Below, piece by piece: positions 1 to 64,000 of a stretch of DNA of 64,000 bases (position 1 is its first letter; every line of letters begins with the position of its first letter). This stretch comes from Methanohalophilus sp. RSK (GTDB lineage Archaea > Halobacteriota > Methanosarcinia > Methanosarcinales > Methanosarcinaceae). The stretch covers positions 1 to 64,000 of the forward strand of contig NZ_RDSK01000016.1 in the NCBI RefSeq assembly GCF_003722075.1, in the 5' to 3' direction. The notes beneath the pieces were generated by a model. It made no database searches. It was not told the DNA's origin and saw only the letters and a list, made by a program, of their open reading frames with translations. The translations under genes were made by a program, and so were the position numbers.

Positions 1-1
1 T

Positions 2-1033
2 ACACTGTATTCCAGTTATGAATGGTTCATTGATGGTACACCACTGAATGGTTCAGGAGTAACGCTGTACAACAACAATACCGATGATTCTGCTCATCTG
101 TCTTATTGCAATGTGAATACCAGCCAGCACATCGATCAGGATGACTTCTTCATGGATGTGTACAATATCTCGGCACATGTCAGCAATGAGAGTATTGGCA
201 GAACTGATGTATTTTCATGGGAATGGACTGTAACAAATTCATCCGCAGAAGATGCAGATGATATCGATCAGGTAATCAACACAACTCCAGAAGTAAATGA
301 ATCTGGTGGTGAATATTATGTACGTTTCAATACCAGCAACAAGACCTCCGAGAAGACTGGAATTGAATGTAGCATCGATTTCGTGTCATTCAATACCAGC
401 AATGAAACCGAAGGTATTCAGATAAAGGTAGAAGTACTGAATGCTTCTGCACTCAATGAATCAGAGCTTAATTTCGCGAAAGATTCAGTGTATCAGTACA
501 TGGATATCAGTTTCAATAATGAAACCCTTGTAAATAATGGAAGTGAGAACAGAAGTATCGAGTTCAAGGTTCTGAATAATGTTGGTGGCGGTTCTCTGCT
601 AATTGATACTGTCTATCTGAAACATAAGAATACTACTGGATGGCAATCGTACGAACCTGAACTTCTCAGAAATGATGGGACTTATTCCTACTTCATTGTA
701 AGGGATATCCCAGGTTTCTCACCCTTTACAGTGACTGCAGATTACAAGTATGATTCAGGTTCCGAATCTGATGACGGACTGCCTGCCTATCTAAAGTTAC
801 AGATGCTTCAAAACAGGTCTCAGAGTACAGAAGAAGACCTGGATGAAGAGATTGTAACTCCTGAATCCGAAAGTGAGGAAGATACCACATCTGATTCAGC
901 CGGACAGATGACTGACGATGTTCCAAAATCAGATGAGGGTGACAATATTCAAAACCTGTTCATTGGAATAGGAGTATTGGTATTGCTTACAATATTTGTG
1001 ATTGTCTTTAGGAAAAGGCAGAGAGAAGACTAA
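2..1033 (+). CDS. PGF-pre-PGF domain surface protein, 3' part
   Basis: The reading frame is open from base 2, so the gene begins before the window and only its last 343 codons are seen. The visible part is rich in Asn, Ser and Thr with many N-x-S/T sites, as expected for a glycosylated exported protein. The region around codons 195-275, with VYQYMDISFNN near its start and GFSPFTV near its end, resembles the PGF-pre-PGF domain common in Methanosarcinales surface proteins. After it comes an acidic Ser/Glu/Asp linker, then one membrane segment (IGIGVLVLLTIFVIVF) and a basic tail (RKRQRED) that would anchor it in the membrane. The role is probably cell-envelope structure or adhesion; the domain assignment is by recognition and the substrate is unknown. 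Confidence 0.8.
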   Translation, partial: TLYSSYEWFIDGTPLNGSGVTLYNNNTDDSAHLSYCNVNTSQHIDQDDFFMDVYNISAHVSNESIGRTDVFSWEWTVTNSSAEDADDIDQVINTTPEVNESGGEYYVRFNTSNKTSEKTGIECSIDFVSFNTSNETEGIQIKVEVLNASALNESELNFAKDSVYQYMDISFNNETLVNNGSENRSIEFKVLNNVGGGSLLIDTVYLKHKNTTGWQSYEPELLRNDGTYSYFIVRDIPGFSPFTVTADYKYDSGSESDDGLPAYLKLQMLQNRSQSTEEDLDEEIVTPESESEEDTTSDSAGQMTDDVPKSDEGDNIQNLFIGIGVLVLLTIFVIVFRKRQRED

Positions 1034-1034
1034 A

Positions 1035-1064
1035 AACTCTGGTGATTTGCCAGAGTTCTTTTTT
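1035..1064 (+). terminator. Hairpin plus T-tract after the surface-protein gene
   Basis: An 8-bp perfect stem (AACTCTGG / CCAGAGTT, 1035-1042 and 1050-1057) with a 7-base loop begins one base after the stop codon and is followed by a T-rich run. It fits a transcript end for the surface-protein gene. Archaea mainly rely on the T-tract and FttA, so the stem may instead protect the 3' end. Confidence 0.6.
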
Positions 1065-1328
1065 ACTTTTTTCAGGAATATTTTGTTACATTTACAGAAG
1101 AAGCATATCTATAGATGTGCTTTTGCTTTTTGCCTGTAGGTCATTAAATCTTAATTAAGAATATGTTAGATTCATATTCAAATTGATTTTTTAGCAGAAA
1201 ACAAGTAAATCCTGGGGACGTATTCATTGTCAATATCATTTTAGTTTTTACAAATTCTTGTAACTATGAGGCAACAATAAGTTATACAAATGTTGTACAA
1301 CTATTTCTTATTAGGAAGGGAGTAGTTG

Positions 1329-1678
1329 ATGAAATTAATCGCAAAATCTAAAATCACAAAGCATCACCCGAAAAAAACATAGTTTACCCACTGATCAGGT
1401 TGCCACAATCATACGCACATCTTACAGGAGAAACTGCACATATTTTCAAAATCGACAACAAAGGCACTCCATTATTCATAATCTCGCTGGACGAAGATTT
1501 TGATAGTGAAATAGAAGTTATACAACCAACTACCAAATCTGCCCTCGAGACAAGAGTAGAATATCTGGAAAATAAGTTTAACAATCTTGAAAAATCAATA
1601 TCAGAAGACGATAAAAAGTCTGGTGGGCCCGCTGAGATTCGAACTCAGGATCCTCGCCGTGTAAAGGCGATGTCATGA
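1329..1678 (+). pseudogene. Small coiled-coil protein gene broken by a -1 frameshift and running into tRNA-Val
   Basis: An ATG at 1329 opens with MKLIAKSKITK and then meets a stop at 1380. Stepping back one base near 1361 continues smoothly as ASPEKNIVYPLIRLPQSY and on through a 100-residue protein with a C-terminal coiled coil (LETRVEYLENKFNNLEKS). The joined product looks like one small methanogen protein family that I recognise only loosely and cannot name. One base appears to be missing around 1358-1361; no classic slippery heptamer is visible. The reading frame has no stop of its own before the tRNA and ends inside the tRNA gene in antisense. This looks like a decayed gene truncated at a tRNA 3' end; a sequencing error or real recoding cannot be excluded. 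Confidence 0.55.
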
Positions 1679-1697
1679 CCGGCTAGACCACGGGCCC
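1621..1697 (-). tRNA. tRNA-Val (anticodon TAC)
   Basis: The minus strand folds as a full cloverleaf. The acceptor stem is GGGCCCG / CGGGCCC, the anticodon stem is CGCC / GGCG with loop TTTACAC, and the T arm holds GTTCGAATC. Anticodon TAC reads valine. The discriminator is A at 1624 and CCA appears to be encoded at 1621-1623. Its 3' end abuts the frameshifted gene on its left, the usual side for integration into tRNA genes. Confidence 0.95.
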
Positions 1698-1798
1698 CTG
1701 CCTGCGTTTGCATCCCCTAGATGTTACAAGTTGTATATATCATTTTTGATGTATGGAATGCCATTCTTTTTATAATAGTAACATTTGATTAGGTTTTG

Positions 1799-2416
1799 AT
1801 GGATTCAGCCCCTGAAGATTATGAATATGAAGAAGATATAGAAGCTTATTATCTCGGGGATTATGCAAGCATCGGTTCGATTGTCAGGGAAGTTCTTCCC
1901 TTTGAGCTTCTTGCTACTGTAGGAGGTGTTGTTGCAGGCCTCATTCTTTCCGGTATGACAGAAGAACTTCAGGTAATTCCCGGTCTGTTAGTGATAACTC
2001 CGGCAGTGCTTGGAATGAGGGGTAACATCTCCTCTACCCTGGGCTCCCGCCTGGGCAGTGCAATACATATGGGTCTGATCACGAAAATAGAGCGCAATCC
2101 TGAATTGCTCAACAATATTGGGGGTTCTCTTTTGCTCAGTTTGTTGCTCTCTTTTGTACTGGGTTTGTTGGGTCATTTTATGACAATTGCACTGGGTCTG
2201 GAAAGTGCAGGGGCTTTAACCCTTACATTAATAGCCGTGATGGCAGGTTTGTCTTCAGGTTTGATTCTCTCTGTAATAGCAACATTTTTTGCCATAGGCA
2301 TGTTCAGGTTTGGCTTTGACCCGGATAATGTAGTCACACCCTCTATAGCAACTATCGGTGATATCGTGTCTATGTTCATGCTATTTCTTTCTGCAAAGGT
2401 GGTGTTGGCAATATGA
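1799..2416 (+). CDS. MgtE-type divalent cation transporter, first membrane half
   Basis: The 205-residue protein has an acidic N-terminus (about 30 residues) followed by about five membrane segments. It carries the MgtE membrane-domain signatures, GMRGNISSTLGSRLGSAIHMG-like near residue 85 and GFDPDNVVTPSIATIGDI near 170, the second of which matches the Mg2+-lining helices of the family. It lacks the cytosolic N and CBS domains of bacterial MgtE. ATG 1799 is preferred over the adjacent TTG. The stop overlaps the start of the next gene, a second MgtE half, so the two are probably translated together and pair in the membrane. The likely substrate is Mg2+ or another divalent cation. Confidence 0.88.
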   Translation: MDSAPEDYEYEEDIEAYYLGDYASIGSIVREVLPFELLATVGGVVAGLILSGMTEELQVIPGLLVITPAVLGMRGNISSTLGSRLGSAIHMGLITKIERNPELLNNIGGSLLLSLLLSFVLGLLGHFMTIALGLESAGALTLTLIAVMAGLSSGLILSVIATFFAIGMFRFGFDPDNVVTPSIATIGDIVSMFMLFLSAKVVLAI

Positions 2417-2973
2417 GTTATTACACCATTGGGAGTATTGTAAAAAGCAGTGCTCCGATCCTTTTCCTTACTTCTTTCATCGGCCTTTTTGCAGGTCAGA
2501 TCATGAACTCGCATCTGGATAGTTTGATCTCATTTCCTATCCTTTTACTCCTGATACCCGCATTGATAAAAATAGGTGGGGACACTGGAAGCATGCTTGG
2601 AGCAAGGCTGGCCTCGGCTTTTCATATGGGTCTTGGTACCACACGTATCCATAAGAATCCTGTTGTACGCAATAGCCTGATAGCCGCTTTTATTGTAGGT
2701 ATTGTCGCTTCCTGCTTCCTGAGTGTAGTGGTATGGATTGTGGGTATGATTGTTTACAACGGTATAGAGTTTACAAGTCTTTTCAGCATCTCTGTACTGG
2801 CATGCCTGGTAGAACTGGTCATAGTGTATGCAGTAACATTGATTGTAGCAGTTGCATCTCACAAATTCGGGCTTGATCCGGATGATACCGTTATTCCTAT
2901 AATTGCAACTATCGGTGATGTTGTAGGGATCTCTGCCATATTTGGAGTTATAGCATTGTTGGAGTTTGTCTGA
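2413..2973 (+). CDS. MgtE-type divalent cation transporter, second membrane half
   Basis: This 186-residue membrane protein is a paralogue of the preceding gene, with the same signatures: KIGGDTGSMLGARLASAFHMG near residue 55 and FGLDPDDTVIPIIATIGDV near 160. It begins in a 4-base overlap with the upstream stop (ATGA). Two separate five-helix halves match the architecture of eukaryotic SLC41 carriers, where both halves sit in one chain. With no cytosolic gating domain in either half, regulation may come from the PhoU/TrkA-C protein encoded next. The transported ion is inferred from the family. Confidence 0.88.
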   Translation: MSYYTIGSIVKSSAPILFLTSFIGLFAGQIMNSHLDSLISFPILLLLIPALIKIGGDTGSMLGARLASAFHMGLGTTRIHKNPVVRNSLIAAFIVGIVASCFLSVVVWIVGMIVYNGIEFTSLFSISVLACLVELVIVYAVTLIVAVASHKFGLDPDDTVIPIIATIGDVVGISAIFGVIALLEFV

Positions 2974-3037
2974 CACTAATAATGATTATGTTTTTATATT
3001 CGCGAATTAGTTTTAGTTAACAAAGGTAGAATGAATC

Positions 3038-4240
3038 ATGTGTCCCAAGGAGATCAAATACAGCCCAACTAATCTTAAAGACCTTCTTATTCAAATGAAA
3101 GACACGTCAGAACTGATGGTAGATCTTGCTTACTCTGCTATGGTTTATGACGATGAGGATATTGCTGAGGAAGTCCTCCGCTTGGAAGAGAGGATGGATA
3201 CTTACTACTATCACATGAACATGGCTGCAATGTTAAGCACCCGTCGTGTTGAGGAAGCCGAAGAAATGACAGGTGTGCTTCAGGTAGCTTCATCTTCTGA
3301 AAAAATTGCAAATGCAGCTGCTGATATAGCCCAAATAGTCCTGATGCAAATGGGTATTCCGCTGGAACTAAAAATGGCACTCAGAGAAGCTGAAGAAACT
3401 ATCCTGAGGGTAACAGTAAGCGATGATTCCAGCATGGGTGGCTATACACTGGGTGATCTTGAACTGGATACTGAAACCGGGATGTGGCTTATTGCTATCA
3501 GGCGCCAGAATGATTGGATATACGATCCGGATCATTCAACCCGCATACGTTCCGGGGATGTCCTGTTTGCACGAGGACATGATGAAGGGGTCCCACTTCT
3601 GATCAAACTTGCCACCAACAAAGAGTATGTTTTGCGGGATAATTCACACGAGCGGCTATTAAGAGATCTGGAAAGAGCCGTGGATATTATTGTAGACATG
3701 AAAAACATGGCGGAAATGTCTGTAGGACTTGCTTATTTTGCAATACTCTACGACAATAATGACATAGCAGAAGAGGTGCGTGCCATTGAATCTGAGATGG
3801 ATGTCATGAAATATGATCTCCAGCACTGGGTACTTGAAACCGCAAAACACGTTTCTGATGTTGACGAGCTCAAGGGGTTATTACATCTTGCCAATGCGTC
3901 TGAAGCCATCTCTGATGCTGCGTATGGTATTGCTGATACGGTGCTCAGGGATATAGAACTGCACCCCATAATTACTCTTGCTGTCAGGGGTTCGGATGAA
4001 GTTATCACGAGGGTTGTAGTGGAAGACTGTTCTCCGATTGTCGGTGACACTCTTGGAGAACTGCAGCTTGCCACGGAGACAGGAGTCCACATAATGGCTG
4101 TAAAAAGAGCAGGCAGATGGCTTTACAGTCCAAGTGGCCGCACCCGCGTTGAGGGTGGGGACATCCTTATAGGACGTGGTTCCCGCACCGGGGAAGAGGC
4201 TCTGCTGGAAATGTGCGCCTGCCCGGTGAGAGAGGACTGA
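3038..4240 (+). CDS. Tandem PhoU / TrkA-C regulatory protein
   Basis: A soluble 400-residue protein made of two similar halves. Each half has a PhoU-like helical bundle (about residues 5-115 and 205-300) followed by a TrkA-C/RCK-C-like ligand domain (about 120-200 and 310-395). The repeats are visible as MVDLAYSAMVYDDEDIAEEV versus MSVGLAYFAILYDNNDIAEE, and GYTLGDLELDTETG versus GDTLGELQLATETG. Such proteins commonly accompany ion transporters and gate them in response to a bound ligand. It lies 64 bases after the two MgtE halves on the same strand, with AAAGGT upstream of its ATG, so it is probably their regulatory partner. The ligand is unknown. Confidence 0.85.
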   Translation: MCPKEIKYSPTNLKDLLIQMKDTSELMVDLAYSAMVYDDEDIAEEVLRLEERMDTYYYHMNMAAMLSTRRVEEAEEMTGVLQVASSSEKIANAAADIAQIVLMQMGIPLELKMALREAEETILRVTVSDDSSMGGYTLGDLELDTETGMWLIAIRRQNDWIYDPDHSTRIRSGDVLFARGHDEGVPLLIKLATNKEYVLRDNSHERLLRDLERAVDIIVDMKNMAEMSVGLAYFAILYDNNDIAEEVRAIESEMDVMKYDLQHWVLETAKHVSDVDELKGLLHLANASEAISDAAYGIADTVLRDIELHPIITLAVRGSDEVITRVVVEDCSPIVGDTLGELQLATETGVHIMAVKRAGRWLYSPSGRTRVEGGDILIGRGSRTGEEALLEMCACPVRED

Positions 4241-4241
4241 C

Positions 4242-4481
4242 TCATTTTGGCTGGTGCTTTTGCATTTCTTTTTTTGCCAACATGTTGGAGCCGAACGTAT
4301 ACAGAAGGATTACAATTCCCAGCCAGATAAAATGCTCACCGATATCCGGTCTGCCTAAATATTTTAATGCAAGGCCTGTAGCCAGGACAAACATGTTTGC
4401 CAGGCCGATCTTTTTATTTCTTTTAACGGTACTTTGATACATCTGCTTGTGTGCAAGATATTCTTTTTTCTCATCCTTCAT
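4242..4481 (-). CDS. Small membrane protein with two predicted helices
   Basis: A 79-residue protein: a charged N-terminus (MKDEKKEYLAHKQMYQ), then hydrophobic stretches KIGLANMFVLATGLAL and FIWLGIVILLYTFGSN, and a basic C-terminus. It converges with the PhoU/TrkA-C gene with a one-base gap and starts six bases after the Sua5 stop, so it is likely co-transcribed with Sua5. No family is recognised. The hydrophobic pattern and tight packing argue for a real gene. Confidence 0.65.
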   Translation of the reverse strand: MKDEKKEYLAHKQMYQSTVKRNKKIGLANMFVLATGLALKYLGRPDIGEHFIWLGIVILLYTFGSNMLAKKEMQKHQPK

Positions 4482-4487
4482 AGGTGT

Positions 4488-5564
4488 TCACATCCATGGT
4501 GTGGTTATAATCATATCAGCTGCTTTTTGCAGTCTCTCAAGGACTGCAGCTCCAATCCCTTTTTCAGTAAAAGACCCGTCTACAATTATCAAATCCATAC
4601 CTTTTGAATCCATCTCTCTTAATCCTGCAAAAATACGTTTTGCTGCTGTCTCGGGTTTGGTTGCCTGGCCTATAGATAATTTTTCTTCCAACGGGAAGTC
4701 GTTTTGGATCTCTTCTGTAAGTAACAATCCTGCCCTTTTCTGCTCTTCATTGGTTTCTCCAACAAGGTATGCAATTTTTGCAGATACATCTTTTGCATTT
4801 CCCTGCACAAGTATAACCTTTGCAGAAGGTGAATAATGGGTATATTTCATGCCGGGTGAAAGAGGGTTTTCCATATCGTTCTTTTTTGCATATCCAATAC
4901 ATACCTCTGTGTTTGTGCATCGCTTTATATCTTCAGCAGATACCTTTCCCGGGCGTAATATCACCGGGACCTCTCCGCGTGCATCGACGACTGTGGATTC
5001 CACACCAATTTCTACTTCCCCTCCGTCCACAATTGCATCGATTCGGCCTTGCAGGTCTTCCTCGACATGGGATGCAGTTGTGGGGCTGGGTCTACCTGAA
5101 AGGTTTGCGCTGGGGGCAGCAATCGGCTTGCAGGCTGCTTCTATAATCTTTTGGGCAATCTGGTTGGCAGGCATGCGGATTGCTACGGTGTCAAGTCTGC
5201 CTGTAGTTATATAAGGCACCATATCTGTTTTTTCGAGAATTATTGTCAGGGGTCCCGGCCAGAAGCATTCTGCAAGTTTTTTAGCAATCGGGGTGAAAGT
5301 GCTCACAAGTTGGTTGCATTGATCCTGATTTGATACATGGACTATAAGGGGATTATCAGCAGGTCTGCCCTTTGCTTTAAATATTTGCTCTACAGCTTGT
5401 GGGTTAAGTGCATCGGCTCCCAGTCCATAAACCGTTTCTGTAGGGAAGGCAACAGTTTTGCCTTCCCGCAACAGTTTTCCTGCCTCTTTGAATATATCGT
5501 CTGCTGTTTCTTCAGCAATCCTCATAATCTCTGTTTTTTTTTGCATATGGGGTACTTGATCCAT
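4488..5564 (-). CDS. L-threonylcarbamoyladenylate synthase, Sua5 type
   Basis: This 358-residue protein makes threonylcarbamoyl-AMP from threonine, bicarbonate and ATP, the first step of t6A37 in ANN-decoding tRNAs. The YrdC domain spans about residues 15-210, with GKTVAFPTETVYGLGADAL, KGRPADNPLIVHV and PSANLSGRPSPT. A linker (SPGMKYTHYSP) leads to the C-terminal Sua5 domain, so this is the long form. The KEOPS subunit Pcc1, which acts in the next step, is also in this window at 52.0 kb. A Met six codons in (5546) is an alternative start. Confidence 0.93.
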   Translation of the reverse strand: MDQVPHMQKKTEIMRIAEETADDIFKEAGKLLREGKTVAFPTETVYGLGADALNPQAVEQIFKAKGRPADNPLIVHVSNQDQCNQLVSTFTPIAKKLAECFWPGPLTIILEKTDMVPYITTGRLDTVAIRMPANQIAQKIIEAACKPIAAPSANLSGRPSPTTASHVEEDLQGRIDAIVDGGEVEIGVESTVVDARGEVPVILRPGKVSAEDIKRCTNTEVCIGYAKKNDMENPLSPGMKYTHYSPSAKVILVQGNAKDVSAKIAYLVGETNEEQKRAGLLLTEEIQNDFPLEEKLSIGQATKPETAAKRIFAGLREMDSKGMDLIIVDGSFTEKGIGAAVLERLQKAADMIITTPWM

Positions 5565-5607
5565 TTCTTCCCTATATCAAGACAGGCTTATCTTATATTT
5601 TTAACTT

Positions 5608-6015
5608 TCACATTTGATCATGTTCATCTTCAATAGTTTCTTCATGTTTAACCGCACAGCTGGAATTCATTGGACAATAGGTTTTACCGTAGTCATCTAA
5701 CGTTGATTCTTCGCAAAGTCCAACTCCGTGCCGGTGAGCAGCCCGGCTGATCATGTGAGCTGCTACGGGAGCTGTCAAAAGAAGAAAAAGACCGACAGTA
5801 ATTGCTTTAATTCCCATGGGTCCGAACCCAAGTTTTACAACGATTCCCATCATTACTCCAAAGGCTCCCAGCGTACCGATTTTCGTTGTGGCGTGAAGCC
5901 GGTTGTATACATCAGGGAGCCGGTAAAGTCCCAGCATTCCCAGGAATACAAAGAACATTCCTGCGATGAAGAAAAAATTGCTAAGAATATCCTGTATAAA
6001 TGTTATGTTATTCAA
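5608..6015 (-). CDS. mnhG: Mrp/Mnh Na+/H+ antiporter subunit G
   Basis: The 135-residue membrane protein begins with FIAGMFFVFLGMLGLYRLPDVYNRLHATTKIGTLGAFG, the hallmark helix-turn region of MnhG/MrpG, and has about three membrane segments. It is the last gene of a seven-gene Mrp operon and overlaps subunit F by four bases. The complex exchanges Na+ for H+ across the membrane. Unusually, the last 35 residues form a hydrophilic acidic tail with two Cys (YCPMNSSC) and several His, beyond the usual end of the family. Confidence 0.9.
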   Translation of the reverse strand: MNNITFIQDILSNFFFIAGMFFVFLGMLGLYRLPDVYNRLHATTKIGTLGAFGVMMGIVVKLGFGPMGIKAITVGLFLLLTAPVAAHMISRAAHRHGVGLCEESTLDDYGKTYCPMNSSCAVKHEETIEDEHDQM

Positions 6016-6281
6016 AATACCACTCCCTCATCCAGATATTTTGCTATTGTGACGGTTCCAACAAAGGCTATAATCGAAATCACAAGGGCTACATCCATGA
6101 AGAACACAGATTCCTGGACAAAAGAATAAACGCCCAGCATAACCACAATTACTGTTGCAAGGGCATCCACTGCAATAACCCTGTCGGGGATGGTAGGACC
6201 TTTGATAATCCTGTGGATACAGGGGATAATTGATAATACCATGAATATAAGTGCTATGTCAAGCAAATGGATTGTGTTCAT
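6012..6281 (-). CDS. mnhF: Mrp/Mnh Na+/H+ antiporter subunit F
   Basis: An 89-residue protein with three membrane segments and the typical MnhF pattern RIIKGPTIPDRVIAVDAL near residue 27. It overlaps subunit E upstream and subunit G downstream by four bases each (ATGA junctions), as expected for coupled translation of stoichiometric subunits. It is a small core subunit of the Mrp complex. Confidence 0.92.
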   Translation of the reverse strand: MNTIHLLDIALIFMVLSIIPCIHRIIKGPTIPDRVIAVDALATVIVVMLGVYSFVQESVFFMDVALVISIIAFVGTVTIAKYLDEGVVF

Positions 6282-6772
6282 TCGAAGGCCTCCAGTACAT
6301 ATTCTTCCAGATCGTCCTTTATGGAATCACGTATTTCCTTTGCATTGTCGATGTCAATACAGTGTACATACAATGCAGATTTGTCATTAGATACATCAAT
6401 AGTAAGGGTTCCAGGCGTCAGAGTGATGGTGTTTGCGATAGCTGTAATACCAACATCTGTTTTTGCTCTGATGGGAACTGCTATAATGCCAGGTTTTATA
6501 TCGATTTTTGGTTGCAGTACGATTTTTGCTACAACAATACTTGCCTTTACAATCTCAACTATTAGTATGGAGAAATAATGTATCTGTTTTGGTATGCGGT
6601 TTAATTTTTCCCTGTAAGAAATTTCCTCCCCGAAACTATAGAGTTCCTTAAATGGCCTGATCAGGAATGGTCCGATCATGGCACCTATGAGGAAATTGCT
6701 CAGGTTTACGACACCATGAACAAAACACCAGACAAAGCCAAGTGCAATTGAATACAGAACATACCTCTTCAT
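6278..6772 (-). CDS. mnhE: Mrp/Mnh Na+/H+ antiporter subunit E
   Basis: A 164-residue protein with two N-terminal membrane segments and a soluble C-terminal part containing NTITLTPGTLTIDV, the conserved MnhE motif, near residue 115. It sits in four-base overlaps between D and F in the Mrp operon. The family is a required assembly subunit of the antiporter. Confidence 0.92.
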   Translation of the reverse strand: MKRYVLYSIALGFVWCFVHGVVNLSNFLIGAMIGPFLIRPFKELYSFGEEISYREKLNRIPKQIHYFSILIVEIVKASIVVAKIVLQPKIDIKPGIIAVPIRAKTDVGITAIANTITLTPGTLTIDVSNDKSALYVHCIDIDNAKEIRDSIKDDLEEYVLEAFE

Positions 6773-8313
6773 CTTACGCTCCCTCCGAGTACTGCGTTGA
6801 TATATGGTTGTGGATCAAGGAGCTGATTTGCAATCTCACTTGAAAGGGCTATCAATGGTTCTGAATACACACCAAGGATGAGTACAGCGGCTGCAAGTAT
6901 AATTATTGGTACTGTAATCATTGGTGAAAGTCCATGTGATGGATACGGGCCATATTTTTTTGAATCCCTTGCTTCACCCCAGAACATGAGTAACCATGCC
7001 CTGAACATGTAGAATATTGTAAAAACTGCGAATGCAAATCCTATAAGCACTGGCAAATAATATTCTCCCAACATGGCCGCATCAAAAAGGACAAATTTTG
7101 CTATAAAACCTCCCAGCGGCGGCAATCCTGCAATGGACATTGCTCCTATAAGGAACATGCTACTCATCAAAGGCGCACTTTTGGCCATTCCTCCCATCTG
7201 ATGCATATCCCTTGTTCCGGCATGGTGAATAATTCCCCCGGAGGTCAGGAAAAGCATGGATTTGGCAATTGCATGATTAACAAGATAGACCAAAGAAGCT
7301 GCAAGGGCATAAGCTGTTCCCATTCCAATCCCCAGGAAAACATAACCTATCTGGCTGACACTGGAATAGGCAAGTAGTCTTTTGACATCTTTCTGGCCGA
7401 CAGCAGCAATGGACCCTATTGCTATGGTAATCAATGCAAGCAGGATGATAATTGGTTGTAGTAAAAACAGTGCATCTTTAAAGACCAGGAAATATACCCG
7501 GAGAATTCCGTATGCTCCCACCTTGATCATAACACCGCTAAGCATGGCGCTTATGGGTGATGGGGCTGTCGGGTGGACATCCGGTAGCCAGTAATGAAGA
7601 GGGAATATGGCTGCCTTGTTACCAAAAACGATGATAAACAGCAAAGCAATGAAATAGATATGCCAGGGCATAGTTCCTGCATCACTCAGTGTAGCTATTT
7701 TGACAGACAAATCTGCCATGTTCAGGGTTCCCATTGTTGCATACAGGGAAGCTACTGCAATCAGCATTACCATTGATCCGATTATGTTCAAGATGAGATA
7801 CTTGAAGGTCGCCTCCATTTTATCGGAAACTTTTGTGACACCTCCGTTTTCCGAAGCTACTACCAGTCCGCACGATGAAAGAAGGAGTATTTCGGAAAAC
7901 ACAAACATGTTGAAAATATCCCCTGTGAGAAATGTACCATTCAGGCCTGCTACAAGGAGATTGAAAAGAGAATGATATGTTGTATTCAGGGACTTACCTT
8001 CGATGTAGTCAAGGGAATATATAAGCGCAAGCAGGGATATCCCTGAACTCAATACGACCATCCCGGAGCCCAGCAGGTCGGCAACAAGCACGATTCCATA
8101 TTTGCCCCATTCCCCAACCTCGTAAACCTGTATTCCACTGTTCCATACTTGCAAGAGGAGAATAATACTCATTAATAATATGGATGCTGATACAATTATA
8201 TTGAGGGTTTTCTGGAGAGCTGGTCTGGAACGCAGCATAATCATTAATGCTGACATAAGTATGGGTATTGCAACTACAAGTATTGGCAGATGCTCTTGAA
8301 TATTCATCCCCAC
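6769..8313 (-). CDS. mnhD: Mrp/Mnh antiporter subunit D, proton-pumping type
   Basis: The 514-residue protein has about 14 membrane segments and belongs to the complex I NuoM/NuoN-related antiporter family. Visible motifs are the lysine helix GNKAAIFPLHYWLPDVHPTAPSP (residues about 230-250) and KDVKRLLAYSSVSQIGYV near 310, typical of this family. In the Mrp complex it forms one of the two ion-translocating modules, the other being subunit A. It overlaps subunit C by ten bases and subunit E by four. Confidence 0.95.
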   Translation of the reverse strand: MGMNIQEHLPILVVAIPILMSALMIMLRSRPALQKTLNIIVSASILLMSIILLLQVWNSGIQVYEVGEWGKYGIVLVADLLGSGMVVLSSGISLLALIYSLDYIEGKSLNTTYHSLFNLLVAGLNGTFLTGDIFNMFVFSEILLLSSCGLVVASENGGVTKVSDKMEATFKYLILNIIGSMVMLIAVASLYATMGTLNMADLSVKIATLSDAGTMPWHIYFIALLFIIVFGNKAAIFPLHYWLPDVHPTAPSPISAMLSGVMIKVGAYGILRVYFLVFKDALFLLQPIIILLALITIAIGSIAAVGQKDVKRLLAYSSVSQIGYVFLGIGMGTAYALAASLVYLVNHAIAKSMLFLTSGGIIHHAGTRDMHQMGGMAKSAPLMSSMFLIGAMSIAGLPPLGGFIAKFVLFDAAMLGEYYLPVLIGFAFAVFTIFYMFRAWLLMFWGEARDSKKYGPYPSHGLSPMITVPIIILAAAVLILGVYSEPLIALSSEIANQLLDPQPYINAVLGGSVR

Positions 8314-8723
8314 AGCCTCCTGAGTTTCCTTACGTCGGTGGTACCGTATTCTTCATGGATGCGGTAGGCCAGTATAAGTATAAATGCAGTAGTCGCAAGG
8401 CTGATTACAATAGCTGTTAATACAAGAGCCTGGACAAGGGGATCTACGAAAGGGGTTTCCACTCCAGAAGGTGCAATTGGTGCAAGTATACCTTCTGATA
8501 ATTTATCTGTAAAAATTATCCCGCTGCCAGAACCATGATGGACGTCTGTTATTATAGGAGCTTTTTCACCATCAAATACTCCAGTTGAAACGATTAGCAT
8601 GTTTACTGCATGGGAAATCAGGGATAAACCAATGATGATTTTTATGATGTCCCTGCGTAGGATTAAAAAGGTTCCAATTCCAAATATCAGGGCTATTGTA
8701 ATCGATAATATTGTATTGTTCAT
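8304..8723 (-). CDS. mnhC: Mrp/Mnh antiporter subunit C (NuoK-like)
   Basis: A 139-residue, three-helix protein related to NuoK, with IIIGLSLISHAVNMLIV near residue 30 and PLVQALVLTAIVISLATTA near 100. It joins the A and D modules in the Mrp complex. The loop between helices 2 and 3 is long, which is common in archaeal MnhC. Start and stop overlap the neighbouring subunits. Confidence 0.93.
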   Translation of the reverse strand: MNNTILSITIALIFGIGTFLILRRDIIKIIIGLSLISHAVNMLIVSTGVFDGEKAPIITDVHHGSGSGIIFTDKLSEGILAPIAPSGVETPFVDPLVQALVLTAIVISLATTAFILILAYRIHEEYGTTDVRKLRRLWG

Positions 8724-9136
8724 TTATCTTCACCCACGTTTTTGAATATATGTAGCAGAGTGCCAATTACGACAAAATATACTCCAATATCAAAGAGGGT
8801 GGCTGATGCCAACTCTATTTCACCGTAGAGGGGGATATCTACAAATTTGATTGAACTCCTGAAAAAATTGTTTCCGTAGAGTATTGCCCCAAAAGCGGTC
8901 AATGAAGCAATGAGTAATCCTGCCCCGAATAATTTGTCCCAGGAAGGATTAAAGAATGATTTGGTGTAATTTAAACCAAATACTACGTAGGTAAGGGAAA
9001 TTACAGAGGCAAACATTACACCACCGATAAATCCTCCTCCGGGATTATTGTGCCCTGCCAATAAAAGGGATATAGAAAATAAACTTACAAGAGGGATACA
9101 GATTTTTGTAATTGTCTTTGTGATTAATGTAGTCAT
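8720..9136 (-). CDS. mnhB: Mrp/Mnh antiporter subunit B
   Basis: A 138-residue, four-helix protein with LLAGHNNPGGGFIGGVM near residue 25, the strongly conserved MnhB motif. It follows subunit A with a four-base overlap. It is a small membrane subunit of the Na+/H+ antiporter. Confidence 0.94.
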   Translation of the reverse strand: MTTLITKTITKICIPLVSLFSISLLLAGHNNPGGGFIGGVMFASVISLTYVVFGLNYTKSFFNPSWDKLFGAGLLIASLTAFGAILYGNNFFRSSIKFVDIPLYGEIELASATLFDIGVYFVVIGTLLHIFKNVGEDK

Positions 9137-11502
9137 TCTCCTTCACCTCTGCTCTTTATAAGATTATAGACCCCAAGTGCTGCCAGACATAATACTGATA
9201 TTTCTCCCAGGGTATCATAGCCACGGAAATCTACAAGGATGACATTTACAACATTATGCCCTCCTGCAAGTTTTACACTGTTCTCCAGGAAATAGTGGGA
9301 CAGGGATTCAAATGGTGGTGCTATGCCCTTTGTTGCATTAAGTAATAGGACCAATACAGTTGCAGCAACAGTAAATGAAATTCCTATATCTCTTATCAAA
9401 GTGGTTTTTGGTATTTTTTCTTTGAATGTCTGGGGTACCCTTGCTATTACAAGCAAAAATATTATTGTTGCCAGAGTTTCCACAAGTACCTGAGTAAGAG
9501 CAAGGTCGGGGGCTTTGAGATATATGAATACTAAGCTGACCATATAACCAACTGCAGAAAGTGCTATTACGGCAGGAAGGTATCTATGCAGGGTTGCTGC
9601 TGCAACTGATGCAATGACCATAAGGGTCAATATCAGTGCCTCGTAAGGGGGAATGTCAAAATTGAGGTTGGCAGGGAATACCTGTGTTGCCATCATGAAT
9701 GCTGGTATGGCAAACAGTATGACCATTAAAAATAATATAGCATAGATGTAGAGCTTTATGCTGCCGGGTTGGGTGAAGTTGGCAAATCCCTTTGCACTTC
9801 CCTTTGCTCCATCAACAATCCTGTCATAGTAATAGTTCACACTTATCCAGGGGTATCTTGCATTAAACTTGTCCTGCCAGGCCGCTATACTATCATAACG
9901 TGTGTAAATTGTCAGGCCTGCTATGAAAGTGATTACTGTCATGAAAAGGGCCGGTGTAAAACCGTGCCAGAGTTTAACATGCAGATGTACTTCCTCGAGC
10001 ACGATTCCCGCGGTTGTAGGTTCAATTATATTGTGAACCGGAATCGAAGGGACAAGACCAAACAGGATAACAAGCCCTGCAAGGAAAGCTGCGGGAACAA
10101 GCATCGTGTACGGTGGTTCATGCACATGCTCGGGCAGGTGGCCATGATGTTTTTCTCCCAGAAATATCCCGTCGATAAGTTTGATGGAGTAAGCAAAGGT
10201 GAACACGCCTCCCAGTACTGCTGCTGCCGGTATAAGGAATGTGAAAGGTCCTCCTATGATGTGCCCCATTTCAACCGAGGTTTCATAGAACATTTCCTTA
10301 CTAAGGAAACCATTAAGTGGAGGCACTCCTGCCATTGCAAGGGCTGCTATAGATGCAATAATAAAGGTAATCGGCATGTCTTTTCGCAAACCACCGAGTT
10401 TGCGTATGTCCCGGGTGGCTGCTTCGTGTGCAACAATGCCTGCTACCAGGAAAAGACACGCTTTGAAAGTTGCATGATTGAGAAGATGGAAAGTTGCTGC
10501 TGCCACTCCTAAACCGGGTTCGTGGTAGGATGTATAACCATACATTGTCATCATGTATGCCAGCTGGCTGATAGTTGAATATGCCAGGATTGCTTTGATG
10601 TCTGTCTGGCGGAATGCCAAAAATCCCGCAAGCAGCATTGTGAATATGCCTATTCCACTTACCAGAATAAACCAGGCTTCTGTACCTGAAAATATGGGGT
10701 GTACCCTGGCTACCAGATATATTCCGGCTTTAACCATCGTGGCAGAATGCAAAAAAGCACTGACTGGTGTGGGAGCCTCCATTGCATTTGGAAGCCATAT
10801 GTAAAAGGGCCCCTGTGCGGATTTGGCAGCTGCACCTATCAGGATAAGTATCAGTGTTATTAAGAAGAAAGGATGAGCTTTGATGTTTTCAATTATGGCG
10901 GGGTTCTGGAGAATAGTAGCGATATCATAGGTGCCTGTAATAGTATGTAGCAGGATAAATCCTGCCAGCATGAAAAGACCGCCACCTGCTGTGAGCAGCA
11001 GGGATTTTGTGGCCCCGTAGATGGAAGCGGGTTTATCTCTCCAATAACCGATAAGCATGAATGATGTGATACTGGTGAGTTCCCAGAATATGAAGAGCTG
11101 GAGTGTGTTCCCTGCAAAGACCATACCGATCATGGACCCCATGAATAAGAGCATGTACTGGTAATAACGGGGGAGGTCTTCTTTGTGGGACATGTACCCA
11201 TTGGAATAGGACATTATGATTACACCGATACCGGATGCTATGAATCCGATCATCATAGCCAGTCCATCGGCATAAATGCTGAATTCTGCACCGATGCTTG
11301 GCATCCACTCAATTGAATGTTGTATTATATGTCCATGAATTATTTCGGGAGCTACTATACCTATTAATGCAAAACTCAGGAGGGCAATTCCTGCTGCAAA
11401 CCAACCGATCCTGTGCTTTAGGAACTTTTCCAGCAGCGGTATGAATATCGCCGCGGCAAAGGGTAAAAATATAGCCAGTATGATTGCCGTAAAGGACTCC
11501 AT
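9133..11502 (-). CDS. mnhA: Mrp/Mnh antiporter subunit A, with MbhD/MbhE-like tail
   Basis: The 789-residue first gene of the operon is a NuoL-like antiporter module with a C-terminal extension. The lysine-helix motif is AKSAQGPFYIWLPNAMEAPTPVSAFLHSATMVKAG (residues about 225-260), followed by RQTDIKAILAYSTISQLAYM near 300. The last 170 residues (from about 620) contain APDLALTQVLVETLATIIF, the MbhD-like segment fused in MrpA. The ATG at 11502 has GGAG seven bases upstream, and an A/T-rich element (TATATATTGG-like on the minus strand) lies just before it. Together the seven genes form a complete Mrp-type antiporter, probably for sodium and pH homeostasis linked to methanogenesis. Confidence 0.95.
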   Translation of the reverse strand: MESFTAIILAIFLPFAAAIFIPLLEKFLKHRIGWFAAGIALLSFALIGIVAPEIIHGHIIQHSIEWMPSIGAEFSIYADGLAMMIGFIASGIGVIIMSYSNGYMSHKEDLPRYYQYMLLFMGSMIGMVFAGNTLQLFIFWELTSITSFMLIGYWRDKPASIYGATKSLLLTAGGGLFMLAGFILLHTITGTYDIATILQNPAIIENIKAHPFFLITLILILIGAAAKSAQGPFYIWLPNAMEAPTPVSAFLHSATMVKAGIYLVARVHPIFSGTEAWFILVSGIGIFTMLLAGFLAFRQTDIKAILAYSTISQLAYMMTMYGYTSYHEPGLGVAAATFHLLNHATFKACLFLVAGIVAHEAATRDIRKLGGLRKDMPITFIIASIAALAMAGVPPLNGFLSKEMFYETSVEMGHIIGGPFTFLIPAAAVLGGVFTFAYSIKLIDGIFLGEKHHGHLPEHVHEPPYTMLVPAAFLAGLVILFGLVPSIPVHNIIEPTTAGIVLEEVHLHVKLWHGFTPALFMTVITFIAGLTIYTRYDSIAAWQDKFNARYPWISVNYYYDRIVDGAKGSAKGFANFTQPGSIKLYIYAILFLMVILFAIPAFMMATQVFPANLNFDIPPYEALILTLMVIASVAAATLHRYLPAVIALSAVGYMVSLVFIYLKAPDLALTQVLVETLATIIFLLVIARVPQTFKEKIPKTTLIRDIGISFTVAATVLVLLLNATKGIAPPFESLSHYFLENSVKLAGGHNVVNVILVDFRGYDTLGEISVLCLAALGVYNLIKSRGEGE

Positions 11503-11748
11503 GCCTCTCCTTAATTAAATTCCAATATATAACTGTTGTTCATGATCAATAAATATTTTTGTTAAGTCCATTTGATCGTATTTATGTATTGTTCTTCTTC
11601 ACCTTTTTTTTATTGAAGTCAGACCGCGGTTCTTAATTATTATTCATTTTGCTTTGTCAGATTTTATGGCCTGATGGCGCTGTCTTCTTTATATATACCT
11701 CTTTGGGGAGCAACAAAATATATATAGGTTAAATCTGTATAGGGAGAG
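11503..11748. other. Non-coding spacer between mrp and the tRNA cluster
   Basis: This spacer carries divergent promoters. The mrp leader is at the left with a GGAG ribosome site near 11510. The right end holds a tRNA TATA box at 11719-11726. In between is AT-rich sequence with no convincing open frame on either strand. Confidence 0.6.
11719..11726 (+). promoter_or_regulatory. TATA box for the tRNA Val-Phe-Gly cluster
   Basis: TATATATA in the context AAAATATATATAGG is a strong archaeal TATA element. A start about 22-27 bases downstream would begin the transcript near 11748, which coincides with the left edge of a foldable element. The first tRNA begins at 11812. Confidence 0.55.
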
Positions 11749-11807
11749 TGCTTCAGGGTGGCCCTGAGGTACAGGGCGTCTGCGTTTTTGTAGATGTCTG
11801 ATAAGCA
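11749..11807 (+). ncRNA. Possible structured leader of the tRNA cluster
   Basis: The 59 bases between the predicted start and tRNA-Val can fold compactly. Outer arms TGCTT / AAGCA (11749-11753, 11803-11807) enclose the hairpin CAGGG-TGG-CCCTG (11754-11766) and the hairpin CGTCTGC-GTTTTT-GTAGATG (11777-11796). A second CAGGG copy at 11772-11776 could pair with the same CCCTG, giving two exclusive folds. It may be a processed leader or a small RNA; only pairing supports it. Confidence 0.35.
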
Positions 11808-11811
11808 AAAT

Positions 11812-11885
11812 GGGCCCGTGGTCTAGTAGGTTATGACATCGCCTTGACATGGCGGGGATCCTGAGTTCGACTCTCAGCGGGCCCA
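11812..11885 (+). tRNA. tRNA-Val (anticodon GAC)
   Basis: Cloverleaf with acceptor GGGCCCG / CGGGCCC, anticodon stem CGCC / GGCG, loop TTGACAT (anticodon GAC) and T loop GTTCGACTC. CCA is not encoded (CTT follows the discriminator A). It is a close relative of the tRNA-Val(TAC) at 1.6 kb and together they cover the valine codons except as read by a third isoacceptor. Confidence 0.95.
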
Positions 11886-11942
11886 CTTCCTAAATTGCGA
11901 TATGTTTAAATAAAAAAACCACATGTATGTGGTGCTCCCAAT

Positions 11943-12019
11943 GCCCAGGTAGCTCAGTTTGGGAGAGCGCTGCCCTGAAGAGGCAGTTGTCCCCGGTTCG
12001 AGTCCGGGTCTGGGCACCA
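11943..12019 (+). tRNA. tRNA-Phe (anticodon GAA)
   Basis: Acceptor GCCCAGG / TCTGGGC, anticodon stem CTGCC / GGCAG, loop CTGAAGA (anticodon GAA), T loop GTTCGAGTC. CCA is encoded directly after the discriminator A (12017-12019). Confidence 0.95.
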
Positions 12020-12030
12020 ATTCAGTATGA

Positions 12031-12102
12031 ACATCAGTAGTGTAGTGGTTATCACCGGGCGTTGCCAACGCTCGAACCCGGGTTCGAATCCCGGCTGATG
12101 TA
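12031..12102 (+). tRNA. tRNA-Gly (anticodon GCC)
   Basis: Acceptor ACATCAG / CTGATGT with an A-T first pair in place of the usual G-C, anticodon stem GGGCG / CGCTC, loop TTGCCAA (anticodon GCC), T loop GTTCGAATC. CCA is not encoded. It lies 11 bases after tRNA-Phe and is followed by a T-rich run that may end the transcript. Confidence 0.92.
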
Positions 12103-12294
12103 TAACTATTTTTCATCTTTTTATCCTTTAGTTTGGTCTGTTATATTATCCTATAAATTTCCTTATGTATTTTTTCTACTGTAATGTATTTTAGTATATT
12201 TTTTGAAGTTGTATAGCAGGATTTTGCTATTAAGTCATTTATATACGGATAAAAATATACTTAAGGGTGAATGACTGTCTACTAAAAATATTTA

Positions 12295-15084
12295 TCAGCC
12301 ATTTGCACTCTTGCGTGCTTTTCCAAGCAATCCTTGAAGCCGTTTTACATCATCCTTATTTTCGGGGTGCAATCCAAGTGCCTGTTTGTACATCTGTACA
12401 GCCATCCCGTAATTGTGCATCCCATGAAAAGCCCTCCCCTTCATTTCCCAGATTATAGGTTTGTTCATGCCTTGCTGCACAAGGGTATCAAAACATCTGT
12501 TTGCCTGGGAATACTTGCCCAGCTGTATACAGGCCACTCCTTTATTGAAAAGGGCATTTTTGTTGGACGGTTCCATCTCCAGTGCCTTACTGAACAATTC
12601 ATAGGCTTTTTTGTGGTCTGTCCTGCATTCCTGTCCCTGTATTATCAGTTCTTCAACACTTGCTTTTTTCTTATTCCGCAATTTGCTTCGGGCACGGTTT
12701 AATGCATCTGTGTTGCTTGTATTATTTGCCGAAAGTTTGCCCTGTGATTTTGAGACGGTTTTTCCTTCCTTCTTTGCAGGAGGGATGTATTTCTCCAATC
12801 CAAGTATTCCGTGCATTATCATTATAGCCGCATGTTTATCCAGTGGTTCATTGTTATTGCCACATTTCGGGGACTGGATACATGAAGGACATCCCTCTTC
12901 ACAGGGGCATCCCTTGATTGCTTTTAAGGTAACATCAAGCATTTCTTCAATTTTGTCAAAACCGTTCTCTGCAAAACCAACGCCTCCTTCATGACCATCA
13001 TAGATGAAGATCCCGCTTCTTCCTCCCAGGTCTCCATGTGCAGGTGTGGATACTCCTCCGACATCATTGCGATCTGCAAGCAGATGTACCGGATACATTG
13101 CTATCATTGCATGTTCAATTGCATGCAAACCACCGGCGAAATCCCGTTTCTGCTTATTCACCATTTCCTCATAGCCTGCAGGCAGGTCTATCCACAAACT
13201 TTCTGTTTCAAGGGACGATGGTGGCATTTCTATTTCCTTCCTGCCCATCTCCTCATCCGATCCGTGCCGTATTTTACGGAAACCTGTTACCTGTTCGACA
13301 ACCTCGACCCTTCCCAAACCGATGGTAATACTATCCAGTTTCCCGGGCTTTTTTTCCTCGTATTTTTCCCTCAGGAATATCTCGGAGGCAACCATTGGTT
13401 TGGTATAATAATCAGCTTTACCCTTCTCTACAAGAATCTCTTTCTTGCTGTGGTTCATTTTTTGCACAACATAGGGATTTCCCATATGGATATAGATGGC
13501 TCCTTCAAATGCTTCCCTGAAAGCCATTGAGCGTTCCAGGTCTTTTTCAATAATTTTTCTCTTGCCACCTGTGATATCTATAAGGGAATATCCGTTCCTT
13601 CCGGCTCCCCTTATGTTCACCTGTCCATGGGGATGATTATCAAGACAGATTGTACCCTTTTCATTTTCTGCAAGCAATTTTTCTTCCTTCAGGACGTCAA
13701 CAACATCCCGTATTCCGCTACCGAAATACTTCTCCTCCTCTTGTTGCAGGGGTAATTCTTTTGCTGCACACAGGATATGTCCCGTTTGGATGTAGGTATT
13801 TTCAGGATTAATGACAGCATCCTCGCAAGATTTTGCAAAAAATTTCTCTGGATTGCGCATGTAATACTGGTCCAGGGCATCCTGGCCGGCCACAAGTATC
13901 ACCATGCTTTCGTTCTCTCCTCTGCCGGCTCTTCCGGCCTGCTGTCGGGTGCTCATTATAGTGCCGGGAAATCCATCAAGGATACAACCGTCAAGTCCTC
14001 CGATATCAATGCCGAGTTCCAGGGCATTTGTTGAAAGGACGCCCTTAAGGGTGCCATTCTGCAATTGTTTTTCTATGAGAATCCTGTCTTCCGGGCTATA
14101 GCCACCACGATAAGGGGCAATCCTTTCTTTCAAACCCCTGTTTTGCAATTCATTTTTTGATTGGAGGTACATTCTCTCCATTTTCTGGCGGGAACGCGTA
14201 AAAAGAATAGTTTGCAATCCTTCCTGTATTAATGTGGTAAACAACCGGTTTGAATCTGTAAAGCTGCTTTTGCGCATGAAATAACCCTTTTTGTTATAGT
14301 ATGCCGGAGGGTTCCAGAATACGAAATTCTGTGCTCCCCTGCCCGAAGCATCCCTGTCAATAACTTTCACATTTTTTCCAGTCAGGGTGCATGCATGTTT
14401 CCCGGGGTTGCCAATGGTGGCACTGCAGCATATGTATTGGGGATTGGAGCCGTAGTGGTCGCATATTCTCTGCAGGCGGCGCAACAGATTTGCCATGTTG
14501 CTGCCGGTGACTCCGGTGTAATAATGACTTTCATCGAGGATTATGTATTTCAGGTTGGATAATACTCTGTACCATTGCTGTTTCCAGCCCAGTACACTCA
14601 TATGCAGCATTTCGGGATTGGTAAAAATTATATTTGCATCGGCTTTTGCCTGCCATCTCTCTTCTTTTGAGGATGAGCCTACAAAACGGGCAATGTCAAT
14701 ATTTTCTCCCAGTACGTCTCTCAGTTTCACAAAATTTGAATGCTGATCATTGGCAAGGGCGTTTAAGGGTGATATATAAAGGACAGTGGAGTCAGAGTGG
14801 TCCATTATTTCTTCAAAAACAGGTATTGTATATGCCAGGGATTTCCCGCTGGCCGTACTGGTTGCCAGTACGATGTCTTTACCATTTCTGATCTTCTCAA
14901 TGGCTTCTGTCTGATGAGAATATAGTCTTTTAATTCCTCTTTCATGCAGGGCGAACCTGAGCAATGGTTTGATATCGACATTATCATACTTTCCCTGTCT
15001 TTCTTTTATGGATTCACTGTGTACGATTTGCCCTTCGTAGCCCCGGGATGATGTTATTTTGGAAAGTATTTTTTCAATATCCAT
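12295..15084 (-). CDS. Hrq1/YprA-like DEAD/DEAH helicase with zinc-binding domain and TPR tail
   Basis: The 929-residue protein is a superfamily 2 helicase. It shows motif I ATSTASGKS near residue 80, motif II DESH near 180, motif III SAT near 220 and motif VI QQAGRAGRG near 390. Residues about 640-750 form the DUF1998/MZB-type domain ending in the cysteine cluster CPCEEGCPSCIQSPKCG, as in Hrq1 and YprA. After a low-complexity Ser/Asn/Lys linker (about 775-825) the last 100 residues are TPR repeats, for example AYELFSKALEMEPSNKNALF and AVQMYKQALGLHPENK. The core predicts a 3'-5' DNA helicase in repair. The TPR tail is an unusual addition and suggests a partner protein. Confidence 0.9.
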   Translation of the reverse strand: MDIEKILSKITSSRGYEGQIVHSESIKERQGKYDNVDIKPLLRFALHERGIKRLYSHQTEAIEKIRNGKDIVLATSTASGKSLAYTIPVFEEIMDHSDSTVLYISPLNALANDQHSNFVKLRDVLGENIDIARFVGSSSKEERWQAKADANIIFTNPEMLHMSVLGWKQQWYRVLSNLKYIILDESHYYTGVTGSNMANLLRRLQRICDHYGSNPQYICCSATIGNPGKHACTLTGKNVKVIDRDASGRGAQNFVFWNPPAYYNKKGYFMRKSSFTDSNRLFTTLIQEGLQTILFTRSRQKMERMYLQSKNELQNRGLKERIAPYRGGYSPEDRILIEKQLQNGTLKGVLSTNALELGIDIGGLDGCILDGFPGTIMSTRQQAGRAGRGENESMVILVAGQDALDQYYMRNPEKFFAKSCEDAVINPENTYIQTGHILCAAKELPLQQEEEKYFGSGIRDVVDVLKEEKLLAENEKGTICLDNHPHGQVNIRGAGRNGYSLIDITGGKRKIIEKDLERSMAFREAFEGAIYIHMGNPYVVQKMNHSKKEILVEKGKADYYTKPMVASEIFLREKYEEKKPGKLDSITIGLGRVEVVEQVTGFRKIRHGSDEEMGRKEIEMPPSSLETESLWIDLPAGYEEMVNKQKRDFAGGLHAIEHAMIAMYPVHLLADRNDVGGVSTPAHGDLGGRSGIFIYDGHEGGVGFAENGFDKIEEMLDVTLKAIKGCPCEEGCPSCIQSPKCGNNNEPLDKHAAIMIMHGILGLEKYIPPAKKEGKTVSKSQGKLSANNTSNTDALNRARSKLRNKKKASVEELIIQGQECRTDHKKAYELFSKALEMEPSNKNALFNKGVACIQLGKYSQANRCFDTLVQQGMNKPIIWEMKGRAFHGMHNYGMAVQMYKQALGLHPENKDDVKRLQGLLGKARKSANG

Positions 15085-15174
15085 TGTTTGTTCCTCTTAC
15101 CTTCCCCTGAATAAATGTGCATATCCTGACGGCAAGCTGGTTGGGGTGGTATAGAGGATTGTTTATTCTTATGT

Positions 15175-17100
15175 TTATCCGATGTTAGGGGTGCCCACGC
15201 CCATTACTATCAGGCGTGTTTCCATTGGTGGGTGATGCCAGCTATCCGGGACCACGGTTTTCTTTTCAAACGTGATTTTCACCCTGTCAGAATCTATACG
15301 GCATTTGTTCATGTATCCTTTTACAGTATCTTCTCCGGTCTTTCTTGCAAAATCCAGCGCGTCCACGTATTTCTTGAACTGCTTTCTTTGCCCGGGTGCA
15401 AATACAAGAAAATCCTCTTCAGGTCGTTGCAGGGAATGTGGCCTGATCATAATTTCCACGCGTTTGATCCCTTTTCCCATAAGAGCTCCTACTGCATTAC
15501 CAACTTCGAAACTTTCAGGTACCTTTATGTCTGCGATCAATATTTTTTGTATTTCATCCACGTAAGCCTTAACCGGTCCCCCGACCAGGGCCACAGGAAT
15601 ATCCAGGTTTAACCGTGCGGGATATTTGCCGTTAAGTATGTCCATGATTACTTTTTCATTAACATCCGGCAACAGGAAGTGAATCAGTTCCCTTGACATA
15701 TTTTTTGCAAACATTTCCTTGATATTTTCACACAACTCTATCTTGTCCTTCCTGAGAAGTTTTGAAAGCATCTCTGCCCCTTTTTCGGAAGCTTCCACGT
15801 TCCACTCCGTATAATCTCCCAGTACATGCAGGGCATCTGTCGGGGTGAATCCTATTGGCTGGACAAGTCTTTTCTGTACCAGGGAATCCAGTACATTTGC
15901 AGAAGGCATCCCATTCAGTTGATGAGAAATGGTTTGTATGGGAACTGGCTGTTCATCCAGTAAGTCCAGGATTTCCTTCTCTTGTGGGTCAATATATTGG
16001 TGGTCCGGTTGACTCTTCATAAAAAAGCGGGTTGGCTGGAAATTTTCATTTTCCATTACACGGAATGTAGGTGCCTGTTTGCTCAGGATTTCTATAAGGT
16101 GTGGGTGATGTGTAGCAGCCACACAGAGGGGTATTACTCTTCTGGGTCCGATATTAATGCTCTTTTTAGTAACCCATATGTGACTATCTCCTCCCATGGC
16201 AGAAGTTTCCATGTCGATTGCTTTGACCCTTGTCTTCCATCCACCAACTGTAGCCCCCTCTGTTTTTAATTCCGGTAGTCCTTTGTAGATGGCAGAAACA
16301 TCGGTGCTTGTGCCTCCAACGTCCATAACGGCACATGTATTCTGGTCTGCCAGGTAAGAAGCACCCACAAGACTTGCGGCAGGTCCGGAAAAAATAGTTT
16401 CTATTGGCCGATGCAGAGCATCCTCTATATTGACCACAGACCCATCACAACGCAACATCAGCATTTTTTCCTGTATTCCGAGTTTTTCGATTTCATGGAT
16501 GACTGAGCGGATGAATTTTGTAGTAACAGGAATAAGCTGGGCATTGAGAAGGGCAGTGACAGCTCGTTCATAGGCTCCGAGTTCCTGGGAAAGCTCATGG
16601 CCGCATACAACAGGTTTGCCGGTAAGTTCGAGAATTTTATCCTTCACCTTAAGTTCATGTTCTGGATTACGGGTTCCAAAATAGGCAGAAACTGCGAATA
16701 CCGAAACGTTGCCTTGCACTTTTTTGATATGTTCTTCCACTTTTTTCATGTCCAGGGGTGTCAACTCTTCACCGTTTTGGTCGTGTCCTCCGGCTATGAA
16801 TACATAATTCTCTGCAGCAAGTTCCCTTTCCAGGGGATGATCACCGATAAGGATTAGGGAGGCGGATGCACCGGTTTTTTCCAGGAGGGTATTTGTGGAA
16901 AGTGTTGTGGATACGGACACCAGGTTTATGTTTTCCATATATTCCCTGTTCAGCAATCCCAAAACGTTATGTATGCCCATAATGAGGTCCGGATAGGTAG
17001 TAAGGGATTTAGCCCTGTCTACGACTTTCCCATTCCGGTTACGGATAAGAACTGCATCCGTGTACGTTCCGCCAGCATCAATTCCCAGGCTGTATTGCAT
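15175..17100 (-). CDS. Hydantoinase/oxoprolinase (HyuA) family protein
   Basis: The 641-residue protein has the actin-fold ATPase start SLGIDAGGTYTDAVLIR of the hydantoinase A N-domain, then VSTTLSTNTLLE near residue 65, and DVGGTSTDVSAIYKG near 265 in the main domain. The family performs ATP-dependent opening of cyclic amides such as hydantoins or 5-oxoproline. Many methanogen members stand alone without a HyuB subunit and have no known substrate, which is the case here. Residues after about 370 (winged-helix-like, PVPIQTISHQLNGMPSANVLD) are less typical. Confidence 0.85.
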   Translation of the reverse strand: MQYSLGIDAGGTYTDAVLIRNRNGKVVDRAKSLTTYPDLIMGIHNVLGLLNREYMENINLVSVSTTLSTNTLLEKTGASASLILIGDHPLERELAAENYVFIAGGHDQNGEELTPLDMKKVEEHIKKVQGNVSVFAVSAYFGTRNPEHELKVKDKILELTGKPVVCGHELSQELGAYERAVTALLNAQLIPVTTKFIRSVIHEIEKLGIQEKMLMLRCDGSVVNIEDALHRPIETIFSGPAASLVGASYLADQNTCAVMDVGGTSTDVSAIYKGLPELKTEGATVGGWKTRVKAIDMETSAMGGDSHIWVTKKSINIGPRRVIPLCVAATHHPHLIEILSKQAPTFRVMENENFQPTRFFMKSQPDHQYIDPQEKEILDLLDEQPVPIQTISHQLNGMPSANVLDSLVQKRLVQPIGFTPTDALHVLGDYTEWNVEASEKGAEMLSKLLRKDKIELCENIKEMFAKNMSRELIHFLLPDVNEKVIMDILNGKYPARLNLDIPVALVGGPVKAYVDEIQKILIADIKVPESFEVGNAVGALMGKGIKRVEIMIRPHSLQRPEEDFLVFAPGQRKQFKKYVDALDFARKTGEDTVKGYMNKCRIDSDRVKITFEKKTVVPDSWHHPPMETRLIVMGVGTPNIG

Positions 17101-17231
17101 TTTCCTTTCACTCCAAAAGGAGATTTTCCGGTATGTATAAAAGCTTTTACATTTGACTTCCGGGGATCGATGTGTTTTTAAATATCCGGGATGGGTGTAT
17201 TTTTATGATTATTTGTATAGGGCAGGCGGAT

Positions 17232-17690
17232 TCAGTTATCGATTTTCTTCTTGAAAAATAACCAGCCCTTATCGTTCTTGCCGTACTTTGTTTTAACAAG
17301 AACATATTCGCCAGTCAATTGTTTTCCTTTTAATGTGACGATGATTTCCTTGTCTTCAATCTTTATCGCTTCATAATTCCCCCTGTCCCATATTTCAACT
17401 TTGCCGGCTCCGTATTGTCCTTCAGGAATTTCGCCCTCAAAATCGGCATATTCCATTGGGTGGTCTTCCGTCTGTATGGCAAGTCTCTTGATTCCGGCTT
17501 TTTTTGGAGGTTGTTTTGGGACTGCCCAACTTTTCAGCACGCTATCAATCTCTAGCCTGAGATCATAATGCAGATTGCTGGCATCATGTTTCTGTATTAC
17601 AAAAATAGGCTCATTGGACCTGGAAGTTTCTTTGGCTTCAGGTTCAGATGTCCTGTCGAAATCTCTTTTTTTCCTGTATTCTTCTAGCAT
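17232..17690 (-). CDS. Stand-alone LigD-type 3'-phosphoesterase domain
   Basis: The 152-residue protein matches the phosphoesterase module of bacterial Lig[31 protein letters not shown] (residues about 30-60) and [28 protein letters not shown] (about 75-105) carry the conserved His, Arg, Asp and Glu. The module trims 3'-phosphate and ribonucleotide ends before joining. No ligase, polymerase or Ku gene is nearby, so it must act in trans or in another repair route. Confidence 0.9.
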
Positions 17691-18252
<562 letters not shown>

Positions 18253-18654
18253 ATGTCCATACACACTCTCTTTATGGATTTCCTCGACTCATCTGCCTTT
18301 GAGTATTCAGGAAAGGATCTGTTTGTTTTCCTTTCTGACATCAAATACATTATCCTATTCTATGTCTTCGGGGATTTCCTTACCACCATTGGAGCCTTGA
18401 ATTTCGGGGTCGAGCAAAACGGATTTATAGCATTCGTACTGGCGGAATTTGGCATGGGGGCCTTTTTGCTTTTGAAACTTCTCTTTATTATGATTATTTA
18501 TTTGAACTACAAACTCATCAGGCAATCCGGCTTGTCCTCGAGCTCACTTCTGTGGAATACGTCCAAATTTGCGATTGCTGTTTTGGGTATTGTACTTGTA
18601 GTAAATAATTTGATGGTTATGCTGGCCCAAACCAGTTTGATAGTCTGGTCCTAA
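18253..18654 (+). CDS. Small membrane protein, DUF5658-like
   Basis: About 133 residues with three membrane segments: IILFYVFGDFLTTIGAL near residue 35, AFVLAEFGMGAFLLLKLLFIMIIYL near 65 and FAIAVLGIVLVVNNLMVML near 110. The order D-(F)-LTT, then an AEFG/LLLK segment, resembles DUF5658 proteins of archaea. The start is uncertain: GTG 18232, ATG 18253 and ATG 18274 are in frame and none has a clear ribosome site. Function unknown. Confidence 0.6.
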   Translation: MSIHTLFMDFLDSSAFEYSGKDLFVFLSDIKYIILFYVFGDFLTTIGALNFGVEQNGFIAFVLAEFGMGAFLLLKLLFIMIIYLNYKLIRQSGLSSSSLLWNTSKFAIAVLGIVLVVNNLMVMLAQTSLIVWS

Positions 18655-18663
18655 AAAAGTAAA

Positions 18664-18969
18664 TTATGTGTTCAAGTCCTTTGTACTCATATTAATGGAT
18701 ATCTCTGCTATATCGCCACTGTATTCAGTAATCTTTTGCAGGCTTTCCACAATGAAGCCAAATTGGTGTGAGTTGGTGTCTGACTGTTTATTCTTGTACA
18801 ATTCAGTGCCTTCCCGGGAAATTTTCTTTGCATTCTTTATGACCATGTTTGCTTCCATGGGATCGAGATTTGAAAGCAGGGCTATGGACTGCTTGAAGAT
18901 AGTCTGAACATCTTCTGCCATCTTGAATATGGGGTCATCAGGTTCCACTTCATTTTCCATTTCAATCAC
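18664..18969 (-). CDS. Short helical protein, PhoU-like fragment
   Basis: A 101-residue, all-helical acidic protein. Its last third, FIVESLQKITEYSGDIAEISINM, resembles the metal-binding helix of PhoU domains, though only one half of a PhoU repeat is present. It converges with the upstream membrane protein nine bases away. The annotation is tentative; it could be a single-repeat PhoU relative or an unrelated helical protein. Confidence 0.55.
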   Translation of the reverse strand: MIEMENEVEPDDPIFKMAEDVQTIFKQSIALLSNLDPMEANMVIKNAKKISREGTELYKNKQSDTNSHQFGFIVESLQKITEYSGDIAEISINMSTKDLNT

Positions 18970-19079
18970 ATGGAATCAATGTTTGTGTTTTTGGATTAGT
19001 TGCTGTTGATCCATTATGATTCGTTTTATCTGTTTACAATGAACGTAATTAGTAGTGCGACATCTCTTCAACAGAAACC

Positions 19080-19089
19080 CTTATATAGG
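19080..19089 (+). promoter_or_regulatory. TATA box for psmB
   Basis: CTTATATAGG lies 86 bases before the psmB start and is the best archaeal TATA match in the spacer. It implies a leader of about 65 bases. Confidence 0.45.
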
Positions 19090-19174
19090 TAAATTGCCAA
19101 TCATCTACTGTATTACCCTATACCATAGGTGTGTTTTTACAAATTGATTTCTCGTTTTTTGCTGAGGTATACTG

Positions 19175-19807
19175 ATGGATAATGACAAGCATTTAAAAGG
19201 CACGACCACTGTAGGCATAGTTTGCAGTGATGGAGTTGTTCTTGCCACTGAAAAAAGGGCAACTATGGGCAACTTCATAGCCAGCAAAACCGCAAAGAAG
19301 ATTTACCAGATCGATGACCTGGTCGGGATGACCACTGCTGGCTCGGTAGGTGATGCCCAGCAACTTGTGCGGATGATTAGTGTGGAATCCAAACTCTATA
19401 AAATGAGGAGACAGGAATCAATAACCATCAAAGGCCTCACAACTTTACTCTCCAACATCCTTGGTGGGCAACGCTATTTCCCTCTAATGGTACAACTCCT
19501 GATAGGTGGCGTAGATAAGAATGGACCTGCCATATTTTCACTCGATGCGATGGGTGGAAATATTGAGGAGACAAAGGCCGTTGCTACGGGCTCTGGTTCA
19601 CCGATGGCTTACGGTGTTCTTGAAGATCGCTATCATGAAGGTATCAATGTCGTAGAGGGTATGGAACTTGCAGTCCGTGCTCTTTACAATGCCATGAAAA
19701 GAGATTCAGCTTCTGGAAATGGTATCGATGTTGTCAAAATAACCGCGGATGGCTATAATAGGATTGAGACTGGAGAGGTGGACAAAATACTTGAAAACCT
19801 GAAATAA
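19175..19807 (+). CDS. psmB: Proteasome beta subunit
   Basis: This 210-residue protein is the catalytic subunit of the archaeal 20S proteasome. A short propeptide MDNDKHLKG precedes the catalytic threonine (Thr10) in [22 protein letters not shown], and Lys and Asp positions of the active site are visible (D near 26, K near 42). GAGGT stands upstream of the ATG. The alpha subunit is at 47.1 kb in this window. It is followed 78 bases downstream by fttA. Confidence 0.97.
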
Positions 19808-19885
19808 GCTACCTTATTCATCTTATTTTTTAAAATACTCTTTCCCATATTTTCTACTTTTTTATAATACAGGAAGGCATTTTTA

Positions 19886-21799
19886 ATGGTCATAGAAGAT
19901 ATCCTAGAAGGATTAAAGAAAAAAATCGAGAAGAATCTTCCGGCTGGCACTACAATTTCAAATGTAGAATTTGAGGGTCCTCAGCTTGTGGTATATACAG
20001 AAGAACCCCGAAAATTTGCTGATAATGGAAACATCGTACGGACCCTGGCCAAAACTTTAAGAACCAGAATAGTTGTTCGGCCTGATCCAAAGGTACTTTT
20101 GGCACCAGAAGAATCTATCGACCTTATTAATCAAACCGTTCCCGAAGATTCAGGAGTTACAAATTATGATTTTGCTCCGGATGTCGGGGAAGTGATAATT
20201 GAAGCGGAAAAACCCGGCCTTGTAATAGGCAAGCATGGGGAAACCCTTCGTGAAATAACCAAAAAGGTAGGCTGGACCCCGAAAGTTGTCAGGACTCCGC
20301 CGATAAAATCCCGTACTGTGAAAAATATACGGGAATTCATGAAAAAGAACCATTCCGATAGAAAGGATATCCTTAAAACAATCGGAAGGAAAATTCACAG
20401 GGAATGTACTTCCAAGGATCAGTGGGTACGTCTTACATCTCTTGGTGGCTGTCGTGAAGTGGGGAGAAGTTGTTTCCTGCTCTCCACTCCGGAATCCAAG
20501 ATTATGATCGATTGTGGTGTCAATGTAGGTTCCGACGATGATATGACTCCTTATCTTTACATTCCTGAAGTACAGCCATTAAACCAGATTGATGCGGTAG
20601 TTATTACCCATGCACACCTTGATCATCAGGGTCTGGTGCCTCTTCTTTATAAATATGGTTATGATGGACCAATTTATTGTACTCATCCCACCAGAGACAT
20701 GATGGTCCTGCTTGAACTGGACTTTATCGACGTGGCCGCCAAAGATGGAAAACGGGTCCCATATGAATCTGCGGATGTACGTAATGCATTAAAGCACAGC
20801 ATCGTACTGGAATACGAAGAAGTGACTGATATTGCCCCTGACATCAAACTTACGTTCCACAATGCAGGCCATATCATTGGATCTGCAGTATCCCATTTCC
20901 ATATAGGGGATGGTTTGCATAATGTGGTAATAACCGGGGACTTCAAATATGGGCCATCACGTCTTTTCAATCCTGCAGTAAACAAGTTCCCCCGGGTTGA
21001 GACCGTTATTACGGAATCAACTTATGGGGCCTCTAATTCTATGCAGCCTGCATTGAAAGATGCCGAAAAGAACCTGCAAAGAATTATCAAGGAAACTATA
21101 GAACGACAGGGTGTTGTGCTGATTCCTGCATTTGCTGTAGGAAGAAGCCAGGAAGTTATGATTGTCATAGAGGAAGCTATCAGGAAAGGAATTATTGATG
21201 AGATACCGGTTTATCTTGATGGTATGATATGGGAGGCGACTGCCATCCACGCTACCTATCCGGAATACCTAAATAATGACCTGAGGCGCCTGATATTCCA
21301 GAAAGGACAGAATCCATTCCTCTCAGAATGCTTCAAACCTGTGGACTCCAATGAGCTCAGGAGAAATATCATTGAAAATCCACATCCATGTGTGATCCTG
21401 TCGACTTCCGGTATGATGAGTGGCGGACCGGTCATGGAATATTTCAAAGCCTTTGCACCAAATGAGAGGAATACTTTAGTGTTTGTTGGCTATCAGGCCG
21501 ATGGAACTATGGGTCGCCGTATCCAGAAAGGCTGGAAGGAAATCCCTCTGTCTTCCGGAGGCAAGGGTTCAGAAACCGTGCGAATGAACATGGATGTTGA
21601 GATTGTGGATGGTTTCTCCGGTCACTCGGACCGCAAGCAACTCATGGAATTTTTCAAGCGCATGAAACCACAACCAGAACGTGTTTTCACAGAGCACGGT
21701 GATGAACGCTCGTGCATAGATCTTGCAAGTGCTGTCCATAAAAGAAAGAAAATTGAAACAAGGGCTCTTACCAACCTGGAAACTATAAGATTGGTATAA
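19886..21799 (+). CDS. fttA: Beta-CASP ribonuclease aCPSF1 (FttA), transcription termination factor
   Basis: The 637-residue protein has two N-terminal KH-type RNA-binding domains (about 1-70 and 75-145, with GLVIGKHGETLREITKK). A metallo-beta-lactamase domain follows, with zinc motif THAHLDHQG near residue 240 and later NAGHIIGSA. The beta-CASP part has VLIPAFAVGRSQEVM, and the C-terminal motif is FSGHSDRKQL. This full set identifies the archaeal CPSF73 homologue that cleaves nascent RNA at U-rich 3' ends and causes factor-dependent termination. It is 78 bases after psmB, a common association. Confidence 0.97.
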   Translation: MVIEDILEGLKKKIEKNLPAGTTISNVEFEGPQLVVYTEEPRKFADNGNIVRTLAKTLRTRIVVRPDPKVLLAPEESIDLINQTVPEDSGVTNYDFAPDVGEVIIEAEKPGLVIGKHGETLREITKKVGWTPKVVRTPPIKSRTVKNIREFMKKNHSDRKDILKTIGRKIHRECTSKDQWVRLTSLGGCREVGRSCFLLSTPESKIMIDCGVNVGSDDDMTPYLYIPEVQPLNQIDAVVITHAHLDHQGLVPLLYKYGYDGPIYCTHPTRDMMVLLELDFIDVAAKDGKRVPYESADVRNALKHSIVLEYEEVTDIAPDIKLTFHNAGHIIGSAVSHFHIGDGLHNVVITGDFKYGPSRLFNPAVNKFPRVETVITESTYGASNSMQPALKDAEKNLQRIIKETIERQGVVLIPAFAVGRSQEVMIVIEEAIRKGIIDEIPVYLDGMIWEATAIHATYPEYLNNDLRRLIFQKGQNPFLSECFKPVDSNELRRNIIENPHPCVILSTSGMMSGGPVMEYFKAFAPNERNTLVFVGYQADGTMGRRIQKGWKEIPLSSGGKGSETVRMNMDVEIVDGFSGHSDRKQLMEFFKRMKPQPERVFTEHGDERSCIDLASAVHKRKKIETRALTNLETIRLV

Positions 21800-21803
21800 A
21801 GCT

Positions 21804-22475
21804 TTAATCAAGGAGGCTGCATAGGTGCTCTACAAGTTCCCTGTGGTCTCTCACAACAATATCTGCCTTGTTGAGATGATCAGCGCTGACATAGGTTGGA
21901 ACTGCAATGCAAAACAATCCTGCATTCTTTGCGGCTTCAACCCCTAGGGGCGCATTTTCCAGGACAATGCATTTATTTTTTTTTACTGCAAGCCTTTGCA
22001 CAGCAGTCAAATAAGGCTCAGGATCGGGTTTGCCCTTCTTTACATCTGTTCCTGCAATAATTGTATTGAATATTTTGGGGTAGAATTTTCCCATCAGTGT
22101 TTCAACAATGGCACGGTCGGATCCTGAGACTACTGCCAGTTTGAACTTTGTTTGCAGGGATTTGAAAGTTTCATCCATTCCATCAAATACATATGCTTTC
22201 TGGTTTTTGAAAAAAAGTTCTTTTTTCCTTTCATGTATCTGCTCAAGATCCTCTTCAGTAGGCACCATTCCTTGCTTTTCAAATATCTTTTCTATAATTC
22301 CTATGTGGTTTGAACCTTCGAGAATATATATTTCTTCTTTTTCGATGTCTATCCCTGCTTCTTTGAATGAAGTTTTCCAGGCTTGTGCATGGAATGACAT
22401 CGAATCTACCAGCACTCCATCGACATCTGATATGATTGCCTCTAAGTTTTCAGGTATTGCAGTGGTATCCATCAC
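21804..22475 (-). CDS. HAD-superfamily hydrolase, beta-phosphoglucomutase/phosphatase type
   Basis: A 223-residue HAD protein: motif I DVDGVLVDSMSFHAQAW near residue 16, motif II VVSGSD near 118, and motif III/IV KKGKPDPEPYLTAVQRLAV...LENAPLGVEAAKNAG near 150-180. The helical cap insertion after motif I places it with beta-phosphoglucomutase and phosphatase subfamilies. The substrate is not predictable; its convergent neighbour fttA offers no hint. Confidence 0.88.
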   Translation of the reverse strand: MMDTTAIPENLEAIISDVDGVLVDSMSFHAQAWKTSFKEAGIDIEKEEIYILEGSNHIGIIEKIFEKQGMVPTEEDLEQIHERKKELFFKNQKAYVFDGMDETFKSLQTKFKLAVVSGSDRAIVETLMGKFYPKIFNTIIAGTDVKKGKPDPEPYLTAVQRLAVKKNKCIVLENAPLGVEAAKNAGLFCIAVPTYVSADHLNKADIVVRDHRELVEHLCSLLD

Positions 22476-22559
22476 GGTTGAGTATTATTCTAGCTTATTA
22501 AAAGGTTTGTTCGAAAAGATTATAACTATACAGGTCCCATGTTATTATGGTGAATTCGC

Positions 22560-22685
22560 ATGTCTAAGTTCAACAAAAGGGATATAGAGAGAAAGGGTGC
22601 GAAAAAAAATGAAAACCTTGAGGAAAAACTCATTCAGGAAAATCTGGATGACCTCAAATCGGAAGGTGGTGAATTTTCGGAATAA
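22560..22685 (+). CDS. Small charged protein, 41 residues
   Basis: ATG at 22560 opens a frame that begins MSKFNKRDIERKGAKKNENL and ends with SEGGEFSE before TAA. It is rich in Lys and Glu and likely helical. It starts 84 bases from the divergent HAD gene. Clean composition and a plausible archaeal start argue for a real small gene, but the family is unknown. Confidence 0.45.
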   Translation: MSKFNKRDIERKGAKKNENLEEKLIQENLDDLKSEGGEFSE

Positions 22686-22793
22686 AAGCTTTTTTGATGT
22701 GAGGTTATCCCTTTTGCAGTCTGTTTTCTGCATTTCAGGATGACCTTAGAAAAGTAGTTGAACATTCTTGACATATATCAAGAAACATTATTG

Positions 22794-22836
22794 ATTCAAA
22801 AAAGGCTCAACCGGCCATTAAGGTGGGCCGGTTGCC
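22794..22836 (-). terminator. Terminator of the winged-helix gene
   Basis: A perfect 9-bp stem CAACCGGCC / GGCCGGTTG (22808-22816 and 22826-22834) lies just after the stop of the minus-strand regulator and is followed on that strand by CCTTTTTTG. This resembles an intrinsic terminator. Confidence 0.7.
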
Positions 22837-22856
22837 TCTCTACTAAATATAAAAAA

Positions 22857-23225
22857 TTAGTCTTTGGAAAGTGATCTCAGCCTCTTGACGAGGGTGAGCC
22901 TTGCATCGTTCTCTTCTTTCACTTTATCTTCAAAATGTCTGACGATCTTGTTGAGAGGAGCTGCAAGACTGTAAATCTTTGTAGGCCTTCCTTTGCCGTT
23001 TAGTTTTTTGCTGCTTTCCTCGATCCAGTTATTCTTTCTCATGGAGCGCATTGCAACACTTACTTCAGGTTGTCGCAATCCTGTATTCATCTCAATATCC
23101 AGAGATGAAGCTTCGTCAACATTTTTTAAGTAAGCAATAGTAGTTGCCAGGTTTCGTGAAACTCCAAGGCCTCTAAATGCTTCTATCATCTCTTCATCGG
23201 ACTCGTTTATTCTTGTCATGTACAT
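22857..23225 (-). CDS. Winged-helix transcriptional regulator
   Basis: A 122-residue DNA-binding protein. A helix-turn-helix with SLDIEMNTGLRQPEVSVAMRSMRKNNW at residues about 40-65 is followed by a wing containing GKGRPTKIYSL (about 77-87) and a basic amphipathic C-terminal helix that may dimerise. It is a MarR/TrmB-like predicted regulator of archaea. A second Met two codons in is also possible. Spaced arms TCGAAGAA / TTCTTCGA lie upstream. Confidence 0.85.
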   Translation of the reverse strand: MYMTRINESDEEMIEAFRGLGVSRNLATTIAYLKNVDEASSLDIEMNTGLRQPEVSVAMRSMRKNNWIEESSKKLNGKGRPTKIYSLAAPLNKIVRHFEDKVKEENDARLTLVKRLRSLSKD

Positions 23226-23653
23226 CTAATCCTTCCTTTCATATCGTTTGTCGAAGAATTATACCCAAAGGTAATTGGAATATTTTTTCTTCGATACCAC
23301 CACTTCTATATAAGCCATTATATGACACATGGTTTATATATTTTTCGTCAAATTGGCATCCATGAATAAAATTTAATAAGAAACACAATTTGAATATTTC
23401 ATCTCTGCGTCTGATCCCAACAGGCGTATATACCCTTGCCTATTCATCCTGCTATTCATCTACGACGATAGCGTCGTATGCATGTAAACATAGCAGTAAA
23501 AATATTGTATGAATATTAAAAATAATCCTGGATGCGGGATTGTTTGCCAAATGTTGGTTGTAGATCTATTATAGAGAAGTTGGTGTAATTATTGTCCTTT
23601 AAATCAGAGATTGCATTTCCTTTTTATGGGTGAATTTGTTTTCTTTTTTTCTT
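23226..23653. other. Spacer with inverted repeats, no gene seen
   Basis: This 428-base spacer lies upstream of the winged-helix gene on its left and at the 3' end of the YigZ gene on its right. It holds the arms at 23251-23294 and a perfect hairpin TACGACG-ATAG-CGTCGTA at 23461-23478. No convincing open frame appears on either strand. Confidence 0.55.
23251..23294 (-). promoter_or_regulatory. Spaced inverted arms upstream of the winged-helix gene
   Basis: TCGAAGAA (23251-23258) and its reverse complement TTCTTCGA (23287-23294) stand 28 bases apart in the promoter region of the minus-strand regulator. This spacing is about three helical turns centre to centre, which would allow a dimer of dimers or a loop. 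Autoregulation is an inference. Confidence 0.35.
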
Positions 23654-24253
23654 TTAAAGCCGGTTTATCTGAGTGTCTGGAATTTTCTCATTAATCAGTT
23701 TTTCCAGTCCATCAATTTTGTCTTCTGCAACAGCAACTACTATTTCCACCACATCTGAATAGTGTTCGTCCAGGATTGTTGCAGTATTTTCAAACATATG
23801 CTTTACAAATTGAATATTCCTATAGTCCACTATGATTTTCATTTCCTTTGTGGGTCTCTGCTCAACAATACCAGCATCATCTATAGCCTCAATCGCGGTT
23901 TGTTTGTAAGCACGGGATAGTCCGCCAAAGCCAAGTTTGATTCCGCCAAAATATCGGGTAATTATTACCACAACATTATCAAGTCCCTTCAATTCAAGGA
24001 TTTTGAAAACAGGTTTGCCAGAACTTCCCGAAGGCTCTCCGTCATCATCATATTTCATAATCAGGTTTCCGTCACCTGTGATACGGTATGCAAATACATT
24101 ATGGTTGGCATCGGGATACTTTTGTCTGATGTCTTGCACAAAATGCTTTGCTTCAGTTTCGTTTGCAACCGGAAATGCGTTACCTATGAATCTGGATTTT
24201 TTAAATTCGTTTATGGCTAATCCATTGCCATGTATCGTTTTTATAAGGGACAT
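23654..24253 (-). CDS. YigZ/IMPACT family protein
   Basis: A 199-residue protein of the UPF0029 (YigZ/IMPACT) family. The N-terminal domain has KSRFIGNAFPVANETEAK, then HNVFAYRI, DDGEPSGSSGKPVF and FGGIKLGFGGLSRAYKQTA, all hallmarks of the family; a C-terminal ferredoxin-like domain follows (about 130-199). Relatives bind RNA or regulate translation in stress (IMPACT binds GCN1), but the archaeal role is unknown. Confidence 0.93.
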   Translation of the reverse strand: MSLIKTIHGNGLAINEFKKSRFIGNAFPVANETEAKHFVQDIRQKYPDANHNVFAYRITGDGNLIMKYDDDGEPSGSSGKPVFKILELKGLDNVVVIITRYFGGIKLGFGGLSRAYKQTAIEAIDDAGIVEQRPTKEMKIIVDYRNIQFVKHMFENTATILDEHYSDVVEIVVAVAEDKIDGLEKLINEKIPDTQINRL

Positions 24254-24372
24254 TAAACCACTTTTGATTGTTCTTTAATTGCATCTTTCCTTATAAAACC
24301 ATAATCAATTCGTGGTCTTTATTGATAATATATACTTGTTATTTCAATACAGGTCGATAATGCAACAAGAGG

Positions 24373-25722
24373 TCAAACTTCCAATTTTTTTGATTCCCTT
24401 TGCAGAAAGATTACAGCCACCACGAATGCAAGAAAATCTGAAACTGGCAGTGATAGCCATATGCCGGTCAGACCGAAATACATTGGTAGTATGATCAATA
24501 GGGGCGGAAGGAAGATTACCTGCCGCGACAGAGTCACAAACAGGGATTCCTTGGATTTGCCCAGCGATTGTAGAAGGGCTGTTGCTACGATCTGTGCTCC
24601 GATAAAGGGCATCATTATGTAACATATCTTGATTGCGGGCACGCCCATCTCTATAAGCACAGGGTCATTGCTGAAAACACCTATAATTTGCTCGGGTATG
24701 ATGAAAACAACGATTGCAAAGATCAGACTGAGTCCTGTGGCCAGGTAGGTAGAAAGGGAAATCGTTCTCCTCACGCGCTGCATCTGGTTTGCCCCGTAGT
24801 TGAAACCAAAGATTGGTTGTATACCCTGTTTGATACCTATGACCGGCATCAGGGTTAGCATGAATACCTTGATTATAATTCCAAATACAGCAATTGCAAC
24901 ATCGCTGCCATAGTAGAGTAAACTCTGGTTAAAAATAAGGAAAAGGCCGCTTTCCACTACGTTAAAAAGGAATTCTGACATCCCGATGTATGTTGATTCG
25001 TTTACGATTGACATATCAGGGCGCAGGGAGGTTAAACTGAATGGAACTGTGGCTTTTCCGGAGGCGTAATAGTAGAATACCATTATGGTGCCTATTATCT
25101 GCGAGATCACCGTTGCAATAGCAGCACCTTTTACCCCCATTCCAAATTCAAATATAAAAAGAGGATCTAGCACAATGTTGGCAACACTGGATATGACCAT
25201 AATAAGCATTGCAAATGAAGTGTTTCCTTCGGCGCGGATTGAGTTGTTCATGGCTGCCGAAAAGGTGAAAAAGACCGTTCCAAGCAGGATGTAATATGTA
25301 TAGTCTGCAGCATAGGGCATCACTTCAGCAGAGGCACCAAAGAGGGCGAGCAACTCTCCCATAAAAGCCAAACCTGCAACTGTGAACAGCAAGCTTGCAA
25401 CTGTTACCATGGTGGCCATGTTGCCCACAGTCTTTTCTGCAATCTGCTGCTTTCCACTGCCCAGGGACCTGGAGATAATTGATGCTCCCCCAACTCCCAC
25501 GCCAAGTGCAATTGCCAGCATCAGCATTTGTACCGGGAATGCCACTGAAATCCCGGCAATTCCCAGTACACTATCTTCACCAAGCCCGCGGCCTATGAAA
25601 ATTGTGTCAACCAGATTATATATGGCCTGAACTACAAGACCGACTATAGCCGGAGCTGCCAGTTTTACGATCAGGCTGCCAATATTCTCCTGTGCCAGCA
25701 TTATGTTGCGTTCATTGGGCAT
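24373..25722 (-). CDS. MATE family efflux transporter
   Basis: A 449-residue, 12-helix membrane protein. The two internally repeated halves each start with a MATE pattern: APAIVGLVVQAIYNLVDTIFIGRGLG near residue 20, and FNYGANQMQRVRRTISLST near 310 in the second half. The family expels drugs or metabolites in exchange for Na+ or H+. It is a single gene without a linked regulator. Confidence 0.93.
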   Translation of the reverse strand: MPNERNIMLAQENIGSLIVKLAAPAIVGLVVQAIYNLVDTIFIGRGLGEDSVLGIAGISVAFPVQMLMLAIALGVGVGGASIISRSLGSGKQQIAEKTVGNMATMVTVASLLFTVAGLAFMGELLALFGASAEVMPYAADYTYYILLGTVFFTFSAAMNNSIRAEGNTSFAMLIMVISSVANIVLDPLFIFEFGMGVKGAAIATVISQIIGTIMVFYYYASGKATVPFSLTSLRPDMSIVNESTYIGMSEFLFNVVESGLFLIFNQSLLYYGSDVAIAVFGIIIKVFMLTLMPVIGIKQGIQPIFGFNYGANQMQRVRRTISLSTYLATGLSLIFAIVVFIIPEQIIGVFSNDPVLIEMGVPAIKICYIMMPFIGAQIVATALLQSLGKSKESLFVTLSRQVIFLPPLLIILPMYFGLTGIWLSLPVSDFLAFVVAVIFLQRESKKLEV

Positions 25723-25851
25723 TATCTATTACCTTTCAATTCGCCTCTTTTGCCAATGTATGCCTGACAACTGTTTTATCATTACCAGGAAGGAAAAGCA
25801 ATAGGTACGCAACTTTTATATCAAATTTACCCCTGCTCAAAAGAAAATAAC

Positions 25852-26994
25852 TTATTTTTCCAGTAACCTTGTGACTTCTGCAAGCATTTCCGGTATGGGT
25901 ATTTCCTGAGGGCAGCGCTCTGCACATTGTCCACAATCTATGCAGTTTGATGCTTTACGTTCGTCTCCTACATGGGATGCATAAGCCCTGCTGGCATCTT
26001 CTATATTTTCATAAAGCATAGCATTATTGAGGTATTTGAAATTGAGGGGAATTTGCACACCTGCAGGACATGGCAGGCAATACCTGCAACCTGTGCAATC
26101 AACAACAAGTTTGTCGCGGTAGATTTCCCGTACTTCACGTACCAGTGAGTGGTCTTTTTCAGTCAGGGAATTTGGCAATACCTTATTTGCTGTTGCTAGA
26201 TTTTCCTTCAGTTGCTCGAGATTGCTCATACCGCTTAAGACCATACTAACCTGCTCAAGATCCCAGATATAGCTCAATCCCCATTCTGCCGGGGTACGTT
26301 TGACTTCGCTTTTGTCCCAGATTTTCATTATGTCATCTGGTACCATATCGGCCAGACAGCCTCCCCTTAAAGGCTCCATGATTATCACTCCAAGGTTTCT
26401 CGATGCTGCATACAGTAAGCCTTTGTGACCTGCCTGATAATCGATGTCAAGGTAGTTGTACTGGATCTGACAGACATCCCATGGGTAGGCATCAACGATT
26501 TCCTTGAACAAAGAGGCTTCATCGTGGAAAGAAAATCCCACATAACGGACTCTGCCATCTTTTTTAATCTGGTCAAGGAAATCAAATAGTCCAAGTTCTA
26601 ACAGTTTTGGCCAAAAGTCCCGGTTGAGGGTATGAATTAGATAAAAATCAACGTAATCCGTACCAAGTCTTTCAAGCTGTTCATCAAAGTAGCGATCCAT
26701 GTCTTCCCGGCTTTCAATGTTCCATGATGGCATTTTGGTGGCGATATTGACTTTATCCCTGTAACCATTTTGCAACGCTTTAGCCAGCAGGGGTTCACTT
26801 TTACCTTCATGGTAAGGGTATGCGGTATCAAGGTAATTTATGCCCTGATCAATGGCATAGTGAATTATCTCACAAGCTCTTTGCTCATCAATGTGCCCGG
26901 GATCGCCGTCTATGGTGGGCAGCCGCATACAACCCAGCCCAAGGGATGAAACTTTCTCACCTGTTTTTCCAAGTGTACGGTATAACATGCTCAA
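25852..26994 (-). CDS. Aldo/keto reductase with C-terminal 4Fe-4S domain
   Basis: A 380-residue protein: an aldo/keto reductase barrel (about 1-275), with YLDTAYPYHEGKSE holding the catalytic Asp and Tyr near residues 55-60 and DFYLIHTLNR the His near 120. A ferredoxin-like tail has CTGCRYCLPCP near 300 and CIDCGQCAERCP near 350, two cluster motifs. Proteins of this COG1453 type link NAD(P)H or ferredoxin with carbonyl reduction; the substrate is unknown. The promoter faces the winged-helix gene at 27.2 kb. Confidence 0.93.
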   Translation of the reverse strand: MSMLYRTLGKTGEKVSSLGLGCMRLPTIDGDPGHIDEQRACEIIHYAIDQGINYLDTAYPYHEGKSEPLLAKALQNGYRDKVNIATKMPSWNIESREDMDRYFDEQLERLGTDYVDFYLIHTLNRDFWPKLLELGLFDFLDQIKKDGRVRYVGFSFHDEASLFKEIVDAYPWDVCQIQYNYLDIDYQAGHKGLLYAASRNLGVIIMEPLRGGCLADMVPDDIMKIWDKSEVKRTPAEWGLSYIWDLEQVSMVLSGMSNLEQLKENLATANKVLPNSLTEKDHSLVREVREIYRDKLVVDCTGCRYCLPCPAGVQIPLNFKYLNNAMLYENIEDASRAYASHVGDERKASNCIDCGQCAERCPQEIPIPEMLAEVTRLLEK

Positions 26995-27149
26995 ATGTGG
27001 TATTTCGGTGATAATAAGCTTTGGTATTCTGACTATTACGTTCTGATGATTATTACGAACCTTAAGTACATAATAATGATGAGTATGACATTTTTAAAAA
27101 TTCACAAGTTATTTATAGTAATTTTGCACTGATAGTATATTGTAAGCAA

Positions 27150-27168
27150 ATTCATATTCATTATGAAT
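27150..27168 (+). promoter_or_regulatory. Palindrome before the short winged-helix gene
   Basis: ATTCATATTCATTATGAAT is an inverted repeat with 7-bp arms and a 5-base centre. It lies between the probable TATA (AGTATATTG, about 27134-27142) and the ATG at 27186, so a bound protein would block the start site. The adjacent gene encodes a DNA-binding protein, suggesting autoregulation. Confidence 0.45.
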
Positions 27169-27185
27169 TGCGAGTGGTGGTACAC

Positions 27186-27434
27186 ATGAGACGTGGTAAA
27201 CTCGAAATTATGATAGACATACTTAAAGTTGTACAGAGAACAGAAGCAACAAAAACTTCTATCGTTTATAAGGCAAATCTGAATTTTAATCGTGCTGATA
27301 ATTACCTTGAAGCCCTTATAGATCAGGGGCTTATCACAAAGGCATCAAATCACTATTTAATTACAAATCTGGGAGCAGGTTATCTCCAGAAAATGAGTGA
27401 TGTCAGAGAGGTGTTAGAAGCACCAACCTGTTGA
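27186..27434 (+). CDS. Short winged-helix regulator (COG3432-like)
   Basis: An 82-residue protein from ATG 27186 (GTGG lies upstream; an earlier in-frame start at 27168 falls inside the palindrome). It is a single winged helix: MRRGKLEIMIDILKVV, then KTSIVYKANLNFNRADNYLEALIDQGLI and the wing YLITNLGAGYL. Such minimal proteins are abundant in Methanosarcinales and regulate nearby or distant genes. Confidence 0.85.
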   Translation: MRRGKLEIMIDILKVVQRTEATKTSIVYKANLNFNRADNYLEALIDQGLITKASNHYLITNLGAGYLQKMSDVREVLEAPTC

Positions 27435-27478
27435 AATAACTTTAGATACAGAATTTTACAATTATTAAATTTATTGTT

Positions 27479-27503
27479 CATTGCCGTCGTATTGACGGTA
27501 ATG
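27479..27503 (+). terminator. Hairpin after the short winged-helix gene
   Basis: CATTGCCGTC-GTATT-GACGGTAATG is a 10-bp stem with one G-T pair, followed by T-rich sequence (TATTTTTACTGTTTTTTC). It begins 45 bases after the stop codon and fits a transcript end. Confidence 0.5.
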
Positions 27504-27621
27504 CTAACTATTTTTACTGTTTTTTCAATACAATTATTTATAAAAAGTAACTTTGTTTCCAAAAATTGCAATAATAAAGTTTATAATCTATGCTGTAAAA
27601 TTGTATCTGGGGGTATATTAT

Positions 27622-27894
27622 TTGAAAATAAGAATGTTGAATTCAAGAAATGAAATTAACAGACTGGATGAAGATGAAAATTTCATCCACTTTTCGTTCA
27701 GGCCAAGTGACATAGATATTCTGGAAATACTCAAAAATTGTCCAAACCTCAAAGCAGCCCAGATTCCACCTTCTTACATGAAGTCCCTTTCAGGAAACGT
27801 GCCAAAAATACTGAATATGCAGGGAGTGGAATTACTTAAAGGAGATTTGAAGGGAACAAAAATTATAAAATATATGGAAGTTATAGATAAATAA
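27622..27894 (+). CDS. DUF1699 family protein
   Basis: About 90 residues, beginning at TTG 27622 eight bases after GGGGGT. The protein then reads MKIRMLNSRNEINRLDEDE, HFSFRPSDIDIL and NCPNLKAAQIPPSYMKSL, which matches DUF1699 proteins known mainly from Methanosarcinales. Its role is unknown. The in-frame upstream ATG (27553) would add a hydrophobic stretch not typical of the family and is not preferred. Confidence 0.8.
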   Translation: MKIRMLNSRNEINRLDEDENFIHFSFRPSDIDILEILKNCPNLKAAQIPPSYMKSLSGNVPKILNMQGVELLKGDLKGTKIIKYMEVIDK

Positions 27895-28051
27895 TTTTAC
27901 TTTTATTTAATTTAGAAGTGAAATCAATTGCAGTTAAGCCATTTTCAATTTCTGTATGAAATATGCAGAGATTTTCTTTTTGGTAAATGTGAATAGGATA
28001 TCTTATTTTTTTTATAGTTATGAATTAGTATATTTCAAGAAAAGAGATGTA

Positions 28052-28129
28052 TGGTGCTCCGATCGGGATTCGAACCCGAGTCTTCGGCTCGAAAGGCCGG
28101 AATGATTGGCCGGACTACACTATCGGAGC
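28052..28129 (-). tRNA. tRNA-Glu (anticodon TTC)
   Basis: On the minus strand the acceptor is GCTCCGA / TCGGAGC, the anticodon loop is CTTTCGA (anticodon TTC) and the T loop is GTTCGAATC. The anticodon stem has one C-A mismatch at its outer pair (27-43). CCA is encoded at 28052-28054. Confidence 0.94.
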
Positions 28130-28188
28130 ACAGTTGGCCGCTACCTAAAAGCGACCCTACTATACGTTACTAGTATATATAGTTTTTG

Positions 28189-28533
28189 TCAGGCCTGATT
28201 TTGTTTTTCTTTAATCAGCCTTAATATCCATTCTGTAAGAGCTTCGCAATGCTCGGGGTGGCACGCAAGCCTGCAACCTGTGCATGGAGAGAACATTCCT
28301 GCTGCAAGCATAAGTTCATAGGATTTCTCATCCGGTGTTGTCGCTTTAATAAGATAGGTGCGTGACCCGTTGGATACAGCTGGCTCCCTGATGATCTTTC
28401 CTTCTTTCATCATGCGGGAGATCAGACGAGAGCACTTACGACTATCAATGTTTAGATCCTTCCATAGCTCATTCTGATAGACCCCGTCATGATGCTTGCG
28501 AATTAGACTCAATGCCTCTTCTTCAATTTCCAT
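28189..28533 (-). CDS. Winged-helix protein with C-terminal cysteine cluster
   Basis: A 114-residue protein with a winged helix at about 1-65 (GVYQNELWKDLNIDSRKCSRLISRMMKEGKI). The compact C-terminal part has four closely spaced Cys, in CTGCRLACHPEHC near residues 83-95. The arrangement suggests a bound Fe-S cluster or zinc. The layout recalls the RPC34/TFE-beta proteins, where a winged helix is joined to a cubane Fe-S cluster, but overall identity cannot be judged here. It lies 14 bases after the LSm gene on the same strand. Confidence 0.75.
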   Translation of the reverse strand: MEIEEEALSLIRKHHDGVYQNELWKDLNIDSRKCSRLISRMMKEGKIIREPAVSNGSRTYLIKATTPDEKSYELMLAAGMFSPCTGCRLACHPEHCEALTEWILRLIKEKQNQA

Positions 28534-28547
28534 GAATAACCCGCGAA

Positions 28548-28775
28548 TTATTGTGCTTCAGCCGGTACGATTAAGATAATGTTGTTTCCTCGCAATACTA
28601 CAGAGCCCAATGAACGCTGACGCTCCTCTTCAACCATCTCAAAGGTGTCCTCCAGATGGAGATTCATATAATCATCGGCGCTTTTCAGAATACCATCAAG
28701 TAAACTGTGGTCGCCTTTCATTTCAACCTGAATTCTGGATCCAACAAGTTTCTGTACCTTCTTATTCGGGAACAA
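28548..28775 (-). CDS. LSm/Sm-like RNA-binding protein
   Basis: About 75 residues from TTG 28775. Sm1 covers GSRIQVEMKGDHSLLDGILKSADDYMNLHLED and Sm2 is LGSVVLRGNNIILIV, the classic Sm fold that assembles into RNA-binding rings. A TTG six codons earlier (28793) is also possible. However, a TATA element lies at 28801-28810, so transcription should start near 28782 and only the inner TTG would then be read, with GTGAG just ahead. It is followed by the Cys-cluster winged-helix gene. Confidence 0.85.
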   Translation of the reverse strand: MFPNKKVQKLVGSRIQVEMKGDHSLLDGILKSADDYMNLHLEDTFEMVEEERQRSLGSVVLRGNNIILIVPAEAQ

Positions 28776-28904
28776 AATAAAATCCTCACACAAATATCAT
28801 TTTTAAATATAGATTAAGTTAAAATACGCGAATGTAAACTGTAGTCTCCCCTATTTATGCCTAACGATCATAATCCTGCAGGTTTAAATATATTTGCTCC
28901 CTGT

Positions 28905-29303
28905 TCAGATATACCCCTGAAGATGTGAACTGTCATCATCTACCGACTTTTTAGTAGAAGTATTAGGCGCACTCTTTCTGGAAATCGGGCCAAAAGCAGC
29001 TTCATATTCCCTGATGTGTTGGTCGAGCCATCTGGAGAGTTCCAGTGCGGCCAGAGGGGACAGGATTACTTCTGATTCAAGATTACGTTCGATTACCTGT
29101 TCATTGTCATTTGAAACTCCGCGAGGGGTATCATTATAAAAACATATCCTGAAATCATAGGGACTGTGTCCACCCATTGCCCCGATGGCGTAGACCTGAT
29201 TGAAATGCTCTGGTTTATGCAACTTGATTTTCATATTCTTTTTTTGGGATTGCCCTTCTTTTTTTTCCTCAGCCATAATCTTGTCCTCATTTCCAGATTT
29301 CAT
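28905..29303 (-). CDS. DUF3467 family protein
   Basis: A 132-residue protein with a DUF3467 core, including NQVYAIGAMGGHSPYDFRICFYNDTP and ILSPLAALELSRWLDQHIREYEAAFGPI. The charged N- and C-termini are variable. ATG 29276, with GAGGA ahead, is an alternative start. It starts 29 bases after the helicase stop and is probably in the same transcript. The function of the family is unknown. Confidence 0.82.
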   Translation of the reverse strand: MKSGNEDKIMAEEKKEGQSQKKNMKIKLHKPEHFNQVYAIGAMGGHSPYDFRICFYNDTPRGVSNDNEQVIERNLESEVILSPLAALELSRWLDQHIREYEAAFGPISRKSAPNTSTKKSVDDDSSHLQGYI

Positions 29304-29332
29304 AAACCTTATACCTTAATATGTTTTGCATT

Positions 29333-31768
29333 TCATCTGCCTGCTTCCACACTCTTTTTCAGATCCTTTGCCTGTTTTGCTATATCCGGTTTTGAATGGG
29401 CACTTGCCATCATTTCAATAGCATCAAGGTTGCGGATAACTCCATCAAGGTAACCATAAAGATCACCAACATACGCACTGATTCCATACTTTTCGTTCAG
29501 CCTGGCTGCAATTTTCTCGGGATCGCGACCACTAGCGCGCATCCTGATAATCATTTCGGAAAAATTCTTTTCAGCACATCCACAATATGGGCTTTCTTTA
29601 CATCCACATGTCAAAAAATCAGTAGCGAATTCGAAAAGTTGATCTCTGATCTTCTCTTCCAGTTGTGATAGGTTATCTCCTTCAAATACAATATCCAGGG
29701 CAGCTCCCTGAAATACCCGGGATGGCATATTCACGTTCAGCGCTGCTGATATCTGGGGTGCAAACTTAAAGTAAACCGCATCGAAGAATTCTAGATTGGC
29801 TGCAATCTCGATTGGGTCCTGGCCTGCACGTACGGCATCCCGGATAAGGAACGCACGTGAAGCAGAGAGGAAATGTCGGGCTGCAATACTGCCCATTCGG
29901 GTCAATTTGATAGCATCACCTTTCTGTATCAGGAATCGGTATTTTTTCAATTTATTTACAATGGAATTAAGATCAATATCCTCCACCATCTTGTTGCATA
30001 TATAGTTCAGGTCGGCTTTTGAATTGGTGACTGCAACCGAAGCCAGGACTTCCTCTTCTTGCTCTTCCTGACCATATTTTAAATTCATTTCTTCCATCTG
30101 GCCTTTGAGCAGTTTTACCGCCATCTCGTCTTCTGTCACGGCCTGTCCACCCCCGTATGTCTTATCCGGACTTGCAAGTAAAACTACCACACCTCTGTCA
30201 TGATAATCCGGTCTTCCTGCTCTTCCAAGCATTTGTAAGAATTCTTGCAGGTTAATCCAGTCAATTCCCATTGCCAGGGATTCAAATATCACCTGTGAGG
30301 CAGGGAAATCAACACCTGCTGCCAGGGCTGCTGTTGTCACTACCACAGGAAGTTTTCCGGAGGCAAATCTGTCCTCAACTTTTTTTCGTTCCGGATTTGC
30401 CAGGCCAGCATGATAAGCAGATGCCGGTATTGGCAGAGCATTTGCAAGACGATGACAGTTTCTACGGGAATTTGTAAAGACGATGGTCTGGCCCTTATGG
30501 CCCTTTGAAGATACCTGATTGTATTCCTCACGTATAAGACGGGTCATTATTCTCAATTTGCTTTGCTGCGGGCAAAATATAAGATGTCTCTCAATCGGGA
30601 CCGGCCGATGTTCATACTCCACAAGTTCAGCATCCAGATGTTTTGCAAGGGCGTGGGGACTTCCTACTGTTGCAGAAAGATAAATGAACTGTGCCCCCGG
30701 TGCTGCATATTTAAGACGTGCGATTACACCATCAAGCCGATGTCCGCGTTCTTCATCTTCCAGCATATGGACTTCATCTATGACCACTGTACCAATTTGA
30801 CCCAGCATATCTGCTTTGGAAGAACGCATAATGTGGTCGATCCCCTCATAGGTTCCGACAATAATGTCCGTATCAAGAGAACGGGACATTTTTTCCGTTT
30901 TGCGCGTTTTTATACGAGAACTTCCTATGCGTATTGAAGTCTGGAGTCCAAAACCTTTATACTTTCCAGTGAACTGGCTATATTTCTGGTTTGCCAGAGC
31001 AACCAGCGGCACAAGATAAAGCATCTTGCCTCTTTTTTTAAGAATATTCTCAATACCGGCCATCTCCCCGATCAATGTTTTACCGGTAGCTGTTGCCGAG
31101 GTCACAAGAAGGTTATTTCCTTTTAGTAAACCCTTGCGTACAGCAATACTCTGTACAGGCAACAGGGTTTTAGATTTTTTTAATAATGATTTCCTGAATT
31201 GATCGGATATTGGAAGTTTACTTATTGGATATGGGTTCTGATCTTCTTTTGAAGCAATTGTGTCGTATCTTGTAACTTCCGAATCAATTTCTTCAGGATT
31301 TAGCATGCCTATGGTGCGGTCAAGGTCTTTTGTCTTGTTTAAAACATCAAATATGCGCTGTATGGCCTCGTCAGAATAATGGCATTGGGAATTACGCAGA
31401 GTCCGTTTCAGTTCTTCCTGTGCACACGTTTCACAGATGCGTTCTCCCTGATGAGAAATAGACTTCTTGTTCACAAAATTGAATTCCTTATTGAGCAGAC
31501 AAAAACGACACACATCTACCATTTCACCGGTAAGGTGGAAGCCGCCTAGCATTTCGATAATTTTCTTGTGGTTTTTGGCATTTCCCTGCCTGGTAATCAA
31601 TATTCTCTCCGAACGTCTGAGTAGCTCAATAAATTCCTCGGGTGAACGGTAATCCTGCTTCTTATCTTTCGATACCATAAATCGTAAGGGTCGGGGTCCT
31701 GCGCTGGTACTTCGCAGGGTTAGTTCACCTACTATTGCAGGAGTTTTTTTTCGGTCTTTAATCAGCAT
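29333..31768 (-). CDS. Ski2-like archaeal helicase with zinc-ribbon insert (DUF5814 type)
   Basis: About 811 residues from ATG 31768, which has AAGGAAAGGTC upstream; a longer frame reaches 31816. The N-terminal 190 residues contain a Cys cluster (CRFCLL and CETCAQEE) and are of the DUF5814 type. The helicase core follows: motif I SATATGKT near residue 230, motif II DEVH near 330, SAT near 360 and motif VI QMLGRAGRPDYHDRG near 545. A late cluster is CGCKESPYCGCAEKNF. Ski2-like proteins act on RNA or DNA; the LSm and DUF3467 neighbours favour RNA. Confidence 0.92.
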   Translation of the reverse strand: MLIKDRKKTPAIVGELTLRSTSAGPRPLRFMVSKDKKQDYRSPEEFIELLRRSERILITRQGNAKNHKKIIEMLGGFHLTGEMVDVCRFCLLNKEFNFVNKKSISHQGERICETCAQEELKRTLRNSQCHYSDEAIQRIFDVLNKTKDLDRTIGMLNPEEIDSEVTRYDTIASKEDQNPYPISKLPISDQFRKSLLKKSKTLLPVQSIAVRKGLLKGNNLLVTSATATGKTLIGEMAGIENILKKRGKMLYLVPLVALANQKYSQFTGKYKGFGLQTSIRIGSSRIKTRKTEKMSRSLDTDIIVGTYEGIDHIMRSSKADMLGQIGTVVIDEVHMLEDEERGHRLDGVIARLKYAAPGAQFIYLSATVGSPHALAKHLDAELVEYEHRPVPIERHLIFCPQQSKLRIMTRLIREEYNQVSSKGHKGQTIVFTNSRRNCHRLANALPIPASAYHAGLANPERKKVEDRFASGKLPVVVTTAALAAGVDFPASQVIFESLAMGIDWINLQEFLQMLGRAGRPDYHDRGVVVLLASPDKTYGGGQAVTEDEMAVKLLKGQMEEMNLKYGQEEQEEEVLASVAVTNSKADLNYICNKMVEDIDLNSIVNKLKKYRFLIQKGDAIKLTRMGSIAARHFLSASRAFLIRDAVRAGQDPIEIAANLEFFDAVYFKFAPQISAALNVNMPSRVFQGAALDIVFEGDNLSQLEEKIRDQLFEFATDFLTCGCKESPYCGCAEKNFSEMIIRMRASGRDPEKIAARLNEKYGISAYVGDLYGYLDGVIRNLDAIEMMASAHSKPDIAKQAKDLKKSVEAGR

Positions 31769-31964
31769 TACTGTGACCTTTCCTTTTAGAGGATAGAGAA
31801 GAGTCCAGAGGGTCATATTCTGTGATAGACGTATTTCCCTATTATAAAGTAAGCGTCTTCTTCGTATAATACTATATATTTAATCAAATATTATTCAGTA
31901 TATTTTAGCGTAAAGTTTTATAAATATGCTCCATATACTAATAGTTAGTAGTGAAGGGTAGGAT

Positions 31965-32789
31965 ATGCAGAATAACAATAATGGACATCTTGAAGTTCAG
32001 CAAATGACACAACCGCCAAAAAGCAAGAATGTTTTGGGTAATTCGTATAAATATTCAGGGAGTGCATCTGCGGATGAATCGAAACCTATTATTATGCCCA
32101 CGGGCATATCCTTACTTGATGACAGTCTCAGTGGGGGCCTTCCTTCAAGTTCATTGGTCTATTTTTCTGCAGATCCTCTGTCGATGTCCGAGGTTTTCCT
32201 GTACCAGTTTTCTCAGACAAGGAAAACTTACTATTTTGCCACAGGTCGGCGCCCCAAATATATCCATCAGGACATAGTAAATTTAGGCTTTGATCCATCC
32301 AATATTATTTTTGTTGATGTTTATGGAGAATACTACTTTACGCAAACCGGAGAAATGGTCAGCAGTGTGGGCAATGAGTTTGTTGATTCGAAGATAATCG
32401 AATTCACCGAATACAACCTGCAGAATATTGCTCTGGATGCGGAGGGTGATGAGGTGAATGTAATATTTGATACTTTTTCCTTTTATACCAATCTTAATGT
32501 CAATACAGGCCTGATCAAACGTCTATTAAACATGCTCTATGAAACAACAAAACAGATGGCTTCCCAAACCTACCTTTACAGCCTTAAAAGAAGTAGTCCT
32601 GAAGCACTTGAAAGTGATCTCTTCAATTCCGCAGATGTGATATTTGACGTAATCATTGAAAGATCATCGGATCAAATAATAAACAAACTCTCAATCCCGA
32701 AGATCAGGGGTATGGTACCGACTTCCGATGTTATCAAGTTCAATGTGGCAGACGGGGTCCATATTGATACATCTAAGGATGTTGTCTGA
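31965..32789 (+). CDS. RecA/KaiC-like protein without a P-loop
   Basis: A 274-residue protein with the KaiC/RadA-like layout: TGISLLDDSLSGGLPSSSLVYFSADPLSMSEVF near residue 47-80 aligns with the usual LD-GGGxPxGxxxxxxGxxGxGKT region, but the glycines and the Lys-Thr of the Walker A motif are absent. The Walker B-like strand NVIFDTFSFYT is present near 165. It is therefore likely an ATP-independent relative acting in signalling or regulation. It diverges from the Ski2-like helicase with a promoter between them. Confidence 0.8.
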   Translation: MQNNNNGHLEVQQMTQPPKSKNVLGNSYKYSGSASADESKPIIMPTGISLLDDSLSGGLPSSSLVYFSADPLSMSEVFLYQFSQTRKTYYFATGRRPKYIHQDIVNLGFDPSNIIFVDVYGEYYFTQTGEMVSSVGNEFVDSKIIEFTEYNLQNIALDAEGDEVNVIFDTFSFYTNLNVNTGLIKRLLNMLYETTKQMASQTYLYSLKRSSPEALESDLFNSADVIFDVIIERSSDQIINKLSIPKIRGMVPTSDVIKFNVADGVHIDTSKDVV

Positions 32790-32791
32790 TC

Positions 32792-33568
32792 TTAAAGACA
32801 TGCCTGATCTTTTGCAAGGCTGCAGGTACATTTCTTTTTCTCATCCATGGAAAAGAATGAGTGGATAATAAGATCAAATAGTACGTTTTCCCGTTTTTGA
32901 AGTACGCCAACCACTTCATCTGCGGTCAGTCTTTCATTGCCCATACCACATGCAGGGTTGGTAATTGTGCATATTGAGGCATAACAGATTTCCATTTCAC
33001 GGGCAAGTACGACTTCCGGCAGGCCGGTCATACCTACAACATCCCCAAATGAAGCCATCATTTGTATCTCTGCTTTTGTCTCAAAACGTGGCCCTTCAGT
33101 ACATACATATGTTCCTTCAAAGAGGTCTTCCCTGTTTTCCTGCAAAGCATTCATGAGAGATTGTCGCAGTCTTGGACAATAAGGCTGATTCATGTCCACA
33201 TGTACGGTCTGGTCATGAAAATATGTGGATTCGCGGTTTTTTGTAAAATCAATGAAATCATCGGGGATAAAAAATGAGCCTGTGGGGTGGCCTTTCATGG
33301 AACCTACAGAATTTGTGGCTATTACCTTTTTGACACCAAGTTTTTTTACCGCACATATTATGGCACGATAATTGATCATATGGGGAGGGATGTGTGGCCC
33401 TGATATCGAATGCCTGGGTATGAAGACAAAGTTGATGCCACTGGTTTTACCAATAAAACACTCCACATCCCCGTAGGCACTTGAGATGGTCATTTTTTCA
33501 TAACCATTATTTTTGAGGAAACCTACGCCTCCAATTATGGCAAAAGAAATTTCCCTGTCCATTTTCAT
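32792..33568 (-). CDS. S-methyl-5'-thioadenosine/thioinosine phosphorylase family
   Basis: A 258-residue nucleoside phosphorylase: FAIIGGVGFL, IPRHSISGPHIPPHMINYRA, TNSVGSMKG, TEGPRFETKAEIQMMASFGDVVGMTGLPEVVLARE and the late CxCS motif (CTCS) are typical of the MTA phosphorylase family. It cleaves MTA or methylthioinosine in methionine salvage; which substrate is used cannot be told from sequence here. It overlaps the DUF373 gene by four bases. Confidence 0.92.
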   Translation of the reverse strand: MKMDREISFAIIGGVGFLKNNGYEKMTISSAYGDVECFIGKTSGINFVFIPRHSISGPHIPPHMINYRAIICAVKKLGVKKVIATNSVGSMKGHPTGSFFIPDDFIDFTKNRESTYFHDQTVHVDMNQPYCPRLRQSLMNALQENREDLFEGTYVCTEGPRFETKAEIQMMASFGDVVGMTGLPEVVLAREMEICYASICTITNPACGMGNERLTADEVVGVLQKRENVLFDLIIHSFFSMDEKKKCTCSLAKDQACL

Positions 33569-34656
33569 TTCTCTTTATTACCTGAAATGGATAACTTTAC
33601 ACCTGCAAGGGCTGAAATTATGGATAACACTACCGAGTAAATGAAATATTGTAAACTGAAACTACCTGCTGTAGCTTCGGACGGCAGGGAACTTATTGAT
33701 AAAATGTATTCACTGGAGCCCCATAAGAGAAAACCTATTGCAATCACAAAGAGGGCAGGGGATAGTTTTCTCCAGCAAAAATGTTTTTCCATTTTCAGGT
33801 CAATTATCTTTCCTGCAATCGCAAAAAGGAAGGCTGAAACATACCACCATACGGATTTATTTATGAAAACGGTCACAAGAGTAATCAGGCCATAATACCA
33901 GCCACCTCCTGTTGTATAGTAACCCCATAATTCCAGAGCTCCCATTATGGTTGCGATTATTGTCAGTAACCCTGCGGCCATATAGGTGACAAAGGTCATC
34001 TGGCCCGCATAGAAGGCTTGTTTCATCTTTTCTCTGGCAATAACAAATGATTCGTCCAGATTGAATCCCCTGTATAACATATAAATGCCAATGGCAGCGG
34101 AGATCCCAATAATTGCTCCTTCTGGATACCGGGCCAGGAGGAATATGGCATAGATAAGAGCTGCAAGACCCAGCGGGACAAAAAATGTCTGGGAAATCTT
34201 GGGGTCATTGAATGCATGTTTTAGAATGTAATATGTACTTTCAAGATTTGCACTTTGTTTGACGACTATCCTTTTTACCGAATCGATTTTTATTCTTGAT
34301 TGAACGATGGGTAAAAGTGTTTCATCTTCAGCTCCATCGGAAACAAAAATAGCCTCTTCTGGATCATAGTGGGAAAGTACATCATCAAGCTGGCGGGATA
34401 TGCGCTGGTCGGAAATAACACCTACATTCCTGTCACCTGCAAAAGAGACCAGCTCAACGTCGGTTCCCTTTTCTTTCAGTTCGTCATAAACACGGATACC
34501 GCCAAACAGTGTATTGACATCCGAATCTTCCGGATCTGCAGACGCAAGCCTGACAGCAGCATCTACGTGAGCCTCTCTGCCTATAATTGGTGTTTGGACC
34601 CCTGCTTTGTCCCCAAGGTCGTTGTCCCGGTCTATACAGATTACCAGAGTTTGCAT
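33565..34656 (-). CDS. DUF373 family membrane protein
   Basis: A 363-residue protein: a soluble N-terminal half beginning MQTLVICIDRDNDLGDKAGVQTP, typical of DUF373, and about six membrane helices in the second half (ALIYAIFLLARYPEGAIIGISAAIGIYML and onwards). The family is archaeal and of unknown role. The overlap with the MTA phosphorylase gene suggests co-expression. Confidence 0.88.
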   Translation of the reverse strand: MQTLVICIDRDNDLGDKAGVQTPIIGREAHVDAAVRLASADPEDSDVNTLFGGIRVYDELKEKGTDVELVSFAGDRNVGVISDQRISRQLDDVLSHYDPEEAIFVSDGAEDETLLPIVQSRIKIDSVKRIVVKQSANLESTYYILKHAFNDPKISQTFFVPLGLAALIYAIFLLARYPEGAIIGISAAIGIYMLYRGFNLDESFVIAREKMKQAFYAGQMTFVTYMAAGLLTIIATIMGALELWGYYTTGGGWYYGLITLVTVFINKSVWWYVSAFLFAIAGKIIDLKMEKHFCWRKLSPALFVIAIGFLLWGSSEYILSISSLPSEATAGSFSLQYFIYSVVLSIISALAGVKLSISGNKEK

Positions 34657-34714
34657 TGAAGTTCTAGATATAAATTAATACGAAGTTATATATAGGTTAT
34701 CTGGGATGGCATTC

Positions 34715-35341
34715 TCATGCAAATCCTTCAATAAGCCGACGTGCCCAGTTTAGTTTTTTCTTTTTGATTTCATCGACATTGTCATCATCAAAATCAAAAC
34801 CAACCAGAGTCATGGAAGTTGCTCCCAGTTGATGGGCCATGAAAACACACCGATCACCGTCTGTAAAGCCTCCAAAGTTGAACAGGCCGTGTGGAGGTTT
34901 TGTCTGGGATGTGCCGATAATATTGGTCAAAAGAGGTACAAAAGAAAGAATCTTGCCTGTATTGTCTCCATGGGCATGCACCACCATTATGGCTCCTTTC
35001 TTGTTTGCCTCGATCTCTTTTTCAACATCGCCGTCAAGATCAGTTACAATCACGTCCGGAACAAGGCCTTGCTCAAGCAGGACTGATGTTGCTCCATCAG
35101 CAGCAATGATCACATGGTCTGAAGGGTCTACCTGCTCAAGATCTTTTTTCAGTGTGGGCGCATTACCACAAATTAATGTATCTTTGCCCTCGATAACATC
35201 AGTAAGATCGTTTAGTTCCGCTTTTACAGGTCCGATGAGAAGATTTGAAAGAAGCTGTGCAGCATCTGCATCAGCATCTTCGGAAAAACCGAAATCTTCT
35301 ACTATTTTTTTGTATATTGGTTCCCATTTGTCATATTCCAT
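34715..35341 (-). CDS. mptE: 6-hydroxymethyl-7,8-dihydropterin pyrophosphokinase, MptE type
   Basis: A 208-residue protein of the DUF115 type, with ICGNAPTLKKDLEQV and IIAADGATSVLLEQGLVPDVIVTDLDGDVE, then MVVHAHGDN, typical of archaeal MptE. It transfers pyrophosphate from ATP to 6-hydroxymethyl-7,8-dihydropterin in methanopterin synthesis. It starts nine bases after ileS and is likely co-transcribed. Confidence 0.85.
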   Translation of the reverse strand: MEYDKWEPIYKKIVEDFGFSEDADADAAQLLSNLLIGPVKAELNDLTDVIEGKDTLICGNAPTLKKDLEQVDPSDHVIIAADGATSVLLEQGLVPDVIVTDLDGDVEKEIEANKKGAIMVVHAHGDNTGKILSFVPLLTNIIGTSQTKPPHGLFNFGGFTDGDRCVFMAHQLGATSMTLVGFDFDDDNVDEIKKKKLNWARRLIEGFA

Positions 35342-35350
35342 TCAAATTCC

Positions 35351-38300
35351 TCAGTTAGCAGGGGATATTCCAATATGCACATCTATGCCTTCCACATTCC
35401 AGTCTTTAACCAGAGTGCCTGTAGCATCCACATCAAAGCCAATTACCTGGACCTGTGACCTGACCTCTTTTGCGATGTAGTCTTCCCTGTCCAGCACCAG
35501 ATCGACAATTCTTTCATCATCTATACGGATATGCGCACGGATGTTCTCATCCACTTCCAGGTCGAGTTCCTTTCGCATATCCTGTATCCTGCGGATCACT
35601 TCACGGGCAAAACCTTCGGATTCGATATCTCTGGTCAGGTTTGCATCCACATAGATTCTCCCTCCGCTGAAATCTGCCACAGCAACCATTGAAGGTACTT
35701 TGTCCTCAAATTTGACCATTTCCGGGGTTAAGGTTGCAGATTCGCCGTCAAGGGTAATCCCCAGCTCTCCATTTGCCAGTCCTTTTTTCAATTCATTTGC
35801 ATCGGCTTTCTGGATATACTGGATGACTTTGCCTGCATCCTGTTTGAAGGCTGGTCCTATGGCGCTGTGATTTGGAGATGCCTCTACTCCAAGTTCATCC
35901 CAGCTGTGATTAACTTCCACAAGATCTATGTCCTTGGCGTTTGTCTGGTCCATAAGGACAAAACGCAGGTCCATTACAGCATCGTAGACCTGCCTGTTTT
36001 CAGGTTCAATGACTATACGGCTGACCGGCCAGCGTAGTTTTCTTTTGACTTTCTGGCGTGCATTGGATGCGGCTTCAACCATGGCACGCACAGCCGTCAT
36101 TTTTTCTTCAAGATCGGTATCCTTGAGGGATTCATCCACTTTTGGCCAGTTACACATGTGAACAGTCAAAGCAGCATCTTGATCAACGTTTTTCACAATA
36201 TTTCCGTACATTTCCTCTGCCAGGTGGGGCATAAATGGGGCAATTACTTTGCAGAGATTTACAAATACATCATAAAGAACCCTGTACACTGCCAGTTTGT
36301 CAGGATCATCCGCCTCATTCCAGGTACGAGGCCGAATGAGCTGGATGTACCACCGGGAAAGATCTTCCAATACAAACTCATTGATTGTCCTGATAGCACG
36401 ATGCAGGAGGTACTGCTCCATTGACCTGTCCACTTCTTCTATCACGGATTGCATCCTGGATAATATCCAGCGGTCTTCTTTGCGCAGGTATGGCTCAACT
36501 GCTTCGAAAGAAACTTCCTGTGGATCAAATTCATCCAGGGCCATGTAGGGAAGAGGGAAACGGTAGACATTCCAGAGGATATTTATTGTCCGGTGGATCG
36601 TTGCGAGTTCATCCTGGTTAAATTTTAGGTCTTCCCAGGGAGCACTTGAAGAAAGCACATAGCAACGCAGGGAATCTGCGCCATATTTTTCTATGACCTC
36701 ATGGGGCTGTACCACATTACCCAGGCTCTTTGACATTTTCTTTCCTGTGCTATCCAGTGTAAACCCGTGCATCAGCACACTCTTGTAAGGAGCCTGTCCA
36801 AAGGCCACCATGCTGGCGCCGAGCTGGGAATAGAACCACCCTCTGGTCTGGTCATGTCCTTCTGTTATGAAATCTGCAGGCCACCATTCTTTGAACTGGT
36901 CTTCCCGGTGAGGATAGTTCAGTGTGGCCCAGGATGCCACTGCGGAGTCAAACCATACATCAAAAACATCTTCAATCCTTGACATCCGACCGCCGCAGTC
37001 ACATGTTAACTTGATATCATCCACATAGGGCCTGTGGAGTTCGGTGTTTGGATCAACATCGGCAATTTCCTGCAATTCTTTGCGGGTTCCCACGACCTTG
37101 AGGGATTCACATGCTTCACATCTCCATACAGGCAGAGGAATTCCCCAGTAGCGCTGTCTGGATATGCACCAGTCTCTGGCCCCTTCGATCCAGTCCCTGA
37201 ATCTTGCAGAACCGGCCCAGTCAGGATGCCAGTCAACCTTTTTAATTTCTGCAAGCATGTCTTCCTTCAGGTCACCGATCTTGATAAACCACTGTTTGGT
37301 GGCAAGATAGATGATAGGTGTCTTGCATCTCCAGCAATGGCCATAGCGGTGTGAGATGGTATCATCTGAAAGCAGGAGGCCTTTTGCATCAAGGTCTTCC
37401 ATAACAACATTGTTGGCATCCCGGATGTTCATACCTTCATATTTGCCGGCTTCATTGGTGTAGTGACCGTTCGAGCCAACAGGGCAAAAAGCAGGAATGT
37501 CATTTGCTTTCCCTACCTCAAAATCGTCCACTCCATGGCCTGGTGCAATGTGGACACAACCAGTATTTTCGGCAGTTACAAAATCAGCAAGATAAACCCG
37601 ATGATCGAATTTGGATTGTTCCGGTATGTTTTCCACAAGTGGATGCTTGTATTCCATGCCGGCAACATCTTCACCTAGCATTGTTTCAAGGATTTCATAA
37701 TCTGTGTATCGTCCCTTTTTAAGTACACTTTCCACAAGATCGGAGGCCATTATCAGTATTTCTTCCTTATCCTCTTTCAAGGCCCTTACTTTTGCATACT
37801 CAAAATCAGGATTTACAGCCACAGCCATATTTGCAGGGATCGTCCAGGGTGTGGTCGTCCATATAACAATATAGGTGTCATTTTCATCTTTTACTGCAAA
37901 TTTGATGAAAATGGAAGGGTCGGTACGATCCTCATACTCAACTTCAGAATCTGCAATTGCTGTTTCACAGCGGGGACACCAGTTCACTACCCTTTTGCCC
38001 ACTTCAAGCAGATCTTTTTCGTAAGCCTGTTTGAGGGTCCACCAGGCAGCTTCTATGTATTCATCCTTGAGAGTCATGTAAGGATCTTCCCAGTCCAGCC
38101 ATGTTCCAAGGGTGCGGAACTGGTCTGTCATGGCGTCCTTTTGTTTCAGGGCAAATTCCTTGCATTTATTAACAAATTTTTCGACACCATAACTTTCAAT
38201 ATCTTTTTTTGATTCAAAACCCAGAACACCTTCAACTTTTACTTCTATGGGAAGTCCGTGCATGTCCCAACCGGCCCGGTCTACAATATCATGCCCATTC

Positions 38301-38521
38301 ATGGATTTGTAACGAAGTATGGAGTCTTTGATAATTTTGTTCCAGGCGGTACCCAGATGTATATGTCCGGTAGTATATGGCGGGCCGTCCACAAAGAAAA
38401 ATCGCTTATCTCCACGGCGATGTTCTCTTACTTTCATGTAGGCATTGTTATCCTCCCAGAAATGGTGGACTTTTTCCTCGATTTTTTGTGCATTATATTG
38501 ATCGGTAACTTCCTTGATCAT
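35351..38521 (-). CDS. ileS: Isoleucine-tRNA ligase
   Basis: The 1056-residue synthetase has the HIGH motif HIHLG near residue 57 ([16 protein letters not shown]), the editing domain ([17 protein letters not shown] near 225), [13 protein letters not shown] near 525 and the KMSKS motif near 595. A long C-terminal anticodon-binding region follows. It lies after a promoter with a TATTTAAA element in a 22-base sequence that is repeated upstream of the next gene. Confidence 0.97.
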
Positions 38522-38568
38522 AATAAGTAATCTCCATGAACAGCTGATATTCTGATTATCCTAATACT

Positions 38569-38590
38569 ACAATGGGTTTAAATAATTTAG
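38569..38590 (-). repeat. 22-base repeat carrying the ileS promoter (copy 1)
   Basis: The 22 bases are identical to 40219-40240. They begin ACAATGGG and end AATTTAG, with TTTAAATA in the middle. On the minus strand this gives the TATA-like TTATTTAAA about 55 bases before the ileS ATG, a workable archaeal promoter. Confidence 0.6.
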
Positions 38591-38673
38591 CTTAAAATAA
38601 TTCGTGAATCTTTCATAATGAATATCAAAATGGTTGCTGGGATCCAATTTTTAAGAAACATAATATACATGTC

Positions 38674-40119
38674 TCAATGCAGGTTTGAATCTTCATTTAA
38701 TATTCTTAGCAGTTCAATTATGGAATAGGCTGCACGAGTGACTCCCATACTGCGGCTATCGGTATCTGTACCCGCCACATAAAGATTCTTTACGGGTGTT
38801 CTTATCCCTGCAAAATGGCCATTTATTGTAACTGCAGCTTTTTCAGGAATGGTTACCTGATCATGTTGCATTTCCACATGATTCTGGATATCAGGAACAG
38901 CTTTGTATATGGTCTCATGGGCTTTTTTTATTTCTTTCTTTTCAGGAGATGATTCATCTATTGCAAAAGCAAAACCTACAAGTTGTTTCCCCGGCGGGGC
39001 AAGGGTTGGGTCATAGTTACTTATTGGCATTGCCCAATAGGCATTATCCTTAAACCAGATTTCAGAACCCCTGTAGTTGAAATCCTTCCTGACCTCATCA
39101 AGACCCAGCCATACAGTCAGGCTCTTACTATTAACAATTCCATTCAACTCCTCGATATAATTGCGGGGTAAATCCTGCACTAATTCGGGTAAGTGCTTTA
39201 CAAAACCGGTGTGTATGACTATGTCTGCAAAATATATTTCGTCGCTTTCCACTCCTGTTACCTGACCGTTTTCAACAAGTATCTTTTTAGCCTTACTTTC
39301 CGTCTTTATACCAACTGAATCGGGTAATGAATACAGGATGGCATTGAGCAGTGCTTTGAGACCTTTTCTTGGATATCCCTGCGAATAGTTTGCCTTGTTT
39401 GTTGCAAGTCTTCCAAGAGATGAAAACTGGCTTGATACACTATTAAACCGAAGTTGTAGTTGATTGTGATAATTTGCAGGGATGATGGATTGGAGAATAG
39501 ATTCCACAGGCGGTCTGTCAGGTTTTGATACAATACTGGCAAATTGTGCCTGTGTAATACTGTCCCTGACAAAACTGCTCCCTGTTAATATCCTGTGCAC
39601 CGAGGTTTCCTTCATTGACTTACCGGAGAGGAAATGAGAGATTGCATCAACAAAATTATATGAATCGGTGGATAGGGTCTTTGGCAGTGCATCGTATACA
39701 GATTTTTTTGAAAGATCGACACCGAAGGTAGAAAATGTCAATTCTTTGGTGAGGGTCTGTGCGATAAGTAATCTGTCTTTGCGGGGCAATGCGTCAAATA
39801 CAGCAAATTCCTTGAGATTAGAAGGTACTTTTAGAAAATTGCTTTCCGTTCTGACAAAATAATTTCCGTAATCTTCGAAAATAGGAAGATAGTCAAAGTA
39901 ATTCTCCATCAATCTTCTCAAGGGACCTGCTTCCAGATGGGTTATTGCATGGGGGCCTGTATCGACCTGGAAACCATCAACATCGTAACTGTTACAGTTC
40001 CCTCCAACCTGGCGATTTTTTTCAAGTACCAGTACTTTCTTTCCGTGCTTTGAAAGTGTCAGTGCGGCAAGCAGGCCTGTTGCTCCTGCACCAATCACAA
40101 TGACATCATATTTATTCAT
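38674..40119 (-). CDS. Phytoene desaturase-like FAD oxidoreductase
   Basis: A 481-residue flavoprotein with the dinucleotide-binding start DVIVIGAGATGLLAALTLSKHGKKVLVLEKN and GGNCNSYDVDGFQVDTGPHAI, as in phytoene desaturases. The C-terminal FAD motif is NLYVAGTDTDSRSMGVTRAAYS. Relatives act in carotenoid or isoprenoid redox chemistry; archaeal members include prenyl reductases, so the exact reaction is open. It is an isolated gene on this strand. Confidence 0.85.
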   Translation of the reverse strand: MNKYDVIVIGAGATGLLAALTLSKHGKKVLVLEKNRQVGGNCNSYDVDGFQVDTGPHAITHLEAGPLRRLMENYFDYLPIFEDYGNYFVRTESNFLKVPSNLKEFAVFDALPRKDRLLIAQTLTKELTFSTFGVDLSKKSVYDALPKTLSTDSYNFVDAISHFLSGKSMKETSVHRILTGSSFVRDSITQAQFASIVSKPDRPPVESILQSIIPANYHNQLQLRFNSVSSQFSSLGRLATNKANYSQGYPRKGLKALLNAILYSLPDSVGIKTESKAKKILVENGQVTGVESDEIYFADIVIHTGFVKHLPELVQDLPRNYIEELNGIVNSKSLTVWLGLDEVRKDFNYRGSEIWFKDNAYWAMPISNYDPTLAPPGKQLVGFAFAIDESSPEKKEIKKAHETIYKAVPDIQNHVEMQHDQVTIPEKAAVTINGHFAGIRTPVKNLYVAGTDTDSRSMGVTRAAYSIIELLRILNEDSNLH

Positions 40120-40218
40120 AATATTCCCCTTTAATGACCCTGAAAATTCAGATTATTCTGTGAATTCATATATGTAATAGATAATCACGATTACCAGATG
40201 TATTTTTTACTAAATACG

Positions 40219-40240
40219 ACAATGGGTTTAAATAATTTAG
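40219..40240 (-). repeat. 22-base promoter repeat (copy 2)
   Basis: Identical to 38569-38590, same orientation. It lies about 100 bases before the oxidoreductase start (minus strand) and 90 before the PUA-protein start (plus strand), so it may serve either gene. The flanks also share the pattern TA-TAC-AC on the left. Confidence 0.6.
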
Positions 40241-40329
40241 GCAAAGTGAACCAATCAGGTTATGCATAAAGGTTTAAATCCTTATGACAGCTTTTATTCT
40301 ACTACAATCAGATTATCCGTCCGGGTGAT

Positions 40330-40812
40330 ATGTTGAAGGTAAAATCAAGGGTACAATTGAGGAAATCCGATAGGAAGAAACTTTTTGAAGGAATGGAAGA
40401 AAAGTTTGGCAAGATTAGCCGTCTTGAAGATAGTAAAATAGAAAGTGCCCGGGCAGATGACATGGAAGTCCTCATCGTAGAGGGCAAAATCTTATTCTTC
40501 AAATATGAGGAAGACTGGCATCCTACAGTTAGGGGTGTGCTTGAATATGGTATAAATGAATACGTGGTAGTTGTGGACCAGGGTGCCGTTAAATTTGTAA
40601 TTAATGGCGCGGATATAATGAGTCCGGGTATTGTTTCGGCAGATCCTGTTATCAAAGAAGGGGACATTGTCGTTATAAAAGAGGAAGCTCATAATAAACC
40701 ATTGGCTATCGGCAAGGCCCTTGTTGCGGGAGCCGGGATGGTTGCGGATTCAGGCAAAGCAGTAGAATCCCTGCATTATGTGGGTGATGAGTTCTGGAAT
40801 CTGGAACTTTAA
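40330..40812 (+). CDS. PUA-domain RNA-binding protein (MCT-1-like)
   Basis: A 160-residue protein with an N-terminal domain MLKVKSRVQLRKSDRKKLFE and a C-terminal PUA domain (about 75-155): QGAVKFVINGADIMSPGIV, GDIVVIKEE, KPLAIGKALV. The layout is that of the archaeal arCOG00985 group related to MCT-1 and the C-terminal parts of tRNA-guanine transglycosylases. It probably binds tRNA or rRNA. SepF follows on the same strand. Confidence 0.88.
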   Translation: MLKVKSRVQLRKSDRKKLFEGMEEKFGKISRLEDSKIESARADDMEVLIVEGKILFFKYEEDWHPTVRGVLEYGINEYVVVVDQGAVKFVINGADIMSPGIVSADPVIKEGDIVVIKEEAHNKPLAIGKALVAGAGMVADSGKAVESLHYVGDEFWNLEL

Positions 40813-40887
40813 GACAAAGATATCTTTAAAATATAATGAACGTTATAAGGACATTAGTTCTTTAATTCAAAATAAAAGGTGCGGACT

Positions 40888-41265
40888 ATGGCATTCATGG
40901 ACAAATTGTTCGGAAGTGGAACTAAAGCTACTTCTTCTGCAGAGGAGTACACGGAACTTGATCTTGGTAAATATGAAGAGGTAATGGATGAAGAACCTGC
41001 TGAAACTTACGTAAGGGTTGCTGAACTTACCAATCTTAATGAATTACCGTCCCTTAAAAAGGAAATATATGACGGTAATATCCTTATGATTGATATTTCC
41101 AATATAAAGGCTGATAAATTGATGTTGGACCGTGCTTTGAAAGATCTCAAGGAAGTTATAATCGATGTCCACGGTGATATCGCGGGGATTAAAGAAGATC
41201 AGGTATTGGTAACACCAACCGGCGTAAAAATAGACAGGTCCAAGGTAATTGGTGGGAGATATTGA
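40888..41265 (+). CDS. sepF: Cell division protein SepF
   Basis: A 125-residue protein from ATG 40888 (AGGTG seven bases ahead). It has an amphipathic N-terminus MAFMDKLFGSG, an acidic linker, and the SepF core VRVAELTNLNELPSLKKEIYDGNILMIDI ... IAGIKEDQVLVTPTGVKIDRS. Archaeal SepF binds FtsZ and tethers it to the membrane via the N-terminal helix. Its stop overlaps the ZPR1 start. Confidence 0.93.
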   Translation: MAFMDKLFGSGTKATSSAEEYTELDLGKYEEVMDEEPAETYVRVAELTNLNELPSLKKEIYDGNILMIDISNIKADKLMLDRALKDLKEVIIDVHGDIAGIKEDQVLVTPTGVKIDRSKVIGGRY

Positions 41266-41912
41266 ACCCAGAAAGCGAAAGGAAAGAGGGATTTGATACC
41301 CAAACCACATGTCCTCTTTGCCATAATGAAATGATCATACACTGGCAGAGTGACGATATACCTTTTTTTGGTGAAGTTATGTATGTAACGAGCCGTTGCG
41401 GGTGTGGTTTTCGTTTTACAGACACTATGATCCTGGCTCAGAAAGAGCCGATACGTTGTGAATTGAAAATAGAAAAGGAGGAAGACCTTAACTGCAGGGT
41501 TATCCGGTCAATATCGGGAACTATAAGAATTCCTGAACTTGGTATTGTTGTCGAACCAGGTAATGTTTCTGATTCCTATGTGACAAATATAGAAGGATTG
41601 CTCTACAGAGTCAGGGATGTAGTGGAAACTGCAATAAAATGGTCGGAAGATGATCCGGAAAAAGAGGCTGCAGGGAAAAACATTCTGGAAAGGTTGAATG
41701 ATACACTTTCCAGCAAGGCTAATCTTACCGTCATAATGGAAGATCCACTGGGTAACAGTACTATTATATCTGAGAAGGCTTCATGCAGCAATCTTACTCC
41801 GGAGGAGGCATCAGCACTTAAGACAGGGATGGTAATTCTGGATGCTGATTCCGCTGATCTTAAGGTTGACACCTCTGAAAATATCCAACCTCTTGGAAAT
41901 GACTATAAATAA
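41262..41912 (+). CDS. ZPR1-type zinc-finger protein
   Basis: A 216-residue protein that starts at TTG 41262, overlapping the SepF stop, with GGTGGGAG ahead. The zinc ribbon is CPLCHNEM ... CGCGFR (residues about 17-50), followed by the ZPR1 beta domain with [29 protein letters not shown] and [11 protein letters not shown]. Eukaryotic ZPR1 binds eEF1A; the archaeal role is undefined. Confidence 0.9.
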
Positions 41913-41961
41913 TGGGTCTATTTATCTTCGCAGGATTTTAAAAACAATTTCTGGTGACTTT

Positions 41962-43398
41962 ATGGGCGAACAGGAAAAAGAAGCATCACTGCCATCAAAA
42001 GACAATTTCAGTGAATGGTATAATGAATTACTCCAAATTGCAAAGATAATGGATGTACGTTACCCTGTAAAGGGTCTCTATGTATGGCATCCCTTCGGTT
42101 TTACTATCAGAAAAAAATCATATTCTATTATGAGGGAACTTCTTGATAGGGACCACGAAGAAACAATGTTTCCTCTGCTTGTCCCTGAACCCGAGTTTAT
42201 GAAAGAGGCACAGCACATAAAGGGATTTGAGGATGAGGTCTACTGGGTGACCCATGGGGGCACATCTCCTCTTGAAGTAAATCTTGCATTGCGTCCCACA
42301 AGTGAAACTGCCATATATCCGATGTATAAACTCTGGGTGCGCTCTCATGCAGACCTCCCGCTGCGCCTGTATCAGATTGTCAACACATTCCGTTATGAGA
42401 CAAAACATACGCGTCCCCTTATACGCCTTCGGGAAATCACTTCTTTCAAGGAAGCGCATACGGTGCATGCTACATGGGATGAAGCAGCTTGGCAGGTAGA
42501 TGAGGCCATCAGGATCTATGCTGAATTCTACCGCAGGCTTGCGATACCGATACTGTCTTCCAGAAGACCCGAATGGGACAAGTTTCCGGGTGCGGATTAT
42601 ACTATTGCTGTTGATTCATTGATGCCTGACGGGAGGACGCTTCAGGTAGGTACTGCTCACCATTTGGGCGACAATTTTGCAAAGACTTTTGAAATAACCT
42701 ATGAAGATTCTGAAGGGGAGCAGATATATGCTCATCAGACCTGTTATGGTGTATCCGAACGCTGCCTAGCAGCACTAATTTCTACTCATGGTGATGACAA
42801 GGGACTTGTACTTCCACCTGAGGTCGCCCCGGTACAGGTTGTCATCATTCCGATTATATTCAAAAAGCCTGAAGAAGTTCTTGCAGCCTGTGAAAAGGTC
42901 TCAGAAGAGCTCAAGGATGCCGGTATTAAGGTCAAGATTGATGATAGCGATAAGCGCCCTGGTGCCAAATATTACAAATGGGAGATGCAGGGTGTACCTA
43001 TCAGGTTGGAAATTGGTCCCCGTGACCTGAAAAATAAGGCAGCAATGATGGCAAGAAGGGACACCGGTGAGAAAGAACAGATTCCACTTGAAGATATATC
43101 TACAACAATAAAGGAGACCTTCGCAGGTATACATAAAAACCTGTATTCACAGGCCGAGGTCCAATTACAGGAGCATATTTTCCTTTGTGAGGGTCTGGAA
43201 GGGATCAAAGAAAAACTGGCTCATGGAATTGTTCAGACTTACTGGTGTGGAAATGAGGATTGCGGTAAAGAGATGGAAGATGTCATTGGAGCCGGAATAC
43301 TTGGAATACCGAATGAACAACCTGATTGTAAGGGTAAAAAATGCCCTCTGTGTGGTGAAGAGGCAGTCAATTCCATTTATATTGCAAGAACCTATTGA
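41962..43398 (+). CDS. proS: Proline-tRNA ligase, archaeal type
   Basis: A 478-residue class II synthetase from ATG 41962, which has GGTGA upstream; the longer frame includes the end of ZPR1. Motif 1 lies around [23 protein letters not shown], motif 2 around [25 protein letters not shown] and motif 3 includes [14 protein letters not shown]. The anticodon domain and a Cys-rich C-terminal zinc domain (CPLCGEE) follow, which is the archaeal/eukaryotic type. Confidence 0.96.
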
Positions 43399-43424
43399 AT
43401 TTATAAAGTAAAACAGTGATAATC

Positions 43425-44480
43425 ATGGATTCATTCCTACCTGGACATAAAGATGTACCTGAAAAGCCGCTTTTCGTATGCGTGCTTTCCAACACTGAAA
43501 CTGCATATATAGAGGGTCTTTCAGCCGCAGGAAAGAGTGCCAAACTGACAGATTATACTCCTGCAGGAGATGCTGAAGTGCTGGAAACGGGACATATCAT
43601 AAGTGTTCCCGTACTCCCTATGACTCCTCCTTTTAACACTCCTACGCCAGGGCTTACTACCCGGGCCGTTCTGGTTACTACGGGAGTTCCTCATGTGTTT
43701 GTGCGTGCGGGTATGAAGCTCACTCCTAAAGTCCCTATGCTAGACCTTGAAGTTCCTGCAGGGGCTGATATACGTAATAAAATCGCAGTAGATGATCCGC
43801 ACACCGTTTTCAAACGTGCAGAAGAAATAGGAAAGAACCTTAAAGGAAAGTCTGATTTCATAGTTATTGGGGAGAGTATTCCCGGTGGGACGACAACTGC
43901 TCAGGCGGTTCTTAACGCTCTGGGATATGATGGAAAAGTGAGTAGTAGTGCTTCAGTGAATCCTATAGGGCTGAAAGCACAGGTTGTAAAGCAAGCTCTT
44001 GAGTCTTCAGATATCACTCACGGAAAACTCAGGCAGGATCCTCTTGAAGCTGTACGCTGTGTGGGTGATCCCATGATGCCTGCGGTTGCCGGACTTGTTT
44101 CAGGTATAGGTAATGGTACACGTGTAATTCTTGCAGGTGGAACACAGATGGCTGCCGTATTCAGTATCATAAAACATATGGGAATGGATACGAGTAATCT
44201 TTCCATTGTTACTACTAGCTATGTGGCAAATGATGAAACTGCAAATTTCCGTGATTTGGCAAAACAAATAGGAGTAGATATGTTTGCTGAAGATCTTGGA
44301 TTTGGCAAATCTAAACTTGTAGGCCTCCAGCAGTATGAAAAGGGCTATGTGAAAGAAGGAGTCGGTGCAGGTGGGGCCTTTTATATGGGACGTTTGTTGG
44401 GTCACTCCCGTCAGGAAATGACGGCACAGGTGGAGAAGATTTGCATTGAACTGGCAGATCTGCTTGAAGATTATGAGTAA
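43425..44480 (+). CDS. CobT-like nicotinate-nucleotide phosphoribosyltransferase family
   Basis: A 351-residue protein of the archaeal TIGR00303 group, related to CobT. It includes TETAYIEGLSAAGKSAKLTDYTPAGDAE, TPTPGLTTRAVLVTTG, GESIPGGTTTAQAVLNALGYDGKVSSS and GGTQMAAVFSIIKH. It is expected to act on the lower ligand of cobamides. The preferred start is ATG 43425; an earlier GTG (43416) also fits. It follows proS closely (26 bases). Confidence 0.85.
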   Translation: MDSFLPGHKDVPEKPLFVCVLSNTETAYIEGLSAAGKSAKLTDYTPAGDAEVLETGHIISVPVLPMTPPFNTPTPGLTTRAVLVTTGVPHVFVRAGMKLTPKVPMLDLEVPAGADIRNKIAVDDPHTVFKRAEEIGKNLKGKSDFIVIGESIPGGTTTAQAVLNALGYDGKVSSSASVNPIGLKAQVVKQALESSDITHGKLRQDPLEAVRCVGDPMMPAVAGLVSGIGNGTRVILAGGTQMAAVFSIIKHMGMDTSNLSIVTTSYVANDETANFRDLAKQIGVDMFAEDLGFGKSKLVGLQQYEKGYVKEGVGAGGAFYMGRLLGHSRQEMTAQVEKICIELADLLEDYE

Positions 44481-44521
44481 ATCCATTACATATTTGCCAG
44501 GTTTTCCGCCTCTGCACCGGT

Positions 44522-44536
44522 AAATATATTATATAT
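44522..44536 (+). promoter_or_regulatory. TATA box for tRNA-Trp
   Basis: AAATATATTATATAT is a strong A/T element about 48 bases before the tRNA. A start near 44555 would give a short 5' leader for RNase P to remove. Confidence 0.5.
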
Positions 44537-44583
44537 GAGGTGTATTGGGTGGATGCTTACACGTTTCATGCAACGTGTTTTGC

Positions 44584-44783
44584 GGGGCTGTGGCCTAGCC
44601 AGGAATGGCGACGGGCTCCAGCGGATAAATGATGAACAACGGGTCTACTGAGGCTTGCCCGACGGGGTTTGCCAGTGAGGAACCGTTGGAGCACTGATAT
44701 GTGTTCATAAGAACAGTCAAAGCTGCTAAGCGCAGTTGTTCGGAGAGACCCGTCGATCGTGAGTTCGAATCTCACCAGCCCCA
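44584..44783 (+). tRNA. tRNA-Trp (anticodon CCA) with 126-base intron
   Basis: Exons are 44584-44621 and 44748-44783; the acceptor is GGGGCTG / CAGCCCC. The mature anticodon loop is CTCCAGA with stem ACGGG / CCCGT, giving anticodon CCA. The two splice sites fit a bulge-helix-bulge: the helix CTCC / GGAG is flanked by the 3-base bulges AGC and AGA, cut after the second base of each. The intron is at the canonical position 37/38. CCA is not encoded. Confidence 0.95.
44622..44747 (+). ncRNA. tRNA-Trp intron encoding a box C/D methylation guide
   Basis: The intron carries box C ATGATGA (44629-44635), D' CTGA (44648-44651), a C'-like AGTGAGG (44674-44680) and box D CTGA (44694-44697). The D' guide ACGGGTCT pairs with AGACCCGT at the intron/exon 2 junction and, by the fifth-base rule, selects C44749, tRNA position 39. 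The D guide pairs with GCTCCAGCGG at the exon 1/intron junction and selects C44618, position 34. Both targets span splice junctions, so modification must come before splicing. This matches the known Haloferax volcanii tRNA-Trp intron, which guides positions 34 and 39 (Cm34 and Um39 there; C39 here). Confidence 0.9.
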
Positions 44784-44812
44784 CGTTTTTCTTTTCTTTT
44801 GTAACACAAACC

Positions 44813-44819
44813 TTTAAAT
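44813..44819 (+). promoter_or_regulatory. TATA box for the rpl15e operon
   Basis: TTTAAAT in a stretch following the tRNA terminator-like T run. A start 22-27 bases downstream puts the 5' end near 44840-44845, right at the left arm of the folded leader. Confidence 0.5.
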
Positions 44820-44844
44820 CATATTGCCGTCGTATTAGCGGCGT

Positions 44845-44911
44845 GTTTCATCTACGGGAAAAAGTCCCGTTGGAGTGTGGCCTTAATGGCTGAACCGTCA
44901 ATGAATGAAAC
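44845..44911 (+). promoter_or_regulatory. Foldable leader before rpl15e
   Basis: A 7-bp helix GTTTCAT / ATGAAAC (44845-44851 and 44905-44911) closes a leader that ends directly before the AAGGTGA ribosome site. Inside are the perfect hairpin ACGGGA-AAAAG-TCCCGT (44854-44870) and a smaller stem GCC / GGC (44880-44890). Opening or closing the outer helix would change access to the ribosome site. Such leaders often let a ribosomal protein repress its own mRNA; that role is inferred. Confidence 0.4.
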
Positions 44912-44922
44912 AAGGTGAAATA

Positions 44923-45513
44923 ATGTCAAAATCATTTTACAGTTATGTGAGAGACGCATGGAAAAGACCTGATGATTCTTATGTAAAGGATCTCAGATGG
45001 GAAAGACTCCAGGAATGGAGACGTGAAGGCTCAGTAACCCGTGTAAAAAGGCCTACCCGTGTAGATCGTGCACGTTCCCTTGGGTATAAGGCAAAACAGG
45101 GAATCACAGTCGTACGTGTAAAGGTACATCGTGGAAGCAGGCGTAATTCCCGTTATATGCGTGGAAGAAGGACCCAGCACATGGGTAAAAATAAGATCAC
45201 AGGAGAAAAGAGTCTCCAGAGAATTGCCGAGGAAAGGGCTTCACGCCGCCATCCTAACATGGAAGTACTCAACTCTTACTGGGTAGGGGAAGATGGAAAG
45301 AATAAATGGTTTGAAGCAATTCTTGTGGATCCATTCCATCCTGCTATTGTTAAAGACAAGGACCTCAACTGGGTGTGTGACAGTTCCAGCCGCGGACGTA
45401 CTTTCCGTGGAAAAACAAGCGCAGGAAGAAAGAGTCGAGGTATGCGCAGTAAAGGAACCGGTACGGAGAAAACCAGGCCGAGTGTCCGGTCCAACAATAA
45501 CCAGAGCAAGTGA
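44923..45513 (+). CDS. rpl15e: Ribosomal protein eL15 (L15e)
   Basis: A 196-residue basic protein that starts [15 protein letters not shown] and contains [19 protein letters not shown], the conserved eL15 segments. ATG 44923 is chosen because eL15 starts here and AAGGTGA precedes it; a frame from 44905 adds six residues. The gene begins the long information-processing cluster, and its stop overlaps the next start. Confidence 0.96.
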
Positions 45514-45965
45514 TTCACTATATAACATTGCGCGTAACTGCGCATGCAACCGAAGACAGGGACAGGGTAGTCTCGTCCCTGAAATTTCTTTTACCGGATA
45601 TTATCTGTAACTCTCCGGATATCGATGAGCAGATAAATTCTCTGGTTGTGGATGGACATTACGGTAATCCGATGGTTTTGTACAGTCTGGATTTTAAGCG
45701 CAAGGCTGAAACTTCCGCTTTTATGGATCGGTTGGTTTCGGAATTATCCAAATCACAAAGAGATGAACTTGTTCGTCAACTTGATGAGCGTCTTGATGAT
45801 CAGCTGATGCTGCATCTACGATTTAGCAAGCAGGACGCATATTCAGGAAAACTGGTTATGGAATCATCTTCCGATTCGATTGCTGTCAAAATAAAAATCG
45901 CCACTTACCCTAAAGACAGAAATAAAGCCCTTGAAATGCTGGAGGATTTTTTTGCGCAGATCTGA
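45510..45965 (+). CDS. Exosome-associated RNA-binding protein (COG1325)
   Basis: A 151-residue protein that begins at GTG 45510 within the eL15 stop (GTGA). It is of the archaeal COG1325/DUF54 type, predicted to bind RNA in the exosome neighbourhood: [38 protein letters not shown], and [17 protein letters not shown]. It overlaps the RNase P gene by 14 bases. Confidence 0.85.
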
Positions 45966-46668
45966 TTACTATGACTTGAATGTCCATGTGCTTCCGGATG
46001 GTTCAAGTTCTGTAAACCAGATGCTTTCAGTTGCAAACCATCTTGGATATTCAGGAATTGGTGTAACGAATCATATTGATAAACAACCACCATCTGATGG
46101 TTCGCATGAAGATATAGAACAGATTCAGGGAGTGGAGATAAAAGTCCGTAATTCTTCAAAACTTCATGGTCTCGTTGGGAAGTTTCGCAAGAAAGTAGAT
46201 GTTCTTGTGGTCCACGGAGGCAGCGAATCCATAAATCGCAGTGCTGTAGAAAATTCCAATGTAGATGTCCTGACTAATCTTCATACAGGCAGAGACAATG
46301 GTTTTAATCATGTTCTTGCAAAATCAGCCCATGATAATGAAGTGGCGATCGCATTCAACTTTGATGCCATAATCAAACAGAGAGGCGGAAGGCGTGTACA
46401 TGCTCTGGGACATTTCAGGAAAAATTTACAACTTGCAAGAAAATACAATGTTCCCACAATACTTACGAGCAATGCAATGTCTTGCTATGACATGCGGGCT
46501 CCCCGGGAAATGATTGCGCTTGCCGGGTTGTTTGGTATGGAAGCGGATGAAGCAAATGCAGCTTTGAGCACTATTCCGGAAGGAATTATTAAACGCAACA
46601 GAAGAAATACCTCAACTCCGCAAGGTGTTCGCATTATTCAATACAATAGTCAGGAGCTTTGTTTATGA
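45952..46668 (+). CDS. rnp3: RNase P protein component 3 (Rpp30)
   Basis: About 238 residues starting at TTG 45952, with GGAGG seven bases ahead. The protein begins [19 protein letters not shown] and has the PHP-like fold pattern of Rpp30: GIGVTNHID, VLVVHGGSESINRSAVEN, VAIAFNFDAII and VPTILTSNAMSCYDMRAPREMIAL. It is a subunit of the RNase P that trims tRNA 5' ends. The stop overlaps the Pop5 start. Confidence 0.92.
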   Translation: MRRSDYYDLNVHVLPDGSSSVNQMLSVANHLGYSGIGVTNHIDKQPPSDGSHEDIEQIQGVEIKVRNSSKLHGLVGKFRKKVDVLVVHGGSESINRSAVENSNVDVLTNLHTGRDNGFNHVLAKSAHDNEVAIAFNFDAIIKQRGGRRVHALGHFRKNLQLARKYNVPTILTSNAMSCYDMRAPREMIALAGLFGMEADEANAALSTIPEGIIKRNRRNTSTPQGVRIIQYNSQELCL

Positions 46669-47033
46669 AAGTACTCCCTCCTACTCTTCGGGACCCGAAA
46701 AGGTATCTTGCACTGGAATTAATATGCGAGGTGCGGGTTTCACGGGAGGATTTCCTTAATGAGGTTTTTTCCAATTCTGCTGCATTAATTGGAGATTTTG
46801 GTTCAAGTCAGGCCAGTATCAGGCTACTGGATTTTAATGATAATATGGGTATACTTCGCTGTAAGCGAGGTTCAGAAGACCTGACCCGGGCTATACTTGC
46901 TACAATTACAAGAGTAGATGGTTATCCTGCAATTGTAAATGTGCTTGGAATTGCAGGTACTGTGCGATCGGCAACCGAAAAGTACATTGAAAAAAGGGAT
47001 TCATATAGCGTCCCTGACGACAAACACATATAA
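46665..47033 (+). CDS. rnp2: RNase P protein component 2 (Pop5)
   Basis: A 122-residue protein from ATG 46665, with AGGAG nine bases ahead; the start overlaps the rnp3 stop. It has the Pop5 features LPPTLRDPKRYLALEL, SSQASIRLLDFNDNMGILRCKRGSEDLTRAIL and ATITRVDGYPAIVNVLGIAGTVRSA. It pairs with Rpp30 in archaeal RNase P. Confidence 0.93.
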   Translation: MKVLPPTLRDPKRYLALELICEVRVSREDFLNEVFSNSAALIGDFGSSQASIRLLDFNDNMGILRCKRGSEDLTRAILATITRVDGYPAIVNVLGIAGTVRSATEKYIEKRDSYSVPDDKHI

Positions 47034-47043
47034 ATGGATAGAA

Positions 47044-47055
47044 ACTATATTATAC
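47044..47055 (+). promoter_or_regulatory. Internal TATA box before psmA
   Basis: ACTATATTATAC lies about 50 bases before the psmA ATG, in the only sizeable gap (71 bases) of this part of the cluster. It suggests that psmA onward can be transcribed from its own promoter. Confidence 0.45.
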
Positions 47056-47104
47056 GTTGTTATCGATACCACGTGCATAAGAATTAATAGGAGATAGATA
47101 CGAA

Positions 47105-47875
47105 ATGCAGATGGCACCACAAATGGGTTATGATAGAGCGATCACGGTTTTTAGTCCTGATGGCAGATTATTTCAGGTAGAATACGCCCGTGAGGCAGTA
47201 AAGAGAGGAACCACAGCTGCTGGAATCAAAGCCCGTGACGGTGTAGTCCTTCTGGTGGACAAAAGAATTACCAGTCATTTGATTGAAGCAGAATCCATTG
47301 AAAAGATATTCCAGATAGATGAGCATATCGGGGTAGCTACTTCGGGACTTGTGGCTGATGCACGTGCTCTTGTAGATCGTGCCAGAGTAGAAGCACAGGT
47401 TAATGTTGTTTCCTATGATGAGCCTATAAGCGTTGATGTGCTTTCAAAGAAGATTTGTGATCACAAGCAGACCTACACTCAGTACGGTGGTGTACGTCCC
47501 TATGGAACCGCTCTTTTAATAGCAGGTGTTGATGGCTCCACACCAAAACTTTTCGAAACAGACCCAAGTGGAGCATTACTTGAGTATAAGGCAACAGCTA
47601 TTGGTGCAGGTAGAAACGCCTTCATGGAAGTTTTCGAAGAAAAATACCAGGAAGGAATGGATCTGGATGAAGCTATTATGCTTGGTATGGAAGCCCTTTA
47701 CAATGCTTCTGACATGAAACTGGATGCATCCACTCTGGAAATAGGTGTGGTGAAAGTGGAAGATAAGATGTTCTCCAAATATTCCAGTCAGCAGGTTGAA
47801 TCCTATGTGGAGTGTATCCTTGAAAACCACAAAGGTGAAACCGAAGACGCAGAAGATGAAGAAGCAGAACAGTAA
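47105..47875 (+). CDS. psmA: Proteasome alpha subunit
   Basis: A 256-residue protein with the N-terminal helix [41 protein letters not shown], diagnostic for archaeal 20S alpha subunits, and [21 protein letters not shown]. The C-terminus is an acidic tail ([10 protein letters not shown]). It forms the outer rings with PsmB (19.2 kb) and is placed at the head of the exosome gene row. Confidence 0.97.
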
Positions 47876-47898
47876 ATCCAGTAAAGGTGTGAAAAATT

Positions 47899-48591
47899 AT
47901 GGTATCTCTTGATGAATCTTTAATCGCCCGCCTTAAGAAAGGTAGTAACCATTTTGAAGTGTTGGTTGACCCGGATGGTGCTTTTGAGTACAGGCAAGGA
48001 AATGATGTAAAGCTGGAGACAATTCTTGCTGTTGAAGATATTTTCTCCGATGCAAAGAAAGGAGACCATGCAGCAGAATCTGATATCATTAACAGTTTTG
48101 GAACGGATGACGTTTATGAAGTTGCAGGCAACATCATTATGCATGGAGAACTGCAGCTTACCCAGGAACAGAGAAAACATTTCCTTGAAGAAAAGACAAA
48201 GCAGGTTGTAAGCATTATTGCCCATAATGCGCTTAATCCGCAAACGCGTGCACCTCATCCACCGGCCCGTATTAAAACTGCAATGGAAGAAGCAAAAGTA
48301 CATATTGACCCTCTCAAAAATGTTGATGAGCAGGTAAAAATTGTGATGAAAGCAATTCGTCCAATAATCCCTATCAGGTTTGAAGAGGTCGATATTAAGG
48401 TACAGGTTCCTCCTTCATATGCAGCTAAATCTTACGGTGAAATAGCAAATTTCGGAAGCCTTGTAAAAGATAAATGGGAAAATGATGGTTCCTGGACAGC
48501 TGTAGTCAGGATGCCCGCAGGATTGCAGAATGATTTTTATGGTCTTATTAACAGGCTCACAAAAGGCGATGCTGAGACTGAGCTCTTATAA
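47899..48591 (+). CDS. Ribosome maturation protein SBDS homologue
   Basis: A 230-residue protein of the SBDS/Sdo1 family, with VSLDESLIARLKKGSNHFEVLVDPDGA, the middle QEQRKHFLEEKTKQVVSIIAHNALNPQTRAPHPPARIKTAMEEA and a C-terminal RRM-like domain (PIRFEEVDIKVQVPPSYAAKSYG). In archaea it helps release aIF6 from the large subunit. Placed between psmA and rrp4 in the exosome row. Confidence 0.95.
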   Translation: MVSLDESLIARLKKGSNHFEVLVDPDGAFEYRQGNDVKLETILAVEDIFSDAKKGDHAAESDIINSFGTDDVYEVAGNIIMHGELQLTQEQRKHFLEEKTKQVVSIIAHNALNPQTRAPHPPARIKTAMEEAKVHIDPLKNVDEQVKIVMKAIRPIIPIRFEEVDIKVQVPPSYAAKSYGEIANFGSLVKDKWENDGSWTAVVRMPAGLQNDFYGLINRLTKGDAETELL

Positions 48592-48603
48592 GGAGATTTC
48601 AGG

Positions 48604-49371
48604 ATGAAACGCAAAATCGTTTATCCCGGTCAGATGCTTTCCGAAAATGAAAAGCAAGCTGGAACAGGTACGTATGTACATGAAGGCAAAGTATACTCAC
48701 TGTTCTACGGGGTAGCCAATGATAAAAATCGTGTAACAGTTGTTCCTTTTTCAGGTAAGTACATACCGTCCCCCAGGGATTATGTGATCGGTTATGTAAT
48801 AGAAGTCACTTCATCCAACTGGATATTTGACATCGGCTCCCCTTATGACGGACTTCTTCATGTATCTGAATATCCCAAAAGGGTGGATAGTTCAATGATG
48901 CGAAAGGAAATAGGCATCGGGGATTGTGCGATTTTGCGTATAAAAGATGTTAATACTTCCATGAAAGTGGAACTTTCAATGAAGGATCGAGGTCTTCGCC
49001 GTCTGGATGAAGGCAGGATTATAGATGTATCCACTACGAAGGTTCCACGTATCATCGGGCATAATGGATCCATGGTTTCAATGCTCAAAAAGGAATCCAA
49101 TTGTGACATCTTCATAGGACAAAACGGAAGGATATGGTTAAAGGGTAAAGATGAGGATATGAACAGGCTGACACAGGCCATAGAGATTATCGAAAATAAA
49201 TCCCACACATCAGGATTGACCAACCATATTAGTGCTTTCCTGCGTTACGAAGAATCCGATGAAATAGAGGAAAAGGAAAAACCTGTACCCTTTACCAGTA
49301 GTAAGAAGGACTACACAGAAGACGCTTGCCGAAAAGTAGATGTGCTGCTTAGTGATGAAGATGAAAATTGA
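48604..49371 (+). CDS. rrp4: Exosome subunit Rrp4
   Basis: A 255-residue exosome cap protein. The N-terminal domain has RKIVYPGQMLSE, an S1 domain (SPRDYVIGYVIEVTSSNWIFDIGSPYDGLLHVSEY, about residues 55-100), and a KH domain with VPRIIGHNGSMVSMLKKESNCDIFIGQNG (about 145-180). It recruits RNA to the core. GGAG lies upstream. Confidence 0.95.
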   Translation: MKRKIVYPGQMLSENEKQAGTGTYVHEGKVYSLFYGVANDKNRVTVVPFSGKYIPSPRDYVIGYVIEVTSSNWIFDIGSPYDGLLHVSEYPKRVDSSMMRKEIGIGDCAILRIKDVNTSMKVELSMKDRGLRRLDEGRIIDVSTTKVPRIIGHNGSMVSMLKKESNCDIFIGQNGRIWLKGKDEDMNRLTQAIEIIENKSHTSGLTNHISAFLRYEESDEIEEKEKPVPFTSSKKDYTEDACRKVDVLLSDEDEN

Positions 49372-49421
49372 GCGGCCCTTTTAATATTTAATATACTGAG
49401 CAGGATTTTGGAGAACTTGTA

Positions 49422-50303
49422 ATGAGTGATAAACCGGAACGTTTTATTGATGATGAGGGTCTCCGCCTTGATGGAAGGCGTGTTGATGAGATCCGACCCA
49501 TGAAAGTAGAGATGGGTGTGCTTTCAAGAGCCGATGGCTCATGTTACCTTGAATGGGGAAATAATAAGGTGCTTGCAGCAGTTTATGGCCCCCGTGAACT
49601 GCACCCGAGAAGGATGCAGAAACCCAATGAAGTACTTGTGCGATACAAGTATAATATGGCCTCTTTTTCTGTGGAAGACAGGATAAGACCGGGTCCAAGC
49701 AGAAGAAGTACTGAGATATCTAAAGTCAGTGGAGAAGCTTTTGAACCTGTTGTGATGACACAATATTATCCCGGTGCTGTAATAGATGTATTCGCAGAAG
49801 TATTACAGGCCGATGCAGGGACCAGGACCGCTGCTATCAATGCAGCAACACTTGCTCTTGCAGATGCTGGCATACCCATGAAAGGGCTTGTTTCAGCCTG
49901 TGCAGTAGGCAAAGTTGATGGGCAGCTTGTTCTTGATCTCAACAAACCAGAAGATAATTATGGTCAGGCTGATCTTCCTGTCGCAATGACCCAGGATGGG
50001 GAAATAACTCTTCTCCAGATGGATGGCCACCTTACTCCTGAAGAACTTGAAGAAGGCCTGGAGATGGTTAAAAAAGGCTGCCAGCAAATTCTTGAAATTC
50101 AGCGTGAAGCCCTTGTTTCCAGATATGGGAATGAGGATGAAGAAGCTGAAGAGGAAAGTCCAGAAGAAGTCCCTGAATCAGAAGAAGAGGAAGAAGAAGA
50201 AGAAAGGGATGACTCATTCGACAATGAAGAATCTGAAGCAGAAAACGCGGATGAAAATGATGTAACCGAAGAGGATGAGGGTGAAGAAGATGAGCGGCAG
50301 TGA
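49422..50303 (+). CDS. rrp41: Exosome subunit Rrp41, catalytic, with long acidic tail
   Basis: A 293-residue RNase PH-like protein, longer than the usual 240 or so. The catalytic core begins [20 protein letters not shown] and includes [36 protein letters not shown] and [25 protein letters not shown]. After about residue 230 comes a tail of about 60 residues made almost only of Glu, Asp and Ser. Rrp41 is the phosphorolytic active subunit with Rrp42. Its last 14 bases overlap the rrp42 start. Confidence 0.94.
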
Positions 50304-51075
50304 GGTTATTTCCAGACTCAAAAGGGATTATATTTACAACCTTATGCTCAAGGGTGAACGTGAAGACGGTCGCCAATTCGATGAGCTAAGGGATATTGCT
50401 CTTGAAACAAGTATTATCGATAAGGCAGAAGGCTCTGCAATGGTGCAGTATGGGGATACTCAGGTAATGGTGGGTGTCAAAATGCAGGTTGGTACTCCTT
50501 TCCCCGATAGTCCTGCAGAAGGAGTTATCATTACCAGTATGGAACTTAATCCAATTGCTTCGCCTGACTTTGAAGCAGGTCCTCCAAGAGAGAAAGCTAT
50601 CGAGATGGCCAGGATTGTAGATAGAGGCATAAGGGAATCTGGCGCAATAGATATAAACAAGCTCTGTATTACGGGAGGCGAAGAGGTATGGATGGTTTTC
50701 ATTGATGTCCATGTTCTGAATAATTCCGGAAATATACTTGATGCCGCATCCCTGGGTGCAATCGCTGCCCTTATGACTACAACAGTACCTTCTGAAAGAG
50801 AAGGAAAAGGTGAAGATTACTCCATGCCTGTGCGTGAAATGCCTGTGGGTATATCACTGATCAAGATTGGTGATGAAATGGTGTTAGATCCCACTTATGG
50901 TGAAGAATCAGTATGTGAAACAAGAATTGCCATATCCTCTAATCAGGATGGTTCCATTTGTTCAATGCAAAAAAGTGGTTCAGGTAGTTTGACACCGGCA
51001 CAAGTTGTTAAGGCAAGTAAGATCGCGAAGGAAAAAGGCGAGATTATACGAGAAAAGTATTTATTGGAAATATGA
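50290..51075 (+). CDS. rrp42: Exosome subunit Rrp42
   Basis: A 261-residue RNase PH-like protein from ATG 50290 (GGTGAAG directly ahead, inside rrp41); an earlier ATG (50275) is less typical. It has the Rrp42 features [54 protein letters not shown] and [18 protein letters not shown]. It forms the hexameric core with Rrp41 and helps bind RNA but is not itself catalytic. Confidence 0.95.
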
Positions 51076-51118
51076 GTAACAGGGTTTTTAGATCATACCC
51101 TCCAAGGAGACAATTATC

Positions 51119-51406
51119 ATGGCAAAAAAGTATTCAAAAAAGGGAAGGGTTTCCCGTTCAGCAGGAAGGTACGGTACCAGATACGGTCGTAAGGATCGTA
51201 AACTTGTTGGAGATATCGAAGAACGAACACATATGCCACATACCTGTGTAAAATGTGACAGGCCTACTGTAAAAAGGGTCGGCACAGGTATCTGGGAATG
51301 CAAAAAATGTGGCCACACCTTTGCAGGTGGTACCTACACCCCATCCACTTCAGTGGGCAAAACGATATCCAGAACCGTTAAAAAGGCAGTAGAACAGGTT
51401 GAGTAA
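51119..51406 (+). CDS. rpl37ae: Ribosomal protein eL43 (L37Ae)
   Basis: A 95-residue basic zinc protein: [28 protein letters not shown], then the zinc ribbon CVKCDR ... [15 protein letters not shown]. It follows rrp42 by 43 bases with AAGGAGA-type sequence ahead. Confidence 0.95.
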
Positions 51407-51411
51407 TAGAT

Positions 51412-51549
51412 ATGGATTATAAATGTACCCGGTGTAAAAGAGCAGTTGAAATTGACTACCAGTACACCGGAATACGCTGTCCTTATTGTGGGAATCGCAT
51501 TCTTGTAAAAGGAAGACCTACCACTATAAAGACATTGAAAGCAGAGTGA
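51412..51549 (+). CDS. rpoP: RNA polymerase subunit P (Rpb12-like)
   Basis: A 45-residue protein with the zinc motif [12 protein letters not shown] ... [15 protein letters not shown], typical of archaeal RpoP. It starts five bases after the eL43 stop. The frame ends at TGA 51547-51549. Confidence 0.95.
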
Positions 51550-51553
51550 GAGG

Positions 51554-52006
51554 ATGTTAATTTCCTCATCACGCTCTCCTTCACCTCCAACCCGTACCCT
51601 TTGTAAGTATCTTGCATCTTTTTTTCACTGCGAGTATGTCACACGGGGTAAAAGTGGTTTGGAGGACATACTGTATGGTATGGATACTGAAACCCTGCTT
51701 ATTGTAGGGCAATATCATGGCAATCCTGCAAGTCTTACATTTTTTGATAGTGAAGGGCAACAACAATTATCCATATGGATGAATGTTGTATTTTATGACA
51801 AGCCCAAAAAATCCTCTTCAAAGGGCAATATGCCAGCCATTAAAGGCGGGGGCACATTGGCAGGATTGCTCGTTGAATTATTACCTGAGAGTGATAATAA
51901 CTCCGGGTGTTCTATTCAGGTAGCTGATGACTTAATGAGCTTTTATTGTAATGGCAAAAGTCTATTCGATCTAAAGATAAAAGGGTTCAAGACAATGGAT
52001 GATTAA
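51554..52006 (+). CDS. Brix-domain ribosome biogenesis protein
   Basis: A 150-residue protein with the archaeal Brix pattern: LISSSRSPSPPTRTLCKYLASFF near the N-terminus, then CEYVTRGK and LLIVGQYHGNPASLTFFD. It is a short archaeal relative of Imp4/Brix and probably assists rRNA assembly. It lies between rpoP and pcc1. Confidence 0.88.
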   Translation: MLISSSRSPSPPTRTLCKYLASFFHCEYVTRGKSGLEDILYGMDTETLLIVGQYHGNPASLTFFDSEGQQQLSIWMNVVFYDKPKKSSSKGNMPAIKGGGTLAGLLVELLPESDNNSGCSIQVADDLMSFYCNGKSLFDLKIKGFKTMDD

Positions 52007-52008
52007 GT

Positions 52009-52251
52009 ATGGATTCATATTCAGAAACAATCATTGAAACCCCTGATGCCCGCACATTGTATCTGTCTGTAAAACCAGAACTGGATAGATTGGTTACCGA
52101 CCGTTCATCAATAGAAATAGATGTCAAAGACTATCAGTTGATAATGAGAGTTACATCAGATGACCTAATATCGATGAGGTCCACATTGAATACCTGGTAT
52201 AGGCTGATCAAAGTAGCATCCGAGATGGTCACTCTGACATCCCCAAACTAA
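52009..52251 (+). CDS. pcc1: KEOPS complex subunit Pcc1
   Basis: An 80-residue protein with the Pcc1 pattern: ETPDARTLYLSVKPEL, IEIDVKDYQLIMRVTSDDLISMRSTLNTWYRLIKVASEMV. It is the dimerisation subunit of KEOPS, which with Sua5 (4.5 kb) makes t6A in tRNA. It starts two bases after the Brix gene. Confidence 0.9.
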   Translation: MDSYSETIIETPDARTLYLSVKPELDRLVTDRSSIEIDVKDYQLIMRVTSDDLISMRSTLNTWYRLIKVASEMVTLTSPN

Positions 52252-52342
52252 TTTTCATCCTGTCTTATACATACTTTGGATATCCATATTCGGTGAAAAA
52301 CTTTAAATCCAGTATTGTTCAAATTTAACTTGGAGGGAGTTT

Positions 52343-52483
52343 ATGGCTCTTAAAACATGTAAAAAAAACAGTGAGAGGCCTCTTTGTTTATGGGTCCGTG
52401 CCTGCAAAAAATTCAATAAAATAGCAAAACAGCAGGATTATTACGAGGGAAGTCGCCTATCAAATGAAGAAGACGAAGTTTAA
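52343..52483 (+). CDS. Small Cys/Lys protein, 46 residues
   Basis: ATG 52343 is preceded by GGAGGGAG at a good distance. The protein begins MALKTCKKNSERPLCLWV and has three Cys and many Lys, then an acidic tail (SNEEDEV). A TATA-like CTTTAAATC lies near 52300. Real-gene signals are good; the function is unknown. Confidence 0.55.
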   Translation: MALKTCKKNSERPLCLWVRACKKFNKIAKQQDYYEGSRLSNEEDEV

Positions 52484-52526
52484 TTTATGTTGGCCCATGC
52501 AGTTAAAGGGTAATGGAATTCAAAAA

Positions 52527-53711
52527 TCATTCATATTTATCCCTGGCCTTTGTTTGGGCTTTTCTTATAATTTCCCTGACCGGAATTCCGGTCATTTTTG
52601 AGATCTCTTTACAATCATCATATTCTGCTGAGATATGTAATATGCCACTGTCTGGTGTATGGGCTATCTTGATTGCAATTTGATAGTCAATATCGTTAAT
52701 TTCAAGTTCAACGGTCCCCATCCTGCGGTCTGCTATATACCGGTGCTTTGTTGGGATGGCCCGGATGCCAAGACTTCCGGTTTCTTCCATGATTATTCTG
52801 GCAAGTTCTTCACCATGATGTGAGTGGGTTACAACCTTGATGATATGTCCTGCTCTTCCCTTTTTCATTGTTGCAGGTATTATGGATACGTCTTTAGCAC
52901 CATTTTCCATTAAACGGTCAAAAAGATTTCCCAGTACTTCCCCGGTTACATCGTCTACATTTGTTTCAAGTACTTCCACTTCATCCCTGGATAAGGATTT
53001 TTCTGTTTCTATCATAAAAGTACGCAGCACATTAGGCCAATCAGTGTCTATATCTCCTGCCCCGTGTCCGGTATCCCGAACCTTTCCGGCAGGAATAGAG
53101 GGGATGGTTTTTGCAAAGTGTGCCAGTAAAGCAGCTCCTGTGGGTGTTAGGAGTTCTGTGTTTCCTTTGCCATAAAATTCCAGTCCCGATGCTTTTAATA
53201 TTTCAAGGGTTGCGGGGGCAGGTATTGGCATGATCCCATGAGATGTGTTTACCGTTCCTGTCCCTGTATTTATAGGTAGGCAAAGTACCTCTCTGGTGCC
53301 CAGCTGATGGATTGCAATGCATGAGCCTATGATATCTGCAAGAGCATCAGTTTGTCCCACTTCATGAAAATGTAATTCTTCAATTGGTTTTCCATGAACC
53401 TTTGATTCAGCATCTGCAAGGATACCGAAAACACTGATAGCATCGTTTTCTATATCTGAAGCAAGGCCGCATCCCTTTATGAAATTCTTGATTTCCCGGT
53501 AACTGCGGGCAGTTTCAAAGCCAGGTATATTGAATTTGACATCAACAGATTCAATTCCCAGTTTGATTTTTTTTTCAAAAAACATTGAGATATCAAGGAT
53601 TGATTCGAGTGTCTCTTTTATTTTGCTTCCATCAGCCCCAAGTGAAATCAATGAACCCATAATCATATCGCCGGCAGCACCGGAGAACGGATCGAATAGT
53701 ATAATTTTCAT
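52527..53711 (-). CDS. larC: LarC-type nickel-insertion protein
   Basis: A 394-residue protein of the LarC (TIGR00299) family: ILFDPFSGAAGDMIMGSLISLGADGSKIKE, HFHEVGQTDALADIIGSCIAIH, HGIMPIPAPATLEIL, LLTPTGAALLAHFA and TNVDDVTGEVLGNLFDRLMENGAKDVSI. In bacteria LarC inserts nickel into the pincer cofactor made by LarB and LarE. The gene overlaps larB by four bases. No LarE gene is in the window. Confidence 0.92.
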   Translation of the reverse strand: MKIILFDPFSGAAGDMIMGSLISLGADGSKIKETLESILDISMFFEKKIKLGIESVDVKFNIPGFETARSYREIKNFIKGCGLASDIENDAISVFGILADAESKVHGKPIEELHFHEVGQTDALADIIGSCIAIHQLGTREVLCLPINTGTGTVNTSHGIMPIPAPATLEILKASGLEFYGKGNTELLTPTGAALLAHFAKTIPSIPAGKVRDTGHGAGDIDTDWPNVLRTFMIETEKSLSRDEVEVLETNVDDVTGEVLGNLFDRLMENGAKDVSIIPATMKKGRAGHIIKVVTHSHHGEELARIIMEETGSLGIRAIPTKHRYIADRRMGTVELEINDIDYQIAIKIAHTPDSGILHISAEYDDCKEISKMTGIPVREIIRKAQTKARDKYE

Positions 53712-54523
53712 GATAACCGGCCTTGTTGATTCTCAATAACCGTTGAATCAGTCTGTTCTCTTGCAGCAGCAACCGTATTTGCGATTCTGCCTGCGAATGC
53801 TCCGGCAACAAAACCTGCATCTATGTTAACAACAGACAGAACCGAGCATGACTGTAGCATCGAATATAGGGCAGCTTCACCCTTTGCCCCGATTCCATAT
53901 CCTGTGGATACAGGCAGGCCTATTACAGGTACATCAAAAAGGCTCGATACCACGGTTGGCAATGTACCCTCCCGGCCGGCGGCAACCACTACAGCATCCG
54001 GTTTGTCAGATTCCAGGTTCTTTACTTCGTTGAGTAACCTGTGAAGACCGGCAACTCCCATATCATATATCTTCACAGTCTCACATCCCATCTCCGCTGC
54101 CGTCATCCGCGCTTCTTCTGCAACATTGATATCAGCAGTACCGGCTGAAATTATAGCCACAACACCTCCGGTCTTTACGATGGGTGTCCCGTCATGCACA
54201 GCTGCAGTCCTGTGATGGATTCCCCAATTTATCCATTCACTGCCAAATTCATTTTCCAGACATGAGGATTGATCTTCGCTAAGGCGGGTTATAAGGACAC
54301 GACCCGTTGCCTCAATCTGGGCTTTTGCAATTTTTAGAATATCTTCCGATGTTTTTTCTTCTGCAAGTACTGCTTCCATGATGCCGGTCCTGTGTTTCCT
54401 GAAGGTATCGATGTTGGCGACATCACATACCGGAACATAACCCAGGGATCGGATACAGGCCTGGGTGTCATCAATTCCGATTTTACCGTTTTTGTATTTC
54501 TGAAGAAGATCTTTGAGATTCAT
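53708..54523 (-). CDS. larB: LarB-type pyridinium carboxylase
   Basis: A 271-residue protein of the AIR-carboxylase-like LarB family. It includes GYVPVCDVANIDTFRKHRTGIMEAVLAEEKTSEDI, SAGTADINVAEEARMTAAEMG and YDMGVAGLHRLL. It carboxylates nicotinic acid adenine dinucleotide for the nickel pincer. ATG 54523 is used (AGAGGTCA ahead); the upstream Met at 54562 lies in leader sequence. Together with larC it implies a nickel-pincer racemase or epimerase in the host, unless the pair acts on other substrates. Confidence 0.9.
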   Translation of the reverse strand: MNLKDLLQKYKNGKIGIDDTQACIRSLGYVPVCDVANIDTFRKHRTGIMEAVLAEEKTSEDILKIAKAQIEATGRVLITRLSEDQSSCLENEFGSEWINWGIHHRTAAVHDGTPIVKTGGVVAIISAGTADINVAEEARMTAAEMGCETVKIYDMGVAGLHRLLNEVKNLESDKPDAVVVAAGREGTLPTVVSSLFDVPVIGLPVSTGYGIGAKGEAALYSMLQSCSVLSVVNIDAGFVAGAFAGRIANTVAAAREQTDSTVIENQQGRLS

Positions 54524-54632
54524 TGTTGACCTCTCTATCCTGTAATGAATTGTATATTGCAATATAATTCATATATGTGGCTATCTATTATAGTTGTAAT
54601 TATTCCTTATAGGGACAACAAGAGAAATAATC

Positions 54633-55169
54633 ATGAAAAACCCAGCGGGAGACAAACCACAAATCGATGATAGTGCCTGGATTGCTGACAGCGCCGTTGT
54701 GATGGGAAATGTGAGGATAGCAGCAGATGTCCTTGTAGCACCAAATGCTGTAATACGGGCAGATGAACCGGGTGCATCTATTGTTATCGGAAAAGGATGT
54801 AATATTCAGGACAATGTGGTTCTTCATGGCGTTGAAGGATCGAAAGTATTTATCGCTGAAGATACCTCACTGGCTCATGGGTGTATCGTGCATGGACCGT
54901 GCCAGCTGGGTAAAAGGTGTTTCATAGGTTTCGGTGCGGTAGTATTTGACAGTGTCCTCGAAGATGATGTGGTGGTACTTCATAATGCTACAGTGCAGGG
55001 CGTCCGTCTCCCTTCATCCAAAAATGTGCCTGTAGGCCGCACGGTGCTGAGCGAAAAAGATGTCACAGAATTGCCATTGGTCGATCAGGGCCTAATGGAT
55101 TTTAAGCACAAAGTTTCCAGTGTGAACCTGGATCTTGTTGAAGGTTATCGTAAGATGGATCGTGCCTGA
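54633..55169 (+). CDS. Gamma carbonic anhydrase-like left-handed beta-helix protein
   Basis: A 178-residue hexapeptide-repeat protein. It begins with DSAWIADSAVVMGNVRIAADVLVAPNAVIRADEPGASI, and has the three zinc-ligand His positions in VVLHG and LAHGCIVHG near residues 67-90. This is the CamH/YrdA type of gamma carbonic anhydrase fold. Activity would need confirming. It is a single gene between divergent larB and convergent DGC genes. Confidence 0.85.
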   Translation: MKNPAGDKPQIDDSAWIADSAVVMGNVRIAADVLVAPNAVIRADEPGASIVIGKGCNIQDNVVLHGVEGSKVFIAEDTSLAHGCIVHGPCQLGKRCFIGFGAVVFDSVLEDDVVVLHNATVQGVRLPSSKNVPVGRTVLSEKDVTELPLVDQGLMDFKHKVSSVNLDLVEGYRKMDRA

Positions 55170-55178
55170 GCAAAAAAC

Positions 55179-55201
55179 ATGGAAGGTAAATCCCCTTCCA
55201 T
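55179..55201. terminator. Hairpin between convergent genes
   Basis: An 8-bp perfect inverted repeat, ATGGAAGG / CCTTCCAT (55179-55186 and 55194-55201), separates the carbonic anhydrase and DGC genes. Either transcript could end here. Confidence 0.5.
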
Positions 55202-55225
55202 TAAATTAGAATCTAGTTTTGGACT

Positions 55226-55588
55226 TTAAGAATTGATCTTTTTAAGAACTTCATTGACCTGTTCCTGTTTGAGATCCAGATCCTTGTTTTTCTTGATGCC
55301 AAGTTCGGTTATGATTATATGCTCACTGACATCGATCCCGGCATTTTCCAGGGTTTTCTTCGCACAGTTTAGCGGGCATCCATCAATAGCCACGACGTCA
55401 TCAGCTCCTTCTGCTGATTTCATAAGGCCTGCAATACGGCCACCGATGCCTACTGTACACATCATGTTTCCCTTGCCATTTTTGGTCATTTCGATTGCTG
55501 CCTGATTTGCCAGCTGTCCTACGTTGGAGGCTCCCGAACAGGGGAATATTCCTACGACTGAGGAACAACAACAGTTATTATCGGTCAT
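55226..55588 (-). CDS. DGC-domain cysteine protein
   Basis: A 120-residue protein with a Cys-rich N-terminus (NCCCSSVVGIFPCSGASNVG) and the DGC motif DGCPLNCAKKTLENAG near residue 70. Such proteins are annotated as putative zinc-binding. It is the last gene of a four-gene minus-strand operon with a thioredoxin-like protein, a phosphoesterase and a permease. Confidence 0.85.
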   Translation of the reverse strand: MTDNNCCCSSVVGIFPCSGASNVGQLANQAAIEMTKNGKGNMMCTVGIGGRIAGLMKSAEGADDVVAIDGCPLNCAKKTLENAGIDVSEHIIITELGIKKNKDLDLKQEQVNEVLKKINS

Positions 55589-55601
55589 ATTTTCCCTCTG
55601 G

Positions 55602-55832
55602 TTATTGTATCCATTCCTTTACGTCATCGACCGAAGGAATCTTGCCCGCAATCTTTACATCGCCATTGACCACAACACCGGGTGTTATCATTACACCGTA
55701 ATCCATAATACTGTTTATATCTTCAACTTTTGTGATCTCGGCTTCAATTCCTGCTTCTTTTACTGCCTTTTCGACAACTTCAAAGGTCTTCTTGCACTTT
55801 GCACATCCGGTTCCAAGAATTTCTATTTTCAT
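55602..55832 (-). CDS. Thioredoxin-like small redox protein
   Basis: A 76-residue thioredoxin-fold protein (MTH895-like group). It starts MKIEILGTGCAKCKKTFEVV, with the active pair at Cys10 and Cys13, and has VMITPGVVVNGDVKIAGKIP with the cis-Pro in place. Relatives reduce disulfides or metal-bound thiols. The gene lies 13 bases before the DGC gene. Confidence 0.92.
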   Translation of the reverse strand: MKIEILGTGCAKCKKTFEVVEKAVKEAGIEAEITKVEDINSIMDYGVMITPGVVVNGDVKIAGKIPSVDDVKEWIQ

Positions 55833-55862
55833 TTGGTTTTCTCCTTTAATTTTTCCTATTAG

Positions 55863-56570
55863 TTAGTTTTCTTTTTTGTTCACGCCTGCATTTTCCAGTA
55901 TTGCTATAAGTTCATCACAGTGAGGCATCCTTTCCCTTATTTTGTCCACTACGCTATCCATATCGTATTCCAGACGGTATACTTTGAAATCCATTGAATC
56001 TGTATCCAACACCGCACAGGATACACGGGGTATGCCATCCCGTGGCTGTCCTGCTGATCCGGGATTGACAATGGTCAGATTTCCAACATTCCTTGTCATT
56101 GGAACATGTGAATGGCCGACTACCAGCAGATCCGCTTCAACTCCTTCGAGCATTTTCTGTACTTCTGCATCAGGTGTTTGTGGCTTTATATACACATAAA
56201 AAGACCTGGGGCTTCCATGTGTAAATAATACACTGCCTCCTCTGTAATCCTTTTCGATTTTTACAGGAAGATTCTTCAGGAAATCCAGCTGTCTATCATC
56301 CAGCTGGTCTTTTGTGTAATCCCTGGTGGCAATTGAAAGATGCTTGATTTCATAACTGCAGCCACAATCAATTCCTGTTGCAACTGCATTGTCATGGTTT
56401 CCCTTTATTACGGGAATATTGTTTTCCATCATGAAGTCGATTACCTCTCTGGGTGAGGGCCCATAATCAACCAGGTCCCCCAGACATATAACCTCATCAT
56501 GAGGAATTTCCATTGCAGCTTCCAGGGCTTTCATATTCCCGTGTATATCTGAAATCACGAGTAGTTTCAT
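55863..56570 (-). CDS. Metallophosphoesterase (YfcE-like)
   Basis: A 235-residue calcineurin-like phosphoesterase with SDIHGNMKALE, CLGDLVDYGPSP, KGNHDNAVATG and VVGHSHVPM, the metal-binding motifs in order. It probably hydrolyses a phosphodiester. It sits between the permease (11 bases upstream) and the thioredoxin-like gene (30 bases downstream). Confidence 0.92.
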   Translation of the reverse strand: MKLLVISDIHGNMKALEAAMEIPHDEVICLGDLVDYGPSPREVIDFMMENNIPVIKGNHDNAVATGIDCGCSYEIKHLSIATRDYTKDQLDDRQLDFLKNLPVKIEKDYRGGSVLFTHGSPRSFYVYIKPQTPDAEVQKMLEGVEADLLVVGHSHVPMTRNVGNLTIVNPGSAGQPRDGIPRVSCAVLDTDSMDFKVYRLEYDMDSVVDKIRERMPHCDELIAILENAGVNKKEN

Positions 56571-56581
56571 ATTTCACCTCT

Positions 56582-57625
56582 TTATACAAAATAAAGACCG
56601 AATATAAGGCCTGCGATTGATGCAACTGTTACTACCAAAGCTATGTAAAGGGAAGCTTTTTTCACTCCCATTATCCTGCTGATAACGATCATATTCGGAA
56701 GACTCAGTGCGGGGCCTGCAAGCAACATTGCCAGGGCCGGACCTCTTCCCATTCCAAGTTCTGTAAGGGCGCTGATTATAGGCACTTCTGTCAGGGTGGA
56801 GAAATACATCAGGGCCGCTGCTACTGACGCTATGAAACTTGCACCGAATGATGCTCCTCCAACCACTGCAGCCACATAATCTGCCGGGAGCAGTTCCACC
56901 ATAATACCTGCAAAGAAAACACCAAACAAAAGGAGAGGTGTAATTTGTTTAACCAGGAACCATGTCTCTGCCATCCAGTCTTTCAATTCCTCTTTACTGA
57001 ACCAGTTGAATGATAGCAATACTGTTATCAGAACAAACACAGTTTCCACGGCTAGCAGCGGGATCCATTCTGTAAGTATCTCCGGAACAACGAGGATTGC
57101 CAGAAGGAGAAGGAAAAGATATGCACTGTGAGCATGCCTTTCTCCACCAAACGTCTTGATTCCTTCCTTTTTTTCCCTGTGGCGTTCGAAAACGGCCGCC
57201 ATTGTAAGTCCAATAGCAATTGACAGAAGGATTGCAATTACAGCTCTTGCCACTCCCAGATCATATCCCAGGATTTTTGCTGTGTAGACAATTGCCAGGA
57301 CATTTATTGCTGGTGCCGCAAACAGGAAGGTAGTTGCAGGCCCGATTCCTGCGCCCCTGCGATAGATCCCTGCAAAAAGTGGCAGCACAGTACAGCTGCA
57401 TACTGCAAGCAAGCAGCCTGAAACTGCTGCGATTGGGTAGGAAATGTATCTTGGGGTCTCATTACCGAAGAATCTTAGTACAGATTCTTTGGAAAAGAGG
57501 GATGCTATAGCTCCGGCCAGGAAAAAGGCCGGTACCAGGCATAGCAGTACATGTAATGCTAGATATTCCTGGACAGATTCCAGTCCTATAATAGCAAGAT
57601 GATAAATTAACGATTGGTCAGGCAT
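56582..57625 (-). CDS. Permease of the ArsP/DUF318 group
   Basis: A 347-residue membrane protein with about eight helices. Helix 2 carries LLAVCSCTVLPLFAGIYRRGAGIGPATTFLFAAPAINVLA (residues about 72-112), the Cys-containing signature of the SO_0444/ArsP permeases that export trivalent organoarsenicals or metals. It is the first gene of the operon, and the promoter just upstream is bordered by two inverted repeats. The substrate is inferred. Confidence 0.88.
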   Translation of the reverse strand: MPDQSLIYHLAIIGLESVQEYLALHVLLCLVPAFFLAGAIASLFSKESVLRFFGNETPRYISYPIAAVSGCLLAVCSCTVLPLFAGIYRRGAGIGPATTFLFAAPAINVLAIVYTAKILGYDLGVARAVIAILLSIAIGLTMAAVFERHREKKEGIKTFGGERHAHSAYLFLLLLAILVVPEILTEWIPLLAVETVFVLITVLLSFNWFSKEELKDWMAETWFLVKQITPLLLFGVFFAGIMVELLPADYVAAVVGGASFGASFIASVAAALMYFSTLTEVPIISALTELGMGRGPALAMLLAGPALSLPNMIVISRIMGVKKASLYIALVVTVASIAGLIFGLYFV

Positions 57626-57637
57626 TGTGAAACCTCT

Positions 57638-57696
57638 ATTTCAGTATTATTTGAAATGCTGGTATAAATACCTATCCATTTCAAATTATATTGAAA
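57638..57696 (-). promoter_or_regulatory. TATA box flanked by two inverted repeats before the permease operon
   Basis: The 75-base spacer contains ATTTCA-N7-TTGAAAT (57638-57657) and the palindrome TTTCAAATTATATTGAAA (57679-57696). Between them, on the minus strand, is the TATA-like TATTTATACC (57661-57670), about 40 bases before the permease ATG. Repressor binding to either repeat would block TBP or the polymerase. An ArsR-type regulator is encoded at 63.1 kb but any link is unproven. Confidence 0.6.
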
Positions 57697-57700
57697 CACT

Positions 57701-60145
57701 TCATATGCCTGAGTAATAAAGTCCTCTGGAATATACCTTTGAGTCCGGAATATTTTTTTTACTTTTCCCATCCAGAATATTCCTAAAATCCGAGACCACA
57801 CTCGCTATTTTCCGATTGCTTTCGTGTGAAAACTCCAGGCGAAGAACATCGATACTGGCATTCTTCATGTCATCTAGATTATTCAACATGTTGATGACAT
57901 GGGAATCATAGATTACAGTCCTGTTTCTCCACCTTTTAACAGGGTACCTGTCTGCCTTCTTGTGCTGCAGGAAAGCATTGCTATCTTCATCATAGAAGCC
58001 TTTATCCACAATAGGTTTGAGCAGGTCATGTTCGGTAACAAGTAATTGTTGCCTGCCGTATGCTATAGCCTCAAATTGGATATTATTATCTGACGCCGTC
58101 ACAACATCCTTCATTTCTTCAAGGGTAAGTTCCGGGGAAAGTATTACACGGGATCCACCATTTGCCTGTAACACATTTGCCGTAAGGGAATTAAAGACAG
58201 TGAAGTTTTTCAGTACAACACATTTAATTTCCATTTGGTGTGCCAAACGGAGTGTTCCCGGATCACCACAACCGACAGTATATCCTCTTGTTTTTATTTT
58301 TCCAAGGATGCCTGTCCATTCTTCGAGTTCTTTCTCATGAATAACAGCAGGCAATGTGAATACTATTTCAATATTATTTCTTTTAAGTTTTAGAAAGAGG
58401 TCTTTGTCATTCTCGACTTTGTCGAATCGATCTGCAGGGAGATATATGATGTCTGCTCCGCTGTCAGCAGCTGCTTTTGCTCCCCCGATATCTGCCACTT
58501 CTACAGATAAGAGCAATTTTCGTGGAATTTTGTCTTCGGGTTTGTGTTTGGCTGCTGGTAATTCTGGGTTTTTAGGCTGCCGGTGGAAGATTTCCAGTTG
58601 CTTCTCCTGAAGTTTCTCCACCACACTGCGACGCGCCCGGGTAAGTTCCCCGAGGGGTATAAAGATATCTTCCTGGCCTTTCAACTCAATTTCATCTGCG
58701 ACATAGGGAGTATCTCCCAGTCTTTTTATTATGTCAGTAATCTGTTCTACAGAAGTAGGGGCTTTTTTTGGCTTCTGTATGAGATAATCGGACACATGAA
58801 GCACCTCTATATCCCCTGCAGAAGCAGTAATTTCCAGTTGCCTGCCGGTATCTGCACGTATCTGGAAATTCACGGGTACCTTTTTAACATCCCTTTCACC
58901 CATTTCTTCCAGAAGGGATACATCTGTATTCAGGTATACATCGTCCCCGGTTTTTACAGATTTTACCGTTTTAGGACTGATATGTATGTAGGGAATACTC
59001 CCTTTTTCTGCGACCTCAACATCCCCGCCGTCAACTGTGAGCCTCTCAACCTTTGACCCAAGCATCCGTTGCTTGGTATGGATGCTTATCCCATCATTAA
59101 CTTCAAGTGTCTGGTTTAATTTGACCTTAATGGATGCAGCATTTTTACTTCGTTTTACCCGGCGTGTCTTACCCAGAAATGCCCCATAACTGGAACTGTA
59201 TTCTGGGTGGGTCACGTTCCTGTCACCCAGTACAAAACCACGGGTAAAACCCCTGTAAAATAGTTTTGCAAGATCGTTTTCTTTTTCCTGCAACCAGTCA
59301 GAATCGGGTTTTTTGTCCTGGCAAATACTCTCTGCAGCCTCTTTGTATATTTCAGAACTGGCAGTCACATACTCAGCTCTTTTCATACGTCCTTCGATCT
59401 TGAGACTTTTGATACCTGTGTTGATAAGTTCTTCCAAACCTGGGAGGGTGCAGAGTTCAGCACAACTTATGGGAGATACACCGCCAATATGATGGTTCAT
59501 GTTCTTGCCGTTGATATACAGGTCGAATTTCCATCTGCAGGGCTGGGCACAAGCCCCCCGGTTTGCGCTCCGGTTGGCAGCAAAGCTGCTAAATAAACAC
59601 TGCCCGGAGTAAGAATAACAAAGAGCACCATGGGCAAAGATTTCGATATCCATATCGGTGCTGTCAATGATGTGTTTCAATTCTGCAGTGTCAAGTTCCC
59701 TTGCTACGATTATTCTTGAGAGGCCAAGTGTTTCCAGGAATTTGACAGTTTCAGTGTTATTGGTATTGAGCTGGGTGCTCCCATGTATGGGCAGGTCAGG
59801 ATAGTTATTTTTGACCAGGTCTATAAATCCGAAATCCCTCATGATAACTGCGTCAATTCCTGCTGCATAGGCGCGGTCTATGATATCGATTGCATCCTGG
59901 AGTTCCGTTTCTTTCACCGGTACATTGAATGCCAGATATACTGAGATTCCATGCAAATGGGCAAGATCTATTGCATTTTCCATCTCTTCGGGTGTAAAGT
60001 TGGATGCACCCTGACGAGCATTGAATTCACCAACCCCCAGATAGATAGCATCAGCTCCTCCTTTGATAGCGCCCAGCAGTGCATCATAATTTCCTACAGG
60101 CGACAGTATTTCCGGGGGAGTAATTTTTTCAGGATGTTTGGCCAT
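57701..60145 (-). CDS. U32 family peptidase-like protein, long form
   Basis: An 814-residue protein of the peptidase U32 family (RlhA/YhbU group). The first domain includes PEILSPVGNYDALLGAIKGGADAIYLGVGEFNAR, HGSTQLNTNN, EIFAHGALCYSYSGQCLFSSFAANRSANRGACAQPCRWKF (residues about 168-207) with the Cys cluster, and LEELINTGIKSLKIEGRMKRAEYV. The second half (about 400-814) is a further module with DUF3656-like and TIM-barrel-like parts. Characterised relatives take part in rRNA or tRNA hydroxylation rather than proteolysis. Single-gene unit. Confidence 0.9.
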   Translation of the reverse strand: MAKHPEKITPPEILSPVGNYDALLGAIKGGADAIYLGVGEFNARQGASNFTPEEMENAIDLAHLHGISVYLAFNVPVKETELQDAIDIIDRAYAAGIDAVIMRDFGFIDLVKNNYPDLPIHGSTQLNTNNTETVKFLETLGLSRIIVARELDTAELKHIIDSTDMDIEIFAHGALCYSYSGQCLFSSFAANRSANRGACAQPCRWKFDLYINGKNMNHHIGGVSPISCAELCTLPGLEELINTGIKSLKIEGRMKRAEYVTASSEIYKEAAESICQDKKPDSDWLQEKENDLAKLFYRGFTRGFVLGDRNVTHPEYSSSYGAFLGKTRRVKRSKNAASIKVKLNQTLEVNDGISIHTKQRMLGSKVERLTVDGGDVEVAEKGSIPYIHISPKTVKSVKTGDDVYLNTDVSLLEEMGERDVKKVPVNFQIRADTGRQLEITASAGDIEVLHVSDYLIQKPKKAPTSVEQITDIIKRLGDTPYVADEIELKGQEDIFIPLGELTRARRSVVEKLQEKQLEIFHRQPKNPELPAAKHKPEDKIPRKLLLSVEVADIGGAKAAADSGADIIYLPADRFDKVENDKDLFLKLKRNNIEIVFTLPAVIHEKELEEWTGILGKIKTRGYTVGCGDPGTLRLAHQMEIKCVVLKNFTVFNSLTANVLQANGGSRVILSPELTLEEMKDVVTASDNNIQFEAIAYGRQQLLVTEHDLLKPIVDKGFYDEDSNAFLQHKKADRYPVKRWRNRTVIYDSHVINMLNNLDDMKNASIDVLRLEFSHESNRKIASVVSDFRNILDGKSKKNIPDSKVYSRGLYYSGI

Positions 60146-60220
60146 AGTTTTTTAGTTTCCGTTGCAGTTCGTCTTTTTATGCAACAGAACAGTACAAGTT
60201 ATATGAATGCTTCGAGAGAT

Positions 60221-60454
60221 TCACTTTTTCCTTTGAACCATCCACCCGACAACAGGAGGCAGCCAGCAGAGATTTGCTACAATGGTTTCAAAGGCGGTGA
60301 AAGTCTGTATTGTCGGGCTGAATCCGAGGATTCGGGCTGAGAGCAGTCCCAATGGCACCAGCAGGATTACAGCAATACTGGTAAGCATCACAGGATGGTG
60401 TATGTATCGCTCTATTCCTGCAGACCATGTACCTTCGATTCGTTTGAGATACAC
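60221..60454 (-). CDS. Small membrane protein with two helices
   Basis: A 77-residue protein starting at GTG 60454. It has hydrophobic segments MLTSIAVILLVPLGLLSARIL and FETIVANLCWLPPVVGWMV and a basic end. No family is recognised. It lies next to the IS element and may have lost upstream sequence to it. Confidence 0.55.
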   Translation of the reverse strand: MYLKRIEGTWSAGIERYIHHPVMLTSIAVILLVPLGLLSARILGFSPTIQTFTAFETIVANLCWLPPVVGWMVQRKK

Positions 60455-60501
60455 AAGTCATCAAAACCTTCACCCTCAAGTTCCTCCTCTTCCTTTCCCA
60501 T
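60412..60501 (-). CDS. Possible 29-residue acidic peptide
   Basis: ATG 60501 opens a short frame (MGKEEEELEGEGFDDLC onwards) that overlaps the start of the next gene in another frame. It may be a leader peptide of the two-helix protein or chance. Weak ribosome site (GAGAAAG). Confidence 0.2.
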   Translation of the reverse strand: MGKEEEELEGEGFDDLCISNESKVHGLQE

Positions 60502-60651
60502 ACTTTCTCTTCTCCGGTTCAATCTCCTGTGCAATGCATCGAAGGCATTTATCTATTAAAGCAGAAGACTCCTTCCGCAAGGTAGGAGATGAATGCGTCA
60601 ATGGTTGTTTAACACAATGATTAAATAGTATTAAAACTAATATATTGTCTG

Positions 60652-61764
60652 ATGTTGAGGGCTTACAAGTATAGAATGTATCCTGATAAAAATCAAATTG
60701 AAATGTTCCATAAACATTTTGGGGCATGTAGATACATCTATAATTGGGCATTGGAAAATAAAATGAAATCTTATGAACAGGAAGGCAAATCGATTTCAAG
60801 ATTTGAATTAAATGGGAAAATTCGAATGTTGAAAAAGGAGTTTGAATGGTTGAAAGAAGTTAATTCTCAATCATTGCAAGGTGCTACTCTTAATCTGGAT
60901 AATGCTTTTACTAAATTTTTCCGTGAGAAAAAAGGTTTTCCTAAATTTAAATCAAAGAAAAACCCGGTACAATCATTTTCTGTTCCACAACATCATCAAA
61001 TAGATTTTGAGAAGAATAAAGTGAAATTGCCTAAAATCGGATGGGTGAAAACAAAGTTACATAGAAATTTTGAAGGTGATTTGAAAACTGCAACAGTCTC
61101 AAAAACATCATCTGGTAAATATTTCATTAGCATTCTTGTAGATGATGGTAAAGAATTACCTGATAAACAAGTATTCGATATTGATACAACTATAGGAGTA
61201 GATGTTGGAATTAAGGATTTTGCCATTATGTCTAACGGTGAGAAAATTGAAAATCCAAAACATCTTAAAAATTCAATTAAACGATTGAATGTTTTACAGC
61301 AAAGATTGAGTAGAAAGAAAAAGGGTTCAGCAAATAGACAAAAAGCAAAGTTAGCAGTAGCAAAACTTCATGAGAAAATAAGCAACCAGAGAAATGATTT
61401 TCAGCATAAATTAACTTCCAGATTAATTAGCGAAAACCAAGCTATTGCACTGGAAACATTAAACGTATCTGGAATGTTGAAAAACCATTGTCTTGCACAA
61501 TCCATTAGTGATGTATCATGGAGTTCTTTTGTAACCAAATTGGAATATAAAGCAGAATGGCATGGCAAAAGCATATTGAGAATTGGACAGTTTGAGCCAT
61601 CTACTAAAATATGCAATGTCTGTGGGTATCATAACAAAAAGATTACACTTGCAGAAAGACAATGGCAATGCCCTGATTGTGGTGCATCTCATGACAGAGA
61701 TGTCAATGCTGCGATTAACATTAAGAAGTTTGCCTTAAATAAGCAGAATTTGATAGGTATTTGA
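60652..61764 (+). CDS. tnpB: TnpB RNA-guided endonuclease
   Basis: A 370-residue RuvC-type nuclease of IS200/IS605 elements. It begins MLRAYKYRMYPDKNQ, with the helical domain NSQSLQGATLNLDNAFTKFF near 78-100. RuvC motifs are GVDVGIKDFAIM (Asp near 183), ALETLNVSGM (Glu near 266) and HDRDVNAAINI (Asp near 349). The zinc finger is CNVC...CPDCG (about 320-345). All catalytic residues are in place, so it could be active. No gene for the TnpA transposase lies beside it. Confidence 0.95.
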   Translation: MLRAYKYRMYPDKNQIEMFHKHFGACRYIYNWALENKMKSYEQEGKSISRFELNGKIRMLKKEFEWLKEVNSQSLQGATLNLDNAFTKFFREKKGFPKFKSKKNPVQSFSVPQHHQIDFEKNKVKLPKIGWVKTKLHRNFEGDLKTATVSKTSSGKYFISILVDDGKELPDKQVFDIDTTIGVDVGIKDFAIMSNGEKIENPKHLKNSIKRLNVLQQRLSRKKKGSANRQKAKLAVAKLHEKISNQRNDFQHKLTSRLISENQAIALETLNVSGMLKNHCLAQSISDVSWSSFVTKLEYKAEWHGKSILRIGQFEPSTKICNVCGYHNKKITLAERQWQCPDCGASHDRDVNAAINIKKFALNKQNLIGI

Positions 61765-61860
61765 AGCACCGTAGGAACTATGGGGAGAGCCTGTGGACTT
61801 GTTTCCGTTGGGAAAAAGAATGAAGCAGGAAGCACCATGCGTAAGCGTGGTGTAGTTCAC
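61765..61860 (+). ncRNA. Probable omega RNA scaffold at the right end of the IS
   Basis: In IS605-type elements the TnpB guide RNA spans the end of tnpB and the right end. Here 61765-61860 is non-coding, contains the 8-bp GTAA hairpin (61833-61852) and ends TAGTTCAC. The first bases after 61860 would be the guide. Position is inferred from the family. Confidence 0.4.
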
Positions 61861-61908
61861 ATTAAATAGTTGTAATGCAATACAGAAGGGCTGTTATTCC
61901 TCTAATAA

Positions 61909-63135
61909 ATGTTACAATTACCTGAAGGCAATACGGTGATCCGGTCAATACTTGATAATGATATGTACAAGCTGACCATGCAAATGGCAGTACTTGAACT
62001 TTTTCCTGAAGCACAGGCAGAATATCGCTTCATAAACCGTGGAGATCAACGTTTCAATTCCCGGTTTAAGGAAGAACTTGAGTATATCGTCCGGGAAGAA
62101 ATTCCCAAATTACGCCTTCTGGATGAAGAAAGGCATTGGCTGGGAAAAAATTGTCCATTTTTCAAACATACATATCTTGACCATCTACAGAATTATCGCT
62201 TTAATCCCGATGAGGTTGAAATATCCCTGACGGATGACAATAATCTTGATATATGTATCAGAGGGCCGTGGCACAGTACAATTCTCTGGGAAATCGTGCT
62301 CATGGCTACAGTTTCCGAACTTTATTTTGAGACAATTGAAAATAACTGGGCCGATAAATATCTCTCAAAGATCGATCTTCTGGACAAATATGGAGATATG
62401 ATAAAGGCAGTATCCGACAAACTTGATAATGCAGGATGTGTACTCAGTGAATTCGGAACTCGCCGTCGTCGCAGTTTTGAACTTCACGATAGGGTCGTGG
62501 AAACCTTAAGTCGATCCCGCAGCTTTGCAGGTACCAGTAATGTATATCTTGCAATGAAATATGGTACCCGGCCGATAGGTACGATAGGCCATGAATGGAT
62601 TATGGGTAATTCTGCTCTTGTGGGTTTGCGCAACGCCAACAAATTTGCCTTTGAAAACTGGGTCAAAGTTTATGATGGCAGGCTCGGGATTGCCCTTGCA
62701 GATACTTATGGGTGCGACGCCTTTTTCAACAACTTTGATGGTCGCCTGGCACGTCTTTATGATGGTATCAGGCATGATAGTGGTGATCCTTTTACTTTCA
62801 TTGACAAGGCAATTGAACATTACAAATCTCTTGGAATTGATCCTTCGCAGAAAATGGCCGTGTTCAGTAATTCCCTTGAAGCCGAAGATGCAATCAGGAT
62901 ACAGGAATATTGTAAGGATAAAATCAAATGCAGTTTCGGTATAGGTACAAGCCTGACCAATAACTCAGGATTCTTCAAGGAAAATCCTCCCCTGAATATG
63001 GTGATCAAGTTGCATAAAATCAATGGAATTCCTGTTGTCAAACTCAGTGATTCAGAGGAGAAAGTAACAGGAGACAGGGATGCTGTAAGGGTTGCCAATT
63101 ATATATTCGGCACAAAAGGGCTTGATGAGGAATGA
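61909..63135 (+). CDS. pncB: Nicotinate phosphoribosyltransferase
   Basis: A 408-residue protein of the PncB family: [82 protein letters not shown] and [29 protein letters not shown]. It converts nicotinate to nicotinate mononucleotide for NAD. The His in the HEW segment is the phosphorylation-site position. It starts about 50 bases after the IS right end, so the element may affect its promoter. Confidence 0.95.
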
Positions 63136-63139
63136 AGGA

Positions 63140-63457
63140 TCAATTCTTTTTTGGGATTGTTTCGTTCTCAAAGATGTTTTTAAGGTCATTAACGTCCAAT
63201 TTTATATCAAATTCCTTTAACTTAAAGAATTTCTTGGCACGCATATCATCTTCTTCCAGTCGAAGATCACTTTCAACGATATCGGCTTTCTCAAGGCGTT
63301 TCAGGTGAAGATACAGTACCTGCCTGGAAACATCTAGTTCTTTGGCAAGCTCATATACATACCATTCCCTGTCTGCAAGCATACATATGAGTTTCAGTCG
63401 CAGGGGATGTGATAGAGCTTCGCCAAGGCTGACAATTCCCTGGAGTTTTTTTTGCAT
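63140..63457 (-). CDS. ArsR-like winged-helix regulator
   Basis: A 105-residue protein with IVSLGEALSHPLRLKLICMLADREWYVYELAKELDVSRQVLYLHLKRLEKADIVESDL, the ArsR-like helix-turn-helix and wing. The C-terminal part is acidic and lacks clear metal-binding Cys. It converges with pncB and follows the small membrane proteins by 34 bases, likely in one transcript. Confidence 0.88.
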   Translation of the reverse strand: MQKKLQGIVSLGEALSHPLRLKLICMLADREWYVYELAKELDVSRQVLYLHLKRLEKADIVESDLRLEEDDMRAKKFFKLKEFDIKLDVNDLKNIFENETIPKKN

Positions 63458-63491
63458 GGGTTGTACCCTTTATACTAACGTTTAAACCAAA

Positions 63492-63728
63492 TTATATTTC
63501 ATCAAGTTTATCCTTGATTTCTTCAACTATCTTTTTTGTGTCCCTTACTTCATTTTCCAGCCTGTTCAAACGTTCTATGTCTGCTGTTTTCTGGCTTTCA
63601 CAATTTATGGCACCACTGCGTGTTAAAAGCACGACAACAGCACCAACTACAAGCAGGATAAGAAGTAAGTTTAGTATCATTCCCCATACAGAAAACCCTG
63701 TGCCATACATCATATTCCCATACATCAT
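63492..63728 (-). CDS. TM plus coiled-coil small protein, copy 1
   Basis: A 78-residue protein: a Met/Tyr-rich N-terminus (MMYGNMMYGTGF), one membrane helix (WGMILNLLLILLVVGAVVVLLT), a Cys in GAINCESQ and a coiled coil LNRLENEVRDTKKIVEEIKDKLDE. It is a close paralogue of the next gene upstream. Confidence 0.8.
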   Translation of the reverse strand: MMYGNMMYGTGFSVWGMILNLLLILLVVGAVVVLLTRSGAINCESQKTADIERLNRLENEVRDTKKIVEEIKDKLDEI

Positions 63729-63768
63729 GTTATCATGTCACCCATTAAAAGATTCATTTGTCCAATAA

Positions 63769-64000
63769 TTAGACTTCATCAAATTTATCTTTTATTTCTT
63801 CAATCATCCTTTTTGTATCTTTGACCTCATTTTCCAGCCTGTTTAAACGCTCCGTGTCTGCTTTATTCTGGCTTTCAGTATTTATATTATCATTGTGTGG
63901 CTTATTATGGCTGCCACAACACATTGTGTCACCTCGGTTCAAAAGTGAAACAACGAAGCCTATGACTAGTAAGATCAGGAGGAAATTTAGTATCATTCCC
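63769..64000 (-). CDS. TM plus coiled-coil small protein, copy 2, 5' end outside window
   Basis: The frame is open to the window end; the part seen reads MILNFLLILLVIGFVVSLLNRG, then MCCGSHNKPHNDN and LNRLENEVKDTKRMIEEIKDKFDEV. Copy 1 has extra residues before the aligned Met, so the real start is probably beyond base 64000. The CCGSH segment could bind a metal. Copies 1 and 2 are a tandem duplication. Confidence 0.75.
   Translation of the reverse strand, partial: GMILNFLLILLVIGFVVSLLNRGDTMCCGSHNKPHNDNINTESQNKADTERLNRLENEVKDTKRMIEEIKDKFDEV

Follow-up and report, generated by a model that had tools for sequence, protein, structure and literature searches.

A Box C/D Guide within the tRNA-Trp Intron of Methanohalophilus sp. 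RSK and the Conserved Hairpin in Its Linker

Introduction

Does the intron of a methanogen tRNA-Trp gene guide the modification of its own precursor and, if so, at which positions and at which stage of maturation? The question is raised by a tRNA-Trp gene of Methanohalophilus sp. RSK, located in a window of 64,000 nucleotides (the whole stretch of DNA that was analysed; contig NZ_RDSK01000016.1, positions 1 to 64,000). An initial annotation of this DNA had proposed that two guides in the intron match the precursor, by a mechanism known from Haloferax volcanii, where position 39 is U. Methylation of C34 and U39 in the tRNA-Trp of that species is lost upon deletion of the intron (PMC2584109, PMC11408192). 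The analysis presented here indicates that the Methanohalophilus pre-tRNA-Trp intron is almost certainly a dual box C/D guide RNA directing 2'-O-methylation of C34 and C39. In kind, this guide is already known: it is an ordinary member of a known family, in a textbook archaeal arrangement. The part that deserves closer attention is the structured linker between its two halves.

Results and Discussion

Gene, Splice Motif, and Guide Anatomy

The gene was detected by the Rfam tRNA model, whereas ARAGORN as run did not detect the intron-containing tRNA-Trp gene. Removal of 44622-44747 yields a normal tRNA with the anticodon CCA at 34-36, and so the Rfam model and the splicing-out exercise agree on the tRNA-Trp with a 126-base intron that had been annotated at 44584-44783. 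The splice motif is a canonical bulge-helix-bulge whose central helix has 4 bp and whose two bulges, AG^C and AG^A, have 3 nt each:

44584-44783, forward strand: tRNA-Trp(CCA) gene with intron, exon 1 at 44584-44621 and exon 2 at 44748-44783 (RF00005, 44.3 bits; the mature sequence folds as a tRNA)
44622-44747, forward strand: intron of 126 nt between positions 37 and 38 (from splicing out and the splice-motif parser)
44616-44622, forward strand: 5' half of the bulge-helix-bulge, helix strand 44616-44619 (paired with 44742-44745) and bulge A44620 G44621^C44622 (from sequence, with the parser)
44742-44748, forward strand: 3' half of the bulge-helix-bulge, helix strand 44742-44745 and bulge A44746 G44747^A44748 (from sequence, with the parser)

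The neighbourhood includes proS-like and cobT-like open reading frames upstream (named from their translations). Directly downstream of tRNA-Trp lies an eL15 ribosomal protein leader (RF03144, 44855-44901, 39.5 bits), followed by an open reading frame (44905-45513) whose translation reads as ribosomal protein eL15.

Within the 37/38 intron, the sR3 model RF01133 matches 44625-44699 with 61.4 bits (threshold 41). Boxes C, D', C', and D are all present, with a spacing of 12 nt from C to D' and from C' to D (about 12 is expected), and the fifth bases upstream of D' and D face tRNA positions 39 and 34, respectively:

44625-44627, forward strand: 5' strand of a short terminal stem (3 pairs with 44698-44700)
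44629-44635, forward strand: box C, AUGAUGA (RF01133 alignment)
44639-44646, forward strand: D' guide (8/8 Watson-Crick pairs with 44746-44753)
44648-44651, forward strand: box D', CUGA (RF01133 alignment)
44675-44681, forward strand: box C', GUGAGGA (RF01133 alignment; overlaps the last base of the linker)
44683-44692, forward strand: D guide (10/10 pairs with 44615-44624, including one G-U pair between U44686 and G44621)
44694-44697, forward strand: box D, CUGA (RF01133 alignment)
44618, forward strand: predicted methylation site C34 of the D guide (fifth-base rule, faces G44689)
44749, forward strand: predicted methylation site C39 of the D' guide (fifth-base rule, faces G44643)

The alignment to RF01133 places the four boxes as the initial annotation had done, box C' being one base off the consensus (GAGGA vs. 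GAUGA). The two targets that had been assigned, C44749 for the D' guide and C44618 for the D guide, are recovered as well, each opposite the fifth guide base in a completely paired duplex. The description of this match as exact was nevertheless too strong, given the single G-U pair in the D duplex, which the same annotation had listed as a G-T pair. This wobble reflects G37: six precursors with A37 pair with the same guide U, and 23 precursors carry a guide C. As an observation, the tRNA-Trp intron guide is confirmed, and the analysis supports its two sites and the Cm34 and Cm39 predicted from them. When the intron interior was shuffled 20,000 times with dinucleotides preserved, the D' match was reached by three shuffles, the D match by none, and both together by none.

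The proteins that such a guide would work with are encoded in the same genome. The Nop5 and fibrillarin genes adjoin, two genes belong to the L7Ae family, and one splicing endonuclease gene carries two domain matches.

Guide-Target Covariation and the State of Position 39

The distribution of this guide was surveyed with a script that sought the anticodon stem, the splice motif, and the T arm. In total, 177 precursors were parsed, of which 156 were distinct; exclusion of one spurious entry (L218) left 155. Haloarchaeal precursors were gathered by an exon 1 pattern, and loci were parsed on both strands. Matches to RF01133 are near-universal in the host family (96/101 genomes) and occur in 243 of the 394 genomes sampled in the phylum. 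An identical precursor is found in another species of the genus Methanohalophilus, and a 34-mer of the intron also occurs in Methanohalophilus euhalobius and M. profundi. A pattern search of 30 genomes without an RF01133 match, many from family f9, returned coding-like or unconvincing stretches together with L203 (G106), CTCCAGCGGTATGATGA, which looks like a true precursor passed over by the model filters. No sampled genome of families f33 and f36, both haloarchaeal, matches the haloarchaeal intron pattern. Contig 107 of G007 holds a second tRNA-Trp precursor (L098) of the short-linker type, with an RF01133 match, in addition to the long-linker precursor of that genome; L098 is perhaps a contamination of that assembly.

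Position 39 is C in 136 of the 155 distinct precursors, that is, in every one outside the U39 set, and U in 19, all haloarchaeal; each lineage-wide state is inherited, and so these counts do not represent independent events. The guide follows its target. Base 5 of the D' guide is G in 134 of the 136 precursors with C39, while among those with U39 it is A in 14 and G, as a wobble, in five. Similarly, a change from C to A at position 41 comes together with G to U at guide base 7, and C, A, or U at intron base +1 comes with G, U, or A at guide base 9. The D guide retains at least 9 of its 10 pairs in all 155. The survey thus yields a clean record of covariation between guide and target and, judged from the sequences, this is the pattern expected of a working guide. 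The argument is not circular, because RF01133 spans the intron but leaves out exon 2, and an exon 1 pattern was used to gather the haloarchaeal set.

In this context, it is most improbable that the intron is no more than an intron and that its resemblance to a guide arose by chance or as a side effect of the splice motif: the bases that the guides pair with do also take part in that motif, but the guides lie outside it and follow the changes of their targets, shuffles fail to reproduce them, the RF01133 model matches, and a homologous guide is functional in H. volcanii.

The survey also bears on the novelty that had been attached to C39 and Cm39 in place of U39. This claim falls, and Cm39 is discarded as a new modification, since C39 is the majority state and Cm39 already appears in a 2018 review, which gives "Cm34 and Um39 (or Cm39)" for the archaeal tRNA-Trp guide machinery (PMC6313347). 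The consensus guide of RF01133 itself already carries the G that matches C39. In Pyrococcus furiosus, methylation of C39 has been predicted, yet it went undetected among the tRNAs analysed (PMC7668247).

Some precursors depart from the common arrangement. In L075 (G200) and L196 (G404) the D' guide lies one base farther from the D' box, so that the fifth-base rule would point to A38, or the site would be lost. In L103 and L104 (genus g9) the D' guide is mismatched opposite C40 and beside D', with the D guide intact; to judge by these mismatches, the C39 site may be decaying in the two. With the D' guide shifted or mismatched in these few relatives, methylation of C39 may be dispensable.

Order of Methylation and Splicing

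Both duplexes cross a splice junction, and the initial annotation had concluded from this that the guide works on the unspliced precursor. This stands for the D duplex at C34, which drops from 10 to 7 pairs on the spliced tRNA; as it uses three intron bases, methylation of C34 should precede splicing. It does not stand for the D' duplex at C39, which has the same 8 pairs on either RNA. The intron ends in AG, the same two bases as A36-G37, and because of this identity a D' guide that crosses the junction is not tied to unspliced RNA. With the C39 duplex equally good on the spliced tRNA, the sequence does not fix the timing of this modification. The argument from junction crossing to action before splicing is therefore valid for position 34 and invalid for position 39 in this lineage. 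In four distinct precursors whose intron ends in AT (L013, L068, L108, and L146), the D' guide pairs completely with the spliced tRNA but has a mismatch on the precursor. The opposite is seen in haloarchaea, where the D' guide favours the precursor over the spliced tRNA. The order of steps reported for Haloferax cannot simply be transferred to the Methanohalophilus lineage.

We propose that the intron guide, together with L7Ae, Nop5, and fibrillarin, would methylate C34 of tRNA-Trp through its D guide and C39 through its D' guide. Its action would probably be in trans, exerted by the guide of another precursor or of an excised, circularised intron. The splicing endonuclease would cut the intron out at the bulge-helix-bulge, with the C34 step coming before this cut. 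The sequences show the anatomy, the pairing, the covariation, the conservation, and the presence of the protein genes; for the methylation itself, the trans action, the order of steps, and the circle, we draw on published studies of Haloferax and Pyrococcus. A circular tRNA-Trp intron has been described in H. salinarum and in all archaea reanalysed (PMC12558985). In H. volcanii, the tRNA-Trp intron is dispensable.

A Conserved Hairpin between D' and C'

The 24 nt between the two halves of the guide, on which the initial annotation is silent, form a hairpin (-13.1 kcal/mol, z -2.7):

44652-44675, forward strand: D'-C' linker, a hairpin of 44652-44654 with 44671-44673 and 44657-44660 with 44665-44668, capped by a GACG tetraloop at 44661-44664 (from the fold, covariation, and K-turn register)

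In 30 representative linkers, 91.6% of the cells pair, compared with 66% in shuffles, the covariation score is 0.693 against 0.241 for shuffled and 0.08-0.21 for slid controls, and all nine pairs of the stem show two-sided changes. The pair that closes the GACG loop varies (C-G, U-A, G-C, or A-U), and the tetraloop itself is present at the tip in 56 of the 57 distinct long-linker precursors with C39. The exception, L151, has the loop CUGAUCA despite its C39 exon. A search of the same genome for other GACG-capped C/D RNAs matched only the tRNA-Trp intron.

In haloarchaea, whose intron pattern was matched in 345/394 genomes, the linker is a hairpin too, with the loop CUGAUCA and a varying closing pair in all but 2 of the approximately 150 haloarchaeal matches listed. 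The two deviant loops among them, both from one genus, read CUGGCCC. The stretch UGAUCA is perfectly palindromic, and a palindrome, GGCC, is retained in the variant. With families labelled by tool assignment, about eleven of them have the GACG hairpin; the CUGAUCA hairpin is found in the haloarchaeal families and in L151. Linkers in other lineages are mostly 0-12 nt long. Linker hairpins with one of the two loops and a covarying closing pair include those of L061, L069, L077, L151, L165, and L174. For Halobacteria, PMC2584109 mentions merely longer linkers. The linker hairpin, missing from the Rfam model, has lineage-specific, near-invariant loops that are self-complementary or of a type associated with RNA dimers.

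What might this element do? We hold with moderate confidence that the hairpin supplies stem I of a complete internal K-turn and would improve L7Ae binding, its loop being held by a protein or by a tertiary RNA contact and not by dimerisation. In 80 of the 86 long-linker precursors, the stem lies directly next to D' and ends exactly 3 bases short of the GA of C', which corresponds to a full K-turn register. The archaeal C'/D' motif is otherwise described as a K-loop without stem I (PMC8162545), and a typical K-loop of this kind, with its short closing loop, is not what we find here: the linker has a covarying stem of the 8-bp class, followed by a 3-nt bulge before the GA of C'. The fixed sequence of the loop, which has no known partner, is left unexplained by a K-turn alone.

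A second possibility, tentative and on balance unlikely, is that two guide molecules are joined through a putative kissing contact between their loops, GACG with GACG or, in haloarchaea, UGAUCA with UGAUCA, leading to mutual methylation in trans or to a di-RNP. Two unrelated loops that occupy the same place in homologous RNAs and that could both in principle self-pair suggest such an arrangement. The constancy of GACG while stem and closing pair change is consistent with it, as are the haloarchaeal palindrome, its retention as GGCC in the CUGGCCC variant, and the CUGAUCA that L151 keeps despite C39 in its exon. The tetraloop on a paired stem, one part of the GACG kissing arrangement, is present here, and GACG tetraloops make loop-loop contacts that stabilise retroviral RNA dimers (PMC516450, PMC5874298). 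In addition, trans action and dimeric C/D RNPs are already known (PMC7994747). However, the reading is post hoc, GACG is not self-complementary and would kiss through two G-C pairs only, and the guide also occurs, with no loop of this kind, in lineages whose linkers span 0-12 nt. A linker acting as a dedicated dimerisation element, based on GACG in Methanosarcinaceae and relatives and on the palindromic CUGAUCA in haloarchaea, and pairing introns or precursors, strikes us as doubtful, and a protein or tertiary contact at the loop as more likely. The dimer would extend, and not replace, the explanation of the intron as a guide. If true, it would provide an RNA-encoded basis for trans action and di-RNP assembly; the linker loops offer a concrete and cheap test of how an intron-borne guide acts in trans.

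A role of the loop as a third antisense element, in which GACG would pair with C41-C44, or CUGAU with A38-G42, on the 3' side of the anticodon stem, is disfavoured and highly improbable. Such complementarity is present in the window and in the majority of relatives, but CGUC at 41-44 is as common without a GACG loop (56/80 precursors with C39), and in L151 the retained CUGAUCA no longer matches the C39 exon; loop and exon do not track.

Comparison with Known Systems

The closest known system is the pre-tRNA-Trp guide of Haloferax volcanii (Cm34/Um39), which shares the gene, the 37/38 intron, boxes C, D', C', and D, the two targets, and a long D'-C' linker. In contrast to Haloferax, where U39 faces a guide A, the present precursor has C39 and a guide G; its linker loop is GACG instead of the haloarchaeal CUGAUCA, its boxes are nearer to the consensus, and its D' duplex fits the spliced tRNA as well. 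The sR50/tRNA-Trp intron of Pyrococcus is alike by description, being an intronic C/D guide for its own pre-tRNA-Trp (PMC7994747). The GACG hairpins of gammaretroviruses share a stem capped by a conserved GACG, but belong to an unrelated RNA; loop contacts aid the RNA dimer there and are hypothetical here. Finally, the intron guide matches Rfam RF01133 (sR3) across the whole model, whose consensus has a C39-type guide, CGGGUCU, and the guide CCGUUGGAGC. That model has no base pairs and treats a 20-nt linker as an insert, whereas in the lineage examined here the linker is a conserved hairpin.
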